Shown here in pieces: positions 1 through 38,041 of a stretch of 38,041 nucleotides of DNA. Position 1 is the first letter of the stretch. Every line of letters starts with the position of its first letter. The position numbers were made by a program, and so were the translations under genes. Below the pieces are notes generated by a model. The model was not told where the DNA came from. It saw only the letters and a list, made by a program, of their open reading frames with translations, and ran no database searches. This stretch comes from Desulfamplus sp. (GTDB taxonomy: Bacteria; Desulfobacterota; Desulfobacteria; Desulfobacterales; Desulfobacteraceae), in the NCBI GenBank assembly GCA_015232455.1, contig JADFZQ010000029.1, positions 1-38,041 on the forward strand, written 5' to 3'.

Positions 1-127
1 TACCGCCTTTAACAGCCACACTTGTAGATATTATAAAGAGGAGCTAAACGATGTCATCAGCTTTATCAAATCATAGTGGTAAGTCCATATTCTACGATAA
101 AGCAGTTAAATATGGAGAACATGAGAT
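1..127. repeat. Terminal direct repeat, left copy (circular overlap)
   Basis: Bases 1-127 are identical to 37915-38041. The repeat runs from the last codons of hsdR into the first codons of the downstream metallopeptidase gene, so it is not a mobile-element end. The simplest reading is a circular molecule whose linear contig overlaps itself by 127 bases. One copy should be removed, giving a circle of about 37,914 bp. Confidence 0.95.
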
Positions 128-794
128 TAAATACACACACATCATTAACAATGACCTGAAACACTCCTATATCAATGTTGATCCATCTAAAGGTGTTACT
201 CTAAAAACTCCTTTTGCTGATGAATCTAAAGCTGATGAGATTATATGTAAAAAGGGAAAGTGGATACTGCAAAAGCTCAAGGCGGTAGAGAGAGTGCCGA
301 AAGCTGATAAGATAGTTACAGGTTCAAGACTGCAATATCTTGGTAAAACTTATTATGCTTTAGTAAAATATGATTCTGAGATTAAAGGCGCATCTGCTTT
401 ATTTACCCCGTCAAAATTTATAATAAGCTTGAATCCTAATACACCTGATCATAATCATGCTATAAACAAAGCTCTTGAAATATTCTCAAAAGAACAGGCC
501 GTAATTAAAATAAGACCACGTATAGACAAGTGGATTCAGACCACAGGTATAACTCCATCATCAGTTCACTTTAAGAAATTAAAGAAGAGCTGGGGACGAT
601 GCACAAAAGATAATGAGATTATAATTAACTATGAATCAATTAAGCTGCCGTTCAGTTTGATTGACTATATCATTGTCCATGAGCTTGCACACATAAGACA
701 TAAAGACCATTCTAAAAACTTCTACAGGGAAGTCTCCAAATTTATCACTGGCTGGCAAGAGCTTGATGAGAAGATACGAGGTATGATTATATGA
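51..794 (+). CDS. YgjP-like (M48/DUF45) zinc metallopeptidase downstream of hsdR
   Basis: This 247-aa protein belongs to the YgjP/DUF45 metallopeptidase family, often found directly after type I restriction genes; its role there is not settled. The zinc motif HELAH lies at residues 210-214 with a further His near residue 220 (HKDHSKNFY), and the family's KSWGRC motif is at 179-184. The ATG follows the hsdR stop by 3 nt across the circular junction, and AGAGGAG inside the end of hsdR is its ribosome site, so the two genes are translationally linked. No signal peptide is seen, so it is probably cytoplasmic. It is the last gene of the hsd operon. Family confident; substrate unknown. Confidence 0.9.
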   Translation: MSSALSNHSGKSIFYDKAVKYGEHEIKYTHIINNDLKHSYINVDPSKGVTLKTPFADESKADEIICKKGKWILQKLKAVERVPKADKIVTGSRLQYLGKTYYALVKYDSEIKGASALFTPSKFIISLNPNTPDHNHAINKALEIFSKEQAVIKIRPRIDKWIQTTGITPSSVHFKKLKKSWGRCTKDNEIIINYESIKLPFSLIDYIIVHELAHIRHKDHSKNFYREVSKFITGWQELDEKIRGMII

Positions 795-1323
795 GTTAAA
801 AGCAGTATAAATATAAGATAAAATTTTCGGGGGTGTCCTTACACAATAACAAATAGGAACAATATAACTTTTTCACACCTGTTTATGTAGAATATTCATG
901 ATTGATTAAAATCAATAAATTATAATGCATTAATTTTAATGAAATAATATTGAGTATAAAAAATAAAAAAAGAAGTTTGATTTAGAACATTATCAGCAAG
1001 AACAAATAAACATCTAAAACCCAAAATGATTTCACTTTAAAAATAAATAAAAAAATAACTTATAAGTTAAAAATAATATTTATTTTCACACCTAATATCC
1101 CTACCTAAATATCAATATAAGATTTGTCTAATAAATTTAATTATCATAACAAAAGCAGCAGCAAAGTTTTTTTAAAATTTAACTTATTTATTCTTAAGTT
1201 CTATACTCCAAAAATCTACTCTATCTGCTGTTGCTTTCTAAAAGCTTTCTAAAAGCTATCCATAAATGTTACAGAGGCGTAGAGGTGCTATTGATAGGCT
1301 TATAGGCGCTTTTTTTTCAGGCA
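795..1323. other. AT-rich leader of the replication origin, no gene
   Basis: About 530 bases with no credible reading frame, very rich in A and T, directly before the iterons. The motif TTTTCACACCT occurs twice (870-880 and 1083-1093). An 11-bp tandem pair CTTTCTAAAAG sits at 1234-1255, followed by CTATCCATA, which resembles a DnaA box with two mismatches. The composition and place suit the DNA-unwinding part of an iteron origin. No terminator for the upstream restriction operon is obvious. Confidence 0.55.
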
Positions 1324-1434
1324 AACTGTTCTCATTTACCCCTATAACTGTTCTCATTTACCCCTATAACTGTTCTCATTTACCCCTATAAACTGTTCTC
1401 ATTTACCCCTATAACTGTGCTCATTTACCCCTAT
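1324..1434 (+). repeat. Five 22-bp iterons (probable oriV)
   Basis: Five head-to-tail copies of a 22-bp unit beginning AACTGTTCTCATTTACCC start at 1324, 1346, 1368, 1391 and 1413. The first four are identical; the fifth has one change (TGTGC for TGTTC). One extra A at 1390 makes one spacing 23 bp. Direct repeats of about two helical turns just before an initiator gene are the standard mark of an iteron-controlled plasmid origin, where Rep binds both to start replication and to limit copy number. Confidence 0.92.
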
Positions 1435-1537
1435 AATGTTTCTAAGATTTAAAAAAACATTGAATAGCCTTTTAAAATATAATAATAGATACCATAAATA
1501 TAATTTAGATTTTAAAGGTTAGCTTAGGAGTTTTAGA

Positions 1538-2965
1538 TTGAAAACTGACAATAGTATTAAGCAAGATATTAATTTTTTAGAATATCCTCTTTGGATGCAA
1601 AGTAATGAATTAGCAGAAATTAATGGTTATAAATATGAATGCTCTGATAATGTTCCAACAAAAGTAGACGCAATTTTTTTGTATTGTATTTTAATGCTTT
1701 GCCAACAACAAGATTGGCAACATAAAATTATAACATCTCAATATAAAATTCTTACTTTATGTGGAATTGTTCCTAACAAAGAAAGAAGAAATAGATTAAA
1801 AGAAAGTCTTGTTACTTGGGAGAATGTTAAAATTGAATTTCAAGGGACTTTTTTAAATAATAAAGAATACAAGATTTTAAGATTTGGTATTCTTAATGAT
1901 TGGGGTATTACTGCGGATGGTAAATTGGAAATTTCATTAAATGAAAAATGGTTAATGACCATAAGAGACTCCAATTTTTTTAAGTTTATTAATTTTAATC
2001 AACTGAAAGCTCTTAGGTCTTCATTAGCACTTAGACTTCACGAACTTTTGAGTAAGACATTTTATAAGCGTAATACATGGGAGATAGATATATTAAAACT
2101 TGCTGAAAAGATTCCAATGGCAGAGAAATACATAGCTCATATTATCCCTAAGATAGAAGCTGCTACTAAACGTATAAGAGAAAAAACAGACCTTGATATA
2201 ACTGTAAAAGTAATTAAACAAGATAGAGGTCAAGGCAAATTTATATTTACGAAAAAGGAAAAGAAAGTAAAGTCCGAAGTAAAGGAATCATCTTATGAAC
2301 TGCTATCTCCACCTGAACCTCAACCATCTGTTCTGAAAACACCCCAACCCCAATTAAAATTAACCCCACCTTCTGAACCTTCTCCATCACTTCCAATAGA
2401 AATACTAAACCTGATTCCCGAAGAGTGGCGAGAGAGTGTAATTGATGAGGTTAATAGAATATTTGCAGAATCTGATATAGATACTATTAGACGTTGTATT
2501 GAAAAAGTTAATATCTCTTTAAACAAAGGATCAGAATTAAGCTCATATGGCGGCTATCTTAGACGGTGCTATGATGAAAAATGGTATAATCAAAAGAGTG
2601 CCAGCCAAATTAAAGCCGATAAACAAGCTCTTGAATCTCAAAAAGCTGAACTATTGCGTAAAAAAGAGAATGAAGAACGCATAAAGAGAGAAAAACTCGA
2701 TCAACTAAAACATAATTTTGATCAAGAGTTGTCTCAACTTGCAGTTGAAAGATTTAAAGAAAAATCACTAACTGAACAGGCTGAACTTATTAAAGAATTT
2801 GAAGAATCAATGAATACAGTAACAAAAGAGATGTATATAAAAGCTAAAAAAAATATTGAAGCATCTATTTTTGTCAGAAGTGCTTATCACTCTTTTTTTA
2901 AAAATAAATTTATTACAGAAGATGAGCGGAATTTTGAGTTGTGGTTAGTCTCAAGAGCTTATTAA
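1538..2965 (+). CDS. rep: Iteron-type plasmid replication initiator (winged-helix Rep)
   Basis: A 475-aa protein that should bind the iterons just upstream and open the origin. Residues 1 to about 240 look like the paired winged-helix initiator fold; the stretch around residues 163-215 (ALRLHELLSKTF, KLAEKIPM, then a basic IIPKIEAATKRI helix) resembles Rep_3-like initiators. A proline-rich linker follows at about 255-285, then a long charged coiled-coil tail with no match I recognise. The start is TTG at 1538, with AGGAG at 1526-1530 seven bases before it; no better start exists. A weak start fits tight limits on Rep level. The tail makes it longer than many initiators of this type. Role is well supported by context, exact family less so. 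Confidence 0.85.
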   Translation: MKTDNSIKQDINFLEYPLWMQSNELAEINGYKYECSDNVPTKVDAIFLYCILMLCQQQDWQHKIITSQYKILTLCGIVPNKERRNRLKESLVTWENVKIEFQGTFLNNKEYKILRFGILNDWGITADGKLEISLNEKWLMTIRDSNFFKFINFNQLKALRSSLALRLHELLSKTFYKRNTWEIDILKLAEKIPMAEKYIAHIIPKIEAATKRIREKTDLDITVKVIKQDRGQGKFIFTKKEKKVKSEVKESSYELLSPPEPQPSVLKTPQPQLKLTPPSEPSPSLPIEILNLIPEEWRESVIDEVNRIFAESDIDTIRRCIEKVNISLNKGSELSSYGGYLRRCYDEKWYNQKSASQIKADKQALESQKAELLRKKENEERIKREKLDQLKHNFDQELSQLAVERFKEKSLTEQAELIKEFEESMNTVTKEMYIKAKKNIEASIFVRSAYHSFFKNKFITEDERNFELWLVSRAY

Positions 2966-2968
2966 CTA

Positions 2969-3628
2969 TTAGGTGGACTGTTTACTTATAAGCCCTTGCA
3001 ACTCCTTATATAGCTTCTTTCTTTTAGTGTATTTAAGATTAGAAAATATTCCATCTAGTTCTTCTATTTCTTTTAAAATGGCAGCTATACGTTGTTTATC
3101 CATCTGCTCCTGCTGCCATTGATGTTTAACTTCTTCTGGGCTTCTGCCATCAGTTAAATACAGTAGCTGACTTTTTAGATGAGTAGAAACCTGCTGAAAC
3201 TCACTAATTTGCTGTTGATATTCTTCTTTTTCTTTTAAGTGGCGGCGTTCCAAGTCTATTAAAAGCTCTTGATGCTTGGCTCTTTCTTTTAATCTCTCCT
3301 CCTTTTCTTGAAAAAGTTTGTTAAAGAGATTAATGTCTGAGGCTGAAATTTGAGTTGGTTTTAGTAGGTTTTGACCTACAGTTTCACCCTGTTTACACTC
3401 TTGAAGTGATTGCTCTAAACGATCCTTAATAGCTGTAAGATTAAGTCCCTGACCCTTTAGCTGCTTGATCTGGTCGAATATTATATAACCATTTTGAGAG
3501 AACTGAATCTTGTTGCACGCTCCTTTAGTATAATGAGGTTTAAGTACCTCATCTAACTGCTCTAAACATTTTCTTATATATGGGATACTAAGACCAGTAT
3601 CATCTGCTATATATTTGATTGTAAACAT
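2969..3628 (-). CDS. MerR-like DNA-binding protein with coiled-coil tail (KfrA/partition-like?)
   Basis: 219 aa, convergent with rep (3 bp between the stops). Residues 1-70 look like a MerR-type winged helix-turn-helix (FTIKYIADDTGLSIPYIRKC, then a second basic segment). Residues about 105-200 are a charged, Gln-rich coiled coil. This DNA-binder plus coiled-coil build is shared with plasmid proteins such as KfrA that regulate or help segregate plasmids. No ParA-type ATPase is present, so this is the best maintenance candidate. Its ribosome site is weak. The intergenic DNA upstream holds two copies of a GTTTTA-(G)CCAG motif (3641-3655 and 3743-3758) that might be its operators. Function is inferred. 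Confidence 0.7.
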   Translation of the reverse strand: MFTIKYIADDTGLSIPYIRKCLEQLDEVLKPHYTKGACNKIQFSQNGYIIFDQIKQLKGQGLNLTAIKDRLEQSLQECKQGETVGQNLLKPTQISASDINLFNKLFQEKEERLKERAKHQELLIDLERRHLKEKEEYQQQISEFQQVSTHLKSQLLYLTDGRSPEEVKHQWQQEQMDKQRIAAILKEIEELDGIFSNLKYTKRKKLYKELQGLISKQST

Positions 3629-3785
3629 AGTGTCTATTGAGTTTTACCAGCTTTAAGTTAAAAGGATTTAGTTTTATATTAAACTTACTGAAACCGTAGG
3701 CTAATTTAGTATTAATAATCAATTAAATCAAGGTTATGATTGGTTTTAGCCAGTTTTACTAACAATAACAATATCACAGGAGTAT

Positions 3786-4061
3786 ATGATACATAAATTG
3801 GCTGCAAGAATAAAAATAGCAGAAGCAAAGAAAGAGCTGCTGAATTTTACAGTTAATGTTTTAAAAGATGATGGTGTGATCTCTGATGAGAGTTTTAATA
3901 GATGGCGTAATATCAAGAGTGGTTCAATTTTTGATGGTGTTAATACTATGTGTGATTGCTGGCGCTATGGTTTAGATTGGACTCCCAATATCAAATGGAC
4001 AAAAAACAACGATCTTAAATTGCACTTAACCTCACCATTTGCACTTTCAAGTTTACAGTAA
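3786..4061 (+). CDS. Hypothetical protein, 91 aa
   Basis: Not a family I recognise. It starts at ATG after ACAGGAG and ends 42 bp before the next gene, so the two probably form a small operon divergent from the MerR-like gene. The N-terminal half is a lysine-rich helical segment; the C-terminal half carries Trp and Cys residues (CDCWRYGLDW, then TPNIKWTK). No signal peptide or membrane segment is visible. Confidence 0.6.
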   Translation: MIHKLAARIKIAEAKKELLNFTVNVLKDDGVISDESFNRWRNIKSGSIFDGVNTMCDCWRYGLDWTPNIKWTKNNDLKLHLTSPFALSSLQ

Positions 4062-4103
4062 CCAACGGTATTAATGTTATCAGATTATAAAGGAGATAAA
4101 ATA

Positions 4104-4580
4104 ATGGTAGAAGTCATTAAGAGAAAAAATAAATTTGGAGCATCTGAGCCTGTGATTGAGATTAAAGGTGAACCTGCAAAAGATGTTGAGGCGAAGCCAC
4201 CTGTTAAACCAGAGGTTGAGGCTAAAGTTGAAGTCAAACCACCTGCCGAGCCTAAACCACCTAAACAGCCTAAGCCACAGCAACCACAACAAATTAAACA
4301 GCAGACCGTCAAGAAGTCCTTTTTTCAAAATTTTGTCACAGGTGAAAGAGATGAGCAACAGGGTGAAAGACTTGTGTTTAGAATGAGATCTGGAGAGATA
4401 GTAGAGGGTGTAATAACAGATGAAAAGTCAGGTTTTGTAAAACTTGCTGATGTTGTAATTACTGACAAAGAATTAGGAACAATATCTAAAGTTAGATGGA
4501 TTCGTATGGAGAGAACACAAATAGCTCATTTTAGTCCTTTACCAACAGAGATTAAAAAGATTGAGCCAAAGGTTGACTAA
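4104..4580 (+). CDS. Proline-rich protein with LSm/Hfq-like C-terminal domain
   Basis: 158 aa from the ATG at 4104, chosen because AAAGGAGAT precedes it at the right spacing; an in-frame ATG 30 bp upstream has no ribosome site. Residues about 25-75 are a disordered Pro/Lys/Glu/Gln segment (repeated KPPxEPKPP-type steps). The C-terminal 60 residues look like a small Sm-fold beta barrel: RLVFRMRSGEIVEGVI followed by GFVKLADV matches the Sm1 pattern of strand, Gly, strand, and WIRMERTQIAHF resembles Sm2. Sm-fold proteins bind RNA, so a role in plasmid RNA control is possible. This is pattern recognition and needs a structural check. An ordinary plasmid structural protein remains possible. Confidence 0.6.
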   Translation: MVEVIKRKNKFGASEPVIEIKGEPAKDVEAKPPVKPEVEAKVEVKPPAEPKPPKQPKPQQPQQIKQQTVKKSFFQNFVTGERDEQQGERLVFRMRSGEIVEGVITDEKSGFVKLADVVITDKELGTISKVRWIRMERTQIAHFSPLPTEIKKIEPKVD

Positions 4581-4652
4581 TGCAGTTGCTGGCAGTGGGT
4601 CGCCTTATAAGAAAATACACCAGCACCAGACCCATATAAAAATAGAAGAAAA

Positions 4653-4676
4653 ACCCCGATATTTTGAGATCAGGGG
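4653..4676 (+). terminator. Weak hairpin after the Sm-like gene
   Basis: CCCCGAT and ATC(A)GGGG can pair around an 8-nt loop about 75 bp after the stop codon. There is no clear T-run behind it, so it is only a possible terminator. Confidence 0.3.
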
Positions 4677-4755
4677 CAGCTGATTTAGTGTCATTATTTG
4701 GAGTAAATGCCCAACCTCTAATTTACCTGAGATTGGCTGCATCTGGGTATAACAG

Positions 4756-4890
4756 GTGAAAATCAACTTCATTCAGACAGGTGAGCGTCTTGGAACGGGC
4801 GTTATGTCAACTCTTTTCTATTCTTATATAGATGATATTAATAAAGCAGTTGCAGCAGGCGAGCTGATTGAATTGAAGGTAGACAAATGA
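4756..4890 (+). CDS. Possible 44-aa ORF overlapping the antitoxin relic
   Basis: A GTG-started frame right after an in-frame TAA. It ends in ATGA, sharing its stop with the start of the relic at 4887. That overlap is typical of a real toxin-antitoxin pair, so this may be the tail of a decayed partner gene. No family is recognised, the start is weak, and an internal ATG at 4804 would give only 28 aa. Confidence 0.3.
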   Translation: MKINFIQTGERLGTGVMSTLFYSYIDDINKAVAAGELIELKVDK

Positions 4891-5208
4891 GAAGATCAAT
4901 GCAAGACTCATTAAAAGAAACGGTTCAAGGCTTAATGGATATAGGAATCAGCACTAAGTTTACTAAAGATGAATTAAATGAACTTGGTGTTAATTCTAAT
5001 ATGGATATAACCCCTGATAAAATCAAAAAATATCGGAAAAGGCATAGATATAAGTCAAGCTGTGTTTGCACAATTGCTGAATGTAAGTCTTTCTTCGGTT
5101 AGAAGATGGGAGTCTGGTAAATAGACACCTACCGGCTCTACACAGGTCTTACTTGAATTATTATATCAGTCTCCGCAAGTTCTTAATTTTAGAATCAATA
5201 AATATTGA
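4887..5208 (+). pseudogene. Frameshifted XRE-family antitoxin (NadS/HigA-like)
   Basis: The open frame from 4887 stops at 5102 after 71 aa, but one-base slippage near 5050 restores a classic helix-turn-helix: SQAVFAQLLNVSLSSVRRWE, as in NadS/HigA antitoxins, with TGSTQVLLELLYQSP further on. In that second frame a TAG interrupts GK*TPTGSTQ. Two separate lesions, a one-base insertion and a nonsense codon, show that the gene is dead. The N-terminal part (KETVQGLMDIG) is typical of this antitoxin group. No intact toxin lies beside it. Confidence 0.85.
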
Positions 5209-5509
5209 CTTTACCTCTAATTTCAAAAGAATATTCCATACCCCCCAAAAAAAATTTAATTTCTCATAAGAAGTTACATACTTCCTTACACACGGAGTGG
5301 GCTTCTTCAACTGTATGACGCTGAAAGTGGACATATTTTCCCCCAAATCCCGAAAAAAATCCACAATAAATCTATTCCCATCCACAAAGTTATTGTTTTT
5401 TTTCACAAAGCAATATCGTTTTTTCACATAGCATCGATTTGACGACATATAGTACAACAGCCTCAAGTTTTCAATTACCACAATAACTATTGCAGAAGGA
5501 GGAAAAGAG
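5209..5509 (+). promoter_or_regulatory. Control region of the WD40/TPR/Hsp100 operon
   Basis: About 300 bp with no convincing gene; the minus-strand frame across it is low complexity and ends inside the operon's first gene. It holds the 21-bp-spaced repeats at 5360-5443. A possible -10 (TATAGT, 5448-5453) lies just after them, with no good -35. The first gene has a strong ribosome site (AAGGAGG) before its ATG. Confidence 0.55.
5360..5443 (+). repeat. Four 21-bp-spaced TYCACAA repeats (operator or iteron-like)
   Basis: TCCACAA at 5360, TCCACAA at 5381, TTCACAA at 5402 and TTCACAT at 5423 are spaced exactly 21 bp apart. The last three units share more sequence (CACAAAG, then a short AT core and a T-run). 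A weak fifth unit, TCCCCCA, is at 5339 in the same phase. Spacing of two helical turns puts all units on one face of DNA, as for a cooperative regulator or a Rep protein. Confidence 0.65.
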
Positions 5510-6811
5510 ATGAGCGTTAATTCAGGTACAAAAGATATAGTCAGTATATCATGCAATCAGAATAAAGCATTAGCAGTTTATAGAGCAGAGTTGGCAAAAA
5601 TTCTAGATCCAATTACACCTCATATTCCAGTTTTGAGTCATATGATAGAGGAAGGTCAAAAACAATTCACTGCAATAGATATTACAAAGAATAAAGCCAC
5701 TTTAATTACAGGCGATGAAGATGGAAGAATTCAGATATATGACATGGCAACGGGTAAAAACGTGAGTCTCATGCAAGATTATACTAAGCCTATTAATCTC
5801 CTTCGTATCACCTCTGAAGGTAAATATCTGATCAGCAGTAGCTCTGACAATGAGGCAATAATCTGGGATATGAATACAAGGACTATTAAACATATTTTGA
5901 AAGGGCATACAGATATTATTAAAGGTATCTGTATTATAAAAAATAACCGATATGCAGTTACTGTAAGTGAAGACAAAAGCTTTTGTATTTGGGAAATAGA
6001 AACGGGAAAACTTGTTAATCGGCTTGAAGGTCACAGTGATTGGGTTAATACGGTCTGTTGTGCTAACGATGATATTATCGTTACTGGTAGCGAAGACAGA
6101 AGCGTGAAATTTTGGAAAGCAGGCTGGAGTGTGAATAGCTGTGAATGCTATAAAACTTTAAGAATAACGGATGGGGTGAGACATATTTATATTGTTGGTA
6201 ATGGAGAATTTCTCGTTACGGCTGGTCGAAAAAAGCTAATGATATGGCACATAGCAACAGAAGAATGTGTCAAGGTATTAAACGTTAACACCGCCATCAC
6301 ATCACTATCTGTAGCAGGTGAGCATTTACTGGTAGGCTATAATGATAATAGCGTTATGCAGATGGAAATGCCATCTTGCAATAATATTAGGGTTTTAAAA
6401 GAAGTAGGAAGCATTGCTAATAGAATTCTTGTGACTGGAGACGGGAGAACTATTGTATCTGCTGCTAAGGCTCAGATTCAGTTTTGGAATTTATCTGATT
6501 GTGAATTGTCAGGTATGTTGCATAACATTACTACAAACGCCTTTTTATGGACAACACCTCCGGATAGCGATGCCTTGTCAGGTCGATTTTGGACAAACAG
6601 ATACGATTTAATCAAGGTTGTGAACGATAATAAAAATAGTGATTCAGGTGAACACGTTACAACTAAAGATCGAGAAAACTACATATTGGGGTTAAATAGC
6701 CAGAAAAAAGTGATGTCAAAGATTAATGGCCACAAAATGATGAGCATTAAGGATTCGGATCGGTTTTTTATGGAATCACCAAAATTAATTCCAATGCAGA
6801 CAGCCTGTTAA
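5510..6811 (+). CDS. WD40 beta-propeller protein, first gene of a novel operon
   Basis: 433 aa, with a start supported by AAGGAGG. Successive WD40 blades run from about residue 45 to 345: GDEDGRIQIYDMATGK, SSSDNEAIIWDMNTR, VSEDKSFCIWEIETGK and GSEDRSVKFWKAG are clear blades, and later ones are more diverged (AGRKKLMIWHIATEE, AAKAQIQFWNLSD). That is probably one seven-bladed ring. The last 80 residues are polar and match nothing I know. No protease, kinase or membrane segment is attached. WD40 rings are binding platforms, so this protein may recognise a target or scaffold the TPR proteins and ATPase encoded behind it. The next gene is 34 bp downstream with its own ribosome site. Confidence 0.88.
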   Translation: MSVNSGTKDIVSISCNQNKALAVYRAELAKILDPITPHIPVLSHMIEEGQKQFTAIDITKNKATLITGDEDGRIQIYDMATGKNVSLMQDYTKPINLLRITSEGKYLISSSSDNEAIIWDMNTRTIKHILKGHTDIIKGICIIKNNRYAVTVSEDKSFCIWEIETGKLVNRLEGHSDWVNTVCCANDDIIVTGSEDRSVKFWKAGWSVNSCECYKTLRITDGVRHIYIVGNGEFLVTAGRKKLMIWHIATEECVKVLNVNTAITSLSVAGEHLLVGYNDNSVMQMEMPSCNNIRVLKEVGSIANRILVTGDGRTIVSAAKAQIQFWNLSDCELSGMLHNITTNAFLWTTPPDSDALSGRFWTNRYDLIKVVNDNKNSDSGEHVTTKDRENYILGLNSQKKVMSKINGHKMMSIKDSDRFFMESPKLIPMQTAC

Positions 6812-6845
6812 TATTTTAAAATTTAACTATCAAAAGGAGAAAACC

Positions 6846-8240
6846 ATGGAAATCGAACTCCCACGCTATTTAAATGGTAAGGTAAAAAATGATACCTCGT
6901 ACTATGAGAGTAAGTTGAAGGAAGACCCTGATGATGCTAACGCACTTCATAAGATAGGTATTTTATATTACTTAGAAAAGAAATACGATGAAGCAATAAA
7001 GGTGTTCAAGAAAGAAATAGAGCTTGATCCATTTGGTTGTGATGTTGCTTACATTAATCTTGCAAATGCGGTTGATGATAAGGGTGATACAGATAAGGCA
7101 TTGGAATACTTGGATAAAGCTCAGAGAATTAATCCTCGTAACGGGGATATATATTCTAACAGAGCATGGATATTCAAGAACCGCAGGGGACAGATAGATG
7201 AGGCGATTGAAAATTGTACACTTTCTATAAAATACTCTTTAAACCCTATTAAAGTGGCTTTGGAGTATGGTCGTAGAGGGGATTTATGGAAAAAAAAGGG
7301 AGATGACGAAAAAGCTATTGCTGATTACACAAAAGCAATGGAAATAGATCCGCAATCTGCATCGGTCTACAATGATCTTGGGTATTTCTATTACGAAAAA
7401 GAAGACTACGAACAAGCAGTTGCTTATTATGACAAAGGGATCGAAATAGACTCGCACTATAAATATACCTACAAGAATCGTGGGAAGGTATATTACGCAA
7501 AAAAAGAATACGACAGGGCTATTGCTGAGCAAACAAAAGCAATCGAAATAGATCCGAAGTATACCGAGGCTTATAATAATCGTGGGAACTCCTATTACGC
7601 AAAAGAAGAATACGACAGGGCTATTCAGGACTATGACACAGTGATCGAAATAGACCCTCAATATAAAGATGCCTACAATAATCGTGGGCTTGCATTGAGA
7701 GAAAAAGGAGCTTACGACAAAGCTATTGCTTATCACACAAAAGCCATTGAGATTGATCCTAAATATACCTATGCTTACAGATGTCTTGCTACTACATTCG
7801 AAGAAATAGGGAGCTTTGACAAGGCTATTGAGGCTGCTTCTAAAGCTGTAGAAATTGACCCTAAAGATAGCAGTTTCTACAATAGCCTCGGCTATGCCCA
7901 ATATCTAAAAGGAGACTATGACTTGGCGATTGAAAATTGTAATAGAGCAGTTGAGCTCAGTCCAACATATGCAAACGCTTACGAAAGTCTTGCTTCTGCA
8001 TGGTATGCGAAGGGTGAATACGAAAAATCTGTCGGGTATTATACAAACGCTATAAAATATGATCCAACAAACGCTCTTTTTTACAATAACAGGGGGCGAG
8101 CGTATGAGAAGGTTGGCAAACTTTTTGAAGCGTGTATGGACTGGAAAAAAGGAGCAGAATTAGGCGGTGACAGCTATTATTATGAGCGGGCTGTTTCTAA
8201 GGGGTATTATAAACAATTGAACCTTGTAAACTTGATATAG
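6846..8240 (+). CDS. TPR-repeat protein, 464 aa
   Basis: Almost the whole protein is tetratricopeptide repeats, about eleven or twelve 34-residue units from residue 30 to 450. The central units are near-canonical, with the pattern AYNNRGNxYYxKxEYDRAI followed by DxxIEIDP. It has no signal peptide and no enzymatic domain, so it should be a cytoplasmic protein-binding superhelix. The ATG follows AAAAGGAGA. It lies between the WD40 gene and the J-like coiled-coil gene with short gaps, so it is probably a subunit or adaptor of the same complex. The central repeats are alike at DNA level too, which suggests expansion by internal duplication. Confidence 0.9.
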   Translation: MEIELPRYLNGKVKNDTSYYESKLKEDPDDANALHKIGILYYLEKKYDEAIKVFKKEIELDPFGCDVAYINLANAVDDKGDTDKALEYLDKAQRINPRNGDIYSNRAWIFKNRRGQIDEAIENCTLSIKYSLNPIKVALEYGRRGDLWKKKGDDEKAIADYTKAMEIDPQSASVYNDLGYFYYEKEDYEQAVAYYDKGIEIDSHYKYTYKNRGKVYYAKKEYDRAIAEQTKAIEIDPKYTEAYNNRGNSYYAKEEYDRAIQDYDTVIEIDPQYKDAYNNRGLALREKGAYDKAIAYHTKAIEIDPKYTYAYRCLATTFEEIGSFDKAIEAASKAVEIDPKDSSFYNSLGYAQYLKGDYDLAIENCNRAVELSPTYANAYESLASAWYAKGEYEKSVGYYTNAIKYDPTNALFYNNRGRAYEKVGKLFEACMDWKKGAELGGDSYYYERAVSKGYYKQLNLVNLI

Positions 8241-8250
8241 GAGTAATGCC

Positions 8251-9936
8251 ATGAAACAGAATAAATATAGCTTATTAAGAGATGATTTAACGCATTATAT
8301 GAGAGGTTATAGTAATAACCAGCTTATCACTGTAAATCAGAGAAATGAGTGGAAAAGAATAACCCAAGCCTCTCTGGGGCAGCAGAATAACAGAAAATCT
8401 TCTTTTAAACCATTGGTGTTATTAGAAATTGATAATAGCTATTATGATAATCAACCAGTTGGATCTGTGTCATCAACCAGTGCAGAAAGATTTTTTAATT
8501 ATGATGAAAATCATGTTTTTCCTCCCATGCGAGACTTGGTTAGATTTGGATGCTTTTTTCATCTCGATTTATACCATATGCTTCCTTTAGTGTTAAAAAA
8601 CGAATGGGAACGCTATTTTGGACATGATGTTCAAGGATGGAGAAATTTTACAGGAGTTACGCTTTTTGATGTTTTAAAAACAGCTAATGAAATTGATATG
8701 CGTGAACAAAATGCGCGAGCATTTAAACCAGATAGCCAGTTCATTTTTGATTTGTTTGAAATACATGGACAGATTGTCACAAAGGCAGGCTATACTATAG
8801 AGACTTTTTCAGCTCTGATTAACGAGATGATTTTACAAAGATTGCATTGGGAAGCCAATACCAGCGATCTAATTAACAGATTTGCACAGGAAGAAATAAA
8901 TCGTTTAGAATTAATAAAAACAGGCTCTGTAGATGAACAAGAAGCTCTGTGGAAAGCAAGGCTGGAATTTGATGAGCAACATAATCAAGTTGATAATCTT
9001 GTTTGGCGTCTCCAAAATCTCGAACTAAAAAAGGAAAAAATTAATTTTAACTGGAATCGTATTTTTGGAGAATTGGAACTTCAATTGAAAGCACAGATTC
9101 TACGAATTGAGACTTTAGAAAGATATATCCTTTTAAAGACTATTAATCCTGATCTAACAGAAGATGGAGTCCTAAATGCAATAAAAGAGGAAAATGAAGA
9201 AATTAATAAAAAACTGGAAAGATCTAACTATGAAAATCTTATTGTCGATATTTATAATGACTTCCCACAACTCAGCGGAACTCCGGTCAGTGACGAGTTT
9301 ATTTATGAATATAAGAAAAAGTGTATAGCCCTGCTCCGCCAAATCAGAAAATTGACACATGATGATAGATTACGACGTAATCCTGCATATTCACAATTAA
9401 CTGAGAATCAAAAAAATGAATTAAAACAAATTCTTATGCTTTCTTTAAAAGTACAGCCTGATGAGCTTATATACCCATCTAACGTCATTGGTCACGATAT
9501 GCGTACTATAGAAGGGCTCCATCGCGTATTGGATAGGATAAATACTATTTTGCAGAATTCAGGCATTGACATTGATCCAGATTACTATCCACAAGGGGAA
9601 ACCATTCAAGAACAGCTCCGCTGGTATCTCGATGAAATAAAAATTCTTCAAAAAGAAAAGGAGTTATATACAGAACGGCTTGCGAGTTATGTTAAGGATA
9701 TTGAGACAAAAAGAAAGAATATTCTTCTGGAAGTTCCGGAGGAACACCTAAAAATCAAGAATGGGCTGAAAAAACAGGTAGAGTCATTTATTACAAAAGC
9801 AGAGGAACTAGAAAGGAATTTGGCAGTTTTGTTTGGTGTGTCTGATCTGAATTTGAATTTTAAGGGCATTGTAAATTTTGAGTCTGATCTTGGAGATGGT
9901 TCTTACAACCAGAATGAATTTTATACTGAGGAATAG
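8251..9936 (+). CDS. Unknown 561-aa coiled-coil protein with degenerate J-domain-like segment
   Basis: I recognise no full-length family. Residues 1-210 are a mixed, possibly globular region rich in aromatics. Residues about 210-320 and 455-530 are predicted coiled coils. Between them, around 350-395, the sequence LRQIRKLTHDDRLRRNPAY followed by LTENQKNELKQI resembles a J-domain helix II, loop and helix III in which the HPD signature has become HDD (residues 370-372). J proteins hand substrates to Hsp70, and Hsp100 disaggregases work with that pair, so it is notable that the next gene, 5 bp away, encodes an Hsp100. The J-domain reading is inference; plain coiled coil is the alternative. Confidence 0.6.
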   Translation: MKQNKYSLLRDDLTHYMRGYSNNQLITVNQRNEWKRITQASLGQQNNRKSSFKPLVLLEIDNSYYDNQPVGSVSSTSAERFFNYDENHVFPPMRDLVRFGCFFHLDLYHMLPLVLKNEWERYFGHDVQGWRNFTGVTLFDVLKTANEIDMREQNARAFKPDSQFIFDLFEIHGQIVTKAGYTIETFSALINEMILQRLHWEANTSDLINRFAQEEINRLELIKTGSVDEQEALWKARLEFDEQHNQVDNLVWRLQNLELKKEKINFNWNRIFGELELQLKAQILRIETLERYILLKTINPDLTEDGVLNAIKEENEEINKKLERSNYENLIVDIYNDFPQLSGTPVSDEFIYEYKKKCIALLRQIRKLTHDDRLRRNPAYSQLTENQKNELKQILMLSLKVQPDELIYPSNVIGHDMRTIEGLHRVLDRINTILQNSGIDIDPDYYPQGETIQEQLRWYLDEIKILQKEKELYTERLASYVKDIETKRKNILLEVPEEHLKIKNGLKKQVESFITKAEELERNLAVLFGVSDLNLNFKGIVNFESDLGDGSYNQNEFYTEE

Positions 9937-9941
9937 TAATT

Positions 9942-12101
9942 ATGATCACTCTTGCAGAGCTGAATAAAATAACAGCAGAGATGTTTCCATCAACTCATGT
10001 AACCCTTCCTAAAATTTTGTTGGCATGGTCAAAACAAGACGTTGACAATGAACTGGGAAGGGTACTTGAAGATACAGGTCTGTCAATATCTACGTTATCA
10101 ATGACTATGTCCTCTTTGGTTGATAAGCCAGCAGATGAAGATAAAGAGCTGCTAACTAAATGCATCATACAAGTTCATGGAATGCCTGTAGATGGATGGC
10201 ATCTTTTAAAAATTTTAGTTGATACCCCTGGGCATAGAGTAACAAGAGCAATGATAGCCTCAGGATTGAATCTTAATGCTTTGAGAAAAAAATTAACAGA
10301 ATACAAATCTTTGCCAAAAGTCAATGTTATGGCACAACATTTACATTCAATGCCTGCTGAAGAAAACAGTATTAAAAAATATGGAAGAGACCTTATTGAA
10401 CTTGCCGGTGAAGGCATTTTTGATGAGCTATGTGACAGGGAGGATGTTAACCGTCTTATAGAAGTATTAATGAAAAAGCAGAAAGGGAATGCAGTTATAA
10501 CCGGCAACGCTGGTGTCGGTAAAACGGCACTTGTGGAACTGCTTGCAAAGCGGATTGTAAACAATCAGATTCCGGATCCGCTTAAAGATGTAAAATTATT
10601 TGAAATCAGCATGGGAAAACTGGTTGCAGGAACAATTTATAGAGGTCAGTTTGAAAAAAGGATGGAGGAGTTGGTTGAGGCTGCAAAGGCATGTAAACCG
10701 GTTATTCTTTTTATAGATGAGATGCATCTTATTTGGGGAGCTGGCAGAGCAGAAGGGTCTCCTATGGATGCTGCCAACATGCTCAAACCCGTTCTTGCTC
10801 GTGGTGAAATTCGTGTTATTGGCGCTACTACTGTTGAGGAGTACCATCAATATATCCGCAAAGATGAAGCACTGGCAAGAAGATTTGAAGAGCTAAAATT
10901 AGAAGAACCGTCTCCTGAACTGGTTGTTAAAATGGTTAGTAAACAGGCGGTTGGGTTATCAGCTCATCATAAGATAGAGATTTCGACAGAGATTATTGTA
11001 AAGGCTATTGAACTTGCAGATAGATATATTAGCAACAAATTTCAACCTGACAAGAGTGTTGATCTTCTGGATTCATCTTGCGTCTATGTTGTTAGTAATG
11101 GAGGTACCTTTATAAAAGAGGAGGATATAATTAATTGTGTAGCAAGGCAGACAGGTAAAAATATTGCCATTTTGCAAGGTGACGATCGTAAGTCTCTTCA
11201 ATTGCTATCGAAAAACTTGCAGAAACAAATTGTTGGTCAAAATCATGCCGTAGACAAAATAGTGGAAACTATTATTTACAGAAGGCAGGGTATAGGGGCT
11301 ACTGAAAGAAATCTTGGAACTTTTCTTTTTTCAGGATCAACCGGTGTTGGTAAAACCGAGCTTGCAAGAATATTAGCCCGTGAATTTTTTAACGGAACTC
11401 ATAAGTTACTGCATGTGGATTTGGCAGAATATAATGGATCTGATGCCATAAATAAGCTTATAGGGGCAGGTGCTGGGTTTGTGGGGCATGAAAAAGAAGG
11501 TGTTTTAACAGGATTTTTGCACACTCAGACCAATGGAGTTTTACTTTTTGACGAACTTGAAAAAGCAAGCAAAGAGATTATAGAACTTTTGCTCGGCATG
11601 ATTGATAATGGAAGAATTTGCAGTGCTAAAGGAGAGGTTCTTGATACTAGAGAATGTATAATTATTGCGACAACAAACTCCATAAATAAGAAAAATCTGA
11701 ATCGTGAGCAGGTAGGGTTTGGAAACACAAAAGAGTCACCAGATATGATGGAAATGCTATCAGGTTATTTCCCAAAAGAATTGTTAGGTAGATTTGATGA
11801 GCTGATATTATTTAATGAGTTGGGCACAAATGAACTGAAGGCTATATTGAAGTTGAGAATTGATGAAGCTGTAGAAAGGCTAGAGAAAAAGAATATTATA
11901 TTAAAGTTTGAAGAAGGAGAACTTATTAGTAAATTATTAGAAGGTCTTAAAAGAAGTAAAACAGGGGCTAGAGGAATCGCTCGACTATTAGAGAAACGAA
12001 TACTTCAACCCATTGCTATGGCAATGCTTATGCGTGATGATAATAGTAAACCCATGACTTTTGATTTGAATCACAATGCTCTTGAGATAGTGGGAATATA
12101 G
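9942..12101 (+). CDS. Hsp100/Clp AAA+ unfoldase with two ATPase rings and a ClpP-type loop
   Basis: 719 aa, built like ClpA/ClpC. A divergent N-domain covers residues 1-140. The first AAA+ module has Walker A GNAGVGKT at 188-195, Walker B FIDE with D259/E260, and pore loop IYRG with Tyr233. The second has Walker A GSTGVGKT at 465-472, Walker B LLFDE with D537/E538, pore loop GFVG, and sensor-2 GARG. There is no long ClpB-type middle coiled coil, so disaggregation by the ClpB mechanism is unlikely. At residues 591-593 the tripeptide VGF occupies the place of the ClpP-docking loop (IGL in ClpA, VGF in ClpC). No ClpP gene is present, so it would have to use the host's. It is the motor of the operon. 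Confidence 0.93.
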
Positions 12102-12170
12102 ACTTTGCATACCGTTTGTTCTTGGTATCAACCTTACAATCAATATTTATTTAAAAAAGGAGTGATATTA

Positions 12171-12935
12171 ATGAAAAGTATTTTGAAAAGTTTTAAAAAT
12201 ACAATGAATTCTATTCAACAACAGAAAAAAATTAGACATTGGGGAAATATTATAATAAATAACCCAAAAGATGCTGTAGCATACTTCAATCGTGGAAATG
12301 CTTTTTTTAAAATATGTGCCTTTGATAAAGCAATTTTAGATTATACCAACGCTATTACATTTAATCCTATAGATCCAGATATGTACACTAATCGAGGGAA
12401 TGCATGGTACAATAAACACAATTATGATAAGGCAATCGAAGATCATACAAATGCTATTAAATTGAAACCAAGCTTTGCTGAGGCTTATAACAATAGAGGA
12501 ATGGCATTTGATGCTAAATGTGAGTATAATAATGCAATCGAAGATTATACAAATGCTATTACATTGAAATCAACCTATATTGAAGCCTATAACAATAGAG
12601 GAGTATCATTTAGTAATAAATGTGTTTATGATAAAGCTATTGATGATTTTGATACAGTTATCAAAATTAATCCGTGCTTTCCTGACGCATATTATAATCG
12701 TGGATTGGTATATTCTTTGAAAGATGAATATAAGAAGGCAATCAGAGATTTTAATACAACTATTGAAGTCGATCCGAATTTTAACAAATTAGCAAGCCTA
12801 TACTATAGTCGTAGTGTTGCATGGAATAAAGAAGGCGATACAATATTAGCAGACAAAGATTATACTAAATCTATTAAATTAGAACCAAGGTTAGTTGATT
12901 CTGCATTCATAAGGCAGAAGGAGTGGAAACAATAA
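12171..12935 (+). CDS. Second TPR-repeat protein, 254 aa
   Basis: The start at 12171 is chosen because AAAAAAGGAG precedes it; the longer frame from 12105 has no ribosome site. Residues about 35-240 hold six canonical TPR units (AYNNRGMAFDAKCEYNNAIE-type), close in style to the 464-aa TPR protein upstream. The N-terminus is basic and helical, without a clear signal peptide. It lies 69 bp after the Hsp100 gene and is probably the last gene of that operon. It may be an adaptor that arose by duplication of the first TPR gene. Confidence 0.88.
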   Translation: MKSILKSFKNTMNSIQQQKKIRHWGNIIINNPKDAVAYFNRGNAFFKICAFDKAILDYTNAITFNPIDPDMYTNRGNAWYNKHNYDKAIEDHTNAIKLKPSFAEAYNNRGMAFDAKCEYNNAIEDYTNAITLKSTYIEAYNNRGVSFSNKCVYDKAIDDFDTVIKINPCFPDAYYNRGLVYSLKDEYKKAIRDFNTTIEVDPNFNKLASLYYSRSVAWNKEGDTILADKDYTKSIKLEPRLVDSAFIRQKEWKQ

Positions 12936-13071
12936 TTCCAGCAATCACAGATATTCGTGCCGTAGTTGCTGTTGCCATAAAGCGGGAATTACTCAAAATA
13001 AAAACTAAAATTGACATTAGAGTGAAATCATACAAACAAGTTCTATGTACAATTTATATGAGGAAAAAGCT

Positions 13072-13797
13072 ATGCAAAATTTAAGTAAAGTTATTAAATA
13101 TTTCAGTGTTATGTCCTTGATATCAGGTTTGCTATTACCTTCTACCAATACATATGCTGGAGGTTATCATTATAATAGTCGTAATAATTATAATAATCAA
13201 AATCCATCCCAAAACATCAAGCAAACCAACGTGTTGACTAATGCCTCAGAGCAGCTCTCAGATCATAATCACAATTATAGCAATTTCATCCCCCGTGATG
13301 ATATCTCTTTAGAAGGAGATAGGTCTTCCATCCTATACATAAAGGATCCTGTCCCCAATTTTTCTTCATTTAAGATTGAGGCAGATATACAACATGAAGA
13401 TAGAAGAGAAGATAAGAAAAAATATAAATATATCATACCAACAAATTGTATGAATTCTCAGGAGCAAAATTGCAATCAAATATTATCGCAAAGAATAATC
13501 AAAGCAAATGAAGACATTCAAAATCTAGAGAAACAAAAAGTAAATTATAATAGAAATATGAAAATGCTGCAAATTGTTCTTAGTACAACTAATGACTATC
13601 ATGGTGAAATTGATGGAGTATTTAATGACTCTACACAAAAGGCAATTGCATCATTTCAAGCAAAATATAAAATTAATCCAACTGGTAGTTTAGAAAAAGA
13701 TACCGAGACAATAAAAGAAATAAATAATGCAAGAATTGAAATCAAAGAAGAAGCAGCAGTAATGTCTTTATTTAACCTGAGTTCTGACTTGGATTAG
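13072..13797 (+). CDS. Predicted exported protein with C-terminal peptidoglycan-binding domain
   Basis: The start at 13072 (after GAGGAAAAAG) gives 241 aa with a good signal peptide: a basic start, the hydrophobic stretch VMSLISGLLLP, and likely cleavage after TYA near residue 29. A low-complexity Asn/Tyr/Ser segment follows, then a charged middle. Residues about 160-215 resemble a PG_binding_1 domain (LQIVLSTTNDYHGEIDGVFN, then TQKAIASFQAKYKI). It should sit in the periplasm or at the cell wall. It lies 136 bp after the TPR gene, on the same strand, so membership of that operon is uncertain. Confidence 0.8.
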   Translation: MQNLSKVIKYFSVMSLISGLLLPSTNTYAGGYHYNSRNNYNNQNPSQNIKQTNVLTNASEQLSDHNHNYSNFIPRDDISLEGDRSSILYIKDPVPNFSSFKIEADIQHEDRREDKKKYKYIIPTNCMNSQEQNCNQILSQRIIKANEDIQNLEKQKVNYNRNMKMLQIVLSTTNDYHGEIDGVFNDSTQKAIASFQAKYKINPTGSLEKDTETIKEINNARIEIKEEAAVMSLFNLSSDLD

Positions 13798-13900
13798 TGG
13801 CATATATAGCGTTCCTATTATCAAGCGTGTGTTGTCAATATCACTGATTTGTATATATATATTCATTTCCACAAATCATGTAGGAGAGCTATATATAAAA

Positions 13901-14571
13901 ATGCTGGAAGATGTTGAAGGTACTGGGCTCATATAATTTTGACATACAAGATACAGTGGTTTTAATCACTTTGTTGATACTAAATCTTGTAGTTTTTGAA
14001 CCATCTGGAATAACGTGAGCCCAGTGCCTGTTGAAATAGAAGAGATTAATCCAGGCACTTTAACCTTGAAGGAACACTATACAGATTATGAATATAAACG
14101 CGAAGGAACGGTTGATTTATATATGGCAGCAGAACCATCAGGGGAAGGCGTGAAGTGTTAGTTAAAGATAATCACACCCGCCTTGAATGGGCTGAAGTAG
14201 CCGCTCATATAGCAGAGAAAATGTATCCATCTGCTGACAAAATCACGCTGATTAACTATAATTTGAGTGCCCATAAAAAATCAGCTCTGTATGAACTCTT
14301 TACACCAGAAAGAGCAAGAGCAATTATAGAAAAAATTGAATTTCTTAATACTCCAAAACATGGTTCTTGGCTGAATATTGCTGAGTGTGAACTCAGTGTT
14401 TTGACTCGTCAGGTAGTTAATGGGAGAATATCAAGTAAAGATGAAATGATTAAAAAAGTTACCAATTGGTATGAGACCCGAAACAAAAATATATCCAAGG
14501 TTGACTGGCAATTTACTACCCAAGATGCAAGGATAAAATTAAAAAGATTATATCCGACACTTAAACCTTGA
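13901..14571 (+). pseudogene. IS630-family transposase remnant, frameshifted and split by a MITE-like element
   Basis: Three pieces in order: MLEDVE from 13901, then after the inserted element EIEEINPGTLTLKEHYTDYE and KREGTVDLYMAAEP, then after a frameshift at about 14150-14160 a C-terminal part from 14155 containing TPKHGSWLNIAECELSVL. That last motif, with its catalytic Glu, is diagnostic of IS630 transposases. The middle catalytic Asp of the usual DNLNTH motif is replaced (NYNLSAH), and the first Asp is missing. The gene is inactive. Confidence 0.88.
13919..14028. mobile_element. 110-bp MITE-like element with 13-bp inverted repeats and 7-bp target duplication
   Basis: The ends are GGTACTGGGCTCA (13919-13931) and TGAGCCCAGTGCC (14016-14028), matching at 12 of 13 positions as inverted repeats. 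Pairing continues inward, including ACAAGAT/ATCTTGT. Each end is flanked by TGTTGAA (13912-13918 and 14029-14035), a perfect 7-bp target-site duplication. It encodes nothing. It sits inside the IS630 transposase relic and removing it with one duplication joins the two transposase pieces in one frame. Confidence 0.85.
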
Positions 14572-14584
14572 GAGAACACTAGAA

Positions 14585-15292
14585 ATGAATAAAATCACAT
14601 CAAATCAAGAAAATACTGAACCACAGGATAAGGAAAGTTTTGAAAAAACTTCAAAAGTCGCTCTCCCCCACCTTTTTAAGACAACTCTGGAAAATTGTTT
14701 TTCAAAACCATACTATGTATCTTTACTTCACGCCTATATATTTCTAAAAAAAATATTAGACTTCGTTAAACAGAGCGATACTGATTCCGCAACAGATACT
14801 TTTCAGTCTGAAATAAAAAAATTAAAACCAATTTTGAATCTATATATATCTGAAACCGATGATATTAATAAAATAATGCTTTCAAAGGATGTTAATTCAA
14901 GCATTGATAAGCTATATTCAAATTACCAAGAAGATTCGAGCACTGCTATCCAAATAGTATTAGAACAAAGATATACATTAGCGGCCACTATTGAGGTCAT
15001 GTCTTATGTCGGACATTCCCACTTACTATATGAAAATCAGGTTAAACTTATTCAAGATTTTGATGCTAATCATTTACCTTATAGTTTGCTTAATTTACAA
15101 AGATTATATGATTTAGATTCAGCATTTGTTAAAACAGAATATGGCGATTGCTTAATTCTCAACGAATTAGCTAGAATACCCAAAGTAAAAGAATACTTTC
15201 AGTTACCAGACAATAGCAAGCCATTAACTTGGGATGATTGGGTTAAGGCAATTCTCTCTCAAAAACATAAGCTTTATTATGATGAGGAATAA
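14585..15292 (+). CDS. Hypothetical protein, 235 aa
   Basis: No family recognised. It is a mostly helical, soluble protein with no signal peptide or membrane segment. A middle segment (TAIQIVLEQRYTLAATIEVM) looks like a helix pair, and the C-terminus is Trp- and charge-rich. It starts only 13 bp after the transposase relic; the ribosome site (GAGAG) is weak and far. It may be cargo left beside the insertion sequence or a resident gene interrupted upstream. The long open frame with normal residue use makes it likely real. Confidence 0.55.
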   Translation: MNKITSNQENTEPQDKESFEKTSKVALPHLFKTTLENCFSKPYYVSLLHAYIFLKKILDFVKQSDTDSATDTFQSEIKKLKPILNLYISETDDINKIMLSKDVNSSIDKLYSNYQEDSSTAIQIVLEQRYTLAATIEVMSYVGHSHLLYENQVKLIQDFDANHLPYSLLNLQRLYDLDSAFVKTEYGDCLILNELARIPKVKEYFQLPDNSKPLTWDDWVKAILSQKHKLYYDEE

Positions 15293-15560
15293 CATATTGG
15301 GGGTTAGCCCAAAACCGCGGAATTTCCCTATCGATATAAATACATTTGTGGCTCATTAGTTAGGCTAATCGGGGCGAGTGTACAGAAACATACACCTTAA
15401 TAACACCCCCCAAATACAGCGTTATAAACGTGATTTTCTTGATTGTTGACGCTTATTCTAAAAAGGTTTAAGCCTTTTAGACCTTATCTATAATTAAACA
15501 ATCAGGGTAAATCTGACACAGCGTGGGTGTACCTAACTTACTACTGCCAGCAGCTTATGT
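15293..15560. other. Intergenic DNA before higBA
   Basis: No gene is seen. The stretch has several short inverted pairs, such as ATTAG/CTAAT at about 15356-15370 and a G-run/C-run pair near 15298 and 15407. It also holds the first copy of the repeat that recurs beyond higA. Confidence 0.4.
15484..15511 (+). repeat. Direct repeat flanking higBA, left copy
   Basis: TTATCTATAATTAAACAATC and the following bases recur at 16674-16703 with one substitution and two single-base insertions. The two copies bracket the HigBA module, about 1.2 kb apart, and may mark how the module was acquired. Confidence 0.65.
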
Positions 15561-15596
15561 TTGACACCTGTCCATAGATAGGTTACTATAACAGGT
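15561..15596 (+). promoter_or_regulatory. higBA promoter with overlapping inverted-repeat operator
   Basis: TTGACA (15561-15566), a 17-bp spacer and TACTAT (15584-15589) make a near-ideal sigma-70 promoter. ACCTGT (15566-15571) and ACAGGT (15591-15596) form an inverted repeat spanning the spacer and -10, the expected kind of HigA operator. The predicted transcription start lies at or next to the ATG at 15597. Confidence 0.8.
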
Positions 15597-15875
15597 ATGA
15601 TTAAAACGTTTAAACACAAGGGATTAAAGAAATTATTTGAAACTGGTAATCATAAAGGGGTTAATCCTGATCATATTAAACGCTTAAGATTCATACTTGC
15701 AAGGCTTGATGCAAGCCAGAATTCTGATGATATGAATTTACCCGGTCTTAATCTTCATCCTTTACATGGAGATTTAAAAGGATTTTGGGCTGTGGCTGTA
15801 TCAGGTAATTGGCGTGTTGTTTTCAGATTTGAGAGCAGTAATGTCTTTGATGTTGACTATGAAGATTATCATTAA
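15597..15875 (+). CDS. higB: HigB-type mRNA-cleaving toxin (RelE/ParE superfamily)
   Basis: A 92-aa full-length HigB: FKHKGLKKLFETG at the start, HPLHGDLKGFWAVAVSGNWR in the middle, and VVFRF...VDYEDYH at the end are the family's conserved blocks. These toxins bind the ribosome and cut mRNA unless HigA is bound. It precedes the antitoxin by 24 bp, the usual higB-higA order. The promoter places the transcript start almost on the ATG, so translation of the toxin may be leaderless. Confidence 0.95.
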   Translation: MIKTFKHKGLKKLFETGNHKGVNPDHIKRLRFILARLDASQNSDDMNLPGLNLHPLHGDLKGFWAVAVSGNWRVVFRFESSNVFDVDYEDYH

Positions 15876-15899
15876 CTGTTGAGATAAGGGATTAAAAAA

Positions 15900-16205
15900 A
15901 TGGCTATGCATAATCCACCACATCCGGGAGAAGTAATTAGAGAGCTTTGTATAGAACCTCTTGGCTTGACAGTTACAGAGGCAGCAAAGGCTCTTGATGT
16001 ATCACGTAAAACTCTTTCAGCCATACTTAATGGACATTTTGGAATATCTCCAGAGATGGCTATAAGGCTGTCCAAAGCATTTGGAGGTAGTGCTGAAAGC
16101 TGGTTAATCCAGCAGGCACAATATGATCTCTGGCAGGTCAAAAATAAGGGAAAAGAATTTAAAGTTAAATCTTTCATTCCAGCCACCCCAGCGTTTAGCT
16201 ATTGA
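15900..16205 (+). CDS. higA: HigA antitoxin (XRE-family)
   Basis: 101 aa with the typical HigA opening ([20 protein letters not shown]) and an XRE helix-turn-helix ([20 protein letters not shown]) at about residues 24-44. It binds and blocks HigB and should repress the operon through the ACCTGT/ACAGGT repeat upstream. It appears complete, and the partner is intact, so the module should be active as a plasmid addiction system. Confidence 0.95.
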
Positions 16206-16466
16206 ATTGAATAAATAAACCAAGTTTCAGACTTATTTTTTACGATATGGCTATAAAGTACCCGCTGGTTTAGTATCTTAATACCGTATATAAAACCGAA
16301 CGTTTATTTATAATAATGGATTAGCAGATGGTGTTTAAATATAGAAGTGTCCGAGCACACGGACATCCACCTCCAAAAGTTTGAAGCATAAAAAACAAAG
16401 GATGATTGATACTATTACCGTTATCAGCTCTTAAATTTGCATTAGAAAGTCTTACATAGCTTGACG

Positions 16467-16556
16467 CTACTATCCCACTGCTTATGAAGCTATCACTCGC
16501 TATGGTGTCTTTAAATGGCTCTAAATTAACATCTATTATACATTGTCTATTTTTTT
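16467..16556 (+). repeat. Diverged duplication, copy 1
   Basis: Similar along its length to 17036-17120. Shared blocks include ACTATCCCA, ATGAAGC, GTGTCTT, AAATGGCTCT and TGTCTATTTTTT. The order is kept and small gaps separate the blocks. Both copies are followed, at different distances, by a TGTAAAA-N10-TTTTACA site. Confidence 0.65.
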
Positions 16557-16673
16557 ATTGGCGGCGGGCTCAAAGATTGAATATGATGTGTAGGTAACAG
16601 AAAATATTTAGTTACCTACAGGGCTTATTTGCCCAAACATCGAAAAAGCGTGGTAGGAATCACCAATGGGACA

Positions 16674-16703
16674 TTATCTAAAAATTAAACAATCAGGGTT
16701 AAA
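16674..16703 (+). repeat. Direct repeat flanking higBA, right copy
   Basis: Partner of 15484-15511; shares ATTAAACAATCAGGGT and the preceding TTATCTA. Confidence 0.65.
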
Positions 16704-16729
16704 GTTTCATCGAATGAGTGGCCTAACAA

Positions 16730-16753
16730 TGTAAAACGAAACTATGTTTTACA
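16730..16753. promoter_or_regulatory. TGTAAAA-N10-TTTTACA site 1
   Basis: A 24-bp inverted repeat with spacer CGAAACTATG. Same arm, spacing and inner CTA as sites at 17145, 22918 and 24765. Likely recognised by a dimeric DNA-binding protein. Confidence 0.55.
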
Positions 16754-16805
16754 TCTATAATAAAAGCTGTATTTATTTCTTCAATGAGTCTGAGCCAGAT
16801 TTAAA

Positions 16806-16851
16806 AAATGGACACCTTTAAAATTAAATATATAAATTAAGATGTCCATTT
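16806..16851. repeat. Inverted repeat AAATGGACA/TGTCCATTT
   Basis: Two 9-bp perfect arms (16806-16814, 16843-16851) with further partial pairing (CTT/AAG) inside. It could be a small hairpin, a terminator, or a tiny insertion relic; GGACAC-type ends occur in some IS families. No target duplication is evident. Confidence 0.5.
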
Positions 16852-17035
16852 CATAATAGTATTGCAGTGGCACTCATCTACCCTCAAAAGAAGCATAAAC
16901 AAGAAGTTGTGGATTAGTGCTACTGAACCGTAGCATGACATACAACCTTAGCAAGGTAAGCACTACTTCATTATACACTATGGAACTACCGCTATAAGCC
17001 CTTAAAAGCCATCCTAAAGCCTTGCATCCCTTACG

Positions 17036-17120
17036 CATACTATCCCATGCCCATGAAGCAACCACTTTCTATTGTGTCTTAAAATGGCTCTGAATCAACA
17101 TATTATACTGTCTATTTTTT
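17036..17120 (+). repeat. Diverged duplication, copy 2
   Basis: Partner of 16467-16556, about 570 bp away in the same orientation. Confidence 0.65.
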
Positions 17121-17144
17121 CAGCAGTTTTAATTGTTTTGTTGA

Positions 17145-17168
17145 TGTAAAATTAAGCTATATTTTACA
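17145..17168. promoter_or_regulatory. TGTAAAA-N10-TTTTACA site 2
   Basis: Spacer TTAAGCTATA. It lies about 15 bp beyond the terminator of the SprT-like gene. Confidence 0.55.
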
Positions 17169-17182
17169 CTGCTAATAAAAAG

Positions 17183-17205
17183 AAAGCTGGCATTGAACCA
17201 GCTTT
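17183..17205 (-). terminator. Terminator of the SprT-like gene
   Basis: Perfect 8-bp stem AAAGCTGG/CCAGCTTT with a 7-nt loop, followed on the minus strand by CTTTTTATT. It lies just after the stop of the leftward gene. Confidence 0.85.
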
Positions 17206-17211
17206 GTTAAA

Positions 17212-17856
17212 TTATTTATTTAAATAATAACCAGCGGGTCTTATACAGCCTGGGAATGATGCCAGCTCTTTTCTGGTTAAATGACCGTCTGGTATAAACG
17301 TTTTAACTTTACCTTCTATCCTTCTCAATTTTTGAGGAACAGCTTTTAATTCATAGCCTAACAATTCACCGATTCTCACGACTTCACTACACCAAAAAGG
17401 GTTGTTATGGCTTGTATAAAATGGTTTTTCTTTATATTGAGGCTGAAATTGATGTGCGTGTTGGTGTATCATTTCGTGCAAAATAACATCGTAAGTGTAT
17501 TTTTTGCCAAACATCTTTTTATCCGTGTCCCAGACTATTTCAGATACAGGACAATAAATAGAGTCGTGTAGCATCATTCTATTCTTATTGATGTTCCCTA
17601 AACTTCTGCTGTAATTTGTAATACCCCAGATAATCTGGATCGGCTTTAATGAATTAAAAAAATACAATTCATTGATTTCCAACCAAGCATCGTAGGCAAA
17701 AACACCTTTGTAACCATAAATAACTGCGTCTTCTTTGTACTGTTCAATAATTTCAATATCTTCCCTTGGTTTTAAATCCTCCTTCATGTTTGTTTTGATT
17801 TTAGTTGTTGTTGATGTAACACCAATTACCGCTGAATTAGTTTCTTCTTCGAGCAT
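17212..17856 (-). CDS. SprT-like zinc metallopeptidase
   Basis: 214 aa from the ATG at 17856; an ATG 15 bp upstream is rejected because its own GGAGA is the ribosome site for this one. Residues about 50-190 match the SprT-like domain: AWLEINELYFFNSL opening, the zinc motif LHEMIHQHAH near residue 127, and a third ligand region SHNNPFWCSEV near residue 150. SprT/Spartan relatives cleave proteins, including proteins crosslinked to DNA, and are common in phage and plasmid repair sets. That suits this block of DNA repair genes. The substrate is unknown. Confidence 0.85.
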   Translation of the reverse strand: MLEEETNSAVIGVTSTTTKIKTNMKEDLKPREDIEIIEQYKEDAVIYGYKGVFAYDAWLEINELYFFNSLKPIQIIWGITNYSRSLGNINKNRMMLHDSIYCPVSEIVWDTDKKMFGKKYTYDVILHEMIHQHAHQFQPQYKEKPFYTSHNNPFWCSEVVRIGELLGYELKAVPQKLRRIEGKVKTFIPDGHLTRKELASFPGCIRPAGYYLNK

Positions 17857-18043
17857 GTGAAAAATCTCCATTTAAAAAATTAATAGTGCGCAGGCGAATT
17901 TTGCTGTCCCTGCATCCAGCAGTCATTAGAATCATGGCTTCCGATATGAAATCACGGAAGGTCACAATCTTAACGTCATTTGGGCACATCGCACCCTGTT
18001 GTTTTTCATTCAGCGGCAAAAGGGGTATGACCATGAACTTCAC
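17837..18043 (-). CDS. Doubtful 68-aa ORF overlapping the SprT-like gene start
   Basis: An open frame with plausible residue use (VKIVTFRDFISEAMILM, then TAGCRDSKIRLRT) in a patch that is visibly richer in G and C than its surroundings. It has no clear ribosome site, overlaps the next start by 20 bp, and an opposite-strand frame also looks protein-like, so it may be a relic rather than a gene. Confidence 0.25.
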   Translation of the reverse strand: MKFMVIPLLPLNEKQQGAMCPNDVKIVTFRDFISEAMILMTAGCRDSKIRLRTINFLNGDFSHARRRN

Positions 18044-18115
18044 TTTTATTACTGAATCAGGTCTTTATAATTCTATTAGCAAAAACATTTAAAAGATAGA
18101 TTAGATGAAGATGAA

Positions 18116-18148
18116 AAAACCAACCTGCCGAGACGGCAGACTGGTTTT
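18116..18148 (-). terminator. Strong hairpin, leftward terminator of an unassigned transcript
   Basis: Arms AAAACCA-AC-CTGCCG and CGGCAG-AC-TGGTTTT close on the loop AGA. On the minus strand six T follow. No protein gene ends here; the nearest leftward gene stops 1 kb upstream. A second small hairpin TCCCG/CGGGA is at 18171-18183. Confidence 0.75.
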
Positions 18149-18737
18149 AATTATCAAACTAATATCACTATCCCGTTTCGGGACATCGGTTCACAACAAA
18201 TCTGCATCAGGCAATTCGTCGGATCAGGTGGAGCAGTTTAATAAAATTTAAAAGTAATCAAACCTGCTACACGTTTTATGTGTAACAAGTCAAAATCAAG
18301 TTTAACAGTAATCTAAAATTCGGAAAGCCGGTTAAACCGACTTTCAAAAGTTGGAGGATTCCCACAACCCAAACATCTGCAATTGGAATCTCTTGTAATG
18401 GGATTCAAGAAATCTAATATTCATTATAATAGGCACTGGTCTAATTACAGGAACTACAATGCTGTTCAACCCATCCCCATTCTAACCTTAGATAGTATCA
18501 CTAAATTTATATATACATCAGCACCAACCAACACCCCAAACATCTACAATAGGTGATACTTGTAGCAACTGTTGTGCTGGTACTCGTAGCTGTTGATATA
18601 ATATTATGTTATTATAGCTATGCTATGGTGCTATAGCTCTCCTTTGTATTGGGAGGGGGGGATAAACAGTATTGGGGGGAGAAGGACTTTAACCATAGTC
18701 AAATAATAGCTTGATTGTAGTGCTTTTCGGATCAGTA

Positions 18738-18824
18738 TTATATCCTCAGTAACCGCAGAGTTCTGATAAATAAGTTCTCTACGTCCAGTGTAAACCCTTG
18801 TCAATACAGGTACTTTCCTCAGAG
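18738..18824 (+). repeat. 87-bp direct repeat, copy 1
   Basis: Identical at 80 of 87 positions to 18891-18977, with no gaps. The first 43 bases, from TTATATCCTCAGTAACCGCA onward, are identical. Both copies contain CCTCAGTAACCGCAGAG and end in CCTCAGAG. Confidence 0.85.
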
Positions 18825-18890
18825 GACGCAGTACCCTCAGAGTTTTCATAAAATAGTTTTAATTTTAAAAAGTATCTATCCAATGAATAC

Positions 18891-18977
18891 TTATATCCTC
18901 AGTAACCGCAGAGTTCTGATAAATAAGTTCTCTGCGCCCAGTGCAAACCCTTGTTAATAAAGGTTCTATCCTCAGAG
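18891..18977 (+). repeat. 87-bp direct repeat, copy 2
   Basis: Partner of 18738-18824, starting 153 bp downstream in the same orientation. Confidence 0.85.
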
Positions 18978-19085
18978 AACTAGCATTCCGCACAAAATTT
19001 AATATTTATAAAAAGTACTTAAAAGCATTATCCTTCTCTCTCCAATACTGAAAGAATAGCAACCTCTTGAACAAATTGTATTAAC

Positions 19086-19174
19086 ACTGCGTTCACTGCG
19101 CCCACTGCGGAATTAGCCAGTAATGACGGGCATCTTGGTGATACGCAGTGTGTTTTTACTGCGGAACTACTGCG
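19086..19174 (+). repeat. ACTGCG repeat cluster at the 3' end of the primase gene
   Basis: ACTGCG at 19086, 19095 and 19104 (9-bp spacing), its complement CGCAGT at 19144, and ACTGCG again at 19158 and 19169. The last overlaps the primase stop codon. The density is well above chance for AT-rich DNA and looks like a protein-binding array. Confidence 0.6.
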
Positions 19175-21416
19175 GCGATTCCTCGGTCAGATCGAAAATA
19201 TTGGTCATACCGAGCTTGCCCTCAAACTCTTCACGGCATTGCTCCAGAGTTGGAAACCTGTAAATTCTGAAATTGAGACCCCCACTATTAATTTTTTTTG
19301 TTTCAACACTGTTGCAGAGCTTACGAAGTTGTTTACCGAAATTATTACTGTCAATTGGAAATCTCTCCTTAACTGTAGTAGCAAATTCCAGATAATGATC
19401 GTGAAATTCTTTACAAGATATTTCTCCTCGCCAGTCTGCGTGGTCTTGGTGCAATGCCCCATCCTGAAGTTTTGAATACCAAAATTTTTCTATTGTGCTC
19501 ATGGAATATTCAATTTGTTCCAAAAGTGCTTCTGTTCTAGGTGGGTTGAGTAAATGCTGAAAATCATATTTCCACCGTAGGAGATCATACAACATAGCTT
19601 CAAGACCACCATTACGCATTTGATCCGATATGGCTTTGAAATATTCATGGTTTTGCTGCTTTGCGTTAGAAATCTCTGTCACATAAAACCTACGCTCCTT
19701 TTCTCCTGCAGGCACTACCCAGTTATTGTTGCTGGCTATGACAAGGTTGATACAGTTCCTGACCGTAATAGCGTCTTTACCCTTTGATTCGATGATAAGC
19801 TCAGGTTCTGTGATCATATGTTTGATAGCACCTTCCGACTGTTTATCTCCAGCAAAGAACCCTTCATCCGCAAACACTAAAATCTTGTTTTTAAGGTGGT
19901 GGTTAAACCTCCCGACCAAATGATTCTGCTGCGCTAACTGGAGGTAATGACTGCCGAGTAACCTGCCTATGGTATTTACAAAAATTCCTTTACCTGTGCC
20001 TTTGTTGCCCCTTAAAACAATAGCGACACCGGGTCGATCTCCTCCAGGGTCTTGTACCATGCGAGCTATCCAATCCATGACCCATTTGAATTCGGATTCT
20101 TTACCGTTTACAATAATATTGAAGATATGATCCCTGAAAAGTGACCAGTCCCCCTGTTTCGGTTCGACTGGAAATCCTGTCCATAAATTATAGTATCCCG
20201 GCATATCTCGTCCCGGTTCAAAAACAACTTTTTTATACTGTCTGCGATCAGGAGACTTGAGCCAGTAGTCAACTATGCACATCTCTTTTTTGGGATCATC
20301 AGGGTTAGGGACAACCCTGTTTGCAAAGTATTTTTTTAAGTCAATTTCTGATGTAAAATCTATGTCCTTACATCCAGTGTGCGGGTTCAGCTCTTCCTTT
20401 AAAACAGCACACCGGCTGCCCATCCAAGTGACTGCGTACTCTGCATTGAACTCGTCAACTATTTTAGAATAAATGGATACGTTGTTGGTCTCACTAAGGC
20501 TCTGAATTACCGCCTCATAACCTTCTTCTTGATCAGTATAAGTAGTGAATAGATCGTTGAAATCACTGTTAATAGGGCATAGGACGTATTCAATTCCAAG
20601 TTTGTCAAAGATTGCAATTGCAGTGTCTCTGCCCCTGTTTTTACCTGTTTCAGCTTCGGTTGTTAAATCATTATCAGCGGCTACCACGAGTTTTTTATCT
20701 GGAAATTCAGTTTTAATCTTCTCACAAACCGCTTGCATATTACCTGCATTAAATGCCACAACTACAGCGTTACCAGTGGCTTCATTAATAGTTGAACCAG
20801 TGGCGAAGCCCTCAGCTATGTAAATAATTCTGCTGGATGTTGTATCACCAATGCAGTGCAAACCACCTGCAACTTTACCGCCAGACAAAAATCTCTTCTC
20901 CCCATCCTCGTTTATAAATTGCAGTGATACAGGGGCGTCCTCACTGTCATCGATGTCACCATATATGGGAACAACTAACGTATTCTTTAGTTGCCTCATA
21001 CCGATTGGAGAGATACGCTTCCTTATTATATAAGGATGGGTAGGATCAGCTTCTTGAGCTTTACTCCAAATTGCAGCAGCTTTAATTTTAGCTGCTGCAT
21101 GTTTAACTTGTTGCTCCTGTTCGATTTTTTGGTGCATCTTTTGAACTTCTTCATCAAACTTCTGATGTTGAGCAGGGGTTAATTCCACACCATCATGGGT
21201 GTACCTACCTGAAACTATGCAACCCTTCTTCCAATCACCAAAAGACCAAAAAGCGTTACCATCATCGTTAATGTTGAGAATATACCAACCATTTTTGTTG
21301 TTGCCACCGTCAGTAGAAAATCTAATAATTTTAGACTCTTCTATTGTTGTTGGTGCTGTGAGACCTGCCTGAACCATTGAATTTTTTAAACTTTCTACAA
21401 CTTCTTTTTTTAACAT
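19167..21416 (-). CDS. Toprim primase / SF3-like helicase (DUF5906-type replication protein)
   Basis: 749 aa from the ATG at 21416, which has GGAG at the right distance; the ATG 15 bp upstream is rejected. Order of domains: an N-terminal DNA-binding or zinc-ribbon-like region (about 35-80), a Toprim domain (IIYIAEGFATGSTINEATG, Glu near 202, then VVAADND with Asp near 248/250), and a helicase module with Walker A GNKGTGKG (Lys near 476), Walker B FADEG (517/518) and sensor IASNNN. Phages, satellites and plasmids use such proteins to prime and unwind DNA. It is not needed if Rep and host enzymes suffice, so it may serve a second origin, perhaps the repeats right after its stop. Confidence 0.9.
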   Translation of the reverse strand: MLKKEVVESLKNSMVQAGLTAPTTIEESKIIRFSTDGGNNKNGWYILNINDDGNAFWSFGDWKKGCIVSGRYTHDGVELTPAQHQKFDEEVQKMHQKIEQEQQVKHAAAKIKAAAIWSKAQEADPTHPYIIRKRISPIGMRQLKNTLVVPIYGDIDDSEDAPVSLQFINEDGEKRFLSGGKVAGGLHCIGDTTSSRIIYIAEGFATGSTINEATGNAVVVAFNAGNMQAVCEKIKTEFPDKKLVVAADNDLTTEAETGKNRGRDTAIAIFDKLGIEYVLCPINSDFNDLFTTYTDQEEGYEAVIQSLSETNNVSIYSKIVDEFNAEYAVTWMGSRCAVLKEELNPHTGCKDIDFTSEIDLKKYFANRVVPNPDDPKKEMCIVDYWLKSPDRRQYKKVVFEPGRDMPGYYNLWTGFPVEPKQGDWSLFRDHIFNIIVNGKESEFKWVMDWIARMVQDPGGDRPGVAIVLRGNKGTGKGIFVNTIGRLLGSHYLQLAQQNHLVGRFNHHLKNKILVFADEGFFAGDKQSEGAIKHMITEPELIIESKGKDAITVRNCINLVIASNNNWVVPAGEKERRFYVTEISNAKQQNHEYFKAISDQMRNGGLEAMLYDLLRWKYDFQHLLNPPRTEALLEQIEYSMSTIEKFWYSKLQDGALHQDHADWRGEISCKEFHDHYLEFATTVKERFPIDSNNFGKQLRKLCNSVETKKINSGGLNFRIYRFPTLEQCREEFEGKLGMTNIFDLTEESPQ

Positions 21417-21450
21417 AAAAAAAATCTCCATTGAAAAATCCTAATAAATC

Positions 21451-21479
21451 TTCAGGAAGTAAAAATATCCCTTCCTGAA
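21451..21479 (-). terminator. Leader hairpin before the primase gene
   Basis: Perfect 9-bp stem TTCAGGAAG/CTTCCTGAA with an 11-nt loop; the T-rich tail is weak. A second stem, GTCTC/GAGAC, lies at 21482-21103 offset region 21482-21503. It stands 34 nt before the start codon. Confidence 0.5.
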
Positions 21480-21572
21480 TCGTCTCAGAACTATTTCCGA
21501 GACCGTTTGAGAGCAGTCACGCAGATGGTGCTGCCCCCTTGTTTCAATGGTTCAGGCGTTAGTTTCTACTTA

Positions 21573-21878
21573 TTACTCGATGACCTCCTTGATCTTAACG
21601 GTTAATCCCACCATGTCGTTAAATGAGCAACAATTCAAAGATACAAATTCGGCATAAAATTTTTTACCCAGATCAATTTGTGGAGCAATCTGGGCTGCCA
21701 CTGGCTTGGGTAGGTATCCCATAGAAATTGTATCCATCAACACTTCAATTGCATTGGCATCGTGAACATTGTCAGGGTCACGTTGCAATCTGTAGGTTTT
21801 GATGTTCCCGCAGCCGAAGTTCTTGATATTGTGCTGTCTGTTGTTGTAACTAACACCCGCTAATCTTGTTTGTAACAT
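21573..21878 (-). CDS. HIRAN-domain protein
   Basis: 101 aa from the ATG at 21878 (AAAGGA upstream); a longer frame adds 13 residues without a ribosome site. The whole protein is one HIRAN domain: TRLAGVSYNNRQ, then LQRDPDNVHDANAIEV, then MGYLPKPVAAQIAPQID. HIRAN binds 3' ends of single-stranded DNA in helicases such as HLTF and occurs alone in phages and plasmids. It probably works with the primase-helicase encoded just after it. Confidence 0.9.
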   Translation of the reverse strand: MLQTRLAGVSYNNRQHNIKNFGCGNIKTYRLQRDPDNVHDANAIEVLMDTISMGYLPKPVAAQIAPQIDLGKKFYAEFVSLNCCSFNDMVGLTVKIKEVIE

Positions 21879-21929
21879 AATGTAAATCCTTTTGATTAAA
21901 TAAGTGGATATTTCCACAATTAAAAAAAT

Positions 21930-21952
21930 AGGGGCAATTCATACTAGCCCCT
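21930..21952 (-). terminator. Terminator-like hairpin before the HIRAN gene
   Basis: AGGGGC/GCCCCT stem, 11-nt loop, then ATTTTTTTAATT on the minus strand. A 5-bp tetraloop hairpin (GTGGA/TCCAC, 21904-21917) follows before the ribosome site. Distance from stem to start is 51 nt. Confidence 0.8.
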
Positions 21953-22037
21953 TACAGCAAGGGTCGATCATTCAACTATTGCTGTGACTTTGAGTGTTGG
22001 CACTCTTTAGGATTTACTATAAATACGGGTATTTAGT

Positions 22038-22460
22038 TTATTGATTATCTACAGGTTTTTCCTGCAGATTTTTCAACATCTGGACAATTAACGCTTGGCT
22101 TGAAAGAGACAGCCCGCTATACAATTTCAATAATTCTTGATCCGATTTGGAAAGTGCAAATCTTTCTTTATTTATGATGGATTCAATCTCTCTCTTTTTT
22201 ATTATCTCCTCATTTTTTTTGGTAATATAATCATGCCAAAACTGCCACTCTGTGAACTTCTTTCTCGGCGCGTCATAAATCCAGTTACCCTCTTGCTGAC
22301 ACATCTCTCTTAGATCAGCCAATGAATATGGAGAATTTTGATGCGTCCACTGCGGATTGCTATCTAATTGATAATTGCGTAACTTCCACACATTTTTTTT
22401 AAATGCCAGATGAAAACAGGTTTTTTCATCAATTTCCTTAATATAAACTATGGATGCCAT
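22038..22460 (-). CDS. Hypothetical protein, 140 aa
   Basis: Unrecognised. AAGGAGTGGGAG precedes its ATG. The N-terminal half is mixed with many Trp and Tyr residues (WTHQNSPYSLADLREM, WIYDAPRKKFTEWQFW); the C-terminal half is a helical, charged segment. It looks soluble. It is the first gene after an 870-bp noncoding stretch, so it may open a transcription unit with the HIRAN and primase genes. Confidence 0.65.
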   Translation of the reverse strand: MASIVYIKEIDEKTCFHLAFKKNVWKLRNYQLDSNPQWTHQNSPYSLADLREMCQQEGNWIYDAPRKKFTEWQFWHDYITKKNEEIIKKREIESIINKERFALSKSDQELLKLYSGLSLSSQALIVQMLKNLQEKPVDNQ

Positions 22461-22522
22461 CTCCCACTCCTTGTTAAGACCGTTTTTTTACCACATAGGG
22501 ATATAGTAATTCATAATCCCAT

Positions 22523-22643
22523 AATGTCAAGTCAAATCAATCGAAATATTTTTAAATTACTATATTTCAATTGATTTGAGCAAAAATAAATTTATATGTA
22601 TCTCTTTTATGGCACTATAAGACTTAGAATCTTTCTTGTCAAG
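22523..22643 (+). repeat. About 121-bp diverged duplication, copy 1
   Basis: Resembles 22762-22882 at a constant offset of 239 bp. Shared blocks include GAAATATTTTTAA, CTATATT, AATTGATTT, AGCAAAAATA and TTATATGTATCT. Confidence 0.75.
22533..22578. repeat. 17-bp inverted repeat with 12-nt loop
   Basis: CAAATCAATCGAAATAT (22533-22549) and ATATTTCAATTGATTTG (22562-22578) match at 16 of 17 positions as inverted arms. The matching part of copy 2 of the duplication retains a weaker version. Confidence 0.75.
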
Positions 22644-22761
22644 AGAGTTTCCAGCAATTAAAGCTGTCTGCAGTTCACATTTTACCCCATTAAAATGCCT
22701 ACTCAGCCGCTTTATAAGCAATATCTATATCCCATATCCGCATAATAACGCACAATTTTAA

Positions 22762-22882
22762 AATGTCAACCCAAATTCATTGAAATATTTTTAATTCACT
22801 ATATTACAATTGATTTAAGCAAAAATATACTTATATGTATCTATTTTGAAGCAAAATAAGGCTTGAAATATATTTTGTCAAG
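22762..22882 (+). repeat. About 121-bp diverged duplication, copy 2
   Basis: Partner of 22523-22643. Confidence 0.75.
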
Positions 22883-22917
22883 TCTGTTTAAAATTTAATT
22901 GTGGAATAAAAATCAAA

Positions 22918-22941
22918 TGTAAAAGAGAGCTACATTTTACA
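22918..22941. promoter_or_regulatory. TGTAAAA-N10-TTTTACA site 3
   Basis: Spacer GAGAGCTACA. The arms extend to AATGTAAAA/TTTTACATT, the longest of the family. Confidence 0.6.
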
Positions 22942-23208
22942 TTATAAATTCATAATAAAAAATATTTACTGTAGTGCTACCACCCTACACCAACCAGCAC
23001 CCTCACCAAGACCACTTATTTTTGATTGTGTATTCTTTTGGATATGGCATTGGCAGGTGTAGAGAACGTTCCATGATTGGCACTACAGGTGCTTTTAATG
23101 GTAACTGTTGCAGGTTGGTTGGAGTGCTTTGGAAGTGTGGTTGTATGATTTAGCTGTGCTGGATTGAATTTGAGTTGTTATAGGTGTAGAGGGGTTGGTC
23201 GTTGTAGG

Positions 23209-23276
23209 TGTAGATGTGATGGTACTACTTTAAATTAAAGTTGAGTCTGTTATGATGTAGATGTAATGGTACTACT
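23209..23276 (+). repeat. Pair of 21-bp direct repeats
   Basis: TGTAGATGTGATGGTACTAC at 23209 and TGTAGATGTAATGGTACTAC at 23256 (each followed by T) differ at one base and start 47 bp apart. They lie just beyond the stop of the leftward 65-aa gene. Confidence 0.7.
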
Positions 23277-23329
23277 CAATATTCATTATATTACTGCTAT
23301 TAATTTAAGCGGAGCGGGCGGACAAAAAA

Positions 23330-23527
23330 TTATTTATCATCATAAAAGCCTCCTTTATCTGCATAAGACATAATATCATTTAGCACATGCTGTTTACACT
23401 GCTCACATATAGAATGGGATTCTACAGTTAATCCATGTTCTATCATCATTAAAGCAAATTTATTAGCTGGTGCTTCTTTTTCTCCCATGTAACAACCACA
23501 GTAGCTGCAACGAATTTGGTAAATCAT
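23330..23527 (-). CDS. Small zinc-ribbon-like protein, 65 aa
   Basis: Two Cys pairs (CSYCGC near residues 7-12 and CEQC near 41-44) suggest a zinc knuckle. AAGGA precedes the ATG. No named family is recognised; small Cys-pair proteins of this kind are common in phage and plasmid early regions. It is the last gene of its leftward run. Confidence 0.65.
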   Translation of the reverse strand: MIYQIRCSYCGCYMGEKEAPANKFALMMIEHGLTVESHSICEQCKQHVLNDIMSYADKGGFYDDK

Positions 23528-23549
23528 TGTTTTATATCCTTATAATAAA

Positions 23550-23588
23550 GAAGGGCATCAGCAGATGACATACCCGCTAATGCCCTTC
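23550..23588 (-). terminator. Terminator-like hairpin before the 65-aa gene
   Basis: 13-bp arms GAAGGGCATCAGC/GCTAATGCCCTTC with one mismatch and a 13-nt loop, followed on the minus strand by TTTATTATAA. It is 22 nt from the start codon. Confidence 0.75.
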
Positions 23589-23611
23589 AAGTTAGTTTAA
23601 TGTTATTTGAA

Positions 23612-23842
23612 TCAGTCTATTTTGTTTACTACTGGACCTAGCACGCTGGTGTCTATAGGAACTCCACTACAATTGAATCCGGGATGTATATTCCCATATT
23701 CATCACAGACCCAGCAGTCCACTATTCCAAAGTCTCCAGACATACATGGGCTGTAGCAATTATATTTTTTATCTTTTGCTGTGTCTGTTCTGTAGATGTG
23801 TCCACGTTTGGCTTTATAAATTAGACCAGTAAAAACTTTCAT
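23612..23842 (-). CDS. Small Cys-rich protein, 76 aa
   Basis: Start at 23842, with AAAGGAGGTG before it; a longer frame runs into ardC without a ribosome site. Five Cys residues are spread over the chain (CYSPC, CWVC, FNC). Unrecognised. Only 13 bp separate it from the ardC stop with no hairpin between, so it is co-transcribed with ardC and may help it. Confidence 0.65.
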   Translation of the reverse strand: MKVFTGLIYKAKRGHIYRTDTAKDKKYNCYSPCMSGDFGIVDCWVCDEYGNIHPGFNCSGVPIDTSVLGPVVNKID

Positions 23843-23855
23843 TGTTACACCTCCT

Positions 23856-24680
23856 TTATGCTGCCTGAGCTTGTTTTGGTTGGATAGTTGATGCACCATT
23901 TACATCATTATAAATGATTAGATTTATAACTTGTTCTACCTCGGATAATACCTTTAAACACGCCTTATGTGGATGCATCTTCAATTTAGATGCGTAATGA
24001 GCTATGTATTGATAACTATTTCCTAAAGTTGCGTATGCTGTTTTCCCCGCAATTTTGCAGAGGCTAATAGATGAAAGTTCGGCTACTATTTCTTTTAGTG
24101 ATTTTTCACGATCTCTTAAACTCCCTATAACTCTTTGATGTGAAGCATGTGCCAGCTCGTGCAGCATCACGCTCTCATCAGGGCTTGCAAGCCCTATCTC
24201 TTTTCTTGTAGAGTTATAATATCCATAATATTTTGTATTACCTGCCACAGCTTTAACATTGATGCCCCATTCTTTAGCACGTTCCATAAACGGTAAGTCT
24301 GGTAGTTCTATCTCATCATAACTTAAAGGTTCTCCATCTGTATCTTCAACTCTAAAAACTGGAGCAGTTTTAAAAAATGTTAGATATTTTTCCTCATCAC
24401 CTGTATCTTCATCCACTTTCTTTTTAAAACATGGAACAAGAATATAAATAGCTTTAGCACCCTTATTGACACTACGGTGTATCTCTTTCCACTGATTAAA
24501 TCCCCTTGCATCAGCACTTCCACTAAGAAAGAGGATCAGCCTATTATTAAAAGACCAATGACTGCATGGTACATCGATCATTGGGAATGTTGCGATCTTA
24601 ATGGCTTCTGGTATCTGACCACTCTCAAACGCCTGTAGTATCTGATCTAATACTACTTTCACTTTATTATTTGTTTCCAT
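23856..24680 (-). CDS. ardC: ArdC-type antirestriction protein
   Basis: 274 aa. The N-terminal single-stranded-DNA-binding domain shows the ArdC pattern SHWSFNNRLILFLSG, ADARGFNQWKEIHRSVNKGA and KAIYILVPC. The metallopeptidase part has VMLHELAHASH (His174, Glu175, His178) with a Glu around 197-201 as likely third ligand. ArdC proteins protect incoming single-stranded plasmid DNA from restriction during entry. The start has AAAGGAGAC. Finding it without conjugation genes suggests the plasmid is moved by a helper element or inherited it from one. Confidence 0.92.
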   Translation of the reverse strand: METNNKVKVVLDQILQAFESGQIPEAIKIATFPMIDVPCSHWSFNNRLILFLSGSADARGFNQWKEIHRSVNKGAKAIYILVPCFKKKVDEDTGDEEKYLTFFKTAPVFRVEDTDGEPLSYDEIELPDLPFMERAKEWGINVKAVAGNTKYYGYYNSTRKEIGLASPDESVMLHELAHASHQRVIGSLRDREKSLKEIVAELSSISLCKIAGKTAYATLGNSYQYIAHYASKLKMHPHKACLKVLSEVEQVINLIIYNDVNGASTIQPKQAQAA

Positions 24681-24708
24681 TAGTTGTCTCCTTTAATCCA
24701 AATAAAAA

Positions 24709-24742
24709 AGCCACCTACAAGGCTTTTGCCTCATAGATGGCT
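24709..24742 (-). terminator. Terminator-like hairpin before ardC
   Basis: Two nested stems, AGCCA-CTA/TAG-TGGCT outside and AGGC/GCCT inside a TTTT loop, followed on the minus strand by TTTTTTATTTGG. It is 28 nt from the ardC start. Confidence 0.85.
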
Positions 24743-24764
24743 CTGATGTTATTATTTAATTAAC

Positions 24765-24788
24765 TGTAATATTTAACTATATTTTACA
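24765..24788. promoter_or_regulatory. TGTAATA-N10-TTTTACA site 4
   Basis: One arm mismatch; spacer TTTAACTATA. It overlaps the last codons of the 114-aa gene and lies upstream of the ardC leader hairpin. Confidence 0.45.
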
Positions 24789-25117
24789 TCACATTTACTC
24801 ATGTCTATTTCCCAATCATCCAATTTGGCGGATGAGCTAAACCCGTTATTCAACCAAATACCGCTTACACACTCTGGATGGTGCTTGGCGTCAAATTCTA
24901 TGAATTTACGGCATATATATCTCCACATTCCGCATCCTACTGTTGGATAGCCGATAATGCGATAAATAGTATCCCAATTTGGCAGTACTATTTTATATAT
25001 ATTAATTAAGCAGTCGTGCTGGTGGGTTGCATTGTTAAAAATATCATCTATTTTTTCTTGTAATTCGGCTCTACTGAGTTTGATTGATGCTGGTTTTAGA
25101 ACACTTTTTGTAGTCAT
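24773..25117 (-). CDS. Hypothetical protein, 114 aa
   Basis: Unrecognised. AAAAAGGAAAT precedes the ATG. It has a helical N-terminal third (RAELQEKIDDIFNN) and a Trp/Cys/Gly-rich middle (GYPTVGCGMWRYICRKF). It is probably a soluble small protein of the phage-like early type, flanked by hairpins on both sides. Confidence 0.6.
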   Translation of the reverse strand: MTTKSVLKPASIKLSRAELQEKIDDIFNNATHQHDCLINIYKIVLPNWDTIYRIIGYPTVGCGMWRYICRKFIEFDAKHHPECVSGIWLNNGFSSSAKLDDWEIDMSKCDVKYS

Positions 25118-25158
25118 TTTTATTATTTCCTTTTTTTAATGATGTTTCAAAAATAGAA

Positions 25159-25189
25159 AAGCCCTCTTGGGAGAATCCCAAAAGAGCTT
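25159..25189 (-). terminator. Terminator-like hairpin before the 114-aa gene
   Basis: AAGC..TCTTGGGA pairs with TCCCAA(A)AGA.GCTT with a bulge and a small loop; TTTTCTATTTTTG follows on the minus strand. It is 41 nt from the start. Confidence 0.7.
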
Positions 25190-25221
25190 CTGCTGAAAAA
25201 CTAAGTTGTATTAAATAATTA

Positions 25222-26049
25222 CTACCAATCCTTACATGCGTTACTATACTCACAAGAGGAGCATAGAAAGCTTTGAACTGGATAAAACACCCTATTTGAT
25301 ATTCCACTAAGTACGGCAGAAGCTATTTTAGCGAATCTTTTTCTATCTTCTTTAGTGCGAATTGTTTTTATTTGCTGCAGCTTTGGTTCTTTTGTTTTCA
25401 AAAGAACGTCAAACCTACAATCTATATCAGCTTTAGGGTCTATATATTTATTAGCAGCAAGGATATAGGAGTAACTGGTAAGCTGTTGATCTTGATGTAC
25501 TGCTTCTTGACTCATAGATTTAGATGCGGTTTTGAAATCTACTACGATAAGCTCACCTATATTATTTTTAATAAGGAGATCAATAACTCCTACTAATTTA
25601 TATTCAGTAGGTTGTTTATTTTCATCATACAGGATAGCAGATAGAGGTAAATCAACTGCCACAACTTCTTCTGTAAAATTAAAGTTATCATAAAATACCT
25701 TGAGCATAGAGTTTCCCATAGAAATAGCACTATTAACATCCGATATTGTTTTACTAAAAATGACAGGTACTTCTGTATTGTTAATATCCAAGGTAAGTGA
25801 TGTCTGAAAGGTGTCTGTAATGGCCTGGAATGGCTCTATCTGAGCATTCTTATGCGAGCAGCAGAGCATATTTATTGCTGTATGAATGCTGCTGCCTAAT
25901 ATTAAATTTATACTTAATGACTCAGGTTTCTTACCTTCTACATACTTGTATAAAAATTTTAATGAACAATTACGGTAGCAGCTAACAGCTGAATACGAAA
26001 TATGTAAATCTTCATTAGTTATTTCTTCCAATGTTTTATGTTCTGACAT
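25222..26049 (-). CDS. PD-(D/E)XK nuclease with probable Fe-S cluster (Cas4/AddB-like)
   Basis: 275 aa. The RecB-like nuclease core is clear: ISYSAVSCYRNCSLKFLY at the start, GSSIHTA (His56), GVIDLL (Asp157), VVDFKTAS (Asp171, Lys173) and QLTSYSY (Gln189). A Cys at 24 or 28 with Cys263, Cys266 and Cys272 near the C-terminus (CSSCEYSNAC) fits a 4Fe-4S cluster as in Cas4 and AddB. No Cas genes are near. The next gene downstream in transcription is far, but the ERF annealing protein is encoded just before it, so the pair probably acts like lambda exonuclease and beta: resection, then annealing. Confidence 0.9.
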   Translation of the reverse strand: MSEHKTLEEITNEDLHISYSAVSCYRNCSLKFLYKYVEGKKPESLSINLILGSSIHTAINMLCCSHKNAQIEPFQAITDTFQTSLTLDINNTEVPVIFSKTISDVNSAISMGNSMLKVFYDNFNFTEEVVAVDLPLSAILYDENKQPTEYKLVGVIDLLIKNNIGELIVVDFKTASKSMSQEAVHQDQQLTSYSYILAANKYIDPKADIDCRFDVLLKTKEPKLQQIKTIRTKEDRKRFAKIASAVLSGISNRVFYPVQSFLCSSCEYSNACKDW

Positions 26050-26083
26050 AATTTTATCTCCTATTTTTGAATAAATAAAAAAA

Positions 26084-26109
26084 GGGAGAGTCCATAATGG
26101 ACACCCCCC
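26084..26109 (-). terminator. Terminator-like hairpin before the nuclease gene
   Basis: GTCCA/TGGAC core extended by G and GGG/CCC pairs across two mismatches, with seven T on the minus strand. It is 34 nt from the start. Confidence 0.7.
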
Positions 26110-26157
26110 TCAATTGAATAAAACGATACTGCAATTTACAAACTGTATTACATCACC

Positions 26158-26925
26158 TCAATTATTCGGCACTAATGATTCTATAAGTTGTGATGCATCT
26201 CTTTTAGAAAGATATTGAAGAGTTTTGCCATAATTACTAATACAAATTTTATCCAGTTCATCTTTACTTTTCTTAGCACTACCCATAAGGCTTAAAATAA
26301 ACTTATATTGTTTACCTGATAGACGACTATCATCGTTGTTGGGTTGCTGTTGGCTTTGCTGTGGTTGAGAATTATTTGGAACTGTATTAGCTGGTGGATA
26401 GTTGTTTATAGGTTGGGTTGCAGGTGGCGGCGGGGGCTGAAAATTCTGTCTAGCAGAATATGTTGATTGATTACCACTATAATTTACTTGAGACTGTAAA
26501 TGTGTTGAATGGTTGTTATTGTTGTGTTCATGCTGCATGGGGAAATCTGCATCTTTAGTGTCATCTATGTTAAAAAGTCCGTTTAAACAGTACTTTCTAG
26601 CATACGAAGATGCAGCACCTGTTATTTGGCTCTCATCCATTCCTTTTTTACTTATTGCTTCTCTTGCAAGAGCTGTTGTAACTATACATTGATCAGGTTG
26701 TTCTATGTTTATAAGAGCAGCTGTCGCTTCAACATAAAAACGATCACCAATAAGTTTGACTGCATCAGATAAAGTCAAAGATAGACCATATTGTGCCAGT
26801 AGTGGTTTTACAGCTTCTACAATATTCTCAAGCGACCTGTATTTAAAATTTCCATAGCTATTATACATATCTTTAGGTGCTTTTAATTGCGATTGCACCA
26901 GATTTAATTTCTCATAGATATTCAT
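26158..26925 (-). CDS. ERF-family single-strand annealing protein
   Basis: 255 aa. Residues 1-130 match the ERF family: YEKLNLVQSQLKAPKDMYN, FKYRSLENIVEAVKPLL and the signature GAASSYARKYCLNGLFNIDD followed by TKDAD. A disordered Pro/Gln/Asn linker covers about 130-205, then a short conserved-looking C-terminal helical domain. Such proteins anneal complementary single strands in phage recombination and genome circularisation. AAGGAGG gives the start. It is encoded immediately before the Fe-S nuclease gene. Confidence 0.93.
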   Translation of the reverse strand: MNIYEKLNLVQSQLKAPKDMYNSYGNFKYRSLENIVEAVKPLLAQYGLSLTLSDAVKLIGDRFYVEATAALINIEQPDQCIVTTALAREAISKKGMDESQITGAASSYARKYCLNGLFNIDDTKDADFPMQHEHNNNNHSTHLQSQVNYSGNQSTYSARQNFQPPPPPATQPINNYPPANTVPNNSQPQQSQQQPNNDDSRLSGKQYKFILSLMGSAKKSKDELDKICISNYGKTLQYLSKRDASQLIESLVPNN

Positions 26926-26954
26926 AACTACCTCCTTAAATTAGAAACAAAAAA

Positions 26955-26981
26955 AGCCACTTACCCATTAGATAAGTGGCT
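26955..26981 (-). terminator. Terminator-like hairpin before the ERF gene
   Basis: Perfect 9-bp stem AGCCACTTA/TAAGTGGCT, 9-nt loop, then TTTTTTGTTTC on the minus strand. It is 29 nt from the start codon. Confidence 0.88.
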
Positions 26982-27011
26982 GTAATTAATAAGCATATTG
27001 TAAATTTCATG

Positions 27012-27206
27012 TTAATATTTAACCTGCATCAACCCCTCCATCTCCTTTTGCATCATATTTTGAAGGTCTATTTTAATATCTGCTGGAATTGAGTAATCCA
27101 ATTTAATAGATGTATAGCGTTTGCAGATATTAACAAATATATCTGACCGTTCTTTCTCACTACTTTGTATAAGGTTAGTTTCTGTTATTGTCTCTGATCT
27201 ATTCAT
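27012..27206 (-). CDS. Hypothetical protein, 64 aa
   Basis: Start at 27206, with GGAGGTG upstream inside the preceding gene; start and stop overlap as ATGA, so the two are translationally coupled. It is helical and charged, with no family recognised. Confidence 0.6.
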   Translation of the reverse strand: MNRSETITETNLIQSSEKERSDIFVNICKRYTSIKLDYSIPADIKIDLQNMMQKEMEGLMQVKY

Positions 27207-27487
27207 GTAATCACCTCCGCATAAGTGTCTGGAAGCATATCGAACACTATAAAAAGTTCCCAATAATCTTGATCCAACGTTCTAAGCATATTAAACGCAT
27301 CTAACTTGCTGATAGACCTGTTATTAGAAAGTTTATCATCTGGTAAAAGAAAATGTCCGTTTTCCTTCACGGCTTTAATGTGGAGCAAGTCCTTAACCAG
27401 ATCAGGGTAAAGCCCCCTTGATGTTTCATCTGCAAGTTTAAATTTTAATGCTAAATGCCCCTTCTCTTTTTTAGCTTCCTTTTTCAT
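27203..27487 (-). CDS. Hypothetical protein, 94 aa
   Basis: CGGAGG precedes the ATG. It has a Lys-rich start (MKKEAKKEKGHLALKFKLAD) and a helical acidic end (LRTLDQDYWELFIVFDML). Unrecognised. It overlaps the 64-aa gene by four bases, making a two-gene unit bounded by hairpins on both sides. Confidence 0.6.
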   Translation of the reverse strand: MKKEAKKEKGHLALKFKLADETSRGLYPDLVKDLLHIKAVKENGHFLLPDDKLSNNRSISKLDAFNMLRTLDQDYWELFIVFDMLPDTYAEVIT

Positions 27488-27524
27488 TTTGAGCCTCCGT
27501 AATTTAGAGTATAAAAATAAAAAA

Positions 27525-27550
27525 AGCCTTTAGGACTTCTCCTAAAGGCT
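27525..27550 (-). terminator. Terminator-like hairpin before the 94-aa gene
   Basis: Perfect 11-bp stem AGCCTTTAGGA/TCCTAAAGGCT with a 4-nt loop, followed on the minus strand by TTTTTTATTTTTATAC. This is the most ideal terminator of the series. It is 37 nt from the start. A TATACT in the tail might serve as a -10 for a downstream promoter. Confidence 0.92.
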
Positions 27551-27575
27551 CGGTTAAATTTAACAAATTGTAGAT

Positions 27576-28118
27576 TCAGCCAGCTTCATTATATGACTGA
27601 GTTATGATCCCATGATCAGCAAAACTGTAATAACCATCGTCATACATCGAGATTATGAGATGTTCATGCACGGTTATTCCCATAATTTTGGCTGCTTTTA
27701 TGATGCGTTTAGTAACAGCTATATCTTCTGATGAAGGATCGACATTGCCGCTTGGGTGGTTGTGGCATAGGATCAATGATGCTGCATTACTAAGGACTGC
27801 TGGTTTAAGCACTTCTCTCGGGTGAACAGTTGCAGAAGAAAGATCGCCTGTAGAAACAATATTTAATCCTGTTATCTGATTTTTAGAGTTAAGCATAATA
27901 ATACAAAATTGCTCACGGTCTGGGTTGCCCTGTGTCTCTATGAGTCTTTTAAGTATTCCCTGAGCCTGCTGAGAAGTTGTTATCTGTTTCTGCTCAAACT
28001 GAAGATGGGAATCTCTAATAAGGGTTACTCGAAATATCGAAATGAATTTTTTATAGTTAAATTGATCACAATGCTCGTTGAATAGATACTGTTGTTTTAA
28101 TGCTGGATACGCTTTCAT
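27576..28118 (-). CDS. radC: RadC-like JAB/MPN domain protein
   Basis: 180 aa, shorter than chromosomal RadC because the N-terminal helix-hairpin-helix part is missing, as in most mobile-element copies. The metal site LCHNHPSGNVDPSSED is intact (His119, His121, Asp132). Despite the name, a DNA repair role is unproven; plasmid and phage copies are common beside antirestriction and recombination genes, as here. AAAGGAG precedes the ATG. Confidence 0.92.
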   Translation of the reverse strand: MKAYPALKQQYLFNEHCDQFNYKKFISIFRVTLIRDSHLQFEQKQITTSQQAQGILKRLIETQGNPDREQFCIIMLNSKNQITGLNIVSTGDLSSATVHPREVLKPAVLSNAASLILCHNHPSGNVDPSSEDIAVTKRIIKAAKIMGITVHEHLIISMYDDGYYSFADHGIITQSYNEAG

Positions 28119-28156
28119 AATTCTCCTTTGTTTGTTGTTGTTTATAAAAATAAAAA

Positions 28157-28186
28157 AAGGTCTGAACCATTATTGGAACAGACCTT
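28157..28186 (-). terminator. Terminator-like hairpin before radC
   Basis: Perfect 8-bp stem AAGGTCTG/CAGACCTT with a 14-nt loop; TTTTTATTTTTAT follows on the minus strand. It is 38 nt from the start. Confidence 0.85.
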
Positions 28187-28666
28187 AAAGTTGGTTAGAA
28201 TATATGTAAATTTTACTTTAGAATCAGCCTCTTAAATGCCAATTTGAGAGCCATAGACAAACCCCATACCTATCTATTCGGTTAATACAAACACCTATAG
28301 AATTAACCCTTAAAGCCCTAATTTAAGCCATAGAATTAAACAAATAGAGAGTGGGAGGGGTGTTTTAATGAGATATTTTAATTTGCAGTAGGTGGTTTAA
28401 AATGTGAGTATTATAGATGTGTTTGTGGAGTGTTGGAGCTGCAAATGATGACGCTAGCCCTATAATAATTTTATATGTCTATTCGGTTCATTTTAATTGT
28501 GTGGATGGGGCATTCACAAAACTGGTTTAAATTTTTCTACACGCCTATTATGTTGCAGTGTGTATTTAAAATGTAAAAAAGCGGGGGCTGGCTAAAAATA
28601 TTTTCGAGCCATTTATAATTAGTGATGACCACGATATGAAAAATAGGAATAGATAAGAGGTAGGAA
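28187..28666. other. 480-bp noncoding region between the 560-aa gene and radC
   Basis: No gene seen. TCTATTCGGTT occurs twice (about 28272 and 28476) and GTAAATTTTAC at 28206-28216 is a small palindrome. A transcript entering from a promoter here would meet the hairpin at 28157 before radC, so it is a candidate leader or small-RNA region. Confidence 0.4.
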
Positions 28667-28692
28667 GCTCCAGCTAATGATATAACTGGAGC
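28667..28692 (-). terminator. Hairpin after the 560-aa gene
   Basis: GCTCCAG/CTGGAGC stem with a 12-nt loop right after the stop. The T-rich tail is modest (TTCCTACC), so termination may be partial. Confidence 0.6.
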
Positions 28693-28700
28693 ATTGATAT

Positions 28701-30383
28701 TTAATTGGTTTTTGATTTTAAATGATTTTTTATTTCATCTAATTTAGCTTTATATAATTTAGTTTTCTCTTGTAATTTTTTGTATTGGGTGTCTATCTCT
28801 TTTTGTAAATCTTTAAGTATATTGTCATCAAATGCTGCTAAGTCAATTGTAAGTATTTCTGAAATAGGCATATCTGCAGGATTTAATTCTCTTTTATGTT
28901 TAGATATAAGTTCTCTAATCTTTACAACTGAACATTTTTTATTAGTTTCAGCCTCTATTGCAATAATTTCAGTGATTAACTGTTCTTTTTTATCATCAGG
29001 AGCGTAAGTTAAATTCACTTTATGACTATGCCCCAAGTTTCCGTATGCGGATGATATATTTTTATTTTCAATGTTATCAAAATAATAATCATCTAATGCA
29101 AGGTTAATAGCATCATAAATCCATGTTTTAGATGGGCTGTTACCCTGTGATTCGTTTTTAAGTTTCTTAATCAGTTTAGATATAGATTCTGTGTGATTAT
29201 ATTTTTTCTCTTTAGCTAATTGATAATCATTATTATAAAATACTTTGATGATATATTGACCAGCATCCAGCATAGCATTATGGAAGTGCTTAACAAAAAT
29301 TCCTCTTAATTTATTGAATGTTACATTAACCTTATCATCTTCTGTCATAGCTGCTACTTGATCGTCTGTAATTGCTTCATAAGCAGCATCTTCTTCTATT
29401 GTATCCATTACATAATTTTCAACTATTTCAGGTAAATTCTTGTTAATATCTGCTTGGGCGGTATCACCAACATTACCATCCTCTGTGTAACCCTTCACTT
29501 CAGTAGATAACGTGCCAGTTATTTTATTTTCTCCAGCAACCTCAGATGACTTAGTATCATCACTTTTTGTTTCTTCTGATGAGGTTAGTACTTCCGCCTC
29601 TTGTATTTCAGTTTCAACTTGTGCAGGTACTGTCTTATCTGCTTGTTCTACATCTTTATTACTCTTCTTCGCCATTCCTTCCTCCTGTGTAGTTTCTTTA
29701 ATAGCCTGCCCTATAGACCTTGCTGCTGAGTCCAAACTTTCAGTAGCTCTGATACCAGTATATTTAAACTCTAATTGAATTGATTGTGCCTGATTAAAAT
29801 TATAGGTGTTATTATTACACCATTGATTCATGTATTCAGGCTTCCAGCCCCTATAATCGCTATTATTGGGAGCTTCTAATACATTAATTTCATTGTCTTT
29901 TAACTTCTCTATCAACTTTTGGATTATCTCTTGTGCAGCTGTGTAATTTGGTTCTTCATCCTTATCAGGTTGACCGTACCCAATCAGGCACTGAGCATTA
30001 CCATCAATAGCTTCAATATTGTTATCAGCTATACCATGTATCCAAAAAACATATGTAAGACCTGCTGTATCAACTACAGCTTTAATTTTATCTATGAAGC
30101 TAATAGCCCGCTCTGCCTGCTCCACTATATTAAGATTCAGACATTTTTTTATTAAACTTGGTATTCCATTGTTTCTTTCTGGTTTACCAAATATAGGTTT
30201 ACGATAAGATGTATTAATAACAGCACTACACTCAAGATATGCTGCTATTCTTCTTGTAAGCTCGGCAGTGCCTATATCATCATAAGGTGTAGTTTCAACT
30301 GCATGTGGAGCTATAAGTAAGATATTACTATCATTTTCAATGAACTCAATAACTGCTGTATCAGCACTTGGAATTTCTGCCAT
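28701..30383 (-). CDS. 560-aa two-part protein: N-formylglutamate-amidohydrolase-like domain plus helical C-terminus
   Basis: Residues about 10-230 resemble the N-formylglutamate amidohydrolase fold: LLIAPHAVETTPYDDIG (His27, Asp36), YVFWIHGI (His116) and SIQLEF (Glu205) sit where that family has its metal and catalytic residues. An acidic low-complexity linker covers about 230-330. The C-terminal part (from KLRGIFVKHFHNAML) is helical, with AYGNLGHSHKVNLTYAP and a final coiled coil; I have a vague sense of plasmid DNA-binding proteins of the DUF3102 kind but cannot name it. GGGAGGAAAG precedes the start. It faces hsdM across a palindrome-rich promoter region. Such a fusion is unfamiliar to me. 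Confidence 0.6.
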   Translation of the reverse strand: MAEIPSADTAVIEFIENDSNILLIAPHAVETTPYDDIGTAELTRRIAAYLECSAVINTSYRKPIFGKPERNNGIPSLIKKCLNLNIVEQAERAISFIDKIKAVVDTAGLTYVFWIHGIADNNIEAIDGNAQCLIGYGQPDKDEEPNYTAAQEIIQKLIEKLKDNEINVLEAPNNSDYRGWKPEYMNQWCNNNTYNFNQAQSIQLEFKYTGIRATESLDSAARSIGQAIKETTQEEGMAKKSNKDVEQADKTVPAQVETEIQEAEVLTSSEETKSDDTKSSEVAGENKITGTLSTEVKGYTEDGNVGDTAQADINKNLPEIVENYVMDTIEEDAAYEAITDDQVAAMTEDDKVNVTFNKLRGIFVKHFHNAMLDAGQYIIKVFYNNDYQLAKEKKYNHTESISKLIKKLKNESQGNSPSKTWIYDAINLALDDYYFDNIENKNISSAYGNLGHSHKVNLTYAPDDKKEQLITEIIAIEAETNKKCSVVKIRELISKHKRELNPADMPISEILTIDLAAFDDNILKDLQKEIDTQYKKLQEKTKLYKAKLDEIKNHLKSKTN

Positions 30384-30802
30384 CTTATTAATCTTTCCTC
30401 CCTTTTAATGTGGATGGTTGCTGTTTAGTTGTAGATATATAAGCACTATTTTACATTATTTTAAAGCTGTTTTTACAGTGTAATTACACTTTTTTTACTT
30501 GTGACAGAGTGATTACATTACGGTTACAAAAACTGGATTTTTATGTAAAAAGAGGATGGATAAAATGGGGCTTTAAGGGGCTTTTTGCTGGTGCAGGATT
30601 GGGTAAGTGTAATGAGTTGTTACAGAGGGTGTTACAGCGTGTAACGGGGTAGTGACACACAATATACATATTATGAGTTATTGCTCATAATAAAAAGATT
30701 TTTAATAGAATAAATTTGCCAAAAAATAAACATTGTAATATTACAGCACAGCAATATTTTTAACAGCTACATTTGTTTTACTAATTTAATTGGAGTGATT
30801 TA
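30384..30802. promoter_or_regulatory. Divergent control region between the 560-aa gene and hsdM, rich in TGTAA/TTACA palindromes
   Basis: No gene. Palindromic sites: GTGTAATTACAC (30478-30489), GTTACAGCGTGTAAC (30631-30645) preceded by a direct GTTACAG at 30619, TTATGAG/CTCATAA (30671-30690), and TGTAATATTACA on the hsdM promoter. Single TTACA words lie between. The pattern points to one regulator controlling both directions. Confidence 0.7.
30716..30745 (+). promoter_or_regulatory. hsdM promoter with operator palindrome on the -10
   Basis: TTGCCA (30716-30721), 17-bp spacer, TATTAC (30739-30744). The perfect palindrome TGTAATATTACA (30734-30745) covers the -10, so a bound protein would block RNA polymerase. 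Confidence 0.65.
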
Positions 30803-32350
30803 ATGACATTAGACTTACAATCTCTTGAAAGCTGGCTTTGGGGTTCTGCTGATATTCTTAGAGGAAGCATTGATAGCAGCGATTTTAAAAACTACATCTT
30901 CGGGCTGCTATTCCTTAAACGTGCTAATGATGTGTTTCAAGAAGAGGTCGATAAAATTGTAGATATAAAAGGTTTAAGTAAAGAAGAAGCTGAAAATGAC
31001 CCTGACGAGCATCAGTTTTGTTTTCTTCCTGCAAATGCAAGATGGCAAAATATCATAGAAAAGACCGAGAATATAGGTGAGTCGATTGACAAGGCGTTAG
31101 CTTCAATAGAAGAGTCTAATCCTAATCTTGAAGGTGTGATGACAGCGGTTCACTTTGGTAATAAAGAGGTGTTAAGTGATTCAGTTCTCCAGCGTCTATT
31201 ACTTCACTTCAATAAATATTCACTTGGAAATAATGACCTCTACACCCCTGACCTTCTGGGCGATGCTTACGAATATCTCATCAAGATGTTTGCTGATGAT
31301 GCTGGTAAAAAAGGCGGTGAGTTCTATACTCCAAAGGGAGTTGTCAAACTCATAGTCCAGCTTATAAAGCCTGAACCCAAGAACAAGGTCTATGACCCCA
31401 CCTGTGGTTCTGGCGGTATGCTGGTTGAAAGTGCCAGATACATAGCTGAGAAAGGTGGTAAAACAGGTGGACTCTTAGATGCTGGGCTGTTTGGTCAAGA
31501 GAAGAATCTCGGAACTTGGGCTATCTGCAAAATAAACATGATACTTCATAACTATTCTGATGCTGATATTCAAAAAGGCTGCACACTTACTACTCCTAAA
31601 CATATTCAGAATGATGAGTTGATGATATTTGATAGAGTAATAGCCAATCCCCCTTTTTCTCAAAATAAGTGGTGGGACGCTGCTGAGGTTGAAGTAAAAA
31701 CTGATGATAAAGGCAAAGAGATTGCCCCTAATTACAATAAAGTTGTATCTGATTCTTACGGTAGATTCTCTTACGGTATCCCGCCTCGTGGATATGCTGA
31801 TTTAGCATTTCTCCAGCACATGATAAGTGTCCTTAAAAATGATGGTAAACTTGGTATAGTTCTTCCTCATGGAGTTCTTTTTAGAGGTGGTTCTGAGGGT
31901 AAAATAAGAGAGGGTATTTTAAGAGATGATATACTTGAGGCAGTTGTCGGGCTTCCGTCCAAGCTCTTTTATAATACTGGCATACCTGCATCAATTTTAA
32001 TTGTGAACAAGTCTAAGCCATCACAACTTAAAAATAAGGTCATCTTTATTGATGCAAGTAAAGAGTTTAAAGAGGGTAAGAACCAGAACATACTTGAAGA
32101 TGAACATGTTAATAAAATTGTTAATGCCTATGATGCTGGTGCAGAAGTTGAGAAGTTTATGCGTATCGTAGATATGAAAGAGATAGCGAAAAATGACTAC
32201 AACCTTAACATCGCCAGATACATTGACACCAGCGTATTAGAAGAAGAGATTGACCTTGCAGCAACTCTTGAGGAGATACGCAATATAGAGCTTAAAGAGA
32301 AAGAGATTGATGACAAGCTGGCTGGTTATCTTAAAGAGTTGGGGCTGTAG
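30803..32350 (+). CDS. hsdM: Type I restriction-modification methyltransferase subunit HsdM
   Basis: 515 aa, normal length. It has the N-terminal helical HsdM domain (LESWLWGSADILRGSIDSSD), the AdoMet motif DPTCGSGGM at 198-206, and the catalytic NPPF at 282-285. It makes N6-methyladenine at the sequence chosen by HsdS and is also part of the restriction complex. Its start follows TTGGAGTG; hsdS begins 2 bp after its stop. Confidence 0.97.
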   Translation: MTLDLQSLESWLWGSADILRGSIDSSDFKNYIFGLLFLKRANDVFQEEVDKIVDIKGLSKEEAENDPDEHQFCFLPANARWQNIIEKTENIGESIDKALASIEESNPNLEGVMTAVHFGNKEVLSDSVLQRLLLHFNKYSLGNNDLYTPDLLGDAYEYLIKMFADDAGKKGGEFYTPKGVVKLIVQLIKPEPKNKVYDPTCGSGGMLVESARYIAEKGGKTGGLLDAGLFGQEKNLGTWAICKINMILHNYSDADIQKGCTLTTPKHIQNDELMIFDRVIANPPFSQNKWWDAAEVEVKTDDKGKEIAPNYNKVVSDSYGRFSYGIPPRGYADLAFLQHMISVLKNDGKLGIVLPHGVLFRGGSEGKIREGILRDDILEAVVGLPSKLFYNTGIPASILIVNKSKPSQLKNKVIFIDASKEFKEGKNQNILEDEHVNKIVNAYDAGAEVEKFMRIVDMKEIAKNDYNLNIARYIDTSVLEEEIDLAATLEEIRNIELKEKEIDDKLAGYLKELGL

Positions 32351-32352
32351 TT

Positions 32353-33645
32353 ATGGAAAATAGAGCGGGATATAAAAAGACTGAACTTGGTTGGATTCCT
32401 GAAGAGTGGGACTTATTAAAACTTAAAAACATTATTGAATTAATGACTGATTATGTTGCAAACGGTAGTTTTAAGGCTCTTCGAGAACATATAACCGTTC
32501 ATGATAATGATAATTATGCTATCTTTGTTAGGCTTTTTGATTTACGTATTGGACTTGGACATAGTAAACAAAAATATGTTGATAAAATAAGCTACGATTT
32601 TTTGTCGAAATCCAATCTATATGGCAATGAAATATTAATGGCAAACATAGGGGCAAATGTTGGAGAAGTTTTTTTGATGCCATTAATTGATAAACCTGCA
32701 ACAATAGCTCCTAATATGATTATTATAAAACCTTCTAAAAATAGTGTGGATAACAAGTATTTATTTTTATTCTTTAAATCAGATTTTGGAATAATGGAAC
32801 TAAACAAAATCATTGCTGGAAGCGGTCATCCTAAAATAAATAAAACTGAGTTAAAAACTGTCAATATAATTCTCCCACCCCTACCAGAACAACAAAAAAT
32901 AGCCTCAATCCTCACCACAGTAGATGACAAAATATCATCTATAGAAGCCCAGATACAACAGACCGAACAGTTGAAAAAAGGTTTAATGGCAAAGCTGCTG
33001 ACTGAGGGGATTGGTCATACTGAATTTAAAGATACTGAGATTGGGAGGATTCCTGAGAGTTGGGAGGTTAAAATATTAATAGATGCAGCTGAAAAAATAA
33101 GTGATGGTATTCATACAACTCCAAAATATTGTCCTGATACAGAGTATTATTTCATTAATGGAAATAATTTATCGAAAGGCAACATTGTCATAGATGAAAA
33201 AACCAAATGTGTATCACGATCCGAATTTTTGAAGCATAAAAAAGAACTCAATCTATACACTATTTTACTTTCTATAAATGGAACTATTGGGAATTTGGCA
33301 TTTTACAATAACGAAAAAGTAATATTAGGTAAAAGTGCGTCGTATATCATTTTGTCAAAACATATTGATAAGCAATATGTTTATTATCTGCTGCAGACTG
33401 ATAAAATTCAAAAATATTTTTTATTAGAAGTAACTGGTACAACAATAAAAAATTTATCCATAAAATCAATTAAAAATTGTAAGATTCCTCTCCCACCACT
33501 ACCAGAACAACAACAGATAGCCTCTATCCTATCTTCTGTAGATGATAAACTTGATGTCCTTCAATCAAAAAAGACCAGCTACAGCACACTTAAAAAAGGA
33601 CTCATGGCTAAACTGCTGACTGGACAGATGAGGGTTAAAATATAA
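32353..33645 (+). CDS. hsdS: Type I specificity subunit HsdS
   Basis: 430 aa with two target-recognition domains, each followed by a conserved helix. The central LPPLPEQQKIASIL (about 176-189) is repeated as LPPLPEQQQIASIL near residue 380, and GWIPEEWDLLKL at the start is mirrored by RIPESWEVKIL in the middle. Each domain reads one half of a split recognition sequence. The matching helices are also similar at DNA level, so recombination could swap domains. Confidence 0.95.
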   Translation: MENRAGYKKTELGWIPEEWDLLKLKNIIELMTDYVANGSFKALREHITVHDNDNYAIFVRLFDLRIGLGHSKQKYVDKISYDFLSKSNLYGNEILMANIGANVGEVFLMPLIDKPATIAPNMIIIKPSKNSVDNKYLFLFFKSDFGIMELNKIIAGSGHPKINKTELKTVNIILPPLPEQQKIASILTTVDDKISSIEAQIQQTEQLKKGLMAKLLTEGIGHTEFKDTEIGRIPESWEVKILIDAAEKISDGIHTTPKYCPDTEYYFINGNNLSKGNIVIDEKTKCVSRSEFLKHKKELNLYTILLSINGTIGNLAFYNNEKVILGKSASYIILSKHIDKQYVYYLLQTDKIQKYFLLEVTGTTIKNLSIKSIKNCKIPLPPLPEQQQIASILSSVDDKLDVLQSKKTSYSTLKKGLMAKLLTGQMRVKI

Positions 33646-33650
33646 ATCTA

Positions 33651-33866
33651 TTATGCGAATGCTAAACGGCGACCTTTAGCTGCTGGAATTGGATCGTTAA
33701 ACTCTTTAGCCGTAGCAATCCATAAATTCATTGCATCTTTGATGTTAGCCAAAGCATCATCATAGGTCTCTCCGTGTGCCATACAACCTAAAAGCTCTGG
33801 AACATCAGCAATAAAAAGTTGGTCTTCTTCACTCCAATAGATGATAATTTCGTATTTATTTATCAT
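33651..33866 (-). CDS. hicB: HicB antitoxin
   Basis: 71 aa: the partial RNase-H-like HicB fold is clear (YEIIIYWSEEDQLFIADVPE, GCMAHGETYDDALANIKDAM). It has no added DNA-binding domain, so autorepression must work otherwise or through the basic C-terminus. It overlaps the hicA stop as ATGA. Its 3' end faces the hsdS stop, 5 bp away. Confidence 0.93.
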   Translation of the reverse strand: MINKYEIIIYWSEEDQLFIADVPELLGCMAHGETYDDALANIKDAMNLWIATAKEFNDPIPAAKGRRLAFA

Positions 33867-34117
33867 TCTTCTGCCCCTAATTTATATTTTAGAATAACAT
33901 TACGAACCTGTTTGACTTGATATGGTTTTGCTTTGTTCCCATCTTTCTGTAAATTTAGTTTCTCTTCAACACCTTGTTTTCTAAAAATATGATGACTTCC
34001 ATTTATACGTAATTCAAATCCAAGATGTTTTAATAGATTAAGCAAATCTGTAAATGCAATGTTGGCATCGCTCGCACCTAAAAGTATCTCAAAAATTAAT
34101 TTTTCATATTTACCCAT
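33863..34117 (-). CDS. hicA: HicA mRNA interferase toxin
   Basis: 84 aa with the dsRNA-binding-like HicA fold; the catalytic His lies in NGSHHIFRK. It precedes hicB in the usual order and its ATG follows the stop of the nucleotidyltransferase gene directly, so all four leftward genes likely form one operon. At 84 aa it is longer than the shortest HicA (about 60 aa), with a somewhat unusual N-terminus. Confidence 0.92.
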   Translation of the reverse strand: MGKYEKLIFEILLGASDANIAFTDLLNLLKHLGFELRINGSHHIFRKQGVEEKLNLQKDGNKAKPYQVKQVRNVILKYKLGAEE

Positions 34118-34432
34118 TTAGTTAGTATCAATCCTTTGTCCATGCTGTAATATCTCATTTACAACTGGATTTGTAATATTAAAATCTTTTTCTCTAAAAG
34201 GATGCGGCTCAATTCTGCTGTCTATCTTACGTCTTAACCTCATCAGCTCTAATTGTATATCTATTGGATTATCAAACTCCTTGAGGATAACAGCAATATC
34301 AATATCGCTCTCTTCTCGATTAGTTCCCTTTATGTATGAACCAAACATAAACACCTGCTGGCATTCGTTATAATTAGTTTTAACAGCAGAAGCATACTGC
34401 CGAGCTATTTTTAGAGCATCGTTCTTATCCAT
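34118..34432 (-). CDS. MNT-type nucleotidyltransferase (minimal, antitoxin-like)
   Basis: 104 aa with the nucleotidyltransferase signature FGSYIKGTNREESDIDIAV (GS...DxD). In HEPN/MNT modules this enzyme disarms the HEPN partner, in known cases by AMPylating it. AAAGGAG precedes the ATG, which lies 22 bp inside the end of the HEPN gene, so the two are translated together. Confidence 0.92.
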   Translation of the reverse strand: MDKNDALKIARQYASAVKTNYNECQQVFMFGSYIKGTNREESDIDIAVILKEFDNPIDIQLELMRLRRKIDSRIEPHPFREKDFNITNPVVNEILQHGQRIDTN

Positions 34433-34821
34433 TCTCTCAACTCCTTTATTCTATTAATCCATGATTCCGTATATTCCTGAGTGCATAAATTATAAAATTC
34501 TCTTTTATAATCATCATATCTGGCGTTAATATTAAAAGATGTTATTGTATCAAGCCAATCGGCATATTCTTCTGGTAATTCAATTTTGCATAACTCTGCC
34601 AGCCTGTAAAGATTGTGTATAGGCGGAGCATGTTTATTATGGAGCTTTACATATAAGGCTTTAAGTAGTTTTTCAACAGAGATATGACCTAAAAATAAAG
34701 ACCATTGATATGATTGCGAGTTATACAACTGATTCATAGTTTTAAAATCATCATCTGAGGTTGCAGCCCAATGTTCTTTTATTTTTTCAGTATCAACACT
34801 ATTTCTCTCTTTATTTTCCAA
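34411..34821 (-). CDS. HEPN-domain protein
   Basis: 136 aa, with HEPN helices around HISVEKLLKALYVKLHNKHAP and PIHNLYRLAELC, and the subgroup motif NARYDDYKREF. I do not see the R-x4-6-H RNase motif that makes HepT toxins active, so it may be a non-nucleolytic HEPN protein or use other residues. It is first in the leftward operon and divergent from hsdR. Confidence 0.88.
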   Translation of the reverse strand: MENKERNSVDTEKIKEHWAATSDDDFKTMNQLYNSQSYQWSLFLGHISVEKLLKALYVKLHNKHAPPIHNLYRLAELCKIELPEEYADWLDTITSFNINARYDDYKREFYNLCTQEYTESWINRIKELREWIRTML

Positions 34822-34940
34822 AGTAAAATCCTTTATACATCTGTTTAATTGTGTTTAATTTTTATTCTTAAATTTATGTTATCAACTAAAACTTTAAAGT
34901 CAAACCATATTACCTTACCACATAAAAGGCTTAAAATAGA

Positions 34941-37900
34941 ATGAACCAAACTCCTGAGTATCTTCAATCAGAACTACCAGCAATAGAGCTATTCCAAAAG
35001 TTAGGATACAATTACTTAAACGGTTCAACCCATGATGAACGCCCATCTATCAATGATGTAGTTTTAGAGACCCGCCTTAAAGATGCCATTAGACGCATCA
35101 ATCCTTGGCTTAATGATAACAATGTAAACAATGCCTTTAAAGAGATAACCTCTTTCAGCTCTGCCTCAACCATTGAAGCCAATGAGTTTGTCCATACCCT
35201 TATCAGCAGTCAGAAATACTCTCCCAAGCAGACCATAGAGAGTAAGGAGACCTACAGAGGCGTATCATTCATAGACTTTAACAACATTGATAATAACGAC
35301 TTTCTGGTAGTCAATCAAATGAAGTTCAAGGGTCAGGATAGGAACACTATCCCTGATATTGTTATTTTTATCAATGGTCTGCCATTGGCAGTTATAGAAT
35401 GTAAATCACCAAAAGCATCAAGTGCAGAATCTGACGCTATTAATGACCTTATCTACTATCAAAGAAACAGCGAGAAGCTATTTAGATACAATCAACTCTG
35501 TTCAGCAGTTTATAAAGTTGGTGGTAGATACGGGGCTGTAGGGGCTAAAGAGGCTCATTATCAGGTTTATAGGTCTGAGGATAACACTCTTCTTGAGTCA
35601 TTACTTGAGAGAGAACCAACACAGCAGGATATTCTTTTATACAACCTGTTTGATAAAAAAAGATTTTTAGACCTTATCAGAAACTTTATCCTTTACCAGA
35701 TACACGAAGGGTCAAAGATTAAGATTCTGCCACGATACCAGCAGATAAGAGCAACTAATAAGACAATAGATAGACTGCAAAAAGAGAATAAAGGCGGAGT
35801 TATCTGGCATACACAAGGGAGCGGTAAATCTATTACTATGGTTTATCTTGCAATCAAGATGAGACGTGAAGAGACGGGCTTTAAGAACCCCACAATTATT
35901 GTTATGACAGATAGAGTTGACCTTGATGACCAGATCAGCAGCACATTTATAAAGTGCGGATTTCCCAACCCTATAAGAGCTAATTCAGTAAGACACCTCA
36001 AGAAAGTTTTAAAAGACAGCTACGGTAAAACCATAATGACAACGCTGCACAAGTTCCAAGAGACTGATGCTGATGGTAATATTATAAAAGTAACCAATGA
36101 AGCTGTAGAGGTTATCTCTGACAAGGAAAATCTATTTGTAATGATAGATGAAGCTCATAGGTCTCAATATGGCTTCTTAGCTGGCTTTATGCGTCAAGCA
36201 CTTAAGAACGCCAAGTTTATAGCATTTACAGGCACTCCAATAGATACAGAGCAAAAGTCAACACTCGGTAAGTTCTATGGTGGCAGTTACTTAGATGTCT
36301 ATAACATCAAACAGTCAGTAGCTGATGGGGCAACTCTGCCTATTCTGTATGAAGATGGAATACCTGAACTCTATGTTGAAAAGACCCTACTTGAAAATCA
36401 GTTTAAATATTATTTTGATAAAGAGAGTGAGAAGAAGAAGGCTAAACTAAAACAGGAAGCACTTAGCTTAGACAAACAGATGACAGCTAAACAGCGTATA
36501 AAAAGAATTGCTGAACATATTATTGACCATTACAGTAACAAAATCCGCCCTGATGGATATAAAGCAATGGTTGTCTGTTATAATAGAAAAGCTGCTATTG
36601 CATATAAAAAGGCGTTTGATGAACTTCAAGAGGCTGGTAAACACGCATTTAATAGTAAAGTTGTTATGAGCTTTTCAGCCAAGAAAGACCCTCCTGAGTT
36701 TTCTAAAATAGCAACTCCAGAAGATAAGATTAGACAGGTTATAGAGGACTTTAAACTACCCTTTGGTGATGAATCCCAGCTTAGTAGAGGCGGTAAAAAA
36801 CAGTTTAACAATGATGCGTTTATGGTTGTATCAGACATGCTCTTAACGGGCTATGATGTTCCTGTTGCTATGGTTATGTATTTGGATAAACCATTAAAGG
36901 CTCATACTCTGCTGCAAGCTATAGCAAGAGTGAACCGAACCAGAGGCTCAAAACCAGCAGGACTTGTTGTTGATTACTGCGGAGTAGCTGACCACCTTGT
37001 TGATGCAATGAAGATATTTGGCGGAGACTTAGACCCACACGATGTTATGGTCAACATAAGTGAAGAGATAACAAGATTAAATCTTAGACATGGGAAGCTC
37101 ACAGCATTTTTTAACCACCTCAACATAGACAGACAAAAGAACCGTCAGGATTACATTGATAAAGCTGTGCTGTATCTTGAGCCAGCAGATAAAAGAGATA
37201 ACTTCAAGGAACTGCTAAAGAAGTTCAATAAGTCCATAAATATTGTATTACCTGATGAGTCAGCACTTCAATACAAGAGTGATTTTAATATTTATAATGA
37301 GATAAGGCTGCAAGCTGCTAACGCCTATATGGATAAGTCGTTAAGTATCTCAAAAGATGACAGCCAAAAGCTCCAGCAGCTTATAGATGAACATCTGAGG
37401 GCAAACGGTATAACCTCCTTACTTGATGAACCTGTTTCAATCATGGATATAGAGAAGTTTCAGGCAGAGATAGATAATACTAAAAACCCTGATACTAAAG
37501 AGTTGAAGATAACCAACCGCCTTAAACATACCATACAGGCATCAATGGACAGTAACCCTGATTTTTATAAACCTCTTGCAGATAAACTTGAAGAGCTTAT
37601 AAAAGCACGTAAGAGTAACAGAATATCTCAGATTGAGCTTTTTAAAGAGTTAGACCATATACAGAATAAAATTATCAATAAACACGGTGAAGCAGAAGGG
37701 TTGGGATTTAAGTTTGAATATGAATTTGCCATGTTTAAAACTTTAGAAGCAAAACTAAATAACGTGGTTAATCCTAAAGATATTACTAAAAGCATTTTAA
37801 AGGCTATTGAAGATGAGTTATCTATTTTTGAATGGCAGAGTAAGGAGCAGGTTTTAAAGTCTCTTAGAATCAAGATTAAGGACGTTCTAAGAGGCAGAGT

Positions 37901-37961
37901 TGAGGCAAAAGATATACCGCCTTTAACAGCCACACTTGTAGATATTATAAAGAGGAGCTAA
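34941..37961 (+). CDS. hsdR: Type I restriction endonuclease subunit HsdR
   Basis: 1006 aa, full length. Nuclease PD-(D/E)XK site: Asp139 and ECK at 153-155 (PDIVIFINGLPLAVIECKS). Translocase: Walker A QGSGKS at 292-297 and DEAH at 403-406, followed by the second helicase domain (LLTGYDVPVAMVMYLDKP, AIARVNRTRG). The C-terminal helical region docks to HsdM. It is separated from hsdS by four opposite-strand genes, so it needs its own promoter in the 120 bp upstream; AAGG is a weak, distant ribosome site. The metallopeptidase gene follows by 3 nt after closing the circle. Confidence 0.97.
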   Translation: MNQTPEYLQSELPAIELFQKLGYNYLNGSTHDERPSINDVVLETRLKDAIRRINPWLNDNNVNNAFKEITSFSSASTIEANEFVHTLISSQKYSPKQTIESKETYRGVSFIDFNNIDNNDFLVVNQMKFKGQDRNTIPDIVIFINGLPLAVIECKSPKASSAESDAINDLIYYQRNSEKLFRYNQLCSAVYKVGGRYGAVGAKEAHYQVYRSEDNTLLESLLEREPTQQDILLYNLFDKKRFLDLIRNFILYQIHEGSKIKILPRYQQIRATNKTIDRLQKENKGGVIWHTQGSGKSITMVYLAIKMRREETGFKNPTIIVMTDRVDLDDQISSTFIKCGFPNPIRANSVRHLKKVLKDSYGKTIMTTLHKFQETDADGNIIKVTNEAVEVISDKENLFVMIDEAHRSQYGFLAGFMRQALKNAKFIAFTGTPIDTEQKSTLGKFYGGSYLDVYNIKQSVADGATLPILYEDGIPELYVEKTLLENQFKYYFDKESEKKKAKLKQEALSLDKQMTAKQRIKRIAEHIIDHYSNKIRPDGYKAMVVCYNRKAAIAYKKAFDELQEAGKHAFNSKVVMSFSAKKDPPEFSKIATPEDKIRQVIEDFKLPFGDESQLSRGGKKQFNNDAFMVVSDMLLTGYDVPVAMVMYLDKPLKAHTLLQAIARVNRTRGSKPAGLVVDYCGVADHLVDAMKIFGGDLDPHDVMVNISEEITRLNLRHGKLTAFFNHLNIDRQKNRQDYIDKAVLYLEPADKRDNFKELLKKFNKSINIVLPDESALQYKSDFNIYNEIRLQAANAYMDKSLSISKDDSQKLQQLIDEHLRANGITSLLDEPVSIMDIEKFQAEIDNTKNPDTKELKITNRLKHTIQASMDSNPDFYKPLADKLEELIKARKSNRISQIELFKELDHIQNKIINKHGEAEGLGFKFEYEFAMFKTLEAKLNNVVNPKDITKSILKAIEDELSIFEWQSKEQVLKSLRIKIKDVLRGRVEAKDIPPLTATLVDIIKRS

Positions 37962-38041
37962 ACGATGTCATCAGCTTTATCAAATCATAGTGGTAAGTCC
38001 ATATTCTACGATAAAGCAGTTAAATATGGAGAACATGAGAT
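37915..38041. repeat. Terminal direct repeat, right copy (circular overlap)
   Basis: Identical to bases 1-127. It contains the end of hsdR and, from 37965, the first 77 bases of the metallopeptidase gene annotated at 51-794; it is the same gene, not a second copy. Confidence 0.95.

Follow-up and report, generated by a model that had tools for sequence, protein, structure and literature searches.

The ClpA unfoldase docks ClpP through an IGF loop, and ClpB couples to Hsp70 through its M domain. Assembly chaperones such as R2TP combine WD40, TPR and AAA+ components. The NTP-dependent conflict systems of Kaur et al. 2020 (PMC7159879) have either MoxR with vWA or GTPases at their core. The locus described here lies in a window of 38,041 nucleotides, by which is meant the whole stretch of DNA analysed. 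Our main reading, to which we give a probability of about 0.45, is that it encodes a plasmid-borne, self-contained protein-remodelling module in which an adaptor-guided unfoldase probably feeds ClpP, with use in conflict or stress the most likely.

The first 127 and the last 127 bases of the window are identical (1-127 and 37915-38041). Exact overlaps of this kind are left by the assembler on circular molecules, and the window is therefore most simply read as a circular, plasmid-like molecule of 37,914 bp from a Desulfobacteraceae-type bacterium, in agreement with the plasmid setting proposed in the initial annotation. The company of defence and addiction genes noted there is also present, as type I restriction-modification and toxin-antitoxin genes are encoded on the same molecule.

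Five open reading frames follow one another on the forward strand (5510-6811, 433 aa; 6846-8240, 464 aa; 8251-9936, 561 aa; 9942-12101, 719 aa; and 12105-12935), with gaps of 34, 10 and 5 bp among the first four. In order, they encode a WD40 beta-propeller protein (Pfam WD40, 2.1e-28), a TPR protein (TPR_1, 5e-77, 10 stretches), a helical protein without a Pfam family, here called CC, an Hsp100 with two AAA+ modules and a ClpB_D2-small domain, and a second TPR protein; both the tight spacing and the make-up given in the initial annotation are thus confirmed. AAGGAG boxes at 5496, 6834 and 12157 lie upstream of 5510, 6846 and 12171 and are absent before 8251 and 9942; the window holds 13 matches to this box against 2.42 expected, and no shuffle reached 13. 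Because the third box precedes 12171, the ATG at that position is more likely to be the start of the fifth gene than the listed TTG at 12105, and the second TPR protein (12171-12935, forward strand) would then have 254 aa and begin 69 bp after the Hsp100 gene. It is 37% identical to the first TPR protein over 218 columns, as expected of generic TPRs. Neither promoter-like sites (43 against 40.0, sd 5.2, by chance) nor terminator-like sites (5 against 4.8, sd 2.8) are in excess; from the spacing of the genes we infer a single transcript.

The Hsp100 has Walker A and B motifs, sensor 2 and arginine fingers, and both modules keep aromatic pore residues, as IYRG in the first and GFVGH in the second; this fits the protein remodelling or degradation that had been suggested for the locus. 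Where ClpA has a lysine in its D1 pore (KYRG), this protein reads IYRG. The Walker A spacing is 277, compared to 280 in ClpA and 402 in ClpB of the same genome, and the protein therefore has no M domain. At residues 591-594 (11712-11723, forward strand) a VGFG loop stands in register with the IGF of 24/24 ClpA-type rows of the alignment, while IGF is absent from 3/3 ClpB-type rows, the two types being labels assigned here from length and Walker A spacing. For this alignment 35 loci were tried and 27 passed a motif filter; those dropped were L003, L008, L009, L022, L025, L028, L034 and L035. In the Hsp100 tree, used for its grouping alone as the branch lengths are implausibly long, the protein forms a group of its own (support 100/100) with the Hsp100 adjoining CC in another genus (G381); the two share 41% identity across 704 columns.

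It is possible, though doubtful, that this Hsp100 is a chaperone or disaggregase rather than part of a protease, refolding proteins or disassembling complexes, with the VGFG loop as a relic. The first AAA+ module is indeed nearer to the genome's own ClpB (43%) than to its own ClpA (37%), the second being 32% identical to each, and ClpB and Hsp104 are among its distant relatives of known structure. Set against this kinship are the ClpA-like Walker A spacing, the missing M domain, and an IGF-type loop retained in both members of the clade. The NCBIfam models do not separate the two, giving 478.5 bits for ClpB and 475.6 for ClpA, both far under cut-off (993.15 for ClpA). The N-terminal domain (residues 1-136) has no Pfam match at E up to 1, Clp_N included, reaches E 0.5 in hhalign against 24 ClpA-type N-domains, and is 18% identical to that of the genome's own ClpA and 26% to that of the relative; such divergence is as expected if it were to serve its own adaptor.

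The chaperone alternative also draws on CC, which has a J-like segment (residues 338-451; 9262-9603, forward strand) with the arrangement long helix, H370 D371 D372, helix. The H and D of this motif are invariant in 8/8 CC members and the full HPD occurs in 3/8; the window protein has HDD at 370-372 in place of the HPD of J-domain proteins. In hhalign against Escherichia coli J-domains the probability was low throughout (13.9% for the three HPD members, 2.1% for all eight), with column shuffles beaten in 100/100 cases by the HPD three, 99/100 by all eight, 92/100 by the five non-HPD members, 92 by the member from genome G524 alone and 90 by the window protein alone. There was no Pfam DnaJ match. 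The segment was modelled with pLDDT 80.5 and pTM 0.72; a Foldseek search with this model gave no J-domain among the best 50 of 59 rows, and nothing significant in PDB or BFVD. On the contig of a further genome with CC genes (G111) Hsp70 and GrpE are encoded, which favours a chaperone, together with an AAA_2-FtsH-peptidase M41 fusion, an AAA+ protease, which counts against it.

The CC protein as a whole has no match in Pfam, NCBIfam, PADLOC or PHROG. Parts of it give Pfam matches below cut-off only (0.019 at best for the window protein), a CC profile against PDB sequences returned three rows at chance level, and the full-length model is poor (pLDDT 50.7). At least seven further CC genes, in five other genomes, were found by search as distant relatives; few genomes carry the family and its spread is sporadic. 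The single-sequence search found nothing in 72,556 plasmids, 50,697 phages, IMG/VR or the relatives sample with its 57 other genomes, the G381 relative as query found nothing in the plasmids, and IMG/VR gave no hit to a five-row CC profile either. One match, in G164 (E 5.8e-4), is a coiled coil rich in lysine, alanine and glutamate and was set aside for that reason. The Hsp100 has matches in at least 2,270 plasmid records, all under 60% identity; among the 40 of 2,270 listed, with four neighbourhoods examined, the five-gene set was not annotated around them.

CC shares its gene run with a beta-propeller gene in 7/7 testable loci, three of which are paralogues in one genome; one of the propellers is weak (G381: Pfam 0.005, unmatched by BLAST to the remaining six). 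In the remaining locus, G671, there is no WD40 match within the 12 kb examined, and the contig stops 262 bases after CC. By BLAST, six of these seven WD40 proteins are related to one another, and they have a common C-terminal tail (FLWTTPPD...FWTNRYDLIKV; 6542-6619, forward strand, in the window). A pattern for this tail, drawn from the same CC-paired proteins, is found in six different proteins, each of them with a CC partner gene; among the ORFs of more than 200 aa in the loci examined, no others have it. An Hsp100 of the present clade adjoins CC in 2/7 testable loci, and a TPR gene accompanies it in 2/7. Thus, of the neighbours that the initial annotation proposed to look for beside homologues of the 561-aa protein, the propeller is retained and the Hsp100 and TPR genes mostly are not; five genes as a conserved unit are not borne out. 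The conserved core is the CC-WD40 pair, which is seen again in a few distant bacteria; the literature searched held no description of it.

No other genome was found to have all five genes together, and the TPR proteins are generic repeats that BLAST does not match to anything in the loci of the relatives; both points would suit independent accessory genes that happened to share a strand on a plasmid. Such a chance neighbourhood is nevertheless very improbable given the spacing of the first four genes (5-34 bp), the pairing of CC with a propeller in 7/7 testable loci, and the recurrence of adjacent CC and Hsp100 genes in another genus, where the Hsp100 is still 41% identical.

A sigma-54 activator is encoded near CC in 4/5 other genomes, adjoining it in G381 and G524, and is absent from the window. 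Sigma-54-like sites lie ahead of CC or its gene run in 6/8 loci; in the window such sites at 9 of 12 number 27 against a shuffle mean of 26.6, which is no excess. By eye, a lipoprotein-like and a barrel-like gene lie upstream of two of the three G111 copies of CC.

An alternative use of such components, unrelated to defence, would be as a scaffold that assembles or dismantles a large complex (a surface structure, secretion machine or plasmid apparatus) in the manner of MoxR-vWA or R2TP. We consider this unlikely: the WD40, TPR and AAA+ make-up is that of R2TP, and the lipoprotein-like and barrel-like genes in G111 would suit it, but no secretion, pilus or T6SS family is above cut-off in Pfam or NCBIfam among the 32 window ORFs scanned (among the best 25 rows for some tables).

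In the remodelling module that we favour, the CC-WD40 pair, helped by the two TPR proteins, would recognise particular target proteins and hand them to the dedicated ClpA-like Hsp100, whose two rings would thread them onwards, probably into host ClpP via the VGFG loop. Gene order, motifs, the CC-WD40 pairing, the sporadic spread and the end overlap are direct observations; complex formation, ClpP docking, substrate delivery and biological role are proposed here from sequence. In relatives the CC-WD40 pair stands without this Hsp100 motor, with a true HPD or on the contig with Hsp70, GrpE and the FtsH-type fusion; because of this, the pair resembles a targeting head able to serve more than one kind of AAA+ or Hsp70 machine. 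Its use is most likely in conflict or stress, given the sporadic spread of the module and its place here among genes for restriction and toxin-antitoxin systems. The roles first suggested (defence, counter-defence or stabilisation) are read from this gene company; defence is plausible, and PADLOC gives partial matches only. A more speculative extension, which we regard as improbable, is a new modular class: a CC-WD40 head, sigma-54-switched in 4/5 other genomes, that could be coupled to one engine or another (Hsp70/GrpE, FtsH-type fusions or a ClpA-like Hsp100 of its own). The plasmid version would have lost the switch, and with the change from HPD to HDD its contact to Hsp70, and would route chosen proteins, perhaps those of phages or competitor plasmids, into host ClpP. 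If so, mobile elements would bring their own adaptor-plus-unfoldase sets and choose what the host protease destroys, a protein-level route for defence or plasmid control beside the better-known systems acting on nucleic acids; the CC-WD40 pair is a handle for finding more such sets.

No named system has this gene set in the libraries searched, as initially stated. PADLOC yields no full-length system match, only partial AAA, WD40 or TPR matches (the best PDC-M37B over Hsp100 338-585, E 2.3e-32), and no description of the set was found in a literature search mostly without subscription papers, nor in the available parts of PMC8195603 and PMC10907252. For the J-like segment, the nearest likeness is to DUF4460, the J-like co-chaperone domain of TCAIM, which the G524 protein resembles over its HPD segment (2e-4; score 21.7, below the cut-off of 25.5); it is the only one of the eight CC members to do so, and the window protein differs in having HDD. 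The term DUF4460 was not found in the literature searched; PMC13149161 describes TCAIM as belonging to the DNAJC proteins and as working together with HSPA9. The systems of Kaur et al. 2020 (PMC7159879) also join AAA+ or FtsH machines with beta-propellers, TPRs and uncharacterised helical proteins, one theme having Hsp70, GrpE and DnaJ domains, but the text of that paper never uses the word Hsp100; the vWA family of MoxR-vWA ternary systems is absent from the Pfam rows for the operon proteins (the best 25 rows for WD40, first TPR and Hsp100). Type VI ClpV/TssH is homologous to the Hsp100, yet its score of 448.6 bits falls well short of the 884.95 required, and there are no sheath genes among the scanned ORFs. 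The likeness to ClpA extends to the two AAA+ modules, the lack of an M domain, the IGF-type loop and the ATPase motifs, with 33-36% identity to full-length ClpA-type matches in relatives; the Hsp100 differs in missing the NCBIfam ClpA cut-off, in its N-domain without a Clp_N match, in its first AAA+ module nearer to ClpB, in its separate group in the tree, and in having linked adaptor candidates of its own.

The five same-strand open reading frames of the operon, coding in order for a WD40 protein, a TPR protein, the 561-aa helical protein (CC; 8251-9936, forward strand), an Hsp100 and a second TPR protein, were recovered in the ORF listing at the positions given by the initial annotation, and its WD40, TPR, AAA+ Hsp100 and TPR identities were borne out by Pfam. 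The first four genes are separated by 34, 10 and 5 bp; the fifth most likely starts at 12171, where there is an AAGGAG box, giving a product of 254 aa. CC itself had no match in Pfam, NCBIfam, PADLOC or PHROGs, nor in the PDB by sequence. A protein with a peptidoglycan-binding domain is encoded directly after the operon (13045-13797); none was noticed beside CC elsewhere.

Homologues of CC were expected from that annotation to keep constant neighbours, and this held for the propeller protein, which adjoins CC or sits one gene off in 7/7 testable loci from five genomes (three being paralogues in genome G111), but not for the Hsp100 of the window clade or for a TPR gene, each present in 2/7. Besides the window's WD40, TPR, CC, Hsp100, TPR, the arrangements are CC, Hsp100 and a 776-aa propeller-like protein in G381; CC, WD40 and TPR in G524; CC and WD40, nearly overlapping, in G690; and CC, WD40 and a 447-520-aa protein of unassigned family in the three loci on one G111 contig. 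The last protein directly follows WD40 in all three cassettes (L040:10405-11967, L041:8009-9352, L041:10253-11770), and the two scanned had no Pfam match above cut-off. The G671 contig stops 262 bases past CC, and this locus was classed as untestable for the WD40 partner and left out of the seven. It may be a CC without a propeller partner, since those 262 bases hold no clear WD40 start, as compared with the near-overlap in G690, and no WD40 match was found in the 12 kb examined.

By BLAST, mutual matches link six of the seven WD40 proteins, and the five from relatives hit the window protein with E-values no higher than 3.2e-6. The G381 propeller matches none of the other six, and its Pfam match is weak (E 0.005); its tail nonetheless aligns. 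The WD40 proteins of the window and of G524, together with that of G690 and all three of G111, have in common a tail motif around FLWTTPP...FWT, which no other ORF above 200 aa in the compared loci contains; since these same proteins supplied the pattern, its occurrence shows sharing and is no independent test. The sole other Hsp100 match in CC loci is weak (E 3e-19), to the AAA_2 part of a G111 fusion. The TPR gene of G524 has weak TPR scores, and the window TPR proteins had no BLAST match in the relatives' CC loci. The conserved core is CC together with WD40.

In total 8 CC genes were found here, in 6 genomes, the other members being 21-25% identical to the window's. Within the order, a one-sequence search found CC in 3/389 genomes (the window's own, G381 from the same family, and G111 with three copies), and a profile search of two samples, from the class and from the order with 389 genomes each, again returned these three, together with one false match that appeared in both samples. 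The phylum sample gave 4/395 (own, G524, G671, G690), the relatives' own groups 1/24, 1/1, 1/2 and 2/12, and a scan of named genomes (270 candidate stretches) G524 (Deltaproteobacteria MAG SL3-B22.2) and G381. These samples overlap, hence the counts were not summed, and with few first-look candidates scored per genome CC may have been missed in some. The lineages bearing CC are without it in most of their searched kin.

The operon Hsp100 has intact ATPase motifs and the Walker A spacing of ClpA, and its VGFG lies in register with the IGF of 24/24 ClpA-type rows of the alignment, being absent from 3/3 ClpB-type rows (types labelled by length and Walker A spacing). A clean ClpA origin is nevertheless argued against by the first AAA+ module, which is nearer to the genome's own ClpB (43% identity) than to its own ClpA (37%), and by NCBIfam scores (ClpB 478.5, ClpA 475.6, TssH 448.6) that are all far under cut-off. 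The second module is 32% identical to each, the N-domain is 18% identical to that of own ClpA, and residues 1-136 matched no Pfam family. The window and G381 Hsp100s (41% identity) form one group with support 100/100. Their profile, run against 277 phylum genomes with three candidates scored per genome in the genomes listed, had the window protein as its sole match with an E-value of 1e-140 or below; G381 was evidently outside this sample, since it is absent from the results.

In CC, H370 and D372 (window numbering) are invariant in 8/8 members, and the residue between them is proline in G524, G690 and G671, matching the HPD of J-domains. Against a four-sequence J-domain profile (E. coli DnaJ, CbpA, DjlA and HscB), the three HPD members beat 100 of 100 column shuffles, all eight beat 99 and the five non-HPD members 92; singly, G524 beat 92 and the window 90. 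The hhalign probability was low (best 13.9%), and G524 CC, alone, matched DUF4460 under the curated cut-off (E 2e-4). The AlphaFold model of the window segment is a confident helix-HDD-helix (pLDDT 80.5). Speaking against a J-domain, a Foldseek search with this model found nothing significant and no J-domain among the best 50 of 59 rows. On balance it is likely that the family carries a J-like domain, decayed in the window's branch. Both Hsp100-linked members lack HPD (window HDD, G381 HED); a tie between HPD loss and Hsp100 linkage is just a hint, because the G111 members also lack it. On the G111 contig there are further genes for GrpE (8e-11) and Hsp70 (1e-18) and, at L040:270-3803, for a 1177-aa fusion of a Clp_N-like start (barely under cut-off), Hsp100-type AAA_2, a middle part, FtsH-type AAA and peptidase M41, a putative joined unfoldase-protease of unusual form.

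Sigma-54 activators adjoin CC in G381 and G524 (L055:3291-5045 and L056:7745-9457) and their homology reaches past the AAA region (33% over 502 columns); the PADLOC match of the L055 activator to RtcR types is confined to its AAA part. By translation, a sigma-54-type activator also lies upstream of CC in G690 and the first G111 cassette; none was noticed beside CC in the other two cassettes or G671. A -24/-12-like site (9-10/12) precedes CC in G524, G381, G690 and one G111 cassette, its score being reached by 2, 3, 34 and 1 of 300 base shuffles, respectively. In the other two cassettes such a site precedes the first, lipoprotein-like gene of the run (3 and 0 of 300). Seven of the 13 regions scanned had no site, the window's and G671's among them. 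The window copy seems to be regulated differently, since no activator adjoins it among the ORFs scanned.

The window is one entire contig of a 4.35-Mb genome in 82 contigs. The same 127 bases stand at both of its ends, for which a circular molecule of 37,914 bp is the simplest explanation. The plasmid setting proposed initially is supported by this end overlap and by plasmid-type cargo. The remaining cargo fits a plasmid: a weakly matched replication initiator (1538-2965), a DUF5906/primase-like protein (P4 primase match under cut-off), an ERF annealing protein, RadC, an ArdC-like protein, type I restriction HsdM, HsdR and HsdS, and HigB, HigA, HEPN, nucleotidyltransferase and HicA. With the circle closed, a YgjP-like metallopeptidase gene (51-794) comes 3 bp after HsdR, the last gene of the restriction locus (30803-37961), and the order is HsdM, HsdS, opposite-strand toxin-antitoxin genes, HsdR, YgjP. 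The HicA-like toxin, MNT-type nucleotidyltransferase and HEPN genes (33863-34821) lie inside the restriction locus on the opposite strand.

We propose that CC and WD40, with the TPR proteins, would bind targets and the N-domain of their private Hsp100, which would unfold the targets and may feed them to host ClpP through its VGFG loop. In G381 and G524, large STAND-like WD40 proteins, recognised by eye, are encoded a few kb or less from CC (L055:3-3062, L056:1682-6022), that of G524 with a TIR/SEFIR-type match at its start. These proteins, the sporadic spread and the plasmid cargo suggest a role in conflict.

The operon may be likened to adaptor-guided Clp systems; by the criteria examined, its Hsp100 does not qualify as ClpA. 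In Kaur et al. 2020 (PMC7159879), conflict systems combine AAA+ machines, propellers and TPRs, and one theme has Hsp70, GrpE and DnaJ domains. As described there, those systems rest on MoxR-vWA or GTPases, whereas the best-scoring Pfam rows listed for the present operon include no vWA family, and for this reason it was not filed under them. They are the nearest described setting for the operon.
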